A stretch of 64,000 bases of DNA. Source: Craspedostauros australis. Lineage: Eukaryota > Bacillariophyta > Bacillariophyceae > Mastogloiales > Achnanthaceae. Where the stretch lies: NCBI GenBank assembly GCA_026770025.1, contig JAMXDE010000056.1, positions 310,001-374,000 of the forward strand, read 5' to 3'. Numbering within the stretch: position 1 is the first letter of the stretch; every line of letters starts with the position of its first letter. Below the pieces are notes generated by a model. The model was not told where the DNA came from, did no database searches, and was given only the letters and a program-made list of their open reading frames with translations. This document shows positions 1 to 64,000 of this stretch, piece after piece. Made by a program: the position numbers and the translations under genes.

Positions 1-863
1 GCGCGACCGCAACATCGAAGTCATTACGCACGACCAAAAAGACGACGCAACGCAAATCAGTCGTTCCGAACGGCTCTTTTGGTGGTGGCGGTTAAGTTTC
101 TTGTTGCGCCTTTTCCCTCTGCGTCGTGGGAAAGGAACAAAGACCATGGAGGGAAGAAATCCATCATCGAGAAAAGAGGCACAGGTGCGGGACGGGATCG
201 CACTCGCATGGCAGCACAAGCACAAGCCTGCACCAATCCTCCACTCCACTCCATTCCACTTGACATCGTCATACCACATTTGTATGTTATTAGTGCATAC
301 CAATATAATACAGCGCTACAGCACTACAGCACTTCATCTTCATGCTCATGGCATCAGCGTACGACCCATCTCAAAGCATCCGTCCATTCATTGCAAAGCA
401 AAGCATCCATTGCTAAGCGCAGTCTGTTCCATTCCCATTCCCATTCGCAGTTGAGGAAGACCCAAGCAACAGACCAACAGACCAACAGACCAACAATCCA
501 CGCCGGTTACCACTTCAGGCCTCTCCTCGTCGGTCATTCATCAATCCGAGCCATCAATCTGAGCCACCGACTGGTCCAATCGATTGATCCAATCCATCAA
601 TTGACTCACTCAATCAATTGAAGCAGAGTACCCACAGCACCGAAGGCACCGCTGTGACCGATTGATCGACTGATCGACTGACCAACTGGCAGGTGCTTCC
701 ACTCCATCTGCTATCACAAAAGATCCGAGCAGGGTCCGATCAATCAAGGCAAGCGTCGAGATCAGGTCAGAAACTCCAAGACCAAGCAAGACGGCACATA
801 GAGCTTCAATTGGACAGCAACAAGGCATCGCTACGGGTCAACAAAATCAAGGGCGAAGGCAAG
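1..863. other. Upstream region of the six-repeat membrane protein gene; no gene seen
   Basis: No reading frame here has recognisable protein content. The stretch is rich in short direct repeats, such as 'accaacag' near 470-495 and GATTGATC-like repeats near 580-680, and probably contains the promoter and 5' UTR of the gene starting at 864. Overlapping open frames on both strands between 57 and 621 are low-complexity and mutually overlapping, so I do not call them. Confidence 0.5.
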
Positions 864-3800
864 ATGCTGTTCCGAATGACCGCAGCCTTCGCGCTGCTGG
901 GATTGCCAGCAAATCCGGTGCTTGCGCAGACGCAGTCGCTGCTTGGAGGCCGGTATACGACCACAGCAGATGTGTCTGGAATTCTGCAGCTGGCGCAGGA
1001 CACTGTGGACATGAAGGAGACATCAGATACGGAAGAAAAGGCCACCATCTATTCCCAAGGTCGTCATGCCACCAATGGCGGCGCCAATGAGTGAGTCATG
1101 CAATTGTGCCCAAGATTTGCTTGTGGCCATCACCTAGTCTGCCTTGATCAGCATCTGTGTGTTCATGTTCACGGCATCATCCACGTCCGTATTCATGAGC
1201 AATACGAATGCTTCTGTGGATGCTTCTGTGGGTGCTTCTGTGGGTGCTTTTGTGGATGCTTCTGTGGGTGCTTTTGTGGATGCTTTTGTGGATGATCACA
1301 CACCAACATTCAACAACTCCACAACTCCATACACTCACCATGTCTTGAATTCTTTGTCACACAACACGATTGTGCAACCAACCTTTCCGTGCGACACTTG
1401 CACTATGCCAACCCCCCAACGACATGCACAATGCACACTGAACAATGCACTCCCCCACTCATGCTCCATCAAAATATCAACACAATATCAACACAATACT
1501 CGCGCTATGCGTTACCTCTGGTCTTCTCTGCAACGATGAAATCACGAACTGGCGATCTGACCGAAACTGACCGAACTGACCGAAACTGACGAAATACATA
1601 TGATCCAATATACTTCATCGGAAACTCGCTTCGCACAACCAACAAAACAACCAAATATTCTACAATACATGACACCATACTCAATACCCAATTCTGCAAT
1701 GCATCGCAGCGAGAGGCTATCGTTGGCAGATCTCAGTCTGGAGGCTGGCAAGGAAATGAGCAAAACACCATATTACAATATCTACCGCCACGGGTTCCTC
1801 GTGCTCGGCGATGTCGACGAGGGGGAACCAAATGGCAACTTCGACGGTCAGCCCGCATCCAATTACGCCGACACCATCGTCAACGATCTCTTCGACCTTG
1901 ATATTCCAAACATCGAGACGGATGCGGCCCTCGTCATGAACGTCTGGATGGCGGCCGTGCACGAACTATTCCTCACCGCAAGAGAATGCAAGGCCAACAA
2001 CCCCGACCGGGCGCTCGAGAATCTGGACCGCTCCATCGCCCTGTGGATCGGTGACGGCGAAGTGCAAGGTCAGAACGACAGGGGGCACATGCTCTACAAC
2101 CTGGCACAGAAGGTGGGCACCAGATTTGGCCAAGACGGACCAGACGGAGAAACCAAGGTCAACACCGACCTCATCAACAAGTTCCTCATCTTGCAGGCGG
2201 ACATCAGCCAAAACAACAAGTGCGCCGAACCCGCATACTACCTGACGATCCGCAAGATGGTCAAGGACATGATCTCCATCATGACGGTGCCTCTGGCGCA
2301 AAACCTCATCCATCATCTGTGGAACATCGAGAACGAAGGCAACTCGGATCTCATCGAGCTATACGCCCTCTCCCTCCTTCCGCCTGTGGCGACGTGCGAC
2401 CCTGACGTCTACAGATCGGAGCTCAGGCACACGGTCCTCAAGACCACAGCGGTCGCCGACAGGGACGACGCCATCAGCGAGCTGCAACGGGCCTTCAGCT
2501 GCCTCGGCATCACCTGCGAAGACGTCGGTGCCTACAAGGGCAGCGAAGTGCCACAGTGCACCGACCCCGTCGGCCTCAACCTGGTCGGCTACTCCTCCGA
2601 TTCCAGGGACACCGCACGCATTCGCTCCTACGTCGATCGCGACATCTCGCAGATCGGCGTCTTCATCAAGTTCGAAGACATCGGCAGCGCCATCGACTGG
2701 TACGAATTCGGATGGAACTCCAGAACCACGACCCTCCTGGACCTGGCGCAGAATGCGCTCTTCTCCAGTTCCGAAAATTCACTCTTCACGACGTTCCAAT
2801 CGTACTACAACGATCCCATGTTCGCTCATGACTTCATCATGTCCGTCCTGCAACGCACGGGCCCCAACTACGTCCTCGCATCCACCCAGCAGGTGCGCCT
2901 GCTCGTCACATCATACCTCCAGTACGTCGTTCTCTTCTTCTCAGCCACGGCCTCTCTCGAGGCAGCCGCCACCAACTGCGGCAGGGACCAACCCCTCGCG
3001 CTGGAACATCTGGATTCCGCCGTTGCCTACTACGCTGGCAGCATCGAAGGTCCCGAACAGCAGGGCAGCTCCGAGGATGCAGGCACCTTGCTCTTCAGCG
3101 TTGCCAAGGACTACTGCGCCGAATTCGATACCTGCAACCCTTCCGTCTCGCAAATCCCAATCGCCAAGGCCAACGTACAAATCATCGAGGGCTTCAAGCT
3201 GTCCGCAACCAACATCAAGGCCTCCAACTGCGATGCCTTCGAAAAGTCCATCGAGGACGTCTTCGGCCGCTACATCCCCGTCCCCCTGTACCAAGGACTT
3301 CTGCGATACGCCTCCATCAACGCCAACCTGCCACCGGGAACTTCCGAGAACGAGAGCCTCAGCGTGGGATTCGCCTTCTCCCAGGCGCTCCTTCCCATCA
3401 TCAACTACGCCAGCGAGGACTCCGCGGTCATCATCGGCCGCAACATGAACTTCGACACCACCAACCCAGTGCAGGATGGATTCGACGCTGTGGCGGATGC
3501 TCTGCGTTCTGCGATGGCAGGTCTGGAGACCAAGTGTGGCGACATCGGCGTGTACAAGGATGCGCCCTCATCCGGCGATCTCTGCGCATCCCGCGTCATG
3601 CCCACCGTGGCGCCAGTCTCACCACCCGTCATGATCCAGCCAACCTTCGCGCCTAATCCAGATCCCACCTTCGCACCCATCGGCGACGTGCACCCGACCC
3701 CGGCCACCATCGACCAACTGGCCTTTGGACGCTATACATTCAAGAGTTTGAATTTTGCCACTGCCGACGCTGCATTCGCTGATGACATCAAGGCCATGTT

Positions 3801-6800
3801 CCAAGCGGAGGATGCGTCCGCTGCCCAGGAGATCTACACCAACGGAGGCAACACTTCCTCCGAACCATTGTCGGGGGAGATCGGCGTGACGACGCTGTCG
3901 CAGCTGAGTACCATGGCAGTGGAGTACATGTCCAAAGACCCCATGTTCAACATCTTCAAGTACGCCCTGTACGATGACGTCGATCTGCCCGACCAAGACG
4001 AGACGGATTTCATCTACGCGGACGACATGGTCCAGGAGGCTCTCAGCGTCCCCGAGGATCCGAAGCTCGCAGCGGAGGCCGCTGTCATCCTCAATGTCTG
4101 GATGGTCATCACGAACCGCCTGTACGGCGCAATTCGTCTCTGCAACAACGATGCGGATGCCAGCACCCTCATCGATTCTGCCGTTGCGCTCTGGATTGGC
4201 AACGAACAGGCAGAGGGCAAGTACGATCATGGATGGATGATGTACTCCATCGCGCAATCTGCAGCGAAGTACTTTGGACTGCCAGAGGCCGAGGCCAAGG
4301 TCAACACGAAGCTCATGGATCTCTTCAACGACGCACAAGGTATTGCCGCAACATGCCAATCTAGCGACACCGCAGTCCAAGAACTACGCATCAAGAGCGA
4401 CGAGATCATCCGGCTGCTCACCATCCCGCTCGTGCAATCCCTCATGTTCCACATGGTTGAGAACAACCGCAACATGGTGGACATGTACGCTGTCGCTGTG
4501 CTGCCACAGTGCGTGGCATGCGACCCCACGGCTCATGACAACCTCATCGATGTCACGTACGATGACTACGACCGCGCCGACTCCTTCACGGACGAGATCA
4601 AGGACAGTCTTGCCTCGTTCCTGCGGTGCTTGCGCATCACCTGTGACGACCTCGAAGTCACCGACAGTGCGGGACAAGGCCTCAAAAACTTTGTCGATGA
4701 CATTTGCGTCCGGTTGGACGATAGCAAACCAACGCCCATCGCTGGCTATGCACCCACCAACAACGTGGTCGAAGAGTCCAGGATGGATCTAGATGTGATG
4801 CAAGTGCAGATCTTCATGACTACGAAGGCGTATGACGCCGCATACGACGTGTACACGTACGGTCGAAACAGCCTCATGGAAGATGGCAAATCGCTTCGCA
4901 CATTGAAGCAGCTCGCCACATCCAGCGATCGTTCTTCGGTGGCCCTCTTCGATGGCTTCAAGACTTACTATGGCAACGACAGGAACTTCGCCCACGATCA
5001 AATCAAGGCAGCGATGGCGCAGACCGGGATTTATGAAAATGCGGGCCGCAAGCAGCTTCAGCAGATTGTGGAGCGCACGTTGCAGACCAGCGTGATGTAC
5101 CTTGCGGTGTTCTGGAACCTCCAGCACGCACTCGACGCGTGCAACAACGATGATATGGAAACGGCATCGAAGGCGTGGGACAGATCCGTCGCGTACTACG
5201 TGGGCTCCATCGAAGGCCCGATGGCGGGCGGCCAAGAGGATGGCGACGGAGAGATGCTCTTTGCACTCGCGAATGAAATGTGTGACGAGTTCGACTACTG
5301 CGCAGGCAATGGAGGTTCCAAGCTGAACGAAGACATGCTCAAGCACTTCCGGGACGGACAGGACGCCATCGCCCAAAAGCACTGCGAGACCCTCGAGCGC
5401 ACCATGACGTGGGAGGTGCTCCCAACCGCCACCGTGCCACTCATCCAGGGAACGCTCTATTATGCCATCATCAATGACCAGGCAAACATCACGGGAGAGG
5501 AGGCCAGCGTTGCTGCTGGGTCCGCGATTGCATACGCCGTCGGCCCGCTGGTGAATGCCGCCAACTCGACCAGCGGAGAGACGATCAAGCGCAACTTCGA
5601 CTTCTCGCAGCCCGCCATGCAGGACGGTGCAGCGAAGGTCTTCGAAGCAATCACCTACTCGCTGAGGGGCATCGGACTGGACTGCAACGACATTGGCAAG
5701 CCAAAGAACGGAGACGGCCTCGATCCGTGCACCGTTATGATCGATGACAACCAGGACGGCGTCACCGATGCCACCGTCAAGCCAGTCGCACCCCACCAGG
5801 ACACCGAGACCAACCTCGGAGAAGGGCTGTACGTCGCCACAACCTACGTCGAGGATCGTGCGGACATCGCCTTGGACATCAAGGGCATGCAGGGTGGATT
5901 GAATCAGAAAGAAACCGAACTCGCCAAGGTGATTTACGAATCCGGACAAAACTCCAACATCTACGACGAGAATGGCCAATTCGTGGCACTCCGGAGCTTC
6001 CAGAAGATGTCCACCGAGGAGACTGCCAATATGTCATTCATGCCACTGTTCAATGTCTTCATGTACGCGCTCCAAGACAGTGACGGAAATTTCGATGGCA
6101 AAGACGCTCGTCTTTACGCTGATACGTTGGTGCAGGAAACGTTCACAGTTGCCACCCAGCCAGGCGAAGTGACGTACTTGCCGGCCGAAGCAGCAACTGT
6201 CCTCAATCTTTGGATGTTCATCGTGTATACATTGGAGAAGACGCTCTCGCTTTGCGAGCAGAAGAAGATTCGGGGGGATGATGGCATCTCCGCAATGGAT
6301 GAAGCCGTCGCGTACTGGATCGGAGATGGTCAGATCGCCGGCGATGGAGAACGCGGGCATTTGCTGTACGCCCTCACCGAGAACATGGCGGAAATCTTCG
6401 ACACCGAGGTGGCTGGTCAAGCCAGGGCGAACACCAACCTCCTCAAGCTGTTCAACTCGGCCAAGAACGAGCTCTCCCTTTCCAACGCATGCTCCAACAG
6501 CCCAGCCACGTACATCCAGCTGCGTGCGCGGGTTTACGACATCATCGGCCAGATGTCAGTGCCGCTCATCCAGGGCCTCATTGACAGTCTCAGGACAAAC
6601 GACCGTCCACGAGTCAAGGTTTACGCTCACGCGTTCGTGCCCATGGTGTCGCAGTGCGATCCAGTCATCTTCGGATACCTGAAGGACAAGCTCCTTGACA
6701 TGACGTACAACGTCGTGGATGTGGACACCATCGTTGAAAAGGTTCAGACCGTGTACCCCTGCCTGGGACTGACGTGCTCTGATATCGGAGCCCATTCCAG

Positions 6801-8211
6801 CGCGAGGAATGATCTGGCAGCTGGCAACAAGGCCGAATGCAGAGATCCCAGCGTCCGCACGAAGATGGCAGGGTACGCGCCTACCACGGATGTTCGCGAA
6901 TTCGCATCGCTCGATCTCGACATCCTCCAGCTCGATATCCTCCTTCAAATGAAGGCATACGACGCTGCGAAGGAGGTGTACATGTTCGGCAAGAACGTCC
7001 GGGAGGAGGGAGCGAACGGAGGCAGCCTCAGCCTGTCTCACTTGGCCACCACATCGGAGCGTTCCATCGTCCCCGAATTCGATGCATTCAACAGATACTT
7101 CAATTCCGGTGATTATGCAGACAAGATAATCTTGGATGCTTTCGATGGAAGCGACATGTCCGACGACGCAAGGCGATTGGTGATCCTTCGATCCTCGCAG
7201 GTCCTCGTCATGTACTTTGCCGTCGCGCAGGCAATCCTTGAGGCTGTCGATGAATGCGAAACCGTGAAGGCAGCAGTGTCCGCGAATGCCGTCGGTACTC
7301 CAGGAGTCAACGCAGCCTGGGATCGTGCTGCCGCGTTGATGATCGGCAGCCTTGAGGGCAGCGAGAACAATGGCTCCGGCAACGGATTCATGTTCTACAA
7401 CATCGCTCAAGAGCACTGCGTCGAGTTCGGCACGTGCAAGTCTCCGGACGACAACTCCAGAGTGAACGAAGAAATGGTCACCCTCCTGTTCGCAGGACGC
7501 GGCGCTGTTATCTCCAACAGCTGCGACGCGCTGCGCAAGACGGCTGGCGAGCTGAAGGCTCTGACCCTGATCCCAATGATCCAGGCCACCCTCAGCTCCG
7601 CCCTTCGTCTCGGCCGAGACTTTTCCGCGGCCAACCGGGCCGAGGGCGATATCCTCGCGAAGTCATTGGTTCCGCTGGTGCAGAACTCCAATCGCGATTC
7701 CGCCAAGGTTCTGTCCGACACCATGCTGAATCCAAGCTACGATTCCAGGAAGAAGGCTCGGATCGCCCCAGATGTCTTCAGCGCCTTGGCCAACGTCTAC
7801 GGCGACCTGGACGTCGACTGCAACCTCATCGGAGACGCCGGAGGGTACGACGCCTGCAGCGGCGCTGGTGTCAGCTCGGACGGCAAGAACCCCGGTGTGA
7901 TCGCTGGAATCGTTCTCGGCGTAGCAGCCGCGGTGCTGATCATCGTCGCTTGCGCATGCCGCTTCTGCAAACGCAAGAAGACTGAGCAGAAGAGACTGCC
8001 CGAGAACAACCCAACCTTCGTCACTGCCAACGGCGAACTGAATCACTCGATGGACCTGCTGACGAAGGCCTTCTCATCGAACTCGCATTCGCGCAACCCA
8101 GTCGACACCGAGGAGATGAAGGGATTGAACGATGCGTCACCGACAGTCGATGATGACTTCGAAGAGTCGCCGGCACTTCTGTCGAAGGGCCGTGGCACGG
8201 ACATCATCTAG
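864..8211 (+). CDS. Six-repeat type I membrane protein, two exons (864-1090, 1710-8211)
   Basis: The spliced product is about 2242 residues. Exon 1 starts at ATG 864 and encodes a signal peptide (hydrophobic FRMTAAFALLGLPANPVLA, cleavage before QTQ) and the beginning of repeat 1. The intron 1091-1709 has a GTGAGT donor and a GCAG acceptor; joining GA|C keeps the frame and restores the repeat that is otherwise headless in exon 2. Six repeats of ~350 residues start near residues 27, 367, 748, 1086, 1447 and 1795 and alternate between two types. Odd repeats have a 'WIGDGQ'-like motif; even repeats have 'YYVGSIEGP' and a CxEFxxC motif. Pro-rich linkers separate the pairs. A single membrane helix (about 2139-2159, VIAGIVLGVAAAVLIIVACA) is followed by a basic, acidic-ended cytosolic tail. 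Layout and the GSxEGP motif suggest distant kinship with algal FEA1/ISIP2a-type iron-uptake proteins; this is an inference from memory. The ectodomain function is otherwise unknown. Confidence 0.8.
1091..1709 (+). other. Intron of the six-repeat membrane protein gene
   Basis: The donor is GTGAGT directly after the codon-splitting GA at 1089-1090; the acceptor is AG at 1708-1709 after 'tgcatcgc'. At 619 bp it is large for a compact stramenopile genome. It contains stops in the exon 1 frame and a 12-bp minisatellite. The exon 2 frame can be read back to 1600, but residues before 1710 do not fit the repeat alignment, which supports the acceptor chosen. Confidence 0.75.
1207..1293. repeat. 12-bp minisatellite inside the intron
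   Basis: About seven copies of a 12-bp unit, TGCTTCTGTGGR with a TTTTGT variant. It is open in all three forward frames, which produces spurious ORFs. Confidence 0.85.
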
Positions 8212-8801
8212 AGTCGAGCAGAGTGCTTGGGGGTAGGGTGGCGAGGTGACTGGAGCCACCTATTATATGTGGCAGTCTGCTCTGCCATACTGTGCTCTGT
8301 TCTAATCGAGTGGTGTGTCTGTGGTTGGACTCAAGGGGAAGCTGAACCTACTCGAACGCTAGCACGTGACGATCTGGAGTATGCCATGCCATGCCATGCC
8401 ATACCATGCCATGCGATGGCGTGACTTGTGGAGTAGGTTCGACCATCCTCCTCCCCCCCCCCCCCCCCCCCATTCTTGCAAAGGGAGCAAGAAAAGGGCG
8501 CCGGAGATGGTTACTCGAGTCAGCGACGTCGCCAACACCAACACCGATCGCAGCAGCATTGTGGCGAGCCTTTTCGTCTCCACAACGCGGCTGTTTGGAG
8601 GTGTCTCAGCCAGCGATGGTTGATAGTAGCAAGGATACCACTGATGAAAACAGCACCCTTGCAACGTATCCGCATTGTATTATTCCTATTGTTTTAACGC
8701 TCATGCGACTGTATTACATAATAGATTACACAGGAGTCCTCAACAACGATGACGCAGCGCGCATGCATTCGTTGGTACAGAGCGCCGATCTAGAGCCCTC
8801 C
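8212..8801. other. Intergenic region with simple repeats
   Basis: This lies between the convergent 3' ends of the six-repeat gene and the acyl-AMP ligase gene. It holds a CCATG pentamer array (about 8383-8415), a 19-base C run (8453-8471) and no convincing gene. Confidence 0.6.
8453..8471. repeat. Homopolymer C tract (19 C)
   Basis: An uninterrupted run of 19 C on the plus strand between two convergent genes. Its length is likely unstable in sequencing and in vivo. Confidence 0.9.
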
Positions 8802-11800
8802 TCATTCCGCTTTTGCCGACGGTTCTTCGCATGATCCATCGCGGATTGATAGCTGCGTCGGCTCCTGCGGCTGCTTCGAGCATGACGGTCCGAAATCGCC
8901 AACCATCTTTCCTGGACCGTGCTCAATTGTGCTTGGACATGCAGTTTGGGTTGTTGGTACGCTCCGAGTCAATGTAAAGCATCTTTGATGCATGATGCCT
9001 TCGATGTAGCATTTTCCCAGCGTGATCGTTGAGAATATGCCGTAATGGCCAGAGATGCTCGATTCGTCCACCACGGCCCCATCACCAAAGGTTACTAGCG
9101 CAGCTTCGTAGATCCGGAAGCCAAAGTACAGCAATCTTCCCTGTACATCTGCACCCTGCATTCGGAGCACTGTATTCATCATTGGTGTGCCCCACAAAAG
9201 CGACACGAAGGACCAGACTTGGACCGAGTAGCACAAGGCTTGGTAGACCATGTACAATGGGACGCACCATGGTTCGGTGCGGCTGCCACTTCCCGCAAGC
9301 GTGACTAGCTCAACTGCTCGCAACAGGATGAGCCAAACGATGGTCTGGATGATGACGCACGCTACAACAACCGGCACCGCACCCAACGGCGTCTGTGGCT
9401 TGATGACATTCATCCACAGCTCGAATGCTGGAATGAAGCTGGCAGCGACCATGACCAGCATGATGACGTGCAGGATCGTGTTCAGGAGGATGATCCGTCC
9501 CAACTCCCAACCTGCGACAAGTTCATATCTTGGGTGGTGTCGATCGTGGACCAGGTTGGTGGCGAAGTACGTGGCTGGAGACACCAAGGACCTACTGACT
9601 GTCACGCCTGGGCCGCAGACCACGTTCAACCCGATGCTGCTGTCTTCAACCTTGATGGCTTTGTATTGACCATCCTGTTTGATGTCGAAGGTAGATTTGG
9701 ACACGAAGGATCGTTTGACTGAGATGAGGTCCAACTGGGATGGAAGGAAGGCATGTGCTGCGACATGCGATCGGAGATCAATGTCCATCCCGAATGCCAA
9801 GAGGATGACATTCCAAATCGAGGAGTGAAACGTCAATCCATATAGCACGGCGCCTCCGATGCTGTAGTGGAAGTCACATGCCCAACTGGCAAGTTCCGAT
9901 GGTACACTCTGACATGCAGGGCCTGGCCGTTGTTTGCCGATTATCACCCACTTGAGCATGATGCTGGAAACGATGAAGAATGTGGAAGTTAGGCCAATGG
10001 AAGTAATCCAATAGAGCAGCCTCGCGTACCTCCAGTCTGGCAACTCATCCCGGACCAGGATGTCGACCACCAGAAAGCAGGTGAAAGCGAAGTAAAGTTC
10101 CGCCAGCAACCACAGCATTTTCATTGCACCCAATATGATCCATCTGCGATTACCCGCGGTGGAATGTGTGGTGGGGAGAGTTTCGCTTGTCGTCATCTCC
10201 AGACTGTCATTGTTACTGTCAGCTTCTGCGTCTGTGGCTCCATGTGTGCGTGTGGAATGGATGAAACCCGGATTGCCGCGGATGGTAGTGTTGGGCGGTG
10301 CTTGTGCTCCTTCCACCAGCACAGACGTGTGAGAGACTTGGCAGTTGGACCCAACCTTGACTCCAGGACAAAGAATGCCCTTGATGTCTGCACTTGCTCC
10401 AACTTGGATCGTGCGGAATCTCAAGGTGGGGCCTTGGCAGCCGTCTTTGCACGGACCGAACATGCGACACCGGATACCCTCGCTCACCGTAGCATCAGGA
10501 CCGATATCCACGAGATCGAACTCACGGATGAATTCGTCGATGCTCGATGATGCATGCACATTCGCTCCCATCAAGTAATCGAAGAACACCACCAGTGGGG
10601 TGCCCATGATGAAGCGTCCAAGGAAGCTCTCCCAGATGTGCACAAGCCGATCCACAAACCACCATCGAAGAAAGTAAATGTCGGTCTGGCTGATGTACCC
10701 CTCTCTGTATCTGCCAATGACGATCCACTTTGCGAGAATGACTTCGACGGTGAATGTGATGGCCCAGAACGGGACGACCAGTGGATACCACACCCACACA
10801 TACGGAGAGAGGTCAATGAAGAAGAGCTCGTAGGCGCGATCGTCGTTGACCAGCACCTTCCCAATCTCGTAGGCGGGCACGATGGGAAGTGCGAACATGA
10901 AGAGGATGGCGAGCACACCGACGAACTGAATGGTGGCGGATGTGAGTGGTGCAAGCGGTTTCTCATCTGGAAAGGTGACAAGTCTCTTGAGTTTTGGAAG
11001 GCTGGTTGGCAGCGCCTGCCCAGTAGATGCCTCCAGGAATACTTCCAAGTCTACGACTGTCGGGAACAGCTCGAAGCAATCGGAAGGGAGGGATGTGTTG
11101 TATCGTTGAGCAAGGGACTGTCGCAGCTCAAGCTCCATCATGGATGATAGCCCAACGTCCTTCCACGTGTCTTTGGCCTTGACGTCTGATCCAATGCAGC
11201 TCTTCACAAGTTCGTAAAAGTCCATGTCTCTGATGTCGACATCTTCGATGACGGATTTCCTCAACGAGAGGCGCTTGGGTTGGCTTGCAATGTCGCCATC
11301 CTGTGTACTGAAGAAGTGTGACTTTCCAATCACGTCCAGCACCATCTTCTGGTCTCCATCATGCAAGCGCTGTCGGTTACAACGTCTCTGGATCTTGCTG
11401 CTTGTTGTTTTGGAGATGGTGCGTTCTTCCACAGCTGCGATTGTTGCTGGCGTCAATCCAATGTGCTCGATCACGGCCTTTCTGATCTCCTGACAGACTG
11501 TTGCTGCATCGTCAGCACGATTGGCCCGGATCTCAAAGACGATCTCGAGCTGTCCGTCGTTGCCCGTTTCATCGGACGAAAATGCCGCGACACATCCTGG
11601 ACGGACGGCAGATGAGGCCTCTTCAACGGCGTGCTCGATATCTTGCGGATAGTAGTTGACACCGTTGACGATGATGATGTCCTTCTTGCGGCCGCAGATG
11701 TAGAGATAGTCATCTTGGTAGAATCCGTAGTCTCCTGTCCGCAAGTACATCTTGCCAACGGCATCGGATGATGAATCGCCTTGGAGTGTAGCTTGGAAGG

Positions 11801-13292
11801 TTTCGGCAGTGAGCTGTGGCTGATTGTAGTACCCAGCGGTCACAGAGGCCCCGGCGATCCAGATCTCTCCCGTGACGTTGTCTGGACGTTTTACACGAGT
11901 ATCCGGGTCCACGATGATGATATCGATGGAGCTGTGCAGATTGCTGCGCTGTGCGATGGCGATGAATGGTTGGAGATCTTCACCTTCGCGGATGGTGGAA
12001 AGATGGGAGCCGTGATTGTAGCTGACACCAACGACGTTCTCTGCCAGTCCGTATGCTGCGAGGAACCAGTCCTTGCGTAGACCATGTGGACCAAATGCGT
12101 CAGAGAAGTGCTTTTCCGTGTCCAGCCGGATTGGCTCTGCGGCATTCTGGAAATGAAGCACGCTGGAGAGGTCCAGCTTGTGAGTAAGATTTGCCTTGGC
12201 CTCATTGAACTTGCGGGTGACCAACCGATACCCAAAGTCGGGAGCGGCACTGATGTGGCACTTGTGCTGGGACATGAGATCAATCCAGAGCAACGGGTTG
12301 CGGATGAACGAGACTAGTGATATCATGTGGGAATGGAAGGCGCCTGCCAATGGCGCAATGCCCATCTCGATGAGGCCCATGTCATGGTACTGCGGCAACC
12401 AAGAGCATGTGGCGATGCGTTTTGGGATGGCGCTTGTATCACCCAACTGGTCTTGGAATGAAGCGAACCAGTAGCTCTGTACGAGCTCGATGTTGGCCCG
12501 CAGTGCTTCGTGGGTCACCATGACGCCCTTTGGGTTACCGGTACTTCCAGATGTGTACTGGAGGAACGCCAGATCCGATCCTGCAATGTTTGGTTCATCG
12601 AAGGAAGGTGGCGGCGACGAGGAGCTGCCAGAGATGAGACTGGAAAGGAAGCCTTTCTTGGCTTGCTTGGAGTTGTTGTCGCTCTTGTTTTTGTTGGCGA
12701 TGAATGGGTCGTGACGAATGATGCGATCGGTGACCTGGTACTTCACCCCGCTGGGCCACATGGCGCGACTTTTGGATGTTGGGTTGGCGCGATCGGCGGC
12801 ACGGAGCAGATTGATGGATGTTTGGGTGAGGATGAGTGCTGGTGCACAATCCCCGATGACCTTGTTCATCTTGGTGAGCGACTTGACGAGCGGCGGCCCC
12901 GGAGGGTAGACCAACACGGCGGTCACGCCCGCACGCAGACATCCCAGAAAGATGGCGAAGAAGTGCAGACCGAAGTCGTAGCAGAGGACCACGCGGTCCC
13001 CTTTGTTGGTGCCCCATTCGTTGCGGAGGAGGTGGGCGCAGTGCCCCGCTTCATCCCAGAGCTGCTGGAAGGTGTAGTTGTTGGTTGCCTTGCCTTTTTC
13101 GTTGTACCAGGTGGAGAAGACGGTGTCGGACTTGAGTTCGACGACGAACTTGATATGGTCGATGAAGGACTTGTTTTGGATGGATTTGTGGATGATTTCA
13201 TGCTCAGTGGTGATGACGTTGGCGATGCCGGCTTCGATATCATCAACAACGATGGCGGGGTTGATATTGGAGGGTGGCGATGGGATTCTCAT
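8802..13292 (-). CDS. Fatty-acyl-AMP ligase / acyl carrier / NRPS-terminal-like membrane fusion
   Basis: The product is 1496 residues from ATG at 13292; the frame is open to 13538, but only via a TTG-type beginning. Residues ~40-640 form an adenylating domain of the fatty-acyl-AMP ligase class: A3 motif LQYTSGSTGNPKGV at ~245-258, then SWLPQYHDMGLI, and TGDYG and GRKKDIIIVNG further on. These enzymes activate fatty acids as acyl-adenylates and load a carrier. The carrier follows at about 690-760, with DVGLSSMMELEL giving the probable phosphopantetheine serine near 716. The remaining ~700 residues have 8 or more membrane helices alternating with hexapeptide-like segments (for example GPDATVSEG and GVKVGSNCQV). 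This matches the C-terminal domain of bacterial Pls/PosA-type synthetases. No condensation or thioesterase domain is visible. It probably makes or attaches an acyl group at a membrane; the product is unknown. Confidence 0.85.
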   Translation of the reverse strand: MRIPSPPSNINPAIVVDDIEAGIANVITTEHEIIHKSIQNKSFIDHIKFVVELKSDTVFSTWYNEKGKATNNYTFQQLWDEAGHCAHLLRNEWGTNKGDRVVLCYDFGLHFFAIFLGCLRAGVTAVLVYPPGPPLVKSLTKMNKVIGDCAPALILTQTSINLLRAADRANPTSKSRAMWPSGVKYQVTDRIIRHDPFIANKNKSDNNSKQAKKGFLSSLISGSSSSPPPSFDEPNIAGSDLAFLQYTSGSTGNPKGVMVTHEALRANIELVQSYWFASFQDQLGDTSAIPKRIATCSWLPQYHDMGLIEMGIAPLAGAFHSHMISLVSFIRNPLLWIDLMSQHKCHISAAPDFGYRLVTRKFNEAKANLTHKLDLSSVLHFQNAAEPIRLDTEKHFSDAFGPHGLRKDWFLAAYGLAENVVGVSYNHGSHLSTIREGEDLQPFIAIAQRSNLHSSIDIIIVDPDTRVKRPDNVTGEIWIAGASVTAGYYNQPQLTAETFQATLQGDSSSDAVGKMYLRTGDYGFYQDDYLYICGRKKDIIIVNGVNYYPQDIEHAVEEASSAVRPGCVAAFSSDETGNDGQLEIVFEIRANRADDAATVCQEIRKAVIEHIGLTPATIAAVEERTISKTTSSKIQRRCNRQRLHDGDQKMVLDVIGKSHFFSTQDGDIASQPKRLSLRKSVIEDVDIRDMDFYELVKSCIGSDVKAKDTWKDVGLSSMMELELRQSLAQRYNTSLPSDCFELFPTVVDLEVFLEASTGQALPTSLPKLKRLVTFPDEKPLAPLTSATIQFVGVLAILFMFALPIVPAYEIGKVLVNDDRAYELFFIDLSPYVWVWYPLVVPFWAITFTVEVILAKWIVIGRYREGYISQTDIYFLRWWFVDRLVHIWESFLGRFIMGTPLVVFFDYLMGANVHASSSIDEFIREFDLVDIGPDATVSEGIRCRMFGPCKDGCQGPTLRFRTIQVGASADIKGILCPGVKVGSNCQVSHTSVLVEGAQAPPNTTIRGNPGFIHSTRTHGATDAEADSNNDSLEMTTSETLPTTHSTAGNRRWIILGAMKMLWLLAELYFAFTCFLVVDILVRDELPDWRYARLLYWITSIGLTSTFFIVSSIMLKWVIIGKQRPGPACQSVPSELASWACDFHYSIGGAVLYGLTFHSSIWNVILLAFGMDIDLRSHVAAHAFLPSQLDLISVKRSFVSKSTFDIKQDGQYKAIKVEDSSIGLNVVCGPGVTVSRSLVSPATYFATNLVHDRHHPRYELVAGWELGRIILLNTILHVIMLVMVAASFIPAFELWMNVIKPQTPLGAVPVVVACVIIQTIVWLILLRAVELVTLAGSGSRTEPWCVPLYMVYQALCYSVQVWSFVSLLWGTPMMNTVLRMQGADVQGRLLYFGFRIYEAALVTFGDGAVVDESSISGHYGIFSTITLGKCYIEGIMHQRCFTLTRSVPTTQTACPSTIEHGPGKMVGDFGPSCSKQPQEPTQLSIRDGSCEEPSAKAE

Positions 13293-13554
13293 GTTGGAAT
13301 GCGCTGTTGACACGGACAGGTAGCTGCAGATGTGGTATGGGTATTGCGGTTGCTTTGATCTTGTTGAATTGCTTGATTTGTGAATCTGTTTGCCCTCGGA
13401 CTGAAATTGTGAGGGGTTGGGAAGGTGAAAGCTTGTGTGGCAAGCATCGTTGTGCAGAGCAATCTGTTGCTGGCAACACATCTCGCTGAGCCGCTCGCCC
13501 TGCCTTCGGCAATTGGGCGCAAAATGCTCTCGCTTCAAGCTTCTGTGACCTGGT

Positions 13555-13674
13555 GAATTCCTTCACAGATTGTTCCATTGGTCGATCGAGGGAGGAATTC
13601 CTTCACAGTTTGTTCCATTGCCAGATCGAGGGAGGAATTCCTTCACAGATTGTTCCATTGGCAGATCGAGGGAG
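13555..13674. repeat. Three tandem copies of a 40-bp unit
   Basis: Each 40-bp copy begins GAATTCCTTCACAG and ends GATCGAGGGAG. Copies start at 13555, 13595 and 13635 and differ at only a few bases. They lie upstream of the minus-strand acyl-AMP ligase gene, so they could be in its promoter or 5' leader. Confidence 0.9.
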
Positions 13675-14424
13675 GAAGTTGCAGTTATGCTGAACGGCTA
13701 CGAGTATTCTGATGTCAGTTTCACCGGCCATTTTTGCAGGGAGGATACGGTTAAAACCGCATCCTCCCACAAAACAACGAGTCACGGGGAGAGATATTTA
13801 TTAGAGGCTTTTTGCATTCAGGGACACCCAATAATTTGTCCACAATTCCGAAAATTATGTGTTTCTGAATCTTGCGAGACTAATACAAGAGAAATCAGAT
13901 GAGAAACAATGTGCTCGTGACTGGTGCAGTCTTGGATACGGATCGTGGAACTCTTTCAGGAGGAAGACGTGCGAATTGTTCGTGGAACGAGTTGCTCGTC
14001 CCAACCCGCCACAGAAACGGAAAGAGCAACGAACAGAAGAGAGGACATCCACGCTGATGGCACTTTTGGGCGCTTGTGTGGTGTGGATACAACTACTCAT
14101 AGTCGAGCGCGCACGAGTGTCATAGTAGTACGATCTAGAATATCGTGCAAAGCGAGAGAGTTGCAAGAGAGAGAGAGAGCAAACGAAGATCGCATTGCCT
14201 CGGCAAGGGGAATGTGAGCAACGGCGGCGGAGATCCTTTTCTACGAATACGCGTACGCAAGCATTGCTTCAACGTGGCACAGCAACCTTGTTACATATTC
14301 TACAATACATACACACCGTATTAGTGCTTGTCCCACAGCAACCACAACCACAACCACAACCAGAATCAATCTGCAAGTGCAAGTGGGAGTGCAAGCGTCA
14401 GAACTGGAAACGAAAGCAGGCGCG
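13675..14424. other. Intergenic region between divergent genes
   Basis: About 750 bp separates the divergent acyl-AMP ligase and cystinosin-like genes and should hold both promoters. There is a GA-rich stretch at 14155-14180 and an ACCACA repeat near 14340. I see no gene. Confidence 0.5.
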
Positions 14425-16116
14425 ATGTCTTTGGCTGAACCCTTGCTGGACTTGCCCTCCGCCTCATCACTACAGCCAGCAAATGACTCTGCGAATGGTG
14501 CTCGCAGTGGTGCTGGCGAGACGGGCAATCCCCACTTATACGGCACCGTTCACGACGGAGGGCAGAATGGAAGAGATCCATCATCATCTCCTTCGTTTCC
14601 GAGCGATGAACATACTTCTTCGCTTCTATGGCTGAAGCTGAGACGGGTTGCCAGCCAGCTGCTTTCTGAGATGGCAACCCCGCTGACAGATGACTCTGGG
14701 TCGCCTCGGTCTGTTCTGGTGGGATTGGCGACCATCCTTTCGGTTGGAACGATCCTTGGGCTCATCATTGATGCGATCGCTTCCGGCGGTTCTGAAAACG
14801 ACGGAAGTGCAGATGGCGATGATGATGATGATGATGATGGAACCACTTGCAAGTCCCTAGCAACTTTCAGCGCCATTCTGGGCTACTGCTACTTCTCGTG
14901 CTGGGGGATCTCCTTCTACCCACAGGCCCTGTCCAACTTCCGTCGCAAATCCACGGATGGATTGAACCTGGACTTCTGCGTGTTGAACGTCCTTGGCTTC
15001 GCGTGCTACACGGCCTATACTCTGGCCTTCTACTGCAACTCCACCATCCAACTTTTGTACCGCGAACGGTACGATGCAGACATCTCCGTCCAATCCAACG
15101 ACGTCGCTTTTGCTGCCCATGCTCTCCTTCTGTCCTCCATCACGCTGGGCCAAATCGTTTACTACAACTACAGCTGCGGCAAAGCCAACACCAACACCAA
15201 CAACGGCGGCAACAATGCTGGCAACGTCAGCCACAACACAGACAGCAATACTACCGACAACAACAACGACGATAACGACGACAGATCCAACGAGGTCTTG
15301 ATCAGAGCCCCATTCTCAGGCCCGCTGTCATTGAGCCCACCCATCTTCATGTTGCTGACCCTTTTCCTCAGCATCATCATTTCATGCGCGTTGGGCCTTG
15401 TTTGGTCGCAGCATGCCACAAGCAAAGGCAACGACGAGAGTCAATACTTCGACAATCACGGTTACCCATCTGCACATCCGTACGAAGCAACGTCACTACA
15501 GCATTTTCTGTCGGCGGATGGACGGCATGATCCGTCTTGGTTTAGATCTCTTGGCGAACATTCTCGTGGCACCGATGTGAATGAGCATTCATCCACGATC
15601 AACAGGCTCTTTCGTGTCGGCAACTGGCTGGACTACATCTACCTCCTGAGCTACATCAAAATTGCCATCTCCCTGATCAAGTACATCCCACAGGTCATCC
15701 AAAACAAGCAACGCCAATCCACTGAGGGCTGGAGCATTTGGAACATCGTTCTTGACTTCACGGGTGGAACCCTCAGCACCGCTCAGCTCATCCTCGACTG
15801 CTACGCAGCGTCGGCTGGCAGTCCTAGCAGCTCGAGCTCTTTCTGGCACCTCGTCCAAGGCAACCTCGTCAAGCTCATGCTGGGATTGATCTCCATCTTC
15901 TTTGATGTCATCTTCCTCGTCCAGCACTACGTCCTGTATCCCGAACCACCAACAGTGGAAGGCGATTCAGCTCTGCCGCAAGAATCCCAGGCACAAGAGG
16001 ATTCCGATGCCAACGTTGATGGTGATGTTGGGGAAGCAGAAGGAGAGGAAGACGCCGATGCCGACAACGACAATGTTGTAGAGGGAGGAGAATGTCCACA
16101 GGCGGTCTTCGTTTGA
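14425..16116 (+). CDS. CTNS: Cystinosin-like PQ-loop lysosomal/vacuolar cystine transporter
   Basis: The product is 563 residues from ATG 14425 (context GCGCGATGT). Cystinosins are H+-coupled cystine exporters of lysosome/vacuole membranes with seven helices and two PQ-loop repeats. PQ loop 1 is seen at about 165-185 (FYPQALSNFRRKSTDGLNLD) and PQ loop 2 at about 420-440 (KYIPQVIQNKQRQSTEGWSI). The diagnostic LDFTGG follows, containing the conserved transport aspartate, and FDVIFLVQHYVLYP closes the core as in animal cystinosin. The family is usually near 370 residues. Here there is a ~110-residue hydrophilic N-terminal extension, an Asp run (GAT codons at 14815-14838), an Asn/Asp-rich insert (about 253-292) and an acidic C-terminal tail. 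Whether the inserts face the lumen or cytosol cannot be told from sequence alone. Confidence 0.88.
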   Translation: MSLAEPLLDLPSASSLQPANDSANGARSGAGETGNPHLYGTVHDGGQNGRDPSSSPSFPSDEHTSSLLWLKLRRVASQLLSEMATPLTDDSGSPRSVLVGLATILSVGTILGLIIDAIASGGSENDGSADGDDDDDDDGTTCKSLATFSAILGYCYFSCWGISFYPQALSNFRRKSTDGLNLDFCVLNVLGFACYTAYTLAFYCNSTIQLLYRERYDADISVQSNDVAFAAHALLLSSITLGQIVYYNYSCGKANTNTNNGGNNAGNVSHNTDSNTTDNNNDDNDDRSNEVLIRAPFSGPLSLSPPIFMLLTLFLSIIISCALGLVWSQHATSKGNDESQYFDNHGYPSAHPYEATSLQHFLSADGRHDPSWFRSLGEHSRGTDVNEHSSTINRLFRVGNWLDYIYLLSYIKIAISLIKYIPQVIQNKQRQSTEGWSIWNIVLDFTGGTLSTAQLILDCYAASAGSPSSSSSFWHLVQGNLVKLMLGLISIFFDVIFLVQHYVLYPEPPTVEGDSALPQESQAQEDSDANVDGDVGEAEGEEDADADNDNVVEGGECPQAVFV

Positions 16117-16622
16117 TGAACTTCGCAATGAATGCTCCTGGATCATGGACCGCGCAATACTTTCACCCTTGTGAAGCTTGGGAGCACTCATGCGCATGGG
16201 ATGGTCCACAAACACTTCGAGAACAGGACTCTCTCTTTCTCCCCAGAGGACTGTTCAAATACATCATTACATCAATACACTCCAACATACAACATGGCAC
16301 TGCATAGATAATACCGTTCCACTCCTTTCCTTGTTGCAGACTTGTACCTGTTCAGTGGATATGAGTTGACTAGAGTAGAGTAGACTTGACTTGAGTACTC
16401 AAGAGAGAGCACTCTGGAAGAAGCGTCGCACTTGCACACCTCAAGCACCACGAGCCGATTTGTTAGTGCTTTGTTCTGGAGAACAACAACAACTGCTGCT
16501 GCTGGCGATGTTGGTGGTATTGATTCTGGTGATGCTATCATGCAAGCATGGTACACATACTAGGAGAGTATCATATCGTGCATCAGTGGTCATTCCAGCG
16601 TACTATTATACAACGGATACAT

Positions 16623-16676
16623 ACTACTACACGGATGCGTACTACTACACGGATGCGTACTACTACACAGATGCGT
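16623..16676. repeat. Three copies of an 18-bp tandem repeat
   Basis: The unit is ACTACTACACGGATGCGT at 16623, 16641 and 16659; the third copy has one change. Confidence 0.9.
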
Positions 16677-16939
16677 ACGTTGGTATGGTGTCGCGTCAGA
16701 TGATGATGCTTTCTAGTCAGCGTCTGATAGCCTGTTGATGGGTACGATGATGAGAGTGGCCGAGCTGGTCGTTTCGCAAGCCGTCGTACAGGACGACTAT
16801 GGCATGATGAGTCATTGAACACAAGCGGATTGCTCACTCAACGCACCTACTATACCATTCCATCTTCTCTCTCTCTCTCTCTGTCTCACTGTCTCTTTGT
16901 GCCGTGATCGACCAACACTCCATCGCTTATCCAAGAATC

Positions 16940-16979
16940 GCGAGGACCACGAGGACCACGAGGACCACGAGGACCACAA
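16940..16979. repeat. 9-bp GAGGACCAC array in the 5' leader
   Basis: About four units of GAGGACCAC end 7 bp before the start codon of the cyclophilin-like gene. The frame is open through it, so an N-terminally extended reading is possible, but no upstream ATG supports one. Confidence 0.8.
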
Positions 16980-16986
16980 GGGCACC

Positions 16987-18141
16987 ATGATGCAACGAAA
17001 AAAGCTGTCAAATCTCAGCAACCGCGTCACTGCGCAAAGATCCACACAAAGCAAAGCCTGCCTTGGCTTTGGTTTGTTGGCCATCGCCTCTGGCTTCGCG
17101 GTCCTCCTCGTCTCCTTCTGGACATTCTCCATCATCAATCTCACCACGGAGACCAGCAGCTTGGGTGGCAGAAGCGACAATGTTCTTGACAGTAGCAGCA
17201 ATGGCCATCGCAAAGGCGAGATGAGCGACGCCGAAAAGATGCTCTTGCGAAAACAGAGGCGGAACCACGATGGTCGACCGTCGATGACGCATGTGAACTT
17301 CACCAACGACGCGTTCCATCACCTTCAAGACACACAACAGAAGGGATCTTCGGCGGTCGGGCAAGAAGACGATGGTACAGCATCTACCTTGCACCAAGCA
17401 TCAGCAACAGCATCAGCAACAGCATCAGCAACAGTGTGCCCCAACCAGAATATTCTCAAGGACCTGACCGAGCGAGAATTGCATCCGCGTGCTGGAGCCA
17501 GGCACATGGTGGATCCCCCCGCAGGTGGAAACGTGACTCTGGTTTGCTGCAAGACTACTGCCGGTCCCCTCAGCATCCTCATCCATCACAAGTGGGCGCC
17601 GCTGGGCGCACAGCGGGTGCTGGAGATGATCACATCTGGTTACATGAGCAAGCCGATACCCCTCATGCGTTGTATCCGAAACTTTATCTGCCAATTCGGT
17701 CTGCACTCCCTCGAGGAGTACAACAAACGGAAGCATCCCACGTTCGGAAAGTTTGCCCAATCGTTTCCGGACGACCCCAACTGGCTGCCCGAGGGAAAGC
17801 TGCATCGGGTGAACGACCAGGGCGTCAAGCGATTTGCCAAGGGGTACTTTGCGTTTGCTGGCGGGGGCAAGAGCAGCCGCACAAAGCAGCTCATCGTTGC
17901 GTTGAAAGAGAACCCTGGCCTCGCGGGGGGATCTCCGTGGGAGGTGCCGTGGGGTGAGGCAGTCGGCGAGTACTCCTTCCGCACGCTGAGTGCCATCAGT
18001 ACCGCATACGGCGAGAAAGGGCCACCGCAGGGCAAGCTCATGAACCATGGATTCACGGCAGAGATGGCGCAACAGTACCCCGATTTGGACATGTTGGAGC
18101 AATGCACAGTCGTCGATCAGGTCAATCTGGATGTCATATAG
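16987..18141 (+). CDS. Membrane-anchored cyclophilin-like peptidyl-prolyl isomerase
   Basis: The product is 384 residues; ATG 16987 sits in a good context (GGCACCATGATG). A single hydrophobic segment near residues 24-50 (GFGLLAIASGFAVLLVSFWT) after a basic N-terminus suggests a signal anchor, with the rest in the secretory lumen or outside. A hydrophilic stalk includes a short Ala-Ser-Thr repeat (about 138-148). Residues ~175-384 align with divergent cyclophilins. MRCIRNFICQFG matches the FHRVIPGFMCQGG site and keeps its Arg, Phe and Gln, while the first Gly is replaced. SSRTKQLIVAL matches the NGSQFFI strand. PWGEAVGEYS and a final YPDLDMLEQC also occur in algal cyclophilin-like proteins. 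Catalytic activity is plausible, but the changed motifs leave it uncertain. Confidence 0.75.
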   Translation: MMQRKKLSNLSNRVTAQRSTQSKACLGFGLLAIASGFAVLLVSFWTFSIINLTTETSSLGGRSDNVLDSSSNGHRKGEMSDAEKMLLRKQRRNHDGRPSMTHVNFTNDAFHHLQDTQQKGSSAVGQEDDGTASTLHQASATASATASATVCPNQNILKDLTERELHPRAGARHMVDPPAGGNVTLVCCKTTAGPLSILIHHKWAPLGAQRVLEMITSGYMSKPIPLMRCIRNFICQFGLHSLEEYNKRKHPTFGKFAQSFPDDPNWLPEGKLHRVNDQGVKRFAKGYFAFAGGGKSSRTKQLIVALKENPGLAGGSPWEVPWGEAVGEYSFRTLSAISTAYGEKGPPQGKLMNHGFTAEMAQQYPDLDMLEQCTVVDQVNLDVI

Positions 18142-18815
18142 AGGATCGGACGGTGGTGGGAGAGTGGCTCATAAGTGGCTCATAAGTGGCTCGTGAGTGT
18201 ATGTAAGGATGCAACGATTGGCGAGAATATTCGACCGTTTCCGCCATACTCGTAGCTCGTACTATACTCGTACCAGTGCACACAAAGCGCAAGCGTCGAT
18301 CTTGCTGAGATCGAGCACGCTGAAAGGCACGCTGAAAGGCACGCTGAAAGGCACGCTGAAAGGCACGCTGAAAGGCACGCTGAAAGGCACGCTGAAAGGC
18401 ACGCTGAAAGACACGTGCACCACGAAACCACTACTCCCCATCACGGTCGGCTTGCGATATAGCCTTTCATACTTCCCATCAGCCTCCTGCGAATACTGAG
18501 GAGAATGTTGCTTTCCGCGCGCTTGTGCATGCGTCTGCTCTGTGCTCAACTCTACGCGATACGTGTTCTATGTAAGCATGATTGTAGTTTGGATGAGACA
18601 TTGGATGTGAATTGATACTACGAGCAGGATAGCACGCTCCAGAGAGAGCGAGAGACACTTGATGGAACGCTGACTCTCACAGGAGAGGGCGGGCACAGGC
18701 CCACGCGCAGGCACATACCAATACTAACGCTAATACTGATGCTAATAGTAGTACGATTCCCCGACGAGTAAGGGTACATCAAGGAAGTCGATCCCAGCGG
18801 TCCGCCTCCTGGTCC
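18142..18815. other. Convergent intergenic region with a 12-bp minisatellite
   Basis: This separates the 3' ends of the cyclophilin-like and HAD-repeat genes. Apart from the minisatellite and repeated 'ctcataagtgg' near 18167-18192, nothing recognisable is present. Confidence 0.6.
18317..18412. repeat. Eight tandem copies of a 12-bp unit
   Basis: The unit ACGCTGAAAGGC is repeated eight times with one substitution in the last copy (96 bp). The period is a multiple of three, so both strands stay open and create false ORFs. Confidence 0.95.
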
Positions 18816-21800
18816 TTATTCGTCATCCCAAAACCGTGTCAGCACCTTGCGCTTTGGTGCAGGTTGCGCCTGCACCATGTCCAGCTGCGGTTGATCGTAC
18901 ACCCGTTCTCCGAACAATCGCCTGATGTTCATGGCGGTCAATTCCGAGAATGACACGGCCGTGGCGTCGGCTGCGAGCAGATCGTATCGGGGATACGTAC
19001 CGACGAAGGCGACGGTCCTCATCTCCACATCCTGGCCTGCCAAGGCTGCGTTGGGCGTCGTATCGAAGACGGTGCACTGGTCGGGTCGGCGTTCCATCCG
19101 AAGCGCAGCGCCAAGAAGCTGCTGGCTGTCGCGGTCGTAGTTGTCATCTGCTGTCACGCAGTGCTCTGGCGGGATGACGTTTTGCAGACCAGCAAAGTCC
19201 AGCAGCATCAGCGCTTGATCTCGCGTCAGGTGAGATGTGATGCCGCAGCCCATTTCGACGTCGAGCAAGGATTTGATCCATTGATGGATCCCTGCGACTG
19301 GTGCCACAGCAGGTATGTCCGCCGCGTCATCGCGGATGCCTTCTCCGTCTCCATTGCGGCCCGCTCCGAAAGAAGACCCTTGGCTGCTGGCGTCCTTCCA
19401 TCTCGATCGCTTTGATGTGATTTGATCTCTGTACTCCTGCGCGATCTGAAGAGACTGCTCCATGTCATCCGCCCAACCAAAGCCGTTGAGGATAGCCTCC
19501 TCCGGGCCAACGGTCAAAGCAAAGAGCACGTCTTCATTGCTGGGCATCGCATAACCGCGCTTCCATGCCACCTCCGTCCACGCATCGAATGCCACCTTGA
19601 ACAACTCATCGGTGCTGGGTTCTGTTGATGCCGTGCTCGCGGTTCCTTGTGCGCCGTTCGCTCTCGATGATGCGGCGGCATCCATCAACGGTTTCGACGA
19701 CTCAGACGCCGCGATTCCGTTCAAGGCCTCTTCGTAAGTTGACGAGATCGTTCGGATCTGCTCATCATTAAAATTGTGCGTCCACGCCAATAACCGCCGC
19801 ACGGATTCGTCGGGCTGCATGCGCATCGTCAGCTCGATTTGATCGATGGACGGCGAGTCGAAGCCGTGCTTTGCGGCCGTAGTGGCCCACGCGCTGGCCT
19901 GCGCGTCAAGCAAAGCCTCAAGTTGCTGCTTCTGTGCTTGCGCTTGTTGCGACGAGTGTTTGCCTGGTTGCTTGGTAGCTGCTTGATCCGGACTTGGCAG
20001 AGCCGTGTTGAGTCCAACACCACCGGTTTCACGATCAACCAGTTCATGTGCTCGGCCGTGCACCTTGGTGTTGATGATCTCCGTCAATTTGGATTGGTAC
20101 CTGTGCGCCAACTCCTGCGCCTTCACTGCGTCGTCCGTCCATCCAAAGCCATCCATGATGACGATCGCTGCGTCATTCAGAACAGCTGCCGCAAGGACGG
20201 CTTCGGGTTCCGGTTCCGGCTGGCCGATCTCCTTCGCCAGCTCGCTCCATGCCACGAATTGGATCTCCAGCATGTCATTCTCGTTGATTGCTTCGAGACG
20301 AGTACTGACGTTCACCGGTGCTCCCAGCGGCAAGTCGGATCCTGACCCAGATACTGGCTTTCTACCGTGGTCGTTACCATTGGATCGCTGTTCTCGCAGT
20401 TGCTGCATGAAATGACGGTACGCAGCAACGATGCGATCGACTTGATTCGGATCTGCTGACCATCCGAACATGGTCTGGACAGCGATGTCGGGCGACATGG
20501 CCGTGCTTTGGACGATGAGATCGAAGGGCGGGTTGGGAAAGCCGTACTTGTTGGCGGTTGCCTCCCATGCATGCTTCACGATCGACAGCCGTTCCTGCTC
20601 ATTCATCGCTGGGTTCGCTCGTGCGGCGGTTGAATGCCCCGATCCAAGTTCGGCTGCACCCATCGCTATGGGATTGATGTCGTTGGTATTTGCAGCGGAA
20701 GCGGAAGCATTGGATGCATCATCAACTGGCTTTTCGATACCATTTTGCTCCGCCCATTCATCGAACAGCAGCTGGAATTGCAGATCGTGCTCCTGTGCAA
20801 TCTCCCTGCTCTCCAACAGATCCTTCGTCCAATAGAAGACATCTCGGACCGCCACCTCGGACTGAACCACAGATGCGCGACGCGCATCTTCCACCGTCGG
20901 CAGCCGGACGGCGAACTTCTTGGCGACTGCTGTCCAGGCTCTATATGACAGCCCGGTGAGGTCCACAATCACGCCTTCCAATCGAAGGATGGCGCCGAAT
21001 TCCTGGAACGGTTTGTTGATGCGCGGCATGTACTGCGAGACACCGGTAGCGTAAACGGAAGTCTTGTGATCGATGAGGTTGCTGACTTCGATGGTGCTGA
21101 GCTCCGTGTACTCCAGCAAGTGGCGTTTGCGCGCTTCGAAGCTTGTCATCCCCCACTCGTTGTTGCGTCCTCGGAAGTACTCGGTATCGTAGGAGTAATC
21201 TGCGTAGTCATCTGTCCCACGACCGCGACCAAGAGCGACGTTAATATCGATGCCCAGACCGCCGCCGCCTTTCTGACCCGATCGACGTCGCTGGTACTCA
21301 GCCAGTTGCCGCATGTTGTGATCGTACTTGTCGTCATCGAAGACATCGTCCATGTCGCGTCCCTGAAAAGTGTTGTCGTTCGCATTGGTCGATTGATCAG
21401 CGCCGCTGCTCCCACCGGATGCGATCCTGCCCGTCTCCTGTTCCTTGCGCAACCATTCTGGGATGCTTGCGTCACCGACGTCGTTGTCAGCATCGCTGTT
21501 GTCCTCTTCGTCCTCGTCATCATCGTCCTCAATCTCGTTGTTGGACAGAATTCCACCTCTATCGCTGTACTCACCCGCTTCAGCCGTAGTTTTGCGACGG
21601 ACGAATGTTGGCCGAGGCCCCAGCGACTGCAGTGCATCCTTGGCGTATTGGTCAACGTCGATTGCCTGTTGTTGCTGCTGCTCCTGCTGTTGTCCATCGG
21701 CGGTGTTGTCGGCGCTGTCCAACTGTTTGCGCATCTCTGCTTCCTTTGCCATGTAGGCTTCGAAGTCAGCCTTTTGCTCTTCCTTCAGGCTTGGGTCGTC

Positions 21801-24800
21801 CTTGACACGTCCACCTCCGACAGCAGAAATAGAACGGTACAATGACTCTGAGACTTCAGCAGCATCAAGTTCCGTCGATGGAACATAGGTGGTGTCGCTG
21901 TCGTCGCTGGCGCCACTACTCGCGCTCGTCAAATCTACTGAAGATGTGTCGTCTTGATTCGCTTGTGCCTGCGCCTGCGCTGGTGCTTGCGATGCGATGG
22001 CCGCCGCCGCCGATGCTTCCAGTCCGGCTGCAGAATCCCGCTTCGTTCGAGATGGTCTTGGACCGATCGATGCCAAGATCTTGTCGGCATCGACGTCGCC
22101 GTCCTCGCTGACGACTTCGGAAATATCGTACTTCAAATTCGTTGGGAGATCCGTGTTCGCATCGTCGACACCAATTCCACCATTGCTGCTTGTACTCCTT
22201 TCGCCGTCACCACTTTCGTCGCTTCGGTCGGTCGAGGATAGTCCCGACATTTGCCGTCTTTCCGTCTCGAACTGTTGGAAGGCTTGCCATTGAGCTTTCA
22301 GCTCTTCCTTTTCTTCCGTCGTTTTCGCTCCAGCTCTCCTGTACATCGCGCGTAGTTTCTGTTCTTCCAGAGTGCCCAATTTGGAGACCGCCAGCTCGTC
22401 ATCTTCGATCGGAGCAGTGCCATCTTCAATGAGACTTTCAGTGCTATCACCTTCATACTCGTATGTGACTTCGTCCTCCTGAAAGAATGGTGTGTTCGGC
22501 GGCGGCCGTGTCGCCGACGGTTGCGGGACCGTTGCCTCCATGGGGGTTTGCTGGAGATCATCCTGAAAGAATGGTGTGTTTGGAGGTGTGGATGACACTG
22601 TTGTTGGCATTTCTGGGTCTCTTGACGAAACTCCATCGTCGTTCGCTCCCACCCTTCCTTCATCGGCAGATGGGAAGGACCAAGATGGGGGTGAGATGGT
22701 TTGGATTGGCTGGGAAGGCTTGTTATCGTAGCGACTGTCGTCGTCGGTTGCGTCATCCGATGATTGTCCAAACACATCTGAGAAATCCACGGGTTGGACA
22801 TCCTTGACCTGGTCGGCTCCTTCATTATCCTCTGGCTCCCTGTTGTCGATTGCGGATTGGAGGTAGTCAATTTCGGATTGCAGTTTGGTGATGCGAGATG
22901 GATCGGTTGTTTTGGATATCAAGTCCCTCAGCGCGACAATGGCCTGTTGGTTCATGTCCGGGTCCGCTTGCGATGGTGCCTTCCATGCGGGCGTGGACGT
23001 AGACGTGGGCGTGGATGCACCATCTGCATTGGCGTCCTGGGCTGTCTCCGAGGTGGCGCTGCCTCGTGACAGCGGTGGGATCACTGACTTCCTTGGAGGT
23101 TCGTGCCATTCGAAGGGCATCTTTGGATTCTGCTCCGAAGATAGGCCGAATAGTTGCCTTGACTTTTCCTCCTCCGACACGTAGCGCTTCCAAGATTCCA
23201 ACTTGGCCGCGATCTCGGCTTCGTCGTCGCTATCGACGGTGTTGGCGCTGAGGTTGGTGACGCCGCCGCCGCCGCCGGTCTGACCTTCCGTGTCTTTTGC
23301 GTTGGAACGGGTCGCGGTTGCGATGGATCTGTACATCTGCCATTCCTTCATGGTCTCTGGGCGGATGGTTCCTTTGTTGGCCTCCTTGTCGATTTGTGAT
23401 CTAAGCTCTTCGATGGTATCCTCGAGGATGTCCGAAACGGCCGTTTCATCAACGTCATCCTCAGAATCGGCCTGGCCTGTGCTCGCGCTCGCGCCAGTGC
23501 TTGTTGCCATTGCGCTGACGTAGTAGCCTGTCTCGTAGCTATTGCCGGAGCTGCTGCCATTGCCGTTGCTGTTGGTGTCCGAAGCGTCCATGTCTGTGCT
23601 TTGCGATCGTTTGGCCAACATTTCCTCGAGGCTTTGCAAGGCCCATTCGTCCAAGTCTTGCGTTTCGGAAGGGATTGCTGGCACTGTTGACGATGTTGCA
23701 GATGTGGGCGAGGATGTTGAGGACGCTCCTGCTGCTGATGATGGTGACGACGACGAATTGTTGGCGGCTTTCGCAGGAGCACCGTCGTCGTGTTGTTGTT
23801 GTTGTTGTTGTGTGGCGTAGTACTCCTGGAACTCATCGTATTGTTGCTGCATGTGCAGGTTACGATCGTACTCCTGCTCTGCCTCCTTGAGGATGGACTC
23901 TGCGATGTCTGTGGTCTCATCGGCCCCAATGAATGTGAGCTCCATCTCCTCCTCGAGGAGCCGCTCGTACTCCTGCAATCGTTCCATTGCCATTTTCCGC
24001 TTTTCGGATTTGAGGGTGCGGTCCAGCTCCTGTTGGATGATGGAATCCACGATCCCTTCGGCATTGTCGGGAATACTGAATTGCTTCTCGTCGTCTTTCA
24101 TATCTGCATCAAAGGAAGGAGTCTTGCTGGCATCAGCCCCGCCGTCTCTACCTAAGGGAGAGCTGACGTCTTCTCGTGATGGTTCGAGCAGCACATCGAG
24201 AGCGGCATCAAGGTTGGCCGGAGAAGTGGGGAGAGTTTGGTCCAGTTGTTGCTCCTGCCCCTGCTGCTGTTGAAGATGCTGATTTTGATTGCGTTCATTA
24301 CGGATGCTCTGCTTCATCTCATCCTGGATGGTGGCGTAATCTTTTCTGATGCCCTGTTCCTCTTTGTGAAACCACGAATCATCTTTTTGTTGCTGCTGCT
24401 GCTGCTGTGATTGTGTTGGTATATCGCCATCTTTACTGTTATTGTCATCGCTCATGTTCGGCAGCGGAAGCTTTGCGGTCGGATCACGCTCTTCCTCAAC
24501 TGATGCAGCCCCACCGGCAGTAAGGATATCATCCAACGACGGCATGCCTTCGAAGAGACTATCGAAACTGGTGGCGACGACCTTGGGGGTGTCCTCGTTG
24601 GCATCATCTGTGCTATCCTTGGTATCTTCAGAATCTGCTTGATCGTCGATGGAGATTGGTTGCACCTTGGCCTTGGAAGCTTGCGTGGGCGAGTTATTGG
24701 TTGACATCCACGGGAAGATTCGATCTCTTTTGCGCACCCGTTCCGCATCCGACTCATCCTGCGTGCCGTATCGGTTTGGATAGCCAGCACCAACATTTCC

Positions 24801-25340
24801 TGTGCTAGTATTTTCATTGCCGCGGCCACGGCCACTGAGCTGTTGTTGCCGGCGTGTGAGGAATTCGTACAGGTCATCGGTGGTCGGAGATTGTCGTTGG
24901 GCAGTTTCGTTGGTTCCATCTTCTTCATCCCCACTGATACCATCGCTGTTGCCGTACCCACGTGACTCGTCTTCGTCTGGTCTAAATGACATGAATGCGA
25001 CGATCGAAGATCCTTTCACGATTGACGAATCCAGAGCGAGACGAGGGTGATGGCGGTGCTGAATTTGGGTTTGTCCGAATGCATTGCTCTGCATGCGTGA
25101 TGTCGAATGGACTGGCAATGGAACGGTGAAAGCATCTGCACCTGCGCCAGTGTTTGCACCTGAAATGGCCATCGTGGCGGTTAGCGCAAGCCCGGTGATT
25201 GCTGCGAGTCCGTACCGGGGTCGATGCGTCGGAATTGGCACTGGAATCTGATTGCCACCATGATCATGCTCATTCCGGTGTTCATTCTCATGTTCGTGGC
25301 GCTCCTGGCGGCGGCTGATGCAATTGCGCCGTCGAATCAT
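18816..25340 (-). CDS. Probable plastid-targeted giant protein with split HAD domain and five cap-like repeats
   Basis: The product is 2174 residues from ATG 25340, the first ATG in the frame. After a basic, His-rich N-terminus, a hydrophobic segment (about 43-62) leads to GADAFTVP, resembling the ASAFAP-type site of plastid presequences in diatoms; the Phe is kept. Residues ~80-1400 are low-complexity, rich in Gln, Asp, Ser and Glu, and probably disordered. Near 1450, FGAILRLEGVIVDLTGLSYR resembles HAD motif I with its flank (FDLDGTLVDT in active enzymes), but both nucleophile/acid aspartates are replaced. Five ~60-residue repeats follow (near 1460, 1585, 1693, 1815 and 1915) with the pattern AW...A.K.G..P...A.....AV...FGW..D......A..Y...L, like alpha-helical HAD caps. 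The C-terminus (about 2007-2130, MERRPDQCTVFDTTPNAALA) matches the second half of a HAD core. Inference: a non-catalytic, scaffold-like HAD relative. Confidence 0.75.
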   Translation of the reverse strand: MIRRRNCISRRQERHEHENEHRNEHDHGGNQIPVPIPTHRPRYGLAAITGLALTATMAISGANTGAGADAFTVPLPVHSTSRMQSNAFGQTQIQHRHHPRLALDSSIVKGSSIVAFMSFRPDEDESRGYGNSDGISGDEEDGTNETAQRQSPTTDDLYEFLTRRQQQLSGRGRGNENTSTGNVGAGYPNRYGTQDESDAERVRKRDRIFPWMSTNNSPTQASKAKVQPISIDDQADSEDTKDSTDDANEDTPKVVATSFDSLFEGMPSLDDILTAGGAASVEEERDPTAKLPLPNMSDDNNSKDGDIPTQSQQQQQQQKDDSWFHKEEQGIRKDYATIQDEMKQSIRNERNQNQHLQQQQGQEQQLDQTLPTSPANLDAALDVLLEPSREDVSSPLGRDGGADASKTPSFDADMKDDEKQFSIPDNAEGIVDSIIQQELDRTLKSEKRKMAMERLQEYERLLEEEMELTFIGADETTDIAESILKEAEQEYDRNLHMQQQYDEFQEYYATQQQQQQHDDGAPAKAANNSSSSPSSAAGASSTSSPTSATSSTVPAIPSETQDLDEWALQSLEEMLAKRSQSTDMDASDTNSNGNGSSSGNSYETGYYVSAMATSTGASASTGQADSEDDVDETAVSDILEDTIEELRSQIDKEANKGTIRPETMKEWQMYRSIATATRSNAKDTEGQTGGGGGVTNLSANTVDSDDEAEIAAKLESWKRYVSEEEKSRQLFGLSSEQNPKMPFEWHEPPRKSVIPPLSRGSATSETAQDANADGASTPTSTSTPAWKAPSQADPDMNQQAIVALRDLISKTTDPSRITKLQSEIDYLQSAIDNREPEDNEGADQVKDVQPVDFSDVFGQSSDDATDDDSRYDNKPSQPIQTISPPSWSFPSADEGRVGANDDGVSSRDPEMPTTVSSTPPNTPFFQDDLQQTPMEATVPQPSATRPPPNTPFFQEDEVTYEYEGDSTESLIEDGTAPIEDDELAVSKLGTLEEQKLRAMYRRAGAKTTEEKEELKAQWQAFQQFETERRQMSGLSSTDRSDESGDGERSTSSNGGIGVDDANTDLPTNLKYDISEVVSEDGDVDADKILASIGPRPSRTKRDSAAGLEASAAAAIASQAPAQAQAQANQDDTSSVDLTSASSGASDDSDTTYVPSTELDAAEVSESLYRSISAVGGGRVKDDPSLKEEQKADFEAYMAKEAEMRKQLDSADNTADGQQQEQQQQQAIDVDQYAKDALQSLGPRPTFVRRKTTAEAGEYSDRGGILSNNEIEDDDDEDEEDNSDADNDVGDASIPEWLRKEQETGRIASGGSSGADQSTNANDNTFQGRDMDDVFDDDKYDHNMRQLAEYQRRRSGQKGGGGLGIDINVALGRGRGTDDYADYSYDTEYFRGRNNEWGMTSFEARKRHLLEYTELSTIEVSNLIDHKTSVYATGVSQYMPRINKPFQEFGAILRLEGVIVDLTGLSYRAWTAVAKKFAVRLPTVEDARRASVVQSEVAVRDVFYWTKDLLESREIAQEHDLQFQLLFDEWAEQNGIEKPVDDASNASASAANTNDINPIAMGAAELGSGHSTAARANPAMNEQERLSIVKHAWEATANKYGFPNPPFDLIVQSTAMSPDIAVQTMFGWSADPNQVDRIVAAYRHFMQQLREQRSNGNDHGRKPVSGSGSDLPLGAPVNVSTRLEAINENDMLEIQFVAWSELAKEIGQPEPEPEAVLAAAVLNDAAIVIMDGFGWTDDAVKAQELAHRYQSKLTEIINTKVHGRAHELVDRETGGVGLNTALPSPDQAATKQPGKHSSQQAQAQKQQLEALLDAQASAWATTAAKHGFDSPSIDQIELTMRMQPDESVRRLLAWTHNFNDEQIRTISSTYEEALNGIAASESSKPLMDAAASSRANGAQGTASTASTEPSTDELFKVAFDAWTEVAWKRGYAMPSNEDVLFALTVGPEEAILNGFGWADDMEQSLQIAQEYRDQITSKRSRWKDASSQGSSFGAGRNGDGEGIRDDAADIPAVAPVAGIHQWIKSLLDVEMGCGITSHLTRDQALMLLDFAGLQNVIPPEHCVTADDNYDRDSQQLLGAALRMERRPDQCTVFDTTPNAALAGQDVEMRTVAFVGTYPRYDLLAADATAVSFSELTAMNIRRLFGERVYDQPQLDMVQAQPAPKRKVLTRFWDDE

Positions 25341-26761
25341 TGTGTGCGGTTTCTCTTGGAGTTGGAATTGTTGTCGTAATTGGAGTTGCAGTGGCAATTG
25401 TGGGAGATTTGTGAGTGCTTCCAAACTCCCAGCCTTTCTCTCTCGCGCCGCCTCGTTGTCCAGCCGCTTAGTTCTGTGCTCACGATTGCGCAACGATGCT
25501 CAACTGCGAAGATGGTATTGTACCAGTTCCAGTACCAGTGCCAGTACGAGGATGTGTATTGTGGTTGTCAGATGCTTGGTGCTTACACCACGTGTACCGA
25601 CGGTAATGAGTCTCCCACCACGATTGCAGAGAGTGGTTATCGCGGCACAAATATTGGTATTGCACGACCAAGAGCAGAGTCTTCCAGAAGGAATAGAAGG
25701 TATAATAGCTGGAAGCGTGGAATGGTACACTAGAGTACTCCAGTGTGAAACGTGACCCTTCAACGCGTGGAGCTTTGGGTTTGCTTCTCTCTCTGTTGTG
25801 CTCTCTCTTCCCCAAGTCTCAGTAATACGAATCGATGCCCAAGGATGCGCTGCCGTCTGAGCTGACACTGATAGAGGTGAGGTGATCTTGATGCGGTTAG
25901 CCTCAGTAGTCGTACGACTAGTAGTATGGTACCAATGCGGATGCGACAGAAGGTGGAGTGGCGGAATACAAAGAATGACGCCAGACGCCAATGAAAGCGG
26001 ATGCTGCTCCTTTGCACACTCGTCCCGCTTGCGCTGACAGATGAGTTCTGCGTGCGATGAATCAGATGAAGCTTGTGGAATCGTGGAATGTGGTGAAAGA
26101 GTGTGTTGGTATGTTGGTGTGTTGGTGAAGTGATGGAGTGGTCGAACGCGTGGAATCTTCTGCTCGACAACCTGCTCCGCCCCTCGACGATACTTGCACC
26201 ATCTGCCACCAAACACGCTACAATCGAAAGTACCCGCATCCATCACCAGCTGTCTCATCGCAGAGAGGTGGCATCCCCATTTCCACCACCCACCAACACA
26301 ACACGACACAAACGGAAGCGAAGCGAAGCGGAACGGCAGCCGAGAGACATCTGTCACCACCCACGATCGCGGCAGTCACTGTTTCCGTCACCACGCAACG
26401 TGTGACGTCGGCAACAAACAGAGTCCAGGTGGTCGATTACGAGCTCTACTACGAGCTGCACACGGAATAACAACACAGGACCAACGCTCTTCGCTTCTTG
26501 CTATCACGAGGTCTGAGGCGGTGACATCATCGTTGACGCGAGGTCCATGTCGAGGGAGCAGCGACATCCACGACTGACGCACACCAAACCGTGCGTTCTG
26601 CGCCAATCATTGCGGTTCTTTCTTTCGTCTTTGGGACGCGGAACATCGAAACCAGGGACACGCGGCAAAATGTCGAGTATGACCCCAAAACCTCATGACT
26701 TAAATACGAACGACAGTTTCAGTGACGTTTGATATTTATTTGGTCATCACGTCTAAATTGA
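25341..26761. other. Intergenic region; no convincing gene
   Basis: This is upstream of the minus-strand HAD-repeat gene and extends to the edge of the 26.8-32.2 kb transposon. Several open frames overlap on both strands (for example 25500-26360 minus and 26103-26577 plus), but all are compositionally random. A promoter for the HAD-repeat gene is expected here. Confidence 0.5.
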
Positions 26762-26785
26762 TAGTATCATGCTGTCATGTGTCAT

Positions 26786-26930
26786 TGTCGGGAATGTCGG
26801 GAATGTCGGGAGTTTTGTCGGGAATGTCGGGTGTCTTGTCGGGAATGTCGGGTGCTTTGTCGGGAATGTCGGGTGTGTTGTCGGGAATGTCGGGTGCGTT
26901 GTCGGGAATGTCGGGAATGTCGGGAATGTC
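26786..26930. repeat. 21-bp minisatellite, left array
   Basis: The unit is TTGTCGGGAATGTCGGGTGY plus one variable base. There are about five full units, with extra 9-bp GGGAATGTC copies at both edges. It closely matches the array at 31919-32060 in unit, length (~145 bp) and orientation, and is open in several frames on both strands. Confidence 0.95.
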
Positions 26931-27177
26931 AGGATTCTCTCCAACACACACCCGCAGCTGATTCAGCACAGCCCCTGGCGACGGACAGACGAAAGAATGA
27001 AGAAAACAAAAACGTGTGTCGTGGTAACAACAGACACAGTCACACAGAGTGCGAAACCGACACGCTTGCGCTCATTTTGTGGATGTGCACTTGACTCAAT
27101 GAGAGAGAGTAGAGTAGGGTTGATTGTATTAATAAGTAATGGTGCTATCCATTTAATTCACAACTACTGCTGATCAA

Positions 27178-28086
27178 CTATACATTGAATATTGCAGCCC
27201 CGTTGTCCATCTGATATTGAACAATCACACAAACTGCGACCATCACATGTTCATACAGCTCGCTTCCGTGTCGGAATGTATGGCCAAGACTGTTGAAGAA
27301 CTTCAACCGTCCATTGAACGTCTCATGACGACAACGAGCTCTGCTCTTGAATTTGGCAAGCTCTTTGCAGTCCATTTTGTCTGGGAGAGAAAGGAGCTTG
27401 CGTTCTTGTGGTCTGCTGGTGGCATACCCTCTGTCGGCAATCGCGAGTTTGCCTGGCTTCAGCTTGTGCATCAGACCGCTCCGGAAAATTGTCATGTCGT
27501 GTTCGCCGCCTCGGTGTGGCCCACTGATCCACACGCACTTTGCTCCAAAAACCGACATCGCGAGTTCGTACTTCACTGCTCCATGGTTGAATTTTTGGGA
27601 ACAGTACTTGCGGTCGATGGGGAGCGTTGGGTGCTTTTTCTCCCAAGTGCGAAAATCTGTTCCATCCACAGTGATGGCGAACACTGGCGAATTGTCCGCG
27701 TCGAGTGCTGGGTCCCAGACAATTTTTTTGGACTTCAGCGAGGCGATGCGGCGAATCCATTTCCACAATGGCTCTCCACGGCAGTATCGCTCACACACCC
27801 CAAAACGCGATGCCAGGATGCTCGCGTTCTTTGGGTATGTCCAAAGGAAGTGGTGTGCCATCATGAAGAGCTTGAATCCTGAGGGTGACTTCTCTTTGGC
27901 TGAGAGCTTGGCACCATCGAATGAGTCTGAATTCATGTCAAACCACATTTCTGACAGGTCCAGCGGTGAAGACCCGTAGTGTTGACGGAATGCTTTTGTG
28001 CGTTGGTCGATGGATGCGGCGCTCTGAAAATGTTGGCCAGTGTACTGGAGACCAATGGTCATGACGTCGGTGGTGGTCAGTAACAT
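27178..28086 (-). CDS. DDE_Tnp_4 (PIF/Harbinger-like) transposase
   Basis: The product is 302 residues from ATG 28086. Family hallmarks are visible in order. VFAITVDGTDFRTWE carries the first catalytic Asp near 153. NHGAVKYELAMSVFG and WISGPHRGGEHDMTIFR carry the second Asp-containing segment near 205. LAIADRGYA follows, and then CRHETFNGRLKFF, the usual helix with the terminal acidic residue, near 263. The C-terminal FRHGSELYEHVMVAVCVIVQYQ matches HARBI1-type nucleases. The frame is intact and of roughly family length, so the gene may be functional. Such enzymes cut and paste DNA at TWA targets and normally act with a Myb/SANT-like partner encoded nearby. Confidence 0.88.
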   Translation of the reverse strand: MLLTTTDVMTIGLQYTGQHFQSAASIDQRTKAFRQHYGSSPLDLSEMWFDMNSDSFDGAKLSAKEKSPSGFKLFMMAHHFLWTYPKNASILASRFGVCERYCRGEPLWKWIRRIASLKSKKIVWDPALDADNSPVFAITVDGTDFRTWEKKHPTLPIDRKYCSQKFNHGAVKYELAMSVFGAKCVWISGPHRGGEHDMTIFRSGLMHKLKPGKLAIADRGYATSRPQERKLLSLPDKMDCKELAKFKSRARCRHETFNGRLKFFNSLGHTFRHGSELYEHVMVAVCVIVQYQMDNGAAIFNV

Positions 28087-28709
28087 GATGTGAGTGTTGC
28101 TTCTCAACTGATGATTTGTGAGTGTGGTTGATCAACCTCGGCTGCATCAAATCAAGCCAGTTCCTGTTGTGTTCCATCGCTTGCTTGTTCTTGGAACTGG
28201 TCGCAGTAGCGCAGCAGCAGTCGCCATTCGAATGACACCGGCAGTAGCAACAGTACCATCAGTAACAGTAGCAACAGCAGTAGCTGTTGCAGCGATAGAA
28301 ACAGTAGCCACAGTCGGACTAGCAACATAGTACCAATCCTTGCAACCGTATTCAGAATTGCAGTTGGAACCATCACAATGGCAGTCGTAGTAACAACAAG
28401 AGTAGTAGTCGTTGTCATAGTTGTTGAGTTCTTCTTGTTCTACAGTAGACCCGCTTGGCCGTTAGTTGGCGACGATTTAGTCATCACACGCAAGTCCACA
28501 CACAAGGTCATGTGTTGCTGCTATCGATTGCTAGTATGTGAGTATCGCCAATCACGTTGCCAGGACTGATCCGTCTTGACAAGAACAAGAGCTCGCAGCG
28601 ACGCGACTCAGCTCGACGAAATGCAGCAGACCACAGCTGGTACTCTCATCCAACAACCGCGAGTCACTCTATACTGGTATTGCTTCCCCATAGTATCACA
28701 TACCCGACC
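28087..28709. other. Divergent promoter region between transposase and ORF2
   Basis: About 620 bp with a low-complexity CAG/GTA-rich stretch (28200-28330). No gene is recognisable. It presumably holds the promoters of the two divergent transposon genes. Confidence 0.45.
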
Positions 28710-29126
28710 ATGAGCAAGGTGACAGCAGCGAAAACGGAGACCAAGCTTGGCAGGGAGGTGCGCTTCTGCGCAGGAAAGTACCAAGGGAAGGTTGGATGGC
28801 TCGACGCATCCAAAGAGCCAACGCCGAAGAAAGTGTACGTGTTTGTGGACTTGGGCCAAGGAAAACACAAGCACACCATTGTCAGCCAGACGAGCGTCGC
28901 ACCACGCCACACCAAGCCTGAAACATACGGCGAGGCGATTTTCCAACAGCACGAGGACATCGAGAGAGCAGCTGACCACTTGGTGAAAATGCTTGCAGAG
29001 TGTTCGATCAGTGGATTTACCGAAGACATTGGCACCATCCTGACCGCCAAGATGACGGCTGCTCACAGTCGCCAAGAGAGTCTCGGCAGCAAGGCGAAAT
29101 GGAGAAAGGTCCAATTCGAGAAGTGA
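28710..29126 (+). CDS. Transposon ORF2: small basic protein, unknown function
   Basis: The product is 138 residues from ATG 28710 (context GACCATGAG). It has a beta-rich N-terminal part, VRFCAGKYQGKVGWLD followed by KKVYVFVDLGQGKHKHTIV, reminiscent of a KOW/Tudor-like small barrel, then a predicted helical C-terminus ending in a basic KWRKVQFEK. I do not recognise a named family. It sits divergently from the transposase and converges with ORF3 (134 bp apart), suggesting an accessory role in the same element. Confidence 0.6.
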   Translation: MSKVTAAKTETKLGREVRFCAGKYQGKVGWLDASKEPTPKKVYVFVDLGQGKHKHTIVSQTSVAPRHTKPETYGEAIFQQHEDIERAADHLVKMLAECSISGFTEDIGTILTAKMTAAHSRQESLGSKAKWRKVQFEK

Positions 29127-29260
29127 ATCAGAGAACACAACGAACTTGCGCGATCGTTGCGAACCAACAAACAGACGGAAAGACAACCAGCAACACTCAA
29201 CAAAGCACAAGTAACCTCAATTAGTCTTATTATCAATTAACCACAACACACAAAATGCAA

Positions 29261-30475
29261 TCAGGCGCCCGTCTTCTTCTTCTTGTTCTTCTTCTTCTTG
29301 AAGAGCCCACCAGCGGTCGTTTTAGTCTTATCCTTGGTGTTGCGAACGCCACCATCCAAACCAATTCTCCAATAAATGATCAACCCAGTCAGCACACTGC
29401 CTTCATCAAATCCGAACTCGTTCGCGTCTGCTTCGAGTGGGATGTGGTCTTCTTTGAGTGTCGCGTTGTTGTTGGAGAACACAGTGTTGTCAAGACGGAC
29501 AACATCTGGAAAAACCAACCAATAGAAACAAGTGACACGTCCCTGTGCTTCGTCGATTGCGACTTGTGTGGACTGGTGAGCGAGCTTGGTGGCACCGCAC
29601 TCCAGGTCTTCGTGGTACCGTTCACGATCACGGGTCCAGAAGTCAACAGAAGGGCCCTCAATTTGGATGACACGGCCTGCCAACTCTGCTTCGGTTGCTG
29701 GGATTGTTGCTTTCCATTCATTGAAGTCTGGTGGCGGGATGGATTTGGAAATATGGAAAGCGTTCACCGTGTGATCATTGTGGTTGATGCCAGACACGTG
29801 TTGCACGTTGAACTCACGGTTGCGCTCAGGATGGTCCACACTGACCATCGTGATGAATGGGCGATTGCGTGTTCCTTGCTGCTCTTGGACGAGCGTTTCG
29901 AGCGATTCGAGACTTGCCGCGGATGGGGAGATGCTGGCAGTATCCACAGCACCAGGTGGCGTGAACAGAGCTCTTGCGGTCATTGTAGTGTATGGGCGAA
30001 GTAGAGGTGATTGAAGAGAATTGTCGCAAGATTGTTGGGGGCGAGAGAAGCTGGGAGTCGCCCTTGTGGATGGTGGCGAAGTTACCCGTAGACGGCTAAA
30101 TGCAGAGGTGAGGTCGTCTTCGTCTGTGTTTTGTATGATGGCAGCAGCAGCGGCAACAGCGGTGGCGGTAGCGGCTGAGGAGGTTGTCGCTGGTGTTGCA
30201 GTAGTCGTTGTCACTGGAGTGTGGATCTTGGTCTTGCTGGTTGGATCGATTCCAAGCCTTGCCAACAGCTTCTCGTATCCTTTCGGTGTGAGCCTCTGGA
30301 TGTCGGAGAAGCGTTTCTGAACTGCTCTGCGCTTGATTGTCCCAGACAGCCCGTACACGGTTGGGTTGGAGTTGCAAACTTCTCGTAGGTTGATCAGGTT
30401 GAGAGGGATCGGGGAGTTCTGGATCTCCTGAAGCAAAAGTTTGAGCACAGCATCTTCGACAACAGGGAGTGTCAT
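29261..30475 (-). CDS. Transposon ORF3: unknown protein with lysine-rich C-terminus
   Basis: The product is 404 residues from ATG 30475. Residues 1-80 look folded and helical (VVEDAVLKLLLQEIQNSP, then GTIKRRAVQKRFSDIQRL) and could be a small DNA-binding or interaction domain. A Thr/Ala-rich low-complexity linker follows (about 90-130). A second folded part (about 205-385) is conserved-looking, with many Trp and aromatic residues (FWTRDRERYHEDLECG, FYWLVFPDVVRLDN). The C-terminus is a Lys cluster (KKKKNKKKK), a likely nuclear localisation signal. I do not recognise a family. Position and nuclear signal suggest a partner of the transposase. Confidence 0.55.
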   Translation of the reverse strand: MTLPVVEDAVLKLLLQEIQNSPIPLNLINLREVCNSNPTVYGLSGTIKRRAVQKRFSDIQRLTPKGYEKLLARLGIDPTSKTKIHTPVTTTTATPATTSSAATATAVAAAAAIIQNTDEDDLTSAFSRLRVTSPPSTRATPSFSRPQQSCDNSLQSPLLRPYTTMTARALFTPPGAVDTASISPSAASLESLETLVQEQQGTRNRPFITMVSVDHPERNREFNVQHVSGINHNDHTVNAFHISKSIPPPDFNEWKATIPATEAELAGRVIQIEGPSVDFWTRDRERYHEDLECGATKLAHQSTQVAIDEAQGRVTCFYWLVFPDVVRLDNTVFSNNNATLKEDHIPLEADANEFGFDEGSVLTGLIIYWRIGLDGGVRNTKDKTKTTAGGLFKKKKNKKKKTGA

Positions 30476-30931
30476 GTTTGGTGCTACATGTATTACTAGA
30501 TGCAACCTGCAATTTGTGCGATGTCTGGTTGCAAAATGGTCGAGCTGCAGCCTAGATGCATGTCAAAGTTGACGCTCATCACCTCCATGGCATCGTCATT
30601 GCTTTCGCAAAAGCTACGACATAGCATTGCTTCAATACCTGCCTCAGCATTGCTCCATAGAACTTTCTTACATAGACAAGACAACAACAAACCACATAGC
30701 ATTGGATCGGCACTATGGACAAAGACAATTCAAGAAACTTCGTGGTTAATGATGGACATCATGGTGATTGCCCCACATGCATCGATAGATCGTGTCTCGT
30801 ATGCTACACTCTGTTCAACAGTAGAAGAACAGCACGAGGTTTCCGCACAATGCTGATTGGAACAAGAGCTCGAATCTGCCCCACTCACGTCCTCCTGTCT
30901 GGACCACTGCAAATGAGTCATAAATTCAACA
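30476..30931. other. Divergent promoter region between ORF3 and ORF4
   Basis: 456 bp with no recognisable gene. Overlapping short frames on both strands are probably chance. Confidence 0.4.
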
Positions 30932-31453
30932 ATGCCAAAGTCAACTCAACCTGGTTGGATCGATTGGAGGAAGAGCCCAGCGCGGGCAATCCTGATGGAG
31001 GATTTGGAACCTGGCGGAGTATTGTACAACAAAGAGTATCCTGCTGAGGTTGCATTCGAGGTCTATCGCGACACGCCTGAATTTGCTGGTGTGGTGTTTG
31101 GTCAATTCAAGGCACGATACAACGACTACAAGAAGAAAGCCAGCGAGCGGCATGTAAGATCGTGCTTGGAACGCAGAGCGCTTGAACGTGATCGTGCAAT
31201 GCATCCAAGAGCATCAACTAACAACATGGGACAGCCAGTATTCGACATGTCTGAGGCAAAGGCACTGCTTGCTGATGATGTCAAGAACAACCGACACACT
31301 CAACTGCCACCTTCCGAGTTCCAAAAGACACGCAAGGAGTACATGCATTTTAACAAGGACGTGTTTCGCCATCGAATTTATCAGGAGGTCCGTCATCAGA
31401 AGTTCATTCATTACCTTGCGATCCAGCAAGCATCGAAGAAGAGCTCCAAGTGA
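30932..31453 (+). CDS. Transposon ORF4: small putative DNA-binding accessory protein
   Basis: The product is 173 residues from ATG 30932. The N-terminal half (WRKSPARAILMEDLEPGG, then FAGVVFGQFKARYNDYKKK) has the look of a compact helical domain found in hypothetical transposon-linked proteins of stramenopiles. The C-terminal half is basic and helical (HFNKDVFRHRIYQEVRHQKF) and ends in KKSSK. By analogy with PIF/Harbinger elements, which need a second DNA-binding protein, this is the best candidate for that role; this is inference, as no Myb/SANT signature can be confirmed by eye. Confidence 0.5.
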   Translation: MPKSTQPGWIDWRKSPARAILMEDLEPGGVLYNKEYPAEVAFEVYRDTPEFAGVVFGQFKARYNDYKKKASERHVRSCLERRALERDRAMHPRASTNNMGQPVFDMSEAKALLADDVKNNRHTQLPPSEFQKTRKEYMHFNKDVFRHRIYQEVRHQKFIHYLAIQQASKKSSK

Positions 31454-31918
31454 GTCGAATGTCCATCAAGCAACACTCTCTGGATTAACCTATTATAGTT
31501 CAATGCCAATCAGCAAAACAAAGAACAGGCTCAATCAGTTGTCTTTTTTCGCACGATGCGATGCGTTGTGGTGCGATGTTGTGTGATGTTTTGTGATGTG
31601 GTGTGGTGTGATGTGATGTGATGTGATGTGAGGCGAAATGATGTGAGGCAAAATGGCACGAGGCGAAATGGGGTGTTGTTGTGTCATCAAATGGAAAAGG
31701 TTGTCCCTTGATTGTCCGAATCCCCACGGTAGAACCAATGAACGCACTGTAACGATCCAAATAGCCTCAGCGCTTTGAGTGGTGTTTGGTGTGTGTTCTG
31801 GGTACAACTGATGGATCGCACTGGGACACACTCTATCAACGTTATCCAACAAGCGAGCACATGCAGATGGGCAAAGGTACTCAAACACGCCGACTGCCTT
31901 GTGACGAGTATTGAGCGC
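31454..31918. other. Transposon right flank, no gene
   Basis: Contains a GTGAT-type microsatellite (about 31560-31640) and no recognisable coding sequence. Confidence 0.5.
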
Positions 31919-32060
31919 TTTGTCGGGAATGTCGGGAATGTCGAGAATGTCGGGCGCTTTGTCGGGAATGTCGGGTGTCTTGTCGGGAATGTCGGGTGCT
32001 TTGTCGGGAATGTCGGGTGCGTTGTCGGGAATGTCGGGTGCTTTGTCGGGAATGTCGGGA
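31919..32060. repeat. 21-bp minisatellite, right array
   Basis: About five 21-bp units matching the left array at 26786-26930, same strand orientation. Edge copies include a 9-bp GGGAATGTC variant (GAGAATGTC). Confidence 0.95.
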
Positions 32061-32152
32061 GTTTCTCTGTTGCGACTCAAGGTTTTCGAAAGGGAGTAAT
32101 TGATGCCAAACGCAACAACTTTGAATGACTGGTGGATAATGTCATGATACTA

Positions 32153-32811
32153 AATTACTTAACGAATGATAGGTTGAATGGAATCCCGACTTTCTGCCGA
32201 GTGTCCCAGTCACTTGTTTTGGGCGAAGACGAGAAATCGAGCGGAATTAGCGCGGAGGTTGTTCGTTCTTCGATCTTCTGCGGAGGCAGACGGGAAGCAT
32301 GTTGAACACTTCATGGTGATCTTTTTGCGCGTCTCGTGTGAAGGATCTTCGAACGTGGATGGATGACCAGAACGACGAACAACGTGATGTTGTTTTGGGC
32401 TGTGAGGTGTGGCGCCTCGCGAGCTGTGAGTTCTCCAAGGGGATGGACATGAACATCGCCATGGTTGCTTCGGGAATGGAACAACATCACAGGCAATTGC
32501 AAACTGGTCTGTTCTGTTCAAGTGGCGTCGTACCAGTACCATCCATCTGGCGACGATCACAAGTACGAGTAAAAGTGCAACCACGAGTACAAGTGCAACC
32601 ACGAGTACTGCCAACGACTGAGGCTGGCAGCAGTCAGGACACCTTGTGCTGTGAAAACCTTGCATCCATCTGCATCCATCTGCATCCATCTGCATCCATC
32701 TGCATCCATCTGCATCATCTGCGTCCATCTGCGTCCATCTGCGTCCGCCTGTGTTCAGTCTCACTACCAACAACCCACTCGCACGAGCATTGCATCACCG
32801 CATTTGAATAG
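32153..32811. other. Upstream region of the EGF membrane protein gene
   Basis: No convincing gene. It contains a 10-bp array TGCATCCATC (five perfect units 32661-32710, degenerate TGCGTCCATC units to about 32745) within 100 bp of the next start codon. Confidence 0.5.
32661..32745. repeat. 10-bp TGCATCCATC tandem array
   Basis: Five perfect TGCATCCATC units then a partial unit and TGCGTCCATC variants. It lies 70-150 bp before the start codon of the EGF membrane protein gene. Confidence 0.9.
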
Positions 32812-35397
32812 ATGCAAGGTCGTGACGCCATCCATCGCAACGACCAACTCAGCAGTCATAATAGCAGCGATAGCTACAACCACAACCACAGCCAAGAGGT
32901 TTGGCTCAGCAACGTTGCCACCAACTGTGCCACCGATCGAAACAACAAGACAAAACTGCAGTCGAATAGAGTTGCCTTCACAATGGACTCCTCCAACGGC
33001 GAAGATCAGGTCGATGTGAATGCACGGGCGTTCGCGCATGGAGACGTTGAGACCAATGGCAACAATGGAGAAGAGGTCAAGGCCCTCTTCGATTCGGATG
33101 GCAATAGACATGGAACTCATGTCAGCAGCGATATGGAGGATCTTCACCAACCCAGTGAAACTGTTATCCCCAATGCCACAAGCAACACCATCGCCAACAC
33201 CACCACCACCAACACCAATGGCAACAATACTCTCCAGGCTACTAGTACCAGCAAGCCCGGTGACGAAGACGACGCAGAGGATGACAGCCACATTGACAAC
33301 CTCGACGCCGAAGAAACGACTGGCTTCACTGAATCCGTGGGCCGGAAGACGAAGCAGGCCAAGGTGGAGCTTCAAGAACTGCCTCACAATATGTACAGCG
33401 TCATGTTCCTCGCCGCTCTCAACAGCAAGAGTTTTGCTTTTGCGATGGTCGTCTTCACTTTCCAGGCTGCCATGACGTCCCTCGCCCTTGTGGACCTCAT
33501 CGACAAGAACAACAGCAAGAATCCCCTCAAGGTTCCAGAAGACGTCGACATCATCATCCGTTCCGCACAGGGGCTTGCCCTCGTCCTCTCGGTGGCTGTG
33601 CAAGGAGACGTCAAGGAGTCCATCCAGATCATTCACGCGGGCTACGACCGCAGCATCAGGGAGCGCTTGCCAGACGCCACCTTCCTCACCTGGGCCATCG
33701 CTTACACCGCGCAGCTCCTCGTGGGGTTGGCATTCCTCGCCGTGATCTTCATCCTCGTCGTGCGCAGCAGTTCTGTCATCGAGATCTTCCTCAACTTCGC
33801 GGCGCTCGCCTTCATCTCGGAAATTGACGATGTCTTTTTCCAGCTCGGTCAGCAGGGATTCTTCGAGGCCTCGATCCAGCATGTTTGCCAGCTCGTCGAT
33901 GAGCAAAGGATCCCCGTCCGACGGCGCAAGTACCCCATTCACAAGACCGTCATGCTCGTCATCCTTCTGGGCATGATCGCAGGATGGTCCGTCATCATGC
34001 ACCAGCAATTCAACGGCTACTTCCTCTGTGACGCCATCCTCGTGCAGTTCGGCGATGCTTATCATGCCACGCTGCCAACCCACAGCGGTGTCTTCGTCAA
34101 GAGGGGAAGCAAGCACCTTGACGGCCGCCAGGTGTACGTCTCGCGTGATTACGATGGAGACTTGGCTTCCTACTTTCGCTACTGCCACAAACATACGGCC
34201 TGGGTCTTCCAAGTCATGGCGTTCACCGATGCCACATCCGTCCATAATATCTGCGATGACTACCTCATGATCTCCAAGACCACGGAGACTTTCAACCTGA
34301 TGAGCCTCAGCAGCGCTTCCGACTGGAAGATTCGAACGCTCGACACCACCAACTTTCGTCTTTCCAGTCTGGAAGAACCGGTCGACCATTTCTACATCCA
34401 GTGCACCGAGTGTGGCAGCGGGGCCTGTCGGGGACCGTGCCGCAACGACCGGTGCATTTGCGAGGATAATCAGTTCGGCGAGAGGTGCGAATTCGACGGT
34501 GCCTGCTCCTCGATCTCGATCGATTCCAGAACCCCCGCCTTCTCCAATGCCAACTTCTTCTTCGCTGAAGCCTTCGTTTTGCTAACATACACAGACGAGG
34601 CAACCAACGTCACCAAGCCAGTCAAGATCAATAGCCGCCCAGTCTACATCGATGACTACCCATTCTCCTCCGGCGAGCACGATTTTCTCATTTTCAACGG
34701 CCGCAGGTGGATGATCATGGACACAGTCAATGTCTTCAACAGCACGCAGCAATTCATCAACGAGCTGCTGGCGGATCAATTCCACCTCTCCCTCACAAAT
34801 GACTTCAGCAGGGGGCCGTACTATCTCTCATCCGCCGTCGATCTTGCCACGCCCTCCAACGCTGCCACGCCCACGAGCCTCAGCTGGTCCCGCCGTGGCC
34901 CCGTATCTGCGCAGGACTACAGCCTTGGGCAGCCAGTCGATTCTCGCTTTCTCTGCGAAATCTGCGACAACACCACCAACGCATGCTTTAATGAAGGTGA
35001 ATGCTACGGCACAGAATGCGAGTGCTTCACACCGCTGACGAAGGCCAGTGGTATGCTTTGCGAGAGGGAGATCTCTTGTTTGGAAGAGGACTGCGCAAAT
35101 GGTGGAACCTGCAACTTGGTCACTGGTGTGTGTGACTGTGACATCGACTTCGACGGTCGGCTTTGTCAGATCAAGTACTGCGCCGAAACAGGAACCTTCT
35201 GCTTCAACGGTGCAACCATTTGCAACCCCGATGGTACTTGTGAGTGTCCTCCAGGATACATCGGTGAAGATTGCATTGAATTTGACTGCACTGACCCGAG
35301 TGTGTGCCAGAATGGTGGAGAGTGCGGCCCTGTGGAAGGTTGCGACTGTTCAGATACAGACTACGAAGGTACCTTCTGTGAGATTTTGTTCACGTAA
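32812..35397 (+). CDS. Multi-membrane protein with EGF-like repeats
   Basis: The product is 861 residues. ATG 32812 is preceded in frame by TAG, so it is the first possible start; ATG 32983 is an alternative. A hydrophilic Asn/Thr/Asp-rich N-terminus (1-190) is followed by membrane helices near 207-230, 292-318, 324-345 (NFAALAFISEIDDVFFQL) and 379-397. A large soluble region has one EGF-like unit at about 530-560 (GACRGPCRNDRCICEDNQFG) and four more in the last 145 residues, with CANGGTC, CDCDIDFDGRLC, CECPPGYIGEDC and CQNGGEC. The NFAALxFIS...DD motif next to a helix recurs in large diatom membrane families, as I recall. EGF units would face the outside or lumen, so an adhesion or cell-surface role is likely but unproven. 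Confidence 0.75.
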   Translation: MQGRDAIHRNDQLSSHNSSDSYNHNHSQEVWLSNVATNCATDRNNKTKLQSNRVAFTMDSSNGEDQVDVNARAFAHGDVETNGNNGEEVKALFDSDGNRHGTHVSSDMEDLHQPSETVIPNATSNTIANTTTTNTNGNNTLQATSTSKPGDEDDAEDDSHIDNLDAEETTGFTESVGRKTKQAKVELQELPHNMYSVMFLAALNSKSFAFAMVVFTFQAAMTSLALVDLIDKNNSKNPLKVPEDVDIIIRSAQGLALVLSVAVQGDVKESIQIIHAGYDRSIRERLPDATFLTWAIAYTAQLLVGLAFLAVIFILVVRSSSVIEIFLNFAALAFISEIDDVFFQLGQQGFFEASIQHVCQLVDEQRIPVRRRKYPIHKTVMLVILLGMIAGWSVIMHQQFNGYFLCDAILVQFGDAYHATLPTHSGVFVKRGSKHLDGRQVYVSRDYDGDLASYFRYCHKHTAWVFQVMAFTDATSVHNICDDYLMISKTTETFNLMSLSSASDWKIRTLDTTNFRLSSLEEPVDHFYIQCTECGSGACRGPCRNDRCICEDNQFGERCEFDGACSSISIDSRTPAFSNANFFFAEAFVLLTYTDEATNVTKPVKINSRPVYIDDYPFSSGEHDFLIFNGRRWMIMDTVNVFNSTQQFINELLADQFHLSLTNDFSRGPYYLSSAVDLATPSNAATPTSLSWSRRGPVSAQDYSLGQPVDSRFLCEICDNTTNACFNEGECYGTECECFTPLTKASGMLCEREISCLEEDCANGGTCNLVTGVCDCDIDFDGRLCQIKYCAETGTFCFNGATICNPDGTCECPPGYIGEDCIEFDCTDPSVCQNGGECGPVEGCDCSDTDYEGTFCEILFT

Positions 35398-38300
35398 GCG
35401 GTCGAGAATGTAGGCGTGCGCATGTATGGAATTCGTAATGAGAGAGGAATCTGTTGAAATCGCACGAACAATCATACTCGCACTCTGCCCCAGTCCATTG
35501 GTGGCTTTTCGTGCAGTCGTGATGGAGAAGGTCACGTCGAGCAAAGTGAAGTCTCTCTCGACAGATTACGAGGTCACCAACATTCGCTGGGTGGTGAGCA
35601 CATATTAGGAGTAGCAATGGCGGCAGCACCAATCACAGCACGATGAACAACATCAAGAGGAAGAGCAACCACGATTCTCGACGATTCGCTACGATGCCGA
35701 ATTTCATTTGCTTCCATTCGCGGAAGATCGTCCATGCACGTTGCATTCCTTACCAGCGACATCTGTCTACTCTGTGTACTACGAGTAGTACGAGCTGCGG
35801 TGGACGAAGATACAACAGGCTGCACACGAGTACCATCGTACATAGCAGAGGACTTCAATGCTGCTGCTCTCAGCACTTTTCCTTTTCAATTCTGCCCTAT
35901 CGGGACATTGATCGTTGTCGTTGTAATCGAGGTCGCCGCCACATCGGCAGCCGGCGAAACGCCATGCCAACGCCACTGATACTCGATGCATCCCACAACC
36001 TACTATACACACTGCATACTGTACGCTATACAAATTCAATACAGATTGCCAATCGTACTCACAGTTTAACGAACAGAAGTAGTGCAGACTGCGAGCAGGT
36101 GGTTGCACATGAGACTTCATGTGCGCTGCTGCATACATTCCATTTTGCCATGTTTTTCGCCATGTGATGAGACCACCACCGAATATATCCAGAGGATGAG
36201 CAAGGGAGATGATCAACGATCAACGATCAATAATCAACGATCAGCGCAATGCTGTGTCGCGCAGATCATGCCATTCTCTGAATTCGATGCTGCTCTGTGC
36301 ACTCCGCTCTGCGTTGAGACGATGTCTGGTTTGCAGGTGTTGCGCTGGTCGATAGATCTGTATTGTGTTGGATGGTGCGCGCCTCATCCCGCAACATCAA
36401 TAGTATCCGCGGTGAGGTGGCGTCGCTGCTGTTGCCCTTTTGCATGCTGTGTCCGACGCGTCGCATGAAATGCGCCATCATGGTGACCGCGGATTCATCA
36501 CGCGCACCTCATGGCTATTTCTGCATTGCGATCGGTGCTGCGACAGGATGGGCAGATGTGAATAGCGGCGCCGCTCATGTCGGCTTGGCCGGTCGGTGAT
36601 GAATGGTACTCCTAATTCGCAAGCAAATGTATGGGCATGGAATTGTTGATGTAGTGCGGTGCGGTCCGATGTAGAAATGTGATTTGTGATGGTGTGTTTT
36701 ATGTGCGGTGCGGTGTGGTATGGTATGGTATGGTATGGTATGGAAGCACGCAAATGGAAAGGGGAAGAGCACGGCAGACATGTTGGATGGAATGGAGAGT
36801 GGACCTTGCATGCAGTAGCAGAATGATACCAGCACCTGTGGTGACGAAGGATGGGGCAAATGCAACAATTGATTGACCGATTGATCGCGATTGCACAATG
36901 GTGTAGAGCAATCGCAACTGCTCCTTCACACTCCCAAGTACCGAATTGCTTTTGCTTCAATGACTGACCGATCAAAGATTGGCAACGAGCGCTGCATCGA
37001 TGACGGCCGCGGTGTGAACGACGTGATGGCTGATCGACATGACTCCAGTGTTGACGGCAACAGAAAGTTGTAAAGATCTCTCTGTCGCAAAGATTCCAAG
37101 TATTCCATTGGTGGAGACAAGATACAATCAAACACGAAGAGTTTTATGTACCACCGAAAAGGATGGCACAGAGGCAGGTAGATAAAATTACTCGCATCTG
37201 TGACAGGTCTGACATTACGTGGGAGTGATCCAGGCTCACAGAGCTATTGCATGATCTACGAACTATTCAAGAATGAATGAACATTGCAAGAGGTGTTGTG
37301 GTGGGTGATTGATGGTTGTCCATTGCCGATTTGTGAGTTAGTGGGCTGACAGCTTGGCGATATTTAGTTGGTATTCGTTCTGGTTTGTCTCGCTCCCCAT
37401 TGTTGCGCGGAACTTCGCGGAATCATGTGACGTGTGTGAACATGCGAATAAATTCAATTTGATGTTCAATTCGATAATTACCGGAACCCCACGACGCCAA
37501 GGACTGGGGACTTGGGTAATCTCATTCCACACAGACATGGAATCCAACTTCGTCAGCGAGTACTCTTGAACGATTCCATGATTGCTATCAAACCGGTACT
37601 CATTGAAATGGAAGTTGTGTGTGTGTGTGGTTGGCATCATGTCCATCGATTTGATTGTCGAACGAGGCGTTGCCTCGTGAGTTATGCAAAAGTCATCTCG
37701 AGCAACATCCGGAACTTTGAGGGTGAGAGAGAGAGAGAGCTCTCAACGCCCAACATAAAACACGTGCAAATCGACCAGCGCTCCCGCTTTGCTGTGTGGA
37801 GCGTTGATGGGTCATTGCGAATCGCAAGCCGGAATTGCTCCGCCTCGGAGAGGCTGGGATGTCGCCGCGTCCATTTCCGTCGTCTCGTCACCTCACTTGT
37901 GAACGGCAGGAGCGCGAATTTCCCTTCACGTTTGCGTTTTTTTCTCACCAAGGCTTGCCTGGTCTTCGTCGAGATACTCCAACACTTTGCAGAAAAAAGC
38001 CAATGACGCACTCGGCGATGACCTTGAGGTTGGTCTTGTTCTCGGGTGTGCTCCTCATCGCGCACACGTCCAGGAAGCGCTGACATTGGCGATGCGGTCA
38101 ACAATGATGCTACTTGTGTTGCTAATTTGACTCCTGGACGAATGTGGAATGACCGAGGGGCTGTTCGACGGGCATACTACTACTACATGGAGGACGTTGA
38201 AGTGCGGCATGACTCTTGGCAACTCCATCAGACGCTCTGGCCCTCTCGAGTTGCATTCCTGTATGCCGTCTTCTACCATTGGAGGACTCCCACGTCCAGC

Positions 38301-38900
38301 TCCCTCAGTCCCTCTGTCATGGTCGCAGTTTACATGGGCTCTTGAGAAGTGAAGCTTCACAGGACTGTTTCGTGACAGAATACTGTTTGGAGTAACTCGA
38401 GTGATTATGAGTCCGTGCCATGACTAAGCTATCTAGTTTAGACAAGTCCACTTCAGTTCCAGGTTGGCATCATCCGATTTTGGTCATGGCTGTTCTGAGA
38501 TTGTAGATGATGGACAGGAAATAGGAACAGATGTAAATCTGATGTGATGCTTGTGTTATTGTTGTTCTCTTGGATGTTGTTGCCCGGAATTGAGTGCATA
38601 CGGCGTAGCATCGCGACAAACAAAGATCGATACGAACGACAACAACGACCAAAACTTTCAAAATGAAGCAACATGGTTGGCAGTAGGCTGCTTACGCGTG
38701 GAAGTGATAGTATTTGCCGGGTCTGTACGAGCTGAGAACACTTCGGCTCAGCGTGCGAGGGCTGAAATCTCTTCAGCACGCCGAGGGGGAAGCTCGCATT
38801 TTGCCCCTCGAAGAACATCTCCAAGGGGCTATTTTGTATCGTGGCACCCACAATGTGATACTCTATGCAATATCCCTCAATTAACACACCACGGCCAGAA
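35398..38900. other. 3.5-kb stretch without a convincing gene
   Basis: Contains a TATGG pentamer array (about 36717-36741), a GA microsatellite (about 37725-37740) and many short overlapping frames of random composition. One 102-codon minus-strand frame (37338-37646) is listed separately. On the minus strand near 37960-38090, peptide patches such as NKTNLKVIAECVIGFFLQ look coding-like but are broken by frame changes. This could be decayed coding DNA or regulatory sequence. Confidence 0.45.
37338..37646 (-). CDS. Hypothetical 102-residue protein
   Basis: ATG 37646 to stop at 37338. The peptide has mixed composition rather than low complexity (HFNEYRFDSNHGIVQEYSL, then SVWNEITQVPSPWRRGVPV) and a possible short hydrophobic strand. 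No family is recognised and no start context or partner exon is evident. It may be an exon or a remnant; chance is a serious alternative. Confidence 0.2.
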   Translation of the reverse strand: MDMMPTTHTHNFHFNEYRFDSNHGIVQEYSLTKLDSMSVWNEITQVPSPWRRGVPVIIELNIKLNLFACSHTSHDSAKFRATMGSETNQNEYQLNIAKLSAH

Positions 38901-39026
38901 CGAACAGACCCGCTATTACTATTTTGCTGCTTTCGGAGGCTGCGCATACTTCTGCGTCTCGTCGTGGCACCAATTCAATGCAAACGTCATTCCCTGATTT
39001 TCTTCGTGACACAAACCAATACATAG

Positions 39027-39064
39027 GAGCCCCTCGAGCGAGTCGACCAACTGTTTGAAATGAA
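39027..39064 (+). repeat. Left 38-bp inverted repeat core
   Basis: Perfect inverted match to 44978-45015. Read on the minus strand, it also encodes FKQLVDSLEGL in an open frame (38919-39251). Confidence 0.85.
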
Positions 39065-39250
39065 CTTTCATACTTTTTTCCTCCGATTTAAAAACTAAGC
39101 ATATATTCGTAATCCTCATAGATCTAAAACATATACTGATCCATTTTGGTTCTGCTATTGCTCCTATTTTATGTTTTATGGACCGATGGATGTGCATATT
39201 TTCCGATCTCTTTCGGGTTTCAGCCCTTTGGCTACGACTACATCGATCCA

Positions 39251-40874
39251 ACTTAACCCTTTGCTGTTCTTCGTTTCAGCAAGTTTGTTCCGATTTTGAA
39301 TTGTTTAGTCTCTTTTTGAGGTGTTCCGATGAGACCATCCAACCCCTCCTCCACGATAGCGCTAGTTGTAGAGTTTGGGGAGAAGCGGCGATTTCGCATT
39401 TACATCCATTCTACCCAATGTTTGCCTGATCCGTCATCTACGTCACCAACCTGGTTACTGCGTCATGAAATACCAATCACAGCACGATGTGAATCATCCT
39501 TGGCTACATTTCGTCGTAACGGAATGGTTGAGTTACATTGGTACTCTCGAAGTGTTTTGTGTGATGCTTCCTTCGTACATTTGTTAATATTATTCGTAAT
39601 TACCGGGTCCCCCAAGATGTGCGACTGGTTGAGAGCGCCAAACTCGAAACAACAACATGACAATGGTGGAAAACAAAAAAAAAATCCACAATGGCCGTCC
39701 AACGGCATCCTCGGCGCCGCACCAACAAGCGGTCCACCGACAAATACAAGCACATCGCCGTCACCGCCATGCAACCCTTGGTGGGTGGACGAGCGGAGGC
39801 TGCGAGAGCGGTTGATTTGGGGCCGCCGCAGGCCTCCGCGCAAACGTCTCAAGATTGCGGCAAATTGGCTCGTTGGATGTAGCCTGTGTACTCCATGCAC
39901 AGGCCACACCAACACCTACAAATGGGCAAGGCGCATCCAAGAGGGCATCGCCAACGCGCCCACGAAGTCTCAGGCTCGGGGAGGCCCAGGAAGGCATCCG
40001 CGCGGAGGAAAAGGTGGAGGGCAAGAGTTTTGTTGGGCGGATCGTGGCGAACCCGCCATGTGACTTTGGCAGTGAGAGGGCAGCATCATCAAGCTGCCCA
40101 ATCTCCAAGTCACCCATACAAGACCCGTGCGTCATCGCCTGAAGATGCACGTCGCGAAGTTTGGGCTGCTCAAATGGTCTGGAAGAGGCTGCGGCATGGA
40201 ATGAGTGCCAACAGGTCTTTTTTTGTGGGCCACCCCAAAACAACAGTGGCATCACCAAATGGAGGTGTACCATCGGGACCATCCATGCCCAGCCCCCTCT
40301 GGATGCATCATCGTGTCGCTAGGGAGTGTGAGTATGCACGAGGGGCACGTGGAGAGGCTGAAAGGGTCATGTGGATGAGGTATGGATCTGTATCCATGCC
40401 ACAACCGGCTTGCAAATCGTTTTTCGAAATCGCTCTTTTCAGTGTATTGACACATTTGGGTATGCAATGTGGCAGAAACGTTCTGTCCTTCATGGGGTGG
40501 ATAGATGGGGGGTATACAGAGCGAATGGTATGCACAGTTTGTCAATATAACAAGATGATGATGATGATCATGGGTGCTGAGGGGAGGGCAACATTGCTTG
40601 TTCGAATTTTTTTCAATCCACCACGCAACTGTGTGGTGGGCCAACATGAAATTAAAAATAGCTTCTATGTCAATTTAACTTCAATATTCTGAATAAACGA
40701 TAGTCAGGCGTATGAATGCACTGTTTAGATTTGATTGTAAACAATGTGTTGTTGATATATAGCATGATAAGCAGATATTTGGATGGTTTTGGGGTGGGCT
40801 CTAGATAGTCTACGTATCACGACCCATCACCCACAAAACTCCACAACTCGTGTTATCGTGGTGAAGCACCCCCA
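39251..40874. other. Interior of element, no confident gene
   Basis: Plus-strand frames 39329-40063 and 39886-40692 and minus-strand frames 39463-40282 overlap and have Pro/Arg/Ser-biased composition. None is recognisable. An A10-like run occurs near 39668. A second element-encoded gene with introns cannot be excluded. Confidence 0.35.
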
Positions 40875-43800
40875 TCACAAAATTTTCGTCTCATCATCCA
40901 ACACAGCCTCACTTTCTGCGTTTGCCTTCATTGTGTGAGCATCACACCACATCTGATGGTCCAATTCCTCTTCCTCTCTCTGCAACTCCTCTTCTCTCTG
41001 CTCCTCCTCTGTTGCAGCTGGTGCATTGGAGGTTGCCACGATTATAGATGTTGTTGCTTTGCTTGTTGGGTTGGTGTTGGTGCTGGTTTCCATCTTGATG
41101 AGAGCAGCCTCCTTCTTTTCCTTGCGTTGTTTGGCGTTGTACGCTGCCGACAGTGAAGCTTTCACACGCATCGGGTTAGCGTGCAGTTGTACGTACCAGT
41201 CAGTTTTGGCTTTTTCGCTGTCCATCAATTGCTCGTGTGCTTCGTGTTCGGATGGTCTGTTTTTCGGGTCCTTCGCGGACGCTTCACTGATGTCCTTCAA
41301 TTTGTCCGCGATGTAGTCTGGTAGTTTCGCGTTGATCCGTGTGGTTTTGCTCGCCCAGCCTGGCACTGCGAGTGGTGGGTGTTCAGTTTCGGCGGTCTGG
41401 TCTTGTAGTGCTGTGGTGTGATCGGATGGTAGATGTTGTTGTCCGTCCGCGATGGCTTTGCCGAACGCAAGCCCCTTGCTCTCTGCTGCTGTGCGCCCGA
41501 GTTTTCGAGTCTTGTCCGTCTTCCTGAATGATTCGGACGTGATCGGCAGCTTGTCGGACGTGAACGTTCTACAATCGATGACACCCAACTCGTTGATGAT
41601 CCACCCTCCCCATTCGGTGCTCTTCACCACAACATCTTCTGTGATTCCAGATGCAGCCACCAACCGCGCCTGGTCATCGTCGTACTTCACCTCGTGAGTC
41701 ATGCGTACCTGTTGCCCACTTGCGCGGAATCGTCGTTTTGGTGCACCAGGCAGCGTGGTGATGTTGCCTGCCAGGAGCGCCGCGTTGACAAGTACCGTTG
41801 TCGTGCCTGCGATGTTACCGGCTTGGAGCGCGAGGAAGACTTGGAACGGGGTCTTGATGTCCTTGCCACTTTGCACGTATTTTCGCAGTACACGGGTGAT
41901 GTACGCGAAGTGGGTGTCCAGCATGCTCTTACCGGTTTGGGCCTCTGTGTAGATCCACGCGATGATTTTGGCCGCCTTTCGTGTCGCAAGGTTCTTGTTG
42001 AGTACCGATGTGATGAGCGCGATGTGCTCGTGACTGGCGAAGCAACACGCGTTATCGCTCTGTAGGATGATTTCAGTCACGGATGGGTGCATGTCTTTGA
42101 CCTTTTTTTGCACGATCTCAAGTAGTCCACCAACTTGAAGTGTGTCTTGCGTCGGTCTTCCCTCGACCACAATGTCGATGAACCGATAAGTAAAAATGTC
42201 GTTGCGACACGTGATGACCATTGCCCCAAGCAGTGACATCCCCTTCTTCCCCCAATATTCTTGTTGGGCTTCGCCTTGGCCTGTCGGTAGAATTTTTTGC
42301 TTATGGTCGAGTACCACATAGGCTCTTTCAGGCTTTTCGTTGAGCTGGGATTGATAAAAGGCGATTTGTCCGAATTGAACTTTGGCACGCACTTTGTGAG
42401 CCATGTAGTTAACAATTTCATTGGCGAATCCCGGGGCCGCTGCAAGCATGGATTCCAATTCGTCATTGTGTTCTTTGAGTTCGTTGTCCTTAAGCATTTT
42501 GACAAAAGGGACAAAACGATCATTCACAAATCGCATTGTTGATCCACAACGGTTGCATACTTTACGTGGTTGTTCACTTGCAGTGGTGGGAGAAGTGTCA
42601 TTTGTGACCGTGGTTTTCTTCTTGCTCTTGTGCTTGTTGGTGCGTGGTTTGCGTTGGTTGGTTGATGTGGCTGCTCCCTTCTTCGCCTTTTTGGTGGTGA
42701 GAGCGAACATGGCCGAATGCATTGGATCGTCGCACTGAAGCTGCATGTGGGAGGCGGTGAACTCCCATTTGAGGAACACAACAAGCAGTTCGAGTGCATG
42801 CAAGAGAGAATCGGCCGTGCGCACATAAGGCGCGATGACGTCATCGGGCTCATCGTTGTCGTTGTCGCTCTTGTCATTGGCATCGTTTTGTTCCTCCCTG
42901 TCTGCTTCATACTTAGCCTTCAGTAGGTCTACTAGGCGCGAAATTGCCTGTTTGAGTTTCTCCGTGGCCATCCAGAAGTAGCTCTCAAAGGAAGAAAGCC
43001 CTGTCTTGATCTTGCTTTTGCGTGTGAGTAGGTGAGTAATGGTGGTGAACGTGGGCATTCCAACCGGAGTATTGGTGGTAGGCGCGTACATGTCGAATAA
43101 TTCTTGGATGGTAGTGCTGCCACGATCGAACACTGGGACATTTTCGAATTGAACCCCACCATACTGTACCATGTGACTCAACCCTGCCTTGTATGTAGTC
43201 GTGGTCATGAGGAAGGAAACCACACCGGAGAGATCACAGGCACGCACACGGTACTGAAGAACTCGCGGCGGGATGCTTTGGCCGTGGCTCAACATGACGT
43301 AGTTGCGACGCAAAGTGCAAGCCTGGCTGTGCGTGATGATGTCGCGTTTGGACAGCATGCGCACCTTTTGTTCCTCCGATAGTCCATGTGCATGCTTAGC
43401 AAGAATAGCAGTACACAGTGCATCTGACGCAGACTTGGCCAAAGTGGCTCTCGCTGTTTGGGATGACGTAGATTCTCCGAGCAAGCATAGGGTGTAGAGG
43501 TTAGATGCTAACATTGTTGGAGGAACCTCCATGCTGGCACGTACGTATGCAACCACCTGTTCCATTTGAAGAGTTGGCACGTCCTCTTCTGGAAGCAGGA
43601 CAGTCCAAAGTGCAGATGATACGACACTCCACATCTGTTTGATGTAGCTCCAGATGGTCCGATCGTGCCTGCCTGTGAGAACAAACCCTTTTTTCGGCAT
43701 TAGCAGCAACAGTTTTGGATCTAGGTTAGACCCAAGCGCCGCCATCGCATGAACGATGGCACCACGCCTCCAGCTCTCCTCCTCCTCCAGATCACACCCG

Positions 43801-44372
43801 AGCTTGCCGCCCCTCCTGCCCCAGCCGGCGCGCGTCTGTTCCTTCTCATCGTCAACGAACGTGCTGTCGCTGTCAATAGAGGGATCTGCGTACCCCCCAG
43901 CAACAACAGTGTTGCAACGCCGGGGAAGCCTCCCTGGTGGGGTAGGCTTCACAGGGGGTGCAACATCAGCTGCAGCAGGCAGGGAGGGCGCGTTCACGAT
44001 AACGCTCACTGTAGCCCCATCGCCGACACCTCGTCCCTCCGATCGCACCTTGACGTTGGAGTCATCAAAGACACCTCCATTGTCGTGGAGGATGTGAACG
44101 TACACATGTAGCTCGCGAGCGTGCGCATGCGTGGCGTTCGGGACGAGGCTGCCATCCGCTGCGAGTATCGGCTTCACATCGATCACTTGCGTGATGGTGC
44201 TCGGCTTCCTCAACGCAGCGGACGGCTTGTCAGGCAACAGTTGTTCAGCAGTAGGCAGCAATCCCCCCTTCGAATCGACAGGAGGAGCAGACACAGGGTG
44301 AGCGCGAGGTTTCTTACTGGGGGAGGGGTTGCCATCCTTGGAGAGGGCCTTGGCGGTGGTAGAGAAAGGCAT
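40875..44372 (-). CDS. Putative DDE-type transposase, unassigned superfamily
   Basis: The product is 1165 residues from ATG 44372 (MPFSTTAKAL); an upstream in-frame ATG at 44657 would add a repetitive Val-rich leader that is unlikely to be real. A Pro/Ala-rich N-terminus (1-230) precedes a folded helical part. A CNRCG motif occurs near 605. An RNase-H-like series follows: YVVLDHKQKILPTGQGEAQQ (Asp near 687), IILQSDNACCFASHEHI (Asp near 773) and IYTEAQTGKSMLDTHFAYI (Glu near 809). This spacing and wording (D-x-K-x-K...WGKKGMS; QSDNA; EAQTGKSMLD) resemble a widespread, poorly named family of animal and protist transposon proteins (DxAMKF...FGKRG; SDNAGCYH; EPQAGKDICD), as I remember it. The tail is long and coiled, with Glu-rich stretches (EEEQREEELQREEEELD). 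It lies between inverted repeats and fills most of the element. Confidence 0.6.
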   Translation of the reverse strand: MPFSTTAKALSKDGNPSPSKKPRAHPVSAPPVDSKGGLLPTAEQLLPDKPSAALRKPSTITQVIDVKPILAADGSLVPNATHAHARELHVYVHILHDNGGVFDDSNVKVRSEGRGVGDGATVSVIVNAPSLPAAADVAPPVKPTPPGRLPRRCNTVVAGGYADPSIDSDSTFVDDEKEQTRAGWGRRGGKLGCDLEEEESWRRGAIVHAMAALGSNLDPKLLLLMPKKGFVLTGRHDRTIWSYIKQMWSVVSSALWTVLLPEEDVPTLQMEQVVAYVRASMEVPPTMLASNLYTLCLLGESTSSQTARATLAKSASDALCTAILAKHAHGLSEEQKVRMLSKRDIITHSQACTLRRNYVMLSHGQSIPPRVLQYRVRACDLSGVVSFLMTTTTYKAGLSHMVQYGGVQFENVPVFDRGSTTIQELFDMYAPTTNTPVGMPTFTTITHLLTRKSKIKTGLSSFESYFWMATEKLKQAISRLVDLLKAKYEADREEQNDANDKSDNDNDEPDDVIAPYVRTADSLLHALELLVVFLKWEFTASHMQLQCDDPMHSAMFALTTKKAKKGAATSTNQRKPRTNKHKSKKKTTVTNDTSPTTASEQPRKVCNRCGSTMRFVNDRFVPFVKMLKDNELKEHNDELESMLAAAPGFANEIVNYMAHKVRAKVQFGQIAFYQSQLNEKPERAYVVLDHKQKILPTGQGEAQQEYWGKKGMSLLGAMVITCRNDIFTYRFIDIVVEGRPTQDTLQVGGLLEIVQKKVKDMHPSVTEIILQSDNACCFASHEHIALITSVLNKNLATRKAAKIIAWIYTEAQTGKSMLDTHFAYITRVLRKYVQSGKDIKTPFQVFLALQAGNIAGTTTVLVNAALLAGNITTLPGAPKRRFRASGQQVRMTHEVKYDDDQARLVAASGITEDVVVKSTEWGGWIINELGVIDCRTFTSDKLPITSESFRKTDKTRKLGRTAAESKGLAFGKAIADGQQHLPSDHTTALQDQTAETEHPPLAVPGWASKTTRINAKLPDYIADKLKDISEASAKDPKNRPSEHEAHEQLMDSEKAKTDWYVQLHANPMRVKASLSAAYNAKQRKEKKEAALIKMETSTNTNPTSKATTSIIVATSNAPAATEEEQREEELQREEEELDHQMWCDAHTMKANAESEAVLDDETKIL

Positions 44373-44977
44373 GATGCAGTTGTTGCTGGAGAGTAGTGCT
44401 GTTTGCTTGTTGGATGTGATGAACTGGTCTGAGACGAAGTGACGAACGGAGAGCATGCAATGATAGGTGGGCCATTCAGCAACAACAACAACAACAACTA
44501 CTACTAATACTACTACTACTCTGACGAGAACGGGCATTGAGCGATAGGGCGAGTGTGCATGGCATTGGCGAGGAAAGTTGTGAAATGGAGCGAACGTGTG
44601 GCGCGATTTTGCGAAATGATGGAGATGATGTGTTTTGTGTGATGTGTTTTGTGTCATGTGTTTTGTGACGAGCAGAATGTGGAATCAGGTGCCACATGCT
44701 AACGTGTAATTAACGCGTACCAAACGACCGGCACCTTCGGAAGCAGGTCCGTGACTTATCACCTCACGATAAATGCATGAGAACATTATCGAACCTTCGG
44801 CAGAAACTAACGAATTTGCTGCTGTTGGATCAACGCGACTGCAATGCACACATAGATCACTCCATAAAACTTAAAATGAAACCAAGTAGAATCTGAAAGG
44901 GTCCACCATATGTAAATAGACTACGAGGATTATGTATATGTTATTAGTTTAAAAATCCCAGAAAAACGACTAGACTC

Positions 44978-45015
44978 TTCATTTCAAACAGTTGGTCGAC
45001 TCGCTCGAGGGGCTC
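44978..45015 (-). repeat. Right 38-bp inverted repeat core
   Basis: Inverted partner of 39027-39064; the plus strand encodes FKQLVDSLEGL here too. Flanking similarity continues to about 45115 at low identity. Confidence 0.85.
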
Positions 45016-45115
45016 ATAGAGCAGAGTACAGCGGATCCAGAAATGCGATTCGTGAAGAACAACAACGTTCAGTTTTGTCGGAGCTGGTTGCGACAAAAGA
45101 CCGCCAAGATAACAT

Positions 45116-46350
45116 TTAGAAATGAGTGAAGGTGGTCACGGAGAAAAAAGGAGCATGTCAGTGAACGCGCAAGGACTGGGGTGTGCTCGTCTGAGCCCCC
45201 TTGTGTCGCAAGTGGGAACTGGTGGGGACTTGTCAACCCACTCCAGCGTTGGTGCGCCAGAGCGCAACTTCTACCAACCATGCAAACAACGAGAGTGCGA
45301 ACGAAACGGACTCGAGCGCCTCCAATTCGTATGAATACCACGCACGCACACCGACAGCACTGGTATGAATCTCTTTGTTTTGGAACCAGTCGTCATCGGT
45401 GTGGATCACCTTGTTGGACATTGCTGAAGAGATGAAGGATCGGATGAGCGGCGGGCGGACAAACTAGTAATGCTCCAATTACTTCTCTCCGCACGTGGGT
45501 GTGTGCACACACGAACATTGCATGCAATATAGCATTGGTTTTGTCTTTGCCGGCCTCGGTAACTGCGACGATTCCGCCTTCCATCATGCGCTTCATCTCT
45601 GCGTCTCTCACTGCATGCTCATGTGCATGTGCATGTGCATTTGCATGTGCATGTGGATTTGCGTCTGCGAAAATCGCTTCCTTGCCTTCGACAACATCCA
45701 CACAACATCTCTCTCATAAAAACAGTCGACGAACAGATTGTACTCCGAAGCGCAGCATTACCACACAGCAATCGACAAGCATCGCCAGTTGATCCCAAGC
45801 CTCTCTCCGGCCAACGCCAGACATAAACCAAAGGTACGTTCCGCTCATCGATCAATTGCAGATGCAGGTTCGCAAGATGACCGACCGTCTGCATGGCGAG
45901 GAGCCCGTGACAGGAGGAGGATTCGTTGGCAGCACTCGTCCTAACAGTCACAGCATGCTGCCTCAAGCATCAGCATCACCGGCAGCAACTGGGGAGAACG
46001 CGCTCATCGGATCAGCTGCCATCGTTGTGGCAAGTGTGATGCGTAATGATGTCACACGTTCCCCACGCTTCTCGTTCCGATCACATGCTTGCTTTGCATG
46101 TTGATGGCATACGGTGTCATCATCGCCGTCTCCGCTCTCTCTACTCTGCTCTGTCCAATACACTGCTGCCACGTTCTGCTGCCATGTCCAACTCAACTCA
46201 ACCCCACACCTCTCGTACCCCACCGGTACGAGTACTCATGCTCCCGCACTCGACGCTGCTATGCACTGCACTGCTCTATCCGTGTCTAACACGAAAACGA
46301 ATCGCAGCACACAATCCAAGCAACCGACGAGCAACAAGCGACAAGCAACC
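45116..46350. other. Intergenic region; promoter of the solenoid protein gene
   Basis: No convincing gene. A CATGTG hexamer array (about 45618-45653) is present. Open frames between 45393 and 45966 derive partly from it. Confidence 0.5.
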
Positions 46351-49299
46351 ATGATCTACGCGAAGGCAGCCTTCGTCGTTTTTCTCGCTCTCGCTGACAC
46401 GGCAACGGTCCACGCCGTGCTCCGCGGCAACAGGACTCCCGTGGATCCAACCAAGGAACTCCGCACGGCGATGAACAAGATTCGCGCCCTCAAGGTCGGC
46501 ACTGATGACAACGCGAAGGCGGCGAAACAAAACAAGGCCGAACGAGAGCCTCCCACAGACAACCCGGATACTCCCGAGACCTCTGCGCCAACTGCGTTGC
46601 CGACTGGATCGCCTACAGGCTTGATTTCGGAGATGCCCTCGATGACACCTGTGGCCCAGCCAACCTCTTTACCAACCTCTCAACCAACTCTCCTGCCAAC
46701 ATCCAAACCATCAGCTCCCCCAGCCGTCTTCGATTCCGCCATCAAGGTCTATTGCCGGCCAGATGGCGATACTGATCTCACAACAGAAGAGAGAAGCTCC
46801 AAGACCATCATCTGCAATGCGAGCAAGCCATCCTGCCGCGAGGCCGTGACTGCTGTGAAGGAATCCGAGCAGCTGCAGAACTTCTTCGGATGCGCAGGAG
46901 ACCTCGGTGAAGGAGCCGCACGCAAGCTCTTTAACAAGTACGCATCCAACGTCGTACTCGCTGGTCAGTTGGCGTTGGTCGCTGCCACCAACCTGATTCT
47001 CATCACTGAACGCCCGGATGCCATGAATGCAGCATGCGCGGCCATCGCTGCGATGCAATCGCCTGCCGTCGCAGATCCATGCTGCCAAGGATCCTCAGGA
47101 TGCACATCGGGCACCGGTTCCGCCTCCAACTCCCCTCCATTCATGACCGTCGCCATCACGGCATGCACAGGCGACAGCGCATGCAAGGACATGGGCCCCA
47201 ATCCCCTCATCCTCGATTCCTCCTGCACTGGAGACAGTGCATGCGAGTTGATGAATGAGAACGAAATCAACCCGTCCATCACGGGAGTCACCTTCGTCAG
47301 TGAGATGGCATGCACCACCCCTCAATCTTGCGAGGGAGTGGGACGTCGTTCTCATGGTGATGTCACCATCCAGGCTGGCGCATGCATTGGGTCAGAGGCA
47401 TGCAATTCCGCTGGCCGTCGTGTGGAGCAATCATCACCTTCATATCGCTTCCGCAGCCACATCGACATTGGCCCGAATGCGTGCGTCGGCAGCAATGCCT
47501 GCAAGGATGCCCACTCAACCGTCAACCATGGTATTGGTGGCAAGTATGCAGGCAGCCTGACCATTGGTGCTGCTGGCTGTGCCGCCGATGGGTCATGCGA
47601 GAAGATGGGCTTCAATGACATGATGAGAACCGACCTCGTCGTCCCTCCTGGTGGATGTGGCAGTGTCGAAGGCTGCAGGGGGTGCATGACGAAGACGGAG
47701 TGCAGCCCCGATGAATTCTACTTCATCAGCGATGTCGATGGGGCCTGCCCAAAGGGAGGCAGCAGCTCCGGTGGCAATCCCACTGGTGATAAGGTCGATG
47801 AGTACTGCATTGGCAAGGACACCTTGCCCACAGAATCTCCGACCTTTTCTCCCACTCCTTTCCCAACACCTCTCACGTCCAGTCCAACTAGGGCCCCATC
47901 CAACTCGCCGTCTCGGACGCCCTCATATTTCCCGTCAGACACTCCATCGCGAGCCCCGTCTGAGATGCCGTCCGCACAGCCCTCCCAACTTCCATCCGAG
48001 GAACCGTCAGGTATCCCAAGCTCACCCCCGTCAAACACACCATCGCAAGTCCCTTCTGAGGTGCCGTCCACACAGCCCTCCCGACAGCCGACCTCACCAC
48101 CATCCACCCAACCATCTGACATGCCGTCCGCACTCCCATCCACACAGCCATCTGACACGCCATCAATTGCACCAACCTCATCGCAAGAGCCTACAAGAAC
48201 AAGCAGCCCAACCTCATCGCAAGAGCCTACAAGAACAAGCAGCCCAACCCCGCCCCCCCTCCCATCCTTGACTGTTGGATGCCTCTCAAAACCGGGTGAT
48301 GACACATCGATGTTCAATCCTACTTCTGGTAGCGTATTGTGCAAAGATGCAACAGGCACATGCGCTCAATTTGTCTCTATGGTCGATGCTCTGACTGAGG
48401 GGAAGCGCAAGATGATTTCCAGTATCTTCGGATGCGATGATAAAGACCCTCCAGAAGCCGTGGCGTTGGAAGTGGCGCAGGAACGCTTTGACACGATCAA
48501 CAACGACGAAAGTGTGACCACCGCATTGTTGACGATCGTGAACGAGGACAAGAAGCTCTTCACTGGCAGCACGTCTGTGGTCACAACTGCATGCAATGGC
48601 TCATGCTGCAGCGGTGATACTGCTTGCACCAATGATTCTGATGATCCTGGTGTCATAACGGTGAGCTCAGGGTCATGTGAAGGAGATGACGCATGCAAAT
48701 CCATACGTTCCAACGCAATCATACTTGACAGTTGCAAGGGACAAAGTGCCTGCATGTTTTTCGGCGTTTTCGACGAAGGTCCGCCACCTACTGGTGTCGA
48801 AGTCGGATATGGGGTGATCGGACCAAGAGCTTGTAGTGCAGAAAGCAGTTGCATTGCTATTGGAAATCGCATTGTGGGCAATATACGAGTGGAAGAGGGA
48901 GCATGCGATGCAAAAAAAGCATGCAATAGAGTTGCGCTTCGCGCCAGCCAAGAGCCTAGCGAGGTGAATCCGGTCGTGGCAAATGTTTTCATCGGAAAGA
49001 TGGCGTGCCAAGGAGAGAACGCTTGTGATGGCTTGCATCGCTCCACAAACAACAAATTGGCAGGAAGCCTGATCATCGAAGACGGTGCTTGCTCGGGCGA
49101 TTACGTGTGCGAGGGTGTTGGCAATAGTGACGAAGCAACCAATGACATCATCATCAGAGAAGAAGTTTGCACGACAGCCGACGACTGCAACCAATGCGCC
49201 CAAGGAACATTGTGTGCTTCAGACGCAGAAACGTACGTAATCGACGACGCAGAGGCGGATTGCCCTGAACCAGAGCCATCTGCCTGCGCAACTCTCTAA
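46351..49299 (+). CDS. Secreted cysteine-rich solenoid protein with Pro/Ser linkers
   Basis: The product is 982 residues from ATG 46351 (context CAACCATGA). The signal peptide is about residues 1-22 (FVVFLALADTATVHA). A first Pro/Ser/Thr linker (about 77-127) precedes module A (about 128-490); a second, longer linker of PSxxPS type (about 494-640) precedes module B (about 645-982). Both modules begin with a ~100-residue helical part and continue with repeats of the form ACxGxxACxxxG (for example ACTGDSACKDMG, ACVGSNACKDAH, ACQGENACDGLH), consistent with a cysteine-stapled beta-solenoid. Modules A and B are tandem duplicates. Pro/Ser linkers of this kind are common in diatom cell-wall and surface proteins. 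There is no membrane helix, so it is probably secreted. Function unknown. Confidence 0.75.
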   Translation: MIYAKAAFVVFLALADTATVHAVLRGNRTPVDPTKELRTAMNKIRALKVGTDDNAKAAKQNKAEREPPTDNPDTPETSAPTALPTGSPTGLISEMPSMTPVAQPTSLPTSQPTLLPTSKPSAPPAVFDSAIKVYCRPDGDTDLTTEERSSKTIICNASKPSCREAVTAVKESEQLQNFFGCAGDLGEGAARKLFNKYASNVVLAGQLALVAATNLILITERPDAMNAACAAIAAMQSPAVADPCCQGSSGCTSGTGSASNSPPFMTVAITACTGDSACKDMGPNPLILDSSCTGDSACELMNENEINPSITGVTFVSEMACTTPQSCEGVGRRSHGDVTIQAGACIGSEACNSAGRRVEQSSPSYRFRSHIDIGPNACVGSNACKDAHSTVNHGIGGKYAGSLTIGAAGCAADGSCEKMGFNDMMRTDLVVPPGGCGSVEGCRGCMTKTECSPDEFYFISDVDGACPKGGSSSGGNPTGDKVDEYCIGKDTLPTESPTFSPTPFPTPLTSSPTRAPSNSPSRTPSYFPSDTPSRAPSEMPSAQPSQLPSEEPSGIPSSPPSNTPSQVPSEVPSTQPSRQPTSPPSTQPSDMPSALPSTQPSDTPSIAPTSSQEPTRTSSPTSSQEPTRTSSPTPPPLPSLTVGCLSKPGDDTSMFNPTSGSVLCKDATGTCAQFVSMVDALTEGKRKMISSIFGCDDKDPPEAVALEVAQERFDTINNDESVTTALLTIVNEDKKLFTGSTSVVTTACNGSCCSGDTACTNDSDDPGVITVSSGSCEGDDACKSIRSNAIILDSCKGQSACMFFGVFDEGPPPTGVEVGYGVIGPRACSAESSCIAIGNRIVGNIRVEEGACDAKKACNRVALRASQEPSEVNPVVANVFIGKMACQGENACDGLHRSTNNKLAGSLIIEDGACSGDYVCEGVGNSDEATNDIIIREEVCTTADDCNQCAQGTLCASDAETYVIDDAEADCPEPEPSACATL
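48175..48246. repeat. Exact 36-bp tandem duplication in the linker
   Basis: Two identical 36-bp units encode TSSQEPTRTSSP twice in the second Pro/Ser linker of the solenoid protein. Exact identity suggests recent slippage. Confidence 0.95.
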
Positions 49300-49309
49300 A
49301 TATCACATA

Positions 49310-49450
49310 TCCACGGTGATTTTTCGTCGCGATAATGGACCCAAGATGCGTCAGGACGCAAATTTCGAGACAATTTTCGATCTTTTGCGTCAGGACGCAA
49401 ATGGAGAATTAGTGCGACAATTTAACACGAGGGATAAATTACATCGGCTT
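49310..49450 (+). repeat. Left terminal inverted repeat with GCGTCAGGACGC palindromes
   Basis: The terminal 15 bp match the right end exactly. GCGTCAGGACGC palindromes lie at about 49349-49360 and 49388-49399. Confidence 0.8.
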
Positions 49451-50019
49451 GTTGGACTCAGCGCCACAAAACTCTCTCCTTCTTGTGTTGATTTCCTTCG
49501 TGTTATTTTCTTAGCTCTTGTCTCGTATTATTTTTGCGCAGTGTTCAGTGTTCTCTGCATCAAGCACATACTCTAGAGGATGTTGTCGTTTGCAGTGATC
49601 ATGAAGATACCAACTCTAGTTTGTTGGTACCATATCAGTAATTGCACTACTATGATGCCGTAACTGTGGTGCTTTCTTTAGCTTTCCGTGTGTTCATGTC
49701 TCTTCGATTACTTGTTTTTCTTCGTGTGCCAATAGGACCTGCGGTCCTTTCCGTTCTTCCTCCACGTCGTCCTGTGCCTCTCCAGGCAGCTTCACACGAC
49801 ATCAGTGTCTCATTCATTCCTTGCGAGGCGAGATGTGCAGTGTAGTTTGTGTCTGCATCTGTGTTGCTTCCTCCTTCCATTGGGTCCCAACCTCATTAGA
49901 TGTTCCTGTCGAATCAAGATCGCCATCCATGTGCTTATCTTTCAAGCAAAGATTGCTTGCTTCATTGAGAAACATGAATGTGTTAGTACAAATGTGAATA
50001 AGATAACAACGGAGCAAGC

Positions 50020-50460
50020 CATGCAGTGTTGGCATCCAGCAGCGGTCTCTGTGAGGGAGAAGGCGAATGCAGAGTGGGGAGATGACATGCTTCGGGTAGG
50101 AGGAGATCCAGATATGGTCCAAGAGATGCTCTGCTAGCTGAGGAGTTGGAGCCACATGGACAACATGGAGCCAAGAGCACCAACGTGAATCCAAGAAGCA
50201 GTCAATGCCCAACAAGTGATCGGATGGGGTATGATGGTGCGTGGGCGCTGGGTGAGGCAGTGGAAGACAATACAGGAGTCTGTGATGATGGAGGAAGAGC
50301 TCCCAATGAAGCCAGCAAACTGGAGAGGCATAGCCATTCGAGGGCTGTGGGAGGCTCGACAGAAGCCATGGGAAGCGCGCAACTGCGTGCTACATGACCA
50401 GGATGGACGCAAGCGCGCGGCAGCCCAGGAAAAGAAGTATGAGCCAGGGTGAACGAGCAA
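50020..50460 (+). pseudogene. Decayed reverse-transcriptase-tail-like fragment
   Basis: Across frames, patches such as LRVGGDPDMVQEML, IGWGMMVRGRWVRQWKTIQE and GLWEARQKPWEARNCVLH resemble the C-terminal tails of reverse-transcriptase-like proteins seen in diatom repeats ('GxDPDL...', 'LW...W..RN..LHG'). No catalytic part is present and the frames shift. This is a tentative reading of short motifs only. Confidence 0.3.
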
Positions 50461-51859
50461 TGGGCGATCGGAGGCAGAGGTATCCTGGCCACAGACCAAG
50501 CCCTCATGACGAATGCGGCAAGAGTGGAGGTGGTGAGCTGGCCGGTGGATGCTCAGAGCCGGTGAGTGAAGCATGTGCAAGCAGCATGGATAAGGGCCCA
50601 GGCAGTTGAGCAGCAACAACGTGCAGCAACACAGGAGAGAAGAGGAGTACGCCAAAGACTCACACACGCCGTGAGATTGCAGTGACAAGAAACGGGTCTG
50701 CGCAAACGACAGTTATACAGGGCCTTGGGAGGAAGGGCAAACAAGCAACAATATGGAGCACGGATCAGTGCATGAGGTTTGTGAAAGAGCATAGCAGGCG
50801 CAAGCTGGATGCCCAGTGCGATATGTTTGATGGCCCATGGTGCTGACAAATCGTGGTAGACTAGGCAGTGAGAGACACAGGGAAGTCATTTCAGCACAAT
50901 CGGCCTTATGCTCGTTGTAGGTGGCCAACACTAAAGCCTCCAAGGCAACTTTGTACACGGAGGACATTCAGTGAGTTATCATTGTTCTAATTAATGTGAA
51001 TAAGAAGATGTACATATTTGATAGCAGGACGGCAATCAGATTCATCCAGATTCTGGCAACAAATATGGCCGCCAAGAATGCAGTCATCACCCCACACATT
51101 TGTTTCTGCCAACCAAAGGGGACTCATTTGACAATGGTGCGGATGCGCCTACTGACAAACATGATATGCTTCTCTTGTATGTATGCCTCATGTGGTCTTA
51201 GAACTGAACTCCGCACAGGAAGAACATTCATGCCTTCAATGGTGCGAGTTCTTGCCTGCCACCCTGTTTGCGGCGGGGATGCGCTGAGTGTTGGAAGTCC
51301 AAATCTGGGAAGCACAAGTGTGAGGACAAATGAAGGAGCATCCCTTTTGATTTGAAGCGATACGGAATGAACGAGAGCCTTGTACTTGCGTGACAAACAA
51401 GTGGTTGATGATCAATGTACAGAGGCGAATCGTCGTGCCGAAGGCACGAAGTGTGTGCCTCAACCAACTCCGCAGACAGCATGGAGCTGATGGGTGACTG
51501 GAAGCACTCTTTGAACACAGAAGTATCAAACATAGGCAGCCAAGCTGGCAAGGAGAGTGGTAGGATCACAACAGGAAGGAGGACGACAGATCCCGATAAA
51601 CATACCTGGCTCCTTTTCTCCTCTTCGCAAGCAGGAGAGCATGCACGAGGTAAATAAGGCAATGTACAACACATAAATCACTAATATATGCATTGCAACA
51701 TTCAGAGAGTTGTTTCGATACTATTGTTGCTGGATGTGGAGCGCAGATAAGATTTGCATCCATCAGTACAAAACAACACGGTAAAACACACAGTATTTGT
51801 CCCAAAGCACAGGCGACAAATGACGACAGCGAACGATTTTTTTACGAGTGTTCGAGTGA

Positions 51860-52008
51860 GTCACACCATTTTTCGCCCCGTGTTAAATCTCCACGTTAAA
51901 TTCAATTTTGCGTCCTGGCGCAACCAATTTTATCCATCCGGGTACTTTTGCGTCAGGAGACAAAAAACAACGATTTTGCGTCCTGACGCAACAAAAAATC
52001 ACCGTGGA
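51860..52008 (-). repeat. Right terminal inverted repeat with GCGTCCTGACGC palindromes
   Basis: Inverted partner of 49310-49450. Palindrome-type motifs lie at about 51909-51920 (one mismatch), 51951-51962 (degenerate) and 51977-51988. Confidence 0.8.
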
Positions 52009-52894
52009 TATACACAGCCACACATACTAGCATGCTCTACTTCGTACTCTACCATTGTTTTCTTGTTTTGTGCTGGCAAAGCAGAGCACTCTGTGGTGAT
52101 GATGTTGAACATCCGGGGTGTTGGCACTGTAGTGTAAGTGTTATGACCCGTGTGAGCCAATAGCGGTGCGGTCCCTCCAGGATTTGTTGGAAATCCGGGG
52201 TTATAGTTAGTACTGTAATCTAATCCGCTGTTAGAAACTGTACCGTTTTAGAACTGTGAGCACAATCTCACTTTCTCTTCCGATTTCATTTCTCATGGTA
52301 GGCATCTGTCGCGGTGGCGACACGGGGCGTCGTGTTGTCTCTTAGGTGCTTCTCTCTTCATTCATCATGCTCTGTTCTTGCTTCCTTGTCTTGGCATTGA
52401 TGTTGCTTGCCTCTGCATCGTTGTAGCTGTCTACGCTTGCATGGTAGGGATCTGCAGTCCTGAGCACTTGCCTATCTCATGTTTCCGTCGTTGATCTCAT
52501 GACGCCATCGTCCCACGATCGATGTCAGCCTTGGTGATGTTCCAAACCTGCGGCTGTTCTGATCTTTTCTGATGTTCCAAACCTGCAGATGTTCTTGTCC
52601 GCAGGAGGGGCGCGTGCTGTCCTCTGAAGAGGGTGCGTCACTTGCCCATGGACTTGCTGTTCTGATCGACGTCGTCGTCTGGATGGTTGCCATGGTTGGC
52701 TTGGTATTGGGACCTCCTGATCCGCCATAGGTGTCGTCCTTGCGTTACTGGAGGACAGGCTATCCTCCTTGCGGTAGTACAGGTGTCAATCACGTCCGTA
52801 CCCTTAGTCATAGTCATAATGACATGGTATGCAAAGGTGTGACAAATAGTCTCCGAACATGTGACGAATAATATTCAAAGCTGTGACGAATAAT

Positions 52895-54634
52895 GTTGGG
52901 AGGTGCGGCAATCACGGGTATTCCGACAAAGTCGTACCCTCAATTCCTAACACAGATGAAGAGAATGCCAGCACCAAAGCTCCACCAAGCATTCTCCGCA
53001 CACCAACTGCATCAAGAAAGCAACTGAGAGTTGACAATGCCGAGGAACCAGCAAACACCTCGCCAACGATCACAGCTCCGCCAAGACCAAGGAAGCAGGA
53101 CATCAAGAGAACTGAACGGATGCGACGCCACCAAGCACGCAGCAGGAAGGGACCCCGTCCAGTGAAGAAGACACCAGAAGAAATGAATGTGAAAACTCGG
53201 AACGCGCTCAAGAAACTCACCAGCCACAACATTCCAGGCAAGCAATTCTCGAGCAACCTTTCTGTGTTCAATAGCGACCATGCAAGATCTGAAACATCAA
53301 ACTCAGATGACGAAGACAACGAAGCAGGAAGGGAGGATGATGATAAGAGCGAAACTGAGGGAGACGAGACCAAGAACGACGAAACTACCACCGAAGACGA
53401 ACCACCGGAACAACTAGACTCAGGCAGCGCAATTATCGACGCGCTATACGGCAACAACGCAGTCTACACGAATGACTCTACCACGGAATTCGGTATGACA
53501 AGTGAAGACCATCCAACAGAATACACCGAACCGAATACGTTCAACGAAGCATACCACCACCCAATCGCAGAACACCGAAATGGATTCAGAGCCGCAATCA
53601 AGAAAGAGCTGAAGTCCATGATCGATCGGGGTGTCTACAGGAAGATCAAGAGATCCGCCATCCCTCGTGACAGACGATGCTGCAAATGCAAATGGGTGTT
53701 CAAGCTCAAGCGGAATGGCGTGTACCGCGCCAGACTTGTGGCATGCGGATACTCGCAGATCGGAGGAATCGACTACCAAGAGCACCACTCCCCAGTGATC
53801 CACGACATCACCTATCGAATTATGATGGTGGTCACGCTGCTGAAGCAGATGGACTGCACACTGGTCGATGTCGTTGGCGCCTTCCTTCATGGTGAACTGG
53901 AAGAGGAGGTATACATGAACTGCTCACAAGGAATGGACATTACCAGAGAGGAAGCACTCCTCCTACTGAAGCCAATCTACGGGCTTGTCCAGAGCGCGTG
54001 ACAGTGGTACAAGCTACTCGTCGCCACACTCAAGAACATCGGATTCAACCAGAGCCCAGCGGATCCATGCTTGTTCCACCAATCCACCAATGAAGGAACA
54101 GTGATCGTCGCCATCTACGTGGACGATTGCTTCTGTTGCGGAGACTAGAAAGCAATGGAGACCTTCCTTACCAACATCCAGAAGAGCAAGTTTGGTGTGA
54201 CCATCGAACGAGGACTTGGCGACTACCTCAGCTGCAACATCGAGCTGAACGCCGACAAGACCAAGGCCGTCCTTCGGCAACCGCATCTGATCAAGAACCT
54301 GATCGCAGAGTTTGGTGAAGCAGTGAGCAAGCTTCAATGCTACAACACACCAGGTACACCGAACCAAGGAATTGTTCGACCATCAGAGACCAATGGCCTT
54401 GAGAAGGTGAACGAGGCCGACCACGCGAACTACCGGAAGGGCGTGGGGATGCTGCTGTTTCTCATCAAGCACTCACGGCCGGACATCGCCAACCCAGTCA
54501 GAGAATTGACCAAGGTGCCAGACGGACCGACTCTAGCAGCCACAAAGGAGATGCATCGTATCATCAAATACGTCATCGATGTCAGGAATCGAGGGTGCGA
54601 ATATGTTGTATTATCCTAGATTGCCGCACCTCCC
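52895..54634. mobile_element. Inserted copia pol segment bounded by 16-bp inverted repeats
   Basis: GGGAGGTGCGGCAATC at 52898-52913 is repeated in inverse orientation at 54619-54634. ATAAT occurs directly outside both ends (52890-52894 and 54635-54639), a plausible 5-bp target duplication. The interior is almost entirely the broken copia reverse-transcriptase fragment. Confidence 0.5.
52914..54619 (+). pseudogene. Ty1/copia pol fragment (integrase-RT linker and reverse transcriptase), broken
   Basis: The acidic/basic linker (PRPRKQDIKRTERMRRHQAR...) and FNEAYHHPIAEHRNGFRAAI lead into copia reverse transcriptase: KCKWVFKLKRNGVYRARLVACGY, VDVVGAFLHGELEEEVYM, LLLKPIYGLVQSA, then IYVDDCFCCGD with the catalytic YVDD. 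In-frame stops at TGA 53999-54001 and TAG 54146-54148 interrupt it, and it ends at TAG 54617 without an RNase H domain. Protease and integrase are absent. The remaining frame is otherwise intact, so decay is recent or the stops are few. Not functional as it stands. Confidence 0.85.
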
Positions 54635-55303
54635 ATAATACCAAAATTAGACTGACCGATCTATCAAAGTCGGACACGCTCCCAAGTCTATGGTGGACCT
54701 CCTCCCCTGTGTGTCAAGAGTATGACGGACGACGGACAGACTAATCGTGAGACATGGTTTGAGTGGATTGACGAAACTGGTGTGGCGAATGATGGATGTG
54801 AAAGGGAGACCGGAACACCGAAGTGTTCCAAGCATGAGGGTTGACCGGTTAACCTGAAACATCTATGCGAAAACGCTATCACAGTTGAGTCGCTTGGAAC
54901 CCAGAACATGATTACGTGACTGACAGAGAACCAGCGAAGGAGAACAAAGCGCGGACTGCAACAGCATCGAAGGACTGGACTGATCGTGCCAGAACCCCAT
55001 GTTCTGAGCAAGTGTGATTGTTGGTGAACATGTGAGAAGAGTGAGTGAACAACACGGAAGAGTGCACTGAATGAGTGATGAATGTCTGATGAGAAGAGAG
55101 TGAATCGAGCATTGGCATGCATGCACCTCAGGAGTGTAGACCGATCTCTCAACAGCTGAGCATGGTGAAATGCACTTGTCATGAGCAATGAAATGGACAT
55201 GACAGAGAGAGACTGCAATGATGATCATGAGGGGCAACTACAGGAGGCCATCAGCATCATCATGGGCAAACGAGTTGACGATTTGAGAAAGGAGTATGTT
55301 GTT
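54635..55303. other. Spacer between pol fragment and right inverted repeat
   Basis: Non-coding; short overlapping minus-strand frames only. It corresponds in position to 52261-52894 on the left, but the two spacers are not similar apart from the first ~25 bp next to the outer repeat. Confidence 0.5.
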
Positions 55304-55457
55304 CTCACAGTTCTAAAACGGTACAGTTTAATGAGCATTAGACTATATCTATAACCCCGGATTTCCAACATGTTTCGAAACGTTACGATTGAAATCCTAC
55401 GTTTCTACCACCATCAGCACAGCAACACTCGCCATCACCCTTACCACCACCATCATC

Positions 55458-56600
55458 ATGAGCTCCTTCTTTGGCAAGTCCGATCGTTACCCCATCGTGT
55501 TCGACGGAAAGAAGTCCAACTGGAACGCATGGAGCGCTAAGTTCCTCACCCGCGCTGATCGCAAGGGCTACGGGAACTTTTACCTCCAAGCTGCGGATGC
55601 CGTGGTGGTGAAGGATGAACCTCTCGGACCATCCAGTCTTGCCCCGACGACGGGTGGAGACTCGGGTACGGGGGAACCCAAGAAGGTGTCAGTCATGTCC
55701 TACACGGAGAAGGCTGAGTACCGGAAGGCGTTGGCGAAGTACGCGTTTGAAGAACTGACCATGGCTATCAACCATGAAACTCTGGAAGGCAATGTTGCCT
55801 TCATGGCTGTGCTGGGATGCAAGAGCGGTACCTACGAAGATGGTGATCCACGCAAGGCGTGGAAGGCGCTCGAGCGCATCTACGAGCAACGTACTGCACC
55901 AGTCAAGGCGCAGCTGTTGGCTCAACTCAACAGAATGCGGTTGAAGAAGGGCGAGCGCCCTGATTCGTTCCTCACCGAGATGGAGGTGCTCCGCAACCGT
56001 TTGGGGAATGCTGGCGTGAAGATGGACGTCGAGCAATACAACATGCTTGTACTCAACGCTCTTGGGAGAGACTACGAGATGGACGTGAAGCTCATAGAGC
56101 TCAAGTTCGCTGGCAAAGAAGACAAGATGACAATTGAAGACATCCGCGAGGCCGTGTGCCTCACCTACGACCGCCACCATACCAAACATGGTTCTAAGCG
56201 CGAAGGAGGCAACCATGGCAAGGAGGAGATGGCCTTGGCTGCGATCGGCGGGTTCAAGGGCAACTGTCGCAACTGTGGCATCTACGGACACAAGAAGGCG
56301 GACTGTCGCTCCCCTACAAAGAGCGGCAACGGCAAGCAAGGCGGTGGCGCCAAGAAGAACGGCAACCGCGGCAACGGCAACCGCAACAACGGCAACTTCA
56401 GCGCCGGAGGCTTCAACGGCAAGTGCAAGTTCTGTGGCAAGACAGGCCACAAGATCTTGCAATGCTTCAAGTTGAAAGCAGCGATGAAAGACGCAGACTC
56501 AGCCAATGTGGCTACTGACGGGATGGACGGCATGGACGATGTCGCGCTGGTCACCGTCGATAATGTGATGTTGTGTGTTGGCAAGTTCCGCGCACGGTAG
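55458..56600 (+). CDS. Copia-type Gag polyprotein, stand-alone
   Basis: The product is 380 residues from ATG 55458 (context ATCATCATGAGC). The N-terminal part has the copia Gag pattern (YPIVFDGKKSNWNAWSAKF; then YEDGDPRKAWKALERIYEQR and LLAQLNRMRLKKGERPDSF). Two CCHC zinc knuckles follow, CRNCGIYGHKKADC (about 277-290) and CKFCGKTGHKILQC (about 326-339), separated by a Gly/Asn-rich basic linker; these bind element RNA during particle assembly. The frame is intact and ends in its own stop, with no protease or integrase downstream in any frame before the next element. It may be a separate gag gene, a truncated element or a domesticated copy. Confidence 0.85.
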   Translation: MSSFFGKSDRYPIVFDGKKSNWNAWSAKFLTRADRKGYGNFYLQAADAVVVKDEPLGPSSLAPTTGGDSGTGEPKKVSVMSYTEKAEYRKALAKYAFEELTMAINHETLEGNVAFMAVLGCKSGTYEDGDPRKAWKALERIYEQRTAPVKAQLLAQLNRMRLKKGERPDSFLTEMEVLRNRLGNAGVKMDVEQYNMLVLNALGRDYEMDVKLIELKFAGKEDKMTIEDIREAVCLTYDRHHTKHGSKREGGNHGKEEMALAAIGGFKGNCRNCGIYGHKKADCRSPTKSGNGKQGGGAKKNGNRGNGNRNNGNFSAGGFNGKCKFCGKTGHKILQCFKLKAAMKDADSANVATDGMDGMDDVALVTVDNVMLCVGKFRAR

Positions 56601-58439
56601 CCTACGATCGTGGAAGATGGTGTTGGTTGATAGTCGTTCGTTTGCTATTTCATTACGTTGGCACTCCGATACTCTCGGTGTCCGTTCGTTCTCTTGCCCG
56701 ATGCTCTCGGCGCTTCAATCTGTTTCGTAGATTCGGTCTCCGACTATGAGTCGGTACGCGAGATCCTCTCTCGCTCCTCTCTGTATTCTCTCTCTCTCTC
56801 TTTCAACATCGTGTGTTCGTGCTACACGATACTCCGTGTTCAATGCGTACTCCGCATTCGACACTCCGTTCATTCAGTACTGGCTTCTACTTGATGAGTA
56901 CTTACCATTTGAAGTTCACCTTCAGTATCCATGATCTTCATGGGTCATCGTATCTTCACCTCCTGCTCTGACTTGGAGATAGCTGTCGACGTGGTGACAT
57001 GTTGACATCCTGTCGACGTCAGTAGGCGTCCTTCTGCTCTCCAGATGTCACCTTCCATTGGTGATGCAGCAGTCTGTCAGATGATATCGTCATCTGAGGT
57101 TTAGTTGGGAAGTACCTCGAGATTCTCTTGGTACCATTGATGCATGGACGGACGATCTTCTGATTCTCTCAGAAATCGTTATTTGCAAATTTCCTCCAGA
57201 AATCTTGCCCCTTTTCGTGTGTTCCATTTCCCCTGTAATTCTGACGAATCACAGCATACTATCGACACGAGTATAGTTATACCGTCCAAGTATGTATGAG
57301 AGAATAGCGGGTGAACGATGCACATAGTTGAGATTCAATGAGGGACAGACTAGTACCGAACACGGTATCAACCCGATGGGAGAAATTCCTGTTTTGGCGC
57401 GAAATCTTCCGACTTGATTGACCACCAAACCTTTTTCTCCTCCTTTCTCTCCTCCATTCACGAATCCATCATGACTCAAACCTGACCGACCTGACTCACA
57501 CCCCACCTGGGAACTATATGCTCTTCAGATCCTCCTTACTAAAACTTATCTCGATTCCTTCATTGCTGATGACCACCACACTACCACCGTGGTCTCAGCA
57601 TGCGTATCCAACTTGCTTCAACTCAAGCAATGGAATCCGAGTGTCAGCTTCAGCCACAGCCACTGCTTCATGACCGTCACCACTGATTGTCATGACCTAC
57701 ACTGCAGTGTAACTACATGTGCGGAGAGCAAGGTACTGTATTGACTGTCTACTCTGTTGCACTGAATCAAGTGCATCAGTGCAGGGTCTCGCCAAGTTGT
57801 GTGGCATCGTTTCTTCACCCTACTAACACCAATAAGCTAACTCATAATAACGGACAAGGATTAGCTACAAAGCACTCTACTTCTCATCGTTACAAGTTAT
57901 AACTATTCAAACAGCACACCTCTCTTGAACTGCATCACACGGCTATCCCGAAGCCGGCAGATTCACGAGGCATTCTCCACCGATTCGCGACGCCTACGCA
58001 CGAATCCTAACTGGTAGCTGCGAGTGGTTGCCAAATACTCTCTTATCAACTCCACCGAGCATCTTCCTCTGCCAACCGATCGCAAGAGTCTCTCTGAGAC
58101 GAAGCCAAAAGGCACAGCTCGAAGACCGAGCTTCCAACAAGGACCACGTCCTCACCGCATGCATCTGATCTGAAATCAGATCCCCACCGCTCGAAAACCG
58201 AGCCACTCAAGAGGACAAAAGTCCCAGCTGAAGGTAAGCGACCCAAGGTCGAACTTCAGTAGCCTCTGCCAAAGCAAGCAATAACCGCACTCGCCGACCG
58301 AGTGCGAGCCCCTCCAAGCCTGCATCGAACTTCAGTGCACACCTTCCCAACGAAGTGAAGTCGAGCAAGAGCAAGAGAAGGCAAACAGATCGATCCCCTC
58401 GAAGTCCGAAGACTATTCGAGAAGTCCCCGTCATCCATC
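56601..58439. other. Spacer between two copia gag genes; leader/LTR region unresolved
   Basis: TGTTGGTTGATAG at 56621 follows a purine-rich stretch and could be an LTR start, but I find no second copy in the window. AACTGGTAGCTGCGAG near 58007 could be a primer-binding site (TGG at its start) for the downstream copia element. No gene is recognisable; a pyrimidine-rich tract runs through 56660-56830. Confidence 0.35.
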
Positions 58440-61400
58440 ATGGCGGAAGAGACAACTCCTGCCACGCTGGAAGAGCTGCAAGCGCAGCTCGAAGCGATCA
58501 CGGTCGAGAACGCTCGCCTCACACAGGCGACGTTGGCGGCCGAAGCCGCTGCAGAAGCAGCAAACGCGGCCATAGCCACTGCCCAAGCAGCGGCGACAGC
58601 CACCACGACCCCAAGCCGTCCCGGTCTCGAGCGCAGCCGCTCCGCTGGCGACACAAGACCTCGAACGGAACAGTCCTTCCTCGGCGACAGCATCTTCGAC
58701 ATGGAAACCCCCATGCCCAAGAAGAGCAGAAAGTCAGAAGAGGACAGCGAAGACGACGACCACGACCTCTCTGGGAAACCAACCGTTCCCATCATGGGAG
58801 GTATCCTCAAGCAAGGACGCAACTGGGTGCCCTGGACCGCAGGCGCGCCGAACGGGCATTGGACGGGCCTCCAAGACGAGTCACACACCAGGTGGACCAA
58901 CTCTCAACAACAGAGAATCCTCCATAACGGTGCTGACTCAACCAACCAGTCCAAGCGAGAGCAAGGACTCACCGACAAGTTCAAGAAAGGAGGGAACATC
59001 CAGCAGTTCATTCGCCTGGTGCGAAACCACATGGCAAGAACCGGACTCCTCACCATGGCGTACATCGCTGACGCCAACGCAGAGTCAGGAATGACTTGCG
59101 TCTTGGACTCACCAGCCGCCTTCACTCTTGAAGATGCCACCAAGCACTTCGACGAGTTCCATCTGAAGTGGGATCACTACGACGTCCAGAACAACGAGAC
59201 AGCCTCAGCGTTCTTCCGTGACAGTCTTGATCCAGCCCTCGAAGACCAACTCATGAACCGAATCGAGCCGAAGTTCCACGATAACTTCATCACTCTCTTC
59301 GTTGAGTTCATGAACAGCAACTCGGCCAACTCCTTGGATGAACAAGACGCCCTCGCAGCCAAGATCCGCGAAGTCAACTGCAGACGTTTTCCAAACGAGA
59401 ACGTTGGTCTCATGGCAGTCCACCTCCGTGCTCTTTGCAAGCGCCTCGACGACGCCGGTCGCTTCGACCTTCGTCTCCTCCGAACGATCCTCGACGCCTT
59501 CCTGCAGGCTGGAGGACAGATCCGGTCTGGTGAACAGTACCGACGTCCTCTCTATGTGATGAAGGATAACCTTGAGGAAATCCTCATGCGTCTCCCCGTC
59601 TTCACGTACGAGTACGCTCGCCCCCAGCTTGCCGCAAAAGATCTCACATGGATGGCAATCTGCAACAAGGCCGAGGCGTCGTACGAAAACGAAGTGCGCG
59701 GAAATCGCTGGCATGCCATCAGGCGTACCAGAGACAGCAACGTGCCCAGGTACTCGTACGCCAACAACGCCGTCCAGAATCCAAGCGCCAACGTTCTCGA
59801 GCAACACAAGGGTTTCTCCAAGAACGACGGAAGGAGAAACAACTTCAAGAAGCCCAAGGAACGCGACGCCAAACGCAACGCCAGCCAGGGCTGGTCGTCC
59901 AAAGCTCCCAAGCCCGGTGAACCACAGCGCAAGCTTGTCAACGACAAGACTTTCATGTGGTGCGCCAAGTGCCGCCGCTGGCGTCTCTCGCACAACACTG
60001 AGAGTCATCAGGACAACTTCAAGTTCAAGGCGAAGGCAAAGGGCAAGCAAGCTCCCAAACAGGACAACCTCTCCATTGACATGGCTGCGTGGACATGCTT
60101 CACAGCCGCCTCCAGTCAAGACGAAGACACCTGGTGGTCTCTCGTCTGGAACCTCTTCACCTCCTTCAACTACTTCGGTAGCATCGTTGGAATGGTTCTC
60201 CTCTTCGCCTCACTCCAAGTCATCACTATCGGAGTAGAGTATGGGTGGTACATCGCGGCAGCAAATGCCTGGATGCTAATTGCCGTAACTCTACTACTCC
60301 TCCACACGAACGTACCACGAAGACCTGACTCAATCAACTCTGCTGATCTAGTCTACAACAAGGCACGAGTCAAAGAACGGTACAAGCAAGTGCATAAACG
60401 TCCAACACACTTCAATGGAGCCGTGAAACGCAGTCTCTACGATCTCGTAATGGAAAGTCTCGACCCAGATGGACCCAAACCCGTGAACGTGTCGAAAGGA
60501 AACTCCCCACGAACAAAACGTGTGTGGCGTCCCCAGGCTCGGACCAAAACTCGCAATCACAGATCAAAACGTCGTCACTGGAACCAATCGAAAAATTCCA
60601 CTTATGGTAAAAACCAAACACCCACGACAGCAAAATTGCCCCGCCAAGAAGGTCGCACCTCATCCATCTCACGAAATCTCTGGAGCCTGTACCCAACTCG
60701 CGGAATTGACTTGATGTATGATCGAAGTCAAAAGCAACAATGTGACAATGACATGCCCGCACTACTCACTCTGCAAGGTCTAGCCTCCTTCTTCTCCAAT
60801 CGCAATGCTTTCGCATCTCCAGCTAAAGCTGAGAGTTATCTCTCACCCGATGCTCCATTCGAACTCGTTTGGGACAGCGGAGCATCAATTTCTGTGACAA
60901 ATGACCTCAACGATTTCTGTTCTACTCCAAGTCCTCCACCAAGACCGACCTTTCTCAACGGATTCCTCAAGAAAATCCAAGTGAATGCGTTGGGAACCGT
61001 CGAATGGTATGTCCTTGATGTAACTGGAAGCCCTCGCAAATTGCGACTGCCTGCTTTCCATGTTCCCGAATCAAAGGTCAAGCTAATCAGCACTTCCAGT
61101 CTCCTTGAAGAGTATCAGGGCGAAACGATCGTTTTCAACAAATCCTCCTGCAAACTCAGCGGAATCCTGGGAAACGACGATCGCAACGCAATCGTAGCGA
61201 ATTACAAGAAGTCCACAAGGCTACCAACATCAGTCGGCTACAGTGCCGACAACATCCATGACGTGCCAGCTGCACTAACTTCCATCGTTGGTACCGTGTC
61301 GGACCACAACGTGAACCTCACCCAACCGCAAAAGGAACTTCTTCGGTGGCACTATCGTCTTGGACATTTATCCTTCAGTCGAGTGAAGTTCCTGCTGCGT

Positions 61401-64000
61401 TCGGGTACTCTCACCGGGTCAGAATCGTCTAGAAAGATGCACACAGCTGCGGCAAGGGTCACAAGCCTCCCGCTTTGCGCTGCATGCCAATTCGGAAAGC
61501 TGCACCGTCGCCCTTCCCCAGGAATAACTCAACATGTCGTCCGTGACAAACAAGGAGTTTTGCGCACCGATCACTTGTTCCCTGGACAACAAGTATCAGT
61601 GGACCACTTCGTCGGTCGAACGCCAGGACGCCTCTTCTCAGGACGAGGCAAAGGCGATCCAAACGAAATGTACAAAGGCGGAGCCATCTTTGTCGATCAC
61701 GCATCAGGATACATTCACGTGGAACCTGTGGCAGCGCTAACCACGCACGCCACCCTCGAAGCCAAGGAACGGTTCGAACTGATGTGTCGTGATGTTGGAG
61801 TCCCCGTACGATCGTATCTATCAGACAACGCCACCACCTTCACCTCACCCGAATACTCCAAACACCTTGAAATCTTCCATCAAGTCCATCGATTCGCAGG
61901 TGTCGGCGCACATCACCACAACGGAATAGCCGAGCGAAGCATTCGAACAATTGTCTCAATGGCCCGAACCATGATGATGCATCAAAGCATCCACTGGCCA
62001 ACGATGTTTGATGCTCAACTATGGCCAATGGCCGTCGTACACGCCGCGTACATCTACAATCGCGTGCCTAATCCCGCCACCGGTCTCACACCCTACGATG
62101 TTCTATCACGCATCCGTCTTCCCCTCAAGCAACTTCATAACCTGCACGTATGGGGCAGTCCAGTCTATGTCCTTAACAAAGCGCTGGCCGATGGACGCAA
62201 GATACCCCGATGGGAACCAAGAGGAGAGAGATACGTGAACATGGGTCTCTCTACGAAGCATGCTTCAACCGTACCTCTAGTCCTATCACCACGGACAGGT
62301 TCAATCACCCCTCAGTTCCACGTCGTGTTCGATGACTGGTTCGCAACGATTGCTACCGACTTGAAGCAACTTCCAAGCTATCAATCGGAAGAATGGACTC
62401 GCATGTTTGGTGACACCACCTTCCAATATCCATTCGATGACGACGATGTGGAATCAATGGAGCAGGACGACATCTTCGCATCAGACACGCGAGACCACAA
62501 CCGGTTACAACGCAACGACGATAACACTCCACCACCGAGTTTTGATACGCGAAACCAACAAACCATCCGTGAAAGAACGCCACAGGTATTGGCGAAAGGG
62601 TCGCAACCAATGACACAACAGATCCCCGATCTCGTGAGTGAAGCTCTCGCCCCTCCGATGCCAGTTTCAGAGGGAGCCAACAGGCAAATGTCCTCGACAG
62701 AGGGAGCTCCCGATGAGTCCCCGGTACCTGACTCTACTATAGAGTCACCGGATCAGCGAACACTTCAACCGCAATTGAGCTCACCTCTCCGAGAATCACC
62801 AACATTGGAATTAGCAACTCCATTACCACTTCCAGCTCCGACGCCAATTCAGACGAGCTCCACGCCACCCATGATACCTAAGTCTGAGCCAACGCCAGAA
62901 AGACCTCAAAGCACGAGAATTCGCAAACAACCAAAGCGATTCACGTACGCACGTATGGGAGGCAAAGCAGCCTGGCTGGACGACGAAGACACCGATGATT
63001 ACTACTTCTGCCCTGCAGTAGCTACCTTGGAAGAGATCGAACAGGCCGCAACACCCAGGGAACTGCACCCCGACTCATCATCGATCATCACATTCTCACA
63101 AGCTATCGTCGATTGCTTACATACAATCGAACCTCTCCAACGCAAAGGTAGCGACTCTCTCTCCATCGATCTACACCAATTCAAGGTGGACGCTCACTAC
63201 TTGTTGCGCAGACTCCGAGGTCGATTCAACACCTTGAATCCACAGCCAACCAACGTCGTCCTCCCAACGTTCGCTCCAAAGGCGGCTGAAGTAGAAGAAG
63301 CAAGCATCAACATGGCTGACTGGTGGCAACCGGACCCCGACAACATGACCGAGGAAGGAGCGACTCCATTTCAGGAGACGTACAACAACTTTCACTCGGA
63401 CATGGAGGACCATTTCGAGAAAGACCTCAACAGCGTCTTTCTCAACGAAGACCTCCTCCGACTGGCCACTGACCACGCCGTCGAGCAATTCGTGGAGAAG
63501 CTGAGCACCTTCATCAGTACTGGCACGATGGAACCCCACTTCGACGCTCTCGACTTCATGTCCAAGGCCAAATCAGGGCCATGGTACTACCAAGACCCCG
63601 AACATTTGATGAACCAAGGGTACCTTCCACCCAAATCTGCGTACAACGCAGAAGCGTTCGTCCAAAGGACTCGCTCCGTGTGGAATGCGATGATCGAAAA
63701 TCATCATTACCGTCTCGCATTCGAGCTACTCCGTCGCCAAGTGACGACGATCCGACCAGGACCGTGGCCACTTCCAAGCGAATACGAGATTGAGCAATTC
63801 GTCCAAGGCATGATTGAGTCGAACACGGCGCCACTCACTTCGGCCCCAGCGACTCGCTCCGCCAACAAAGGATCCATGCTCGACATCGACTCGTCATCCA
63901 CGCTCGACATCAACCCGTCGTTCATCCTCGACACAGCGAAGTGCATTCCACCAACTACATGGGCGAACATCGAACAGCATGCCTACTCTGTCGCAATCAT
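58440..64000 (+). CDS. Ty1/copia gag-protease-integrase polyprotein, continues past the window edge
   Basis: ATG 58440 opens a frame with no stop for 1853 codons to the window end, so the element is partial here. Gag (1-~560) starts with a coiled-coil (LEELQAQLEAITVENARL) and has a Cys/His motif WCAKCRRWRLSHNTESH (about 507-523). Two hydrophobic segments (about 574-625) follow, unusual in this position. The protease site is WDSGASISV (Asp 812). The pre-integrase H..H/C..C is at about 971-1015 (RWHYRLGHLS; CAACQFGKLH). The integrase catalytic triad is Asp 1055 (VSVDHF), Asp 1129 (LSDNATTF) and Glu 1165 (NGIAERS), with exact D-35-E spacing. The long linker (about 1300-1850, with RIRKQPKRFTYAR) leads toward the reverse transcriptase, expected just outside. 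All visible active-site residues are intact. Confidence 0.92.
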   Translation, partial: MAEETTPATLEELQAQLEAITVENARLTQATLAAEAAAEAANAAIATAQAAATATTTPSRPGLERSRSAGDTRPRTEQSFLGDSIFDMETPMPKKSRKSEEDSEDDDHDLSGKPTVPIMGGILKQGRNWVPWTAGAPNGHWTGLQDESHTRWTNSQQQRILHNGADSTNQSKREQGLTDKFKKGGNIQQFIRLVRNHMARTGLLTMAYIADANAESGMTCVLDSPAAFTLEDATKHFDEFHLKWDHYDVQNNETASAFFRDSLDPALEDQLMNRIEPKFHDNFITLFVEFMNSNSANSLDEQDALAAKIREVNCRRFPNENVGLMAVHLRALCKRLDDAGRFDLRLLRTILDAFLQAGGQIRSGEQYRRPLYVMKDNLEEILMRLPVFTYEYARPQLAAKDLTWMAICNKAEASYENEVRGNRWHAIRRTRDSNVPRYSYANNAVQNPSANVLEQHKGFSKNDGRRNNFKKPKERDAKRNASQGWSSKAPKPGEPQRKLVNDKTFMWCAKCRRWRLSHNTESHQDNFKFKAKAKGKQAPKQDNLSIDMAAWTCFTAASSQDEDTWWSLVWNLFTSFNYFGSIVGMVLLFASLQVITIGVEYGWYIAAANAWMLIAVTLLLLHTNVPRRPDSINSADLVYNKARVKERYKQVHKRPTHFNGAVKRSLYDLVMESLDPDGPKPVNVSKGNSPRTKRVWRPQARTKTRNHRSKRRHWNQSKNSTYGKNQTPTTAKLPRQEGRTSSISRNLWSLYPTRGIDLMYDRSQKQQCDNDMPALLTLQGLASFFSNRNAFASPAKAESYLSPDAPFELVWDSGASISVTNDLNDFCSTPSPPPRPTFLNGFLKKIQVNALGTVEWYVLDVTGSPRKLRLPAFHVPESKVKLISTSSLLEEYQGETIVFNKSSCKLSGILGNDDRNAIVANYKKSTRLPTSVGYSADNIHDVPAALTSIVGTVSDHNVNLTQPQKELLRWHYRLGHLSFSRVKFLLRSGTLTGSESSRKMHTAAARVTSLPLCAACQFGKLHRRPSPGITQHVVRDKQGVLRTDHLFPGQQVSVDHFVGRTPGRLFSGRGKGDPNEMYKGGAIFVDHASGYIHVEPVAALTTHATLEAKERFELMCRDVGVPVRSYLSDNATTFTSPEYSKHLEIFHQVHRFAGVGAHHHNGIAERSIRTIVSMARTMMMHQSIHWPTMFDAQLWPMAVVHAAYIYNRVPNPATGLTPYDVLSRIRLPLKQLHNLHVWGSPVYVLNKALADGRKIPRWEPRGERYVNMGLSTKHASTVPLVLSPRTGSITPQFHVVFDDWFATIATDLKQLPSYQSEEWTRMFGDTTFQYPFDDDDVESMEQDDIFASDTRDHNRLQRNDDNTPPPSFDTRNQQTIRERTPQVLAKGSQPMTQQIPDLVSEALAPPMPVSEGANRQMSSTEGAPDESPVPDSTIESPDQRTLQPQLSSPLRESPTLELATPLPLPAPTPIQTSSTPPMIPKSEPTPERPQSTRIRKQPKRFTYARMGGKAAWLDDEDTDDYYFCPAVATLEEIEQAATPRELHPDSSSIITFSQAIVDCLHTIEPLQRKGSDSLSIDLHQFKVDAHYLLRRLRGRFNTLNPQPTNVVLPTFAPKAAEVEEASINMADWWQPDPDNMTEEGATPFQETYNNFHSDMEDHFEKDLNSVFLNEDLLRLATDHAVEQFVEKLSTFISTGTMEPHFDALDFMSKAKSGPWYYQDPEHLMNQGYLPPKSAYNAEAFVQRTRSVWNAMIENHHYRLAFELLRRQVTTIRPGPWPLPSEYEIEQFVQGMIESNTAPLTSAPATRSANKGSMLDIDSSSTLDINPSFILDTAKCIPPTTWANIEQHAYSVAI

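Follow-up and report, generated by a model that had tools for sequence, protein, structure and literature searches.

A four-gene transposon in the diatom Craspedostauros australis, probably of the PHIS superfamily and Nuwa-like by target site

Here, we describe a 5,551-bp mobile element at positions 26656-32206 of a 64,000-nucleotide stretch of contig JAMXDE010000056.1 of Craspedostauros australis (the window, to which all coordinates refer). Its limits are fixed by other copies in the genome, and all four of its open reading frames (ORFs) lie within them (Table 1). As had been predicted from the letters of this DNA (the original prediction), the ORFs, for which we chose the ATG starts, are intact and form two divergent pairs (ORF1/ORF2 and ORF3/ORF4). 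The same prediction gave three of them no known family, which is confirmed, with ORF2-4 matching no Pfam family at E<=1 and ORF2 being KOW-like below threshold.

Table 1. Features of the element and its target site, in window coordinates
Feature	Positions	Strand	Basis or remark
Left target-site duplication, CAG	26653..26655	.	Flanking 3-mer comparison
Left terminal inverted repeat, GGACACGCGGCAAAATGTCGAG	26656..26677	+	Left end common to 8/8 family-A copies
Left subterminal array, 21-bp units (TGTCGGGAATGTCGGGTGTGT)	26786..26934	+	5.8 copies at 26795-26915
ORF1, DDE transposase, 302 aa from first ATG	27178-28086	-	Pfam DDE_Tnp_4
ORF2, 138 aa, N-terminal KOW/SH3-like domain (tentative)	28710-29126	+	Sub-threshold profile matches
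ORF3, about 404 aa from first ATG	29261-30475	-	No known family
ORF4, 173 aa	30932-31453	+	No Pfam family
Right subterminal array, 21-bp unit as in left	31917..32068	+ (orientation as in left)	7.0 copies at 31917-32059
Right terminal inverted repeat, reverse complement GGACACTCGGCAGAAAGTCGGG	32185..32206	-	Copy alignment
Right target-site duplication, CAG	32207..32209	.	Flanking 3-mer comparison

ORF1 scores 37.8 bits against Pfam DDE_Tnp_4 (cut-off 24.8; 1.8e-9), and D148, D225 and E262, numbered on a 309-aa reading, are invariant across eight aligned ORF1 sequences; we assign these residues as the putative catalytic triad. The KOW match of ORF2 is below threshold (best 0.0053) and is found in four of five members. 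When the KOW5_SPT5 model was run against the genome, it gave one strong match, a 1026-aa frame taken as the probable host SPT5, and three ORF2 loci (C40, C4 and C13) matched only at E 0.3, so that the reading of ORF2 as a KOW-like protein stays tentative. ORF3 is laid out as a conserved N-terminal segment, a variable linker and a conserved C-terminal domain. A nuclear signal had been anticipated, and the lysine-rich tail of ORF3 fits it, but four aligned sister ORF3 proteins lack this tail; the signal is therefore not conserved and the argument is set aside. ORF4 apparently consists of two similar halves in tandem. It is predicted, and likely, to be a DNA-binding partner that replaces the Myb-like protein; Myb/SANT models matched none of nine ORF4-family members, and a diverged Myb-like fold is possible. 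Single-sequence AlphaFold models of ORF3 (pLDDT 34) and ORF4 (pLDDT 45) were too weak to use, and PDB profile searches with ORF1, ORF3 and ORF4 returned nothing credible. No confirmed relative was found with the ORF1 alignment in viral or bacterial/archaeal contigs, nor with the ORF2 and ORF3 alignments in viral contigs, these collections being silent on algae.

All four ORFs are under purifying selection. Among six of the eight family-A copies (those other than L012 and L014), the ratio of synonymous to non-synonymous changes is 11:7 in ORF1, 9:2 in ORF2, 29:20 in ORF3 and 12:2 in ORF4 (p 3e-4 to 2e-7). One of nine control frames (27347, antisense to ORF1) also has a synonymous excess (8:2, p 2e-4), which we ascribe to wobble positions shared with ORF1. 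A 118-aa ORF at 30500-30856 was considered as a fifth gene and rejected, its 5 synonymous against 17 other changes being at chance level. The genes are also linked across the genome: every one of the 19 ORF2 loci has another member within 8 kb and 15 have all three others, and the same two counts hold for the 19 ORF3 loci (merged from 23 matches). Matches with no other listed member nearby number 2 of the closest 22 for ORF1 (129 in all) and 5 of the closest 23 for ORF4 (75 in all).

Family A comprises eight close copies, the one in the window included, which are 97-100% identical over the left 2 kb. The left end is alike in all eight and the right end is kept too in six; in copies that keep both, homology breaks off a few bases from 26655 and 32207. 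Two diverged families with mapped ends, B and C, have an ORF1 58-62% identical and carry the four genes with order and strands unchanged, as does a third diverged locus, partly broken. In all five fetched sister loci L033-L037 the order is ORF1(-) ORF2(+) ORF3(-) ORF4(+), and a sixth, the relic L038, has ORF3 and ORF4 only. The genome also holds gene-less derivatives, seven of which were compared with both ends present.

The terminal inverted repeats are imperfect and about 22 bp long (GGACAC..), with 18 of 22 positions pairing between left and right by eye. The first ~20 bp of the left end recur in the derivatives L016-L023, and families B and C also end in GGACAC.CGGCA; a search for the repeat in the more distant loci L039-L043 and L064 gave no credible end pair. 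An identical 3-mer flanks both ends in all 17 two-ended copies (6 family A, 7 derivatives, 2 family B, 2 family C), a count confined to copies with both ends available, and thus without L010, L012, L023, the family-B copies on C2 and C10, the solo ends L024-L027, and the loci L036 and L038; the family-B copy on C65, whose flanks look alike, is left out too. The triplet, whose informative letters are W and the outer base, is CWG in 16 of the 17 and TAG in one (L016). Empty sites, with the bases checked, were found for three of the five joins searched out of 17, only part of the first-look candidates being scored and the two misses being weak; at one of these sites, which belongs to the four-gene copy L014, the join is scarless. 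Insertion is at CWG, most likely with a 3-bp duplication. The fit is almost as good if only the W within CWG is duplicated (1 bp) and the ends are GGG..CCC, and the TAG on both sides of L016 favours the 3-bp duplication; the inverted repeat starts with GGA if CWG is duplicated and with GGG if W alone is.

The unit is thus self-contained, as first proposed, since all four genes fall within the ends given by the paralogues and by an empty site belonging to one four-gene copy; the contrary case, ends that exclude ORF2-4, was tested on the same evidence and failed. The limits had been drawn at 26762..32152; the element is real, but its true ends lie about 107 bp (left) and 55 bp (right) further out. 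It had also been said that one minisatellite encloses the ORFs, and there is indeed an array of one unit near each end, subterminal rather than terminal. The core pattern of this 21-bp unit occurs 162 times genome-wide (reversed control, 0); among the 100 matches listed, 97 lie in fetched loci of the element family and three outside them (C15:774078, C17:964766 and C18:414837).

PHIS transposons have mostly been described with one or two proteins, and the reason for the second protein is partly known. We consider it probable that the element is a four-gene PHIS cut-and-paste transposon, closest to Nuwa I by target site, and, jointly with this, that it moves by a multi-protein mechanism with array binding. 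ORF1 would be the catalytic DDE transposase. ORF4 would stand in for the Myb-like partner and, alone or with ORF3, bind the subterminal motif at both ends, where arrays of 6-8 sites each would load many copies of the binding protein; this in turn would bring ORF1 to the inverted repeats and pair the ends. ORF2 (KOW-like) and ORF3 would be accessory subunits, acting in the complex itself or in its expression and import. From the sequence comparisons we infer a transposition complex with extra subunits, array binding and a requirement for ORF2-4. More tentative, and in our judgement doubtful, is a four-subunit machine in which the DDE transposase works with a DNA-binding protein of two repeats, a KOW protein and a new ORF3 protein, and in which the arrays, their sequence kept matched between the ends, would be an address label that switches between lineages and ties the ends to their own proteins.

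What might the two additional genes and the arrays be instead? A two-gene transposon (ORF1 and ORF4), with ORF2 and ORF3 captured as passengers for regulation or escape from host silencing rather than for transposition, is a possibility to be taken seriously, if not the one we favour. Extra genes are known in PHIS elements, such as the SET methyltransferase of HarbingerS and TET/JBP in fungal PHISTA (cited sections of PMC12730594), and four loci with distant transposases all have an ORF4-like gene and no detectable ORF2. However, two of these four loci have a clear ORF3-like N-terminal segment and a third a weak one, and ORF2 and ORF3, both under purifying selection, have stayed linked among families A, B and C, between which they are 23-37% identical. 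That the locus is a composite of adjoining insertions, with ORF1 in one element and ORF2-4 in another or belonging to the host, is scarcely credible: two divergent gene pairs might mean two modules, but ORF1-4 lie between a single pair of ends in families B and C as well as in all six family-A copies with both ends (one of which, L015, has a broken ORF3), and the L014 empty site carries no scar.

We regard as unlikely a reading of the arrays as neutral minisatellites with no binding role, which slippage enlarged and which travelled with the element. Tandem arrays form easily, families A and C have different units (of 21 bp and 20 bp), copy number varies among copies, and no clear tandem array is present in family B. 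Yet both array-bearing families have one array per end, matched in unit and orientation. In family C, moreover, the arrays at the two ends of one copy have 43% or 51% of their 11-mers in common, and those of different copies 6-9%, a pattern that end-to-end gene conversion would also produce and that is expected if, as we suppose, one element-encoded protein binds both ends. The arrays are also 82-91% identical to those of the derivatives (left array 88-91%) against 72-78% for the flanks (left 72-76%), figures that come from one derivative subfamily and from tandem repeats aligning in free register. The role of subterminal binding sites first suggested for the arrays is thus consistent with their retention in all seven two-ended gene-less derivatives and their homogenisation between family-C ends.

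On our preferred reading of a multi-protein transposon, the element may move by a larger protein machine than its known relatives. The four proteins have remained associated across deeply diverged families, and a single genome offers both intact close copies and derivatives devoid of the genes, so that their division of labour is directly testable. Arrays whose two ends change together within each copy provide a natural experiment in end recognition by a transposase.

The suffix of the element name Harbinger4_TP presumably stands for Thalassiosira pseudonana. This element, with 3-bp duplications, is named in the cited sections of PMC12730594, and a relative may therefore already be described in Repbase. 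A literature search outside Repbase, PMC9179366 included, turned up no Harbinger or Nuwa element reported to have four genes. Brown-algal Harbinger families of Ectocarpus share the Harbinger transposase and, given the diatom host here, a stramenopile host, but in the sections cited every autonomous one carries two genes placed tail to tail and targets ANT or TNA (PMC12477816), unlike the four genes and CWG here. Like PHISTA and HarbingerS, the element is a PHIS element with genes besides the transposase; neither TET/JBP (by Pfam) nor SET enzymes were seen in it. PHISTA, which encodes a third protein and falls, with weak support, within the Nuwa lineage or close to it, makes 2-bp TA duplications (PMC12730594, sections cited), unlike CWG.

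With PIF/Harbinger in the strict sense the element shares a Harbinger-type DDE transposase, several genes and gene-less derivatives, and its arrays can be compared with the subterminal sites of zebrafish Harbinger3_DR, where a 9-bp motif is recognised by a Myb-like partner that is required along with the transposase (cited sections of PMC9710019). The PIF/Harbinger kinship first suggested for it is not supported in the strict sense, its target being CWG and not the TWA of that group, which also has two genes to the four here; within the PHIS superfamily, CWG is the mark of Nuwa I (PMC4482050, as far as cited). The cited sections of that survey give Nuwa I, in animals only, inverted repeats of 12-61 bp that usually start with GGG, an average length of ~4.5 kb and two ORFs, of which the second has a Myb/SANT domain (PMC4482050). 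Our element differs in its four conserved genes with Myb/SANT not detected, its GGA start (if CWG is duplicated), its subterminal tandem arrays and its algal host. It resembles Nuwa I in its CWG duplication, its short G-initial inverted repeats, its similar length, its DDE transposase without other domains and a second, putatively DNA-binding gene (ORF4). With a Harbinger/IS5-like DDE transposase, above the DDE_Tnp_4 cut-off and with its three acidic residues invariant, it would best be filed in the PHIS superfamily as a four-gene element, Nuwa-like judged by target site.

The window element is a four-gene transposon whose unit, ends, target, gene set and selection are established here. The original prediction had described four open reading frames and 21-bp arrays; all four frames are present in the window sequence, as are the arrays, at both ends and in equal orientation. 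It had also called for the ends of other genomic copies to be aligned, and such copies were found, with ends common to them. A search of the genome (74.8 Mb, 90 contigs) with the left 2 kb of the window element returned 7 further long copies at 97-99% identity, one split in two pieces, and family A therefore comprises 8 copies. The window itself spans G000:C54:310001-374000. From the alignment of the fetched copies and a reading of their ends, the left end is the same in 8/8 and reads ...CW/GGGACACGCGGCAAAATGTC (W is A or T; the slash marks the element boundary), and the right end, CTGCCGAGTGTCCC/WG..., is shared by 6/8, the copies L010 and L012 being without it. ORF1 and ORF2 are open in all eight copies, window included; ORF4 is open in seven (cut in L012), as is ORF3 at a length of at least 404 aa (shortened in L015). 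The copy L014 carries all four genes, with an altered ORF3 tail and a nested insertion.

Features of the window element, its surroundings and loci named in the text (bare coordinates refer to the window)
Feature	Coordinates	Strand	Remark
Window element	26656-32206		5,551 bp, family A
Left array	26786-26934		21-bp unit
ORF1	27178-28086	-	
ORF2	28710-29126	+	
ORF3	29261-30475	-	
ORF4	30932-31453	+	
Right array	31917-32068		21-bp unit
861-aa ORF	32812-35397	+	adjoins the element
L014	G000:C4:1876800-1886700		nested ~2.6-kb insertion close to the point equivalent to window 31769
L064	G000:C6:1511714-1513951		related transposase

The genome was also searched with each of the four element proteins, and the listed matches were analysed. 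ORF1-ORF4 are also carried by families B (~6.9 kb, from coordinates) and C (copies of 6,980 and 6,960 bp), both diverged and with their ends mapped, and by a further locus, D. The order and strands ORF1(-), ORF2(+), ORF3(-), ORF4(+) hold in 5/5 fetched sister loci (L033-L037), at identities of 53-62% for ORF1, 30-37% for ORF2, 23-30% for ORF3 and 30-48% for ORF4; among these loci, L036 has disrupted ORF1 and ORF4, and L037 a disrupted ORF4. L038, a sixth locus fetched with these, belongs to family A as a relic that has kept just ORF3 and ORF4. Another element member lies within 8 kb of every listed ORF2 locus (19/19) and ORF3 locus (19/19), with all three partners nearby in 15/19 of each and the rest lacking one or two. 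Among the best 22 of 129 ORF1 matches, 15 have all partners and 2 stand alone, as do 5 of the best 23 of 75 ORF4 matches. Families B and C have GGACAC.CGGCA at their ends and CWG as their target, as family A does, and thus the four-gene set was probably already present in the common ancestor of families A, B and C.

Distinct changes among six family-A copies, counts that approximate events because the copies share ancestry, were synonymous to non-synonymous at 11:7 in ORF1, 9:2 in ORF2, 29:20 in ORF3 and 12:2 in ORF4 (binomial p = 3e-4, 3e-5, 2e-7 and 4e-7, respectively), the expectation from site numbers being between 1:3 and 1:4. Nine other ORFs of the region served as controls, and eight have no significant synonymous excess; the ninth, ORF 27347, antisense to ORF1, has an excess of 8:2, probably because its third positions coincide with those of ORF1. 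An earlier count on other copies gave pN/pS of 0.15 (ORF1), 0.08 (ORF2), 0.21 (ORF3) and 0.27 (ORF4, taking in the relic L038).

With flanks read as CWG/GGACAC...GTGTCC/CWG, an identical 3-mer stands on both sides of 17/17 two-ended copies (6 of family A, 7 gene-less derivatives, 2 of family B and 2 of family C): 9 CTG, 7 CAG and 1 TAG. Because each triplet has one edge letter in common with the element end, the informative positions are the outer letters and the middle W, which agrees between sides in all 17. When the joined flanks of five of these 17 copies (L014, L016, L017, L018 and L021) were searched against the genome, those of L014, L016 and L018 gave unbroken matches over 156-157 bp at 93-99% identity, which are empty paralogous sites with a single triplet; none was found for L017 or L021 among the candidate matches scored. 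Empty sites are available because L014 and L018 sit inside repeats, which we take to read like Ty1/copia polyprotein. The triplet is CTG, as expected, in the one empty site read for L014 and in all three for L018; both sites read for L016 have TGG, versus TAG at the copy itself. A less probable reading of these flanks is that a single base within CWG is duplicated (1 bp); L016, with TAG at either side, speaks for a 3-bp duplication.

The core pattern of the 21-bp unit occurs 162 times genome-wide, versus 0 for the reversed control, and 97 of 100 listed places fall in fetched loci of the window element's family. Both arrays are kept in seven two-ended derivatives (1.16-2.47 kb), although these are one subfamily and retention is therefore nearly a single observation. 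No element ORF was found in them among the protein-search matches listed; at least two match the 3' part of ORF4 in alignment. Compared with the window element, their arrays are 82-91% identical and their flanks 72-78%, in 7/7. In family C each end bears an array, built of a 20-bp unit unrelated to the 21-bp unit; left and right arrays within one copy have 43% or 51% of 11-mers in common, and arrays of different copies share 6-9%. Such matching within a copy would be expected of sites bound by one protein, and gene conversion between the ends fits it equally. In family B, repeat calling found no array at the left end; at the right end it gave one 61-bp, 2.2-copy repeat, in one copy only. Between the family-C copies, L035 and L037, identity scored per 250-bp window is 92-99% through most of the interior, with a dip to 82-91% across four windows (3491-4729); it is 84-88% over the initial 500 bp and 72-77% over the final 500. 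Since identity over most of the transposase gene is 97-99%, it is as if their ends had been exchanged between lineages or were evolving very fast.

ORF1 is a DDE_Tnp_4 transposase (Pfam) with an intact D, D, E triad, by our assignment on the alignment; no Pfam family matched ORF2, ORF3 or ORF4. The ORF2 family gave weak matches to the KOW5_SPT5 model in 4/5 members (best E 0.0053) and to the KOW model in two, and the top matches among solved chains are to ribosomal protein L24 (E 0.16), also a KOW protein; we tentatively regard a KOW/SH3-like fold as likely. ORF3 has a conserved N-terminal segment, a variable linker and a conserved C-terminal domain, for which Pfam and solved-structure profile searches found no known family. 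ORF4 is small and basic, and we read in the alignment of its distant relatives two similar halves, W..S.A..(I/L)L...(I/L)..G......Y...PE......F; its members have stray Pfam matches only, and one member hit a three-helix HTH model (E 0.098). Structures predicted from the single sequences of ORF3 and ORF4 gave no usable information. At four loci with more distant transposases (L039, L040, L041 and L043; 30-39% identity), an ORF4-like gene is present in 4/4, an ORF3-like segment is clear in two and weak in one more, and no ORF2 is detectable in any. Of the partners, ORF4 is thus the most constant and the strongest candidate for the part of the Myb-like protein. Separately, L064 and ~20 similar listed loci hold related transposases (39-47% to ORF1) interrupted in frame by stop codons, the commonest set being 3 TGA and 1 TAG, beside ORF4-like stretches with mostly 2 TGA. 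L064 is CpG-poor (observed/expected 0.55 vs 0.95 in the window), and these loci look either amplified after decay or struck by C-to-T change.

As to surroundings, the ORF adjoining the element is probably a host gene; on inspection it seems to have membrane segments and cysteine repeats of the EGF type. In the genome, 61 stretches match light-harvesting family PF00504. The best-scoring has an AFAP-type leader, such as is usual in algae whose secondary plastids are red. Its top solved match is chain LHCI-11 (9vfj), and many others are fucoxanthin chlorophyll proteins; the host is thus probably a diatom or a similar alga.

What might the additional proteins do? For Harbinger3_DR of zebrafish, transposition is described as requiring the transposase and a Myb-like protein, which binds a 9-bp subterminal motif and the transposase, the latter interaction being required for their joint nuclear presence (PMC9710019). 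In Galileo, of another superfamily, transposase sites are reported within tandem repeats inside the ends (PMC3688188). We infer that ORF2-4 may be needed in transposition. By analogy, ORF4, perhaps with ORF3, would load on the arrays, the loaded protein would bring ORF1 to the inverted repeats, and ORF2 and ORF3 may be further subunits.

A literature search, with Repbase outside its scope, found no earlier report of the four-gene set. Fungal PHISTA elements are reported to encode a third protein (PMC12730594), and extra genes are therefore not unprecedented. In a lineage near Nuwa, three more families, one being Harbinger4_TP, were later described as confirmed with 3-bp duplications (PMC12730594). 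Nuwa I itself, recorded from animals only in the 2015 survey, resembles the window element in target site, but is described there (PMC4482050) with two genes plus Myb/SANT, whereas the window element has four genes.
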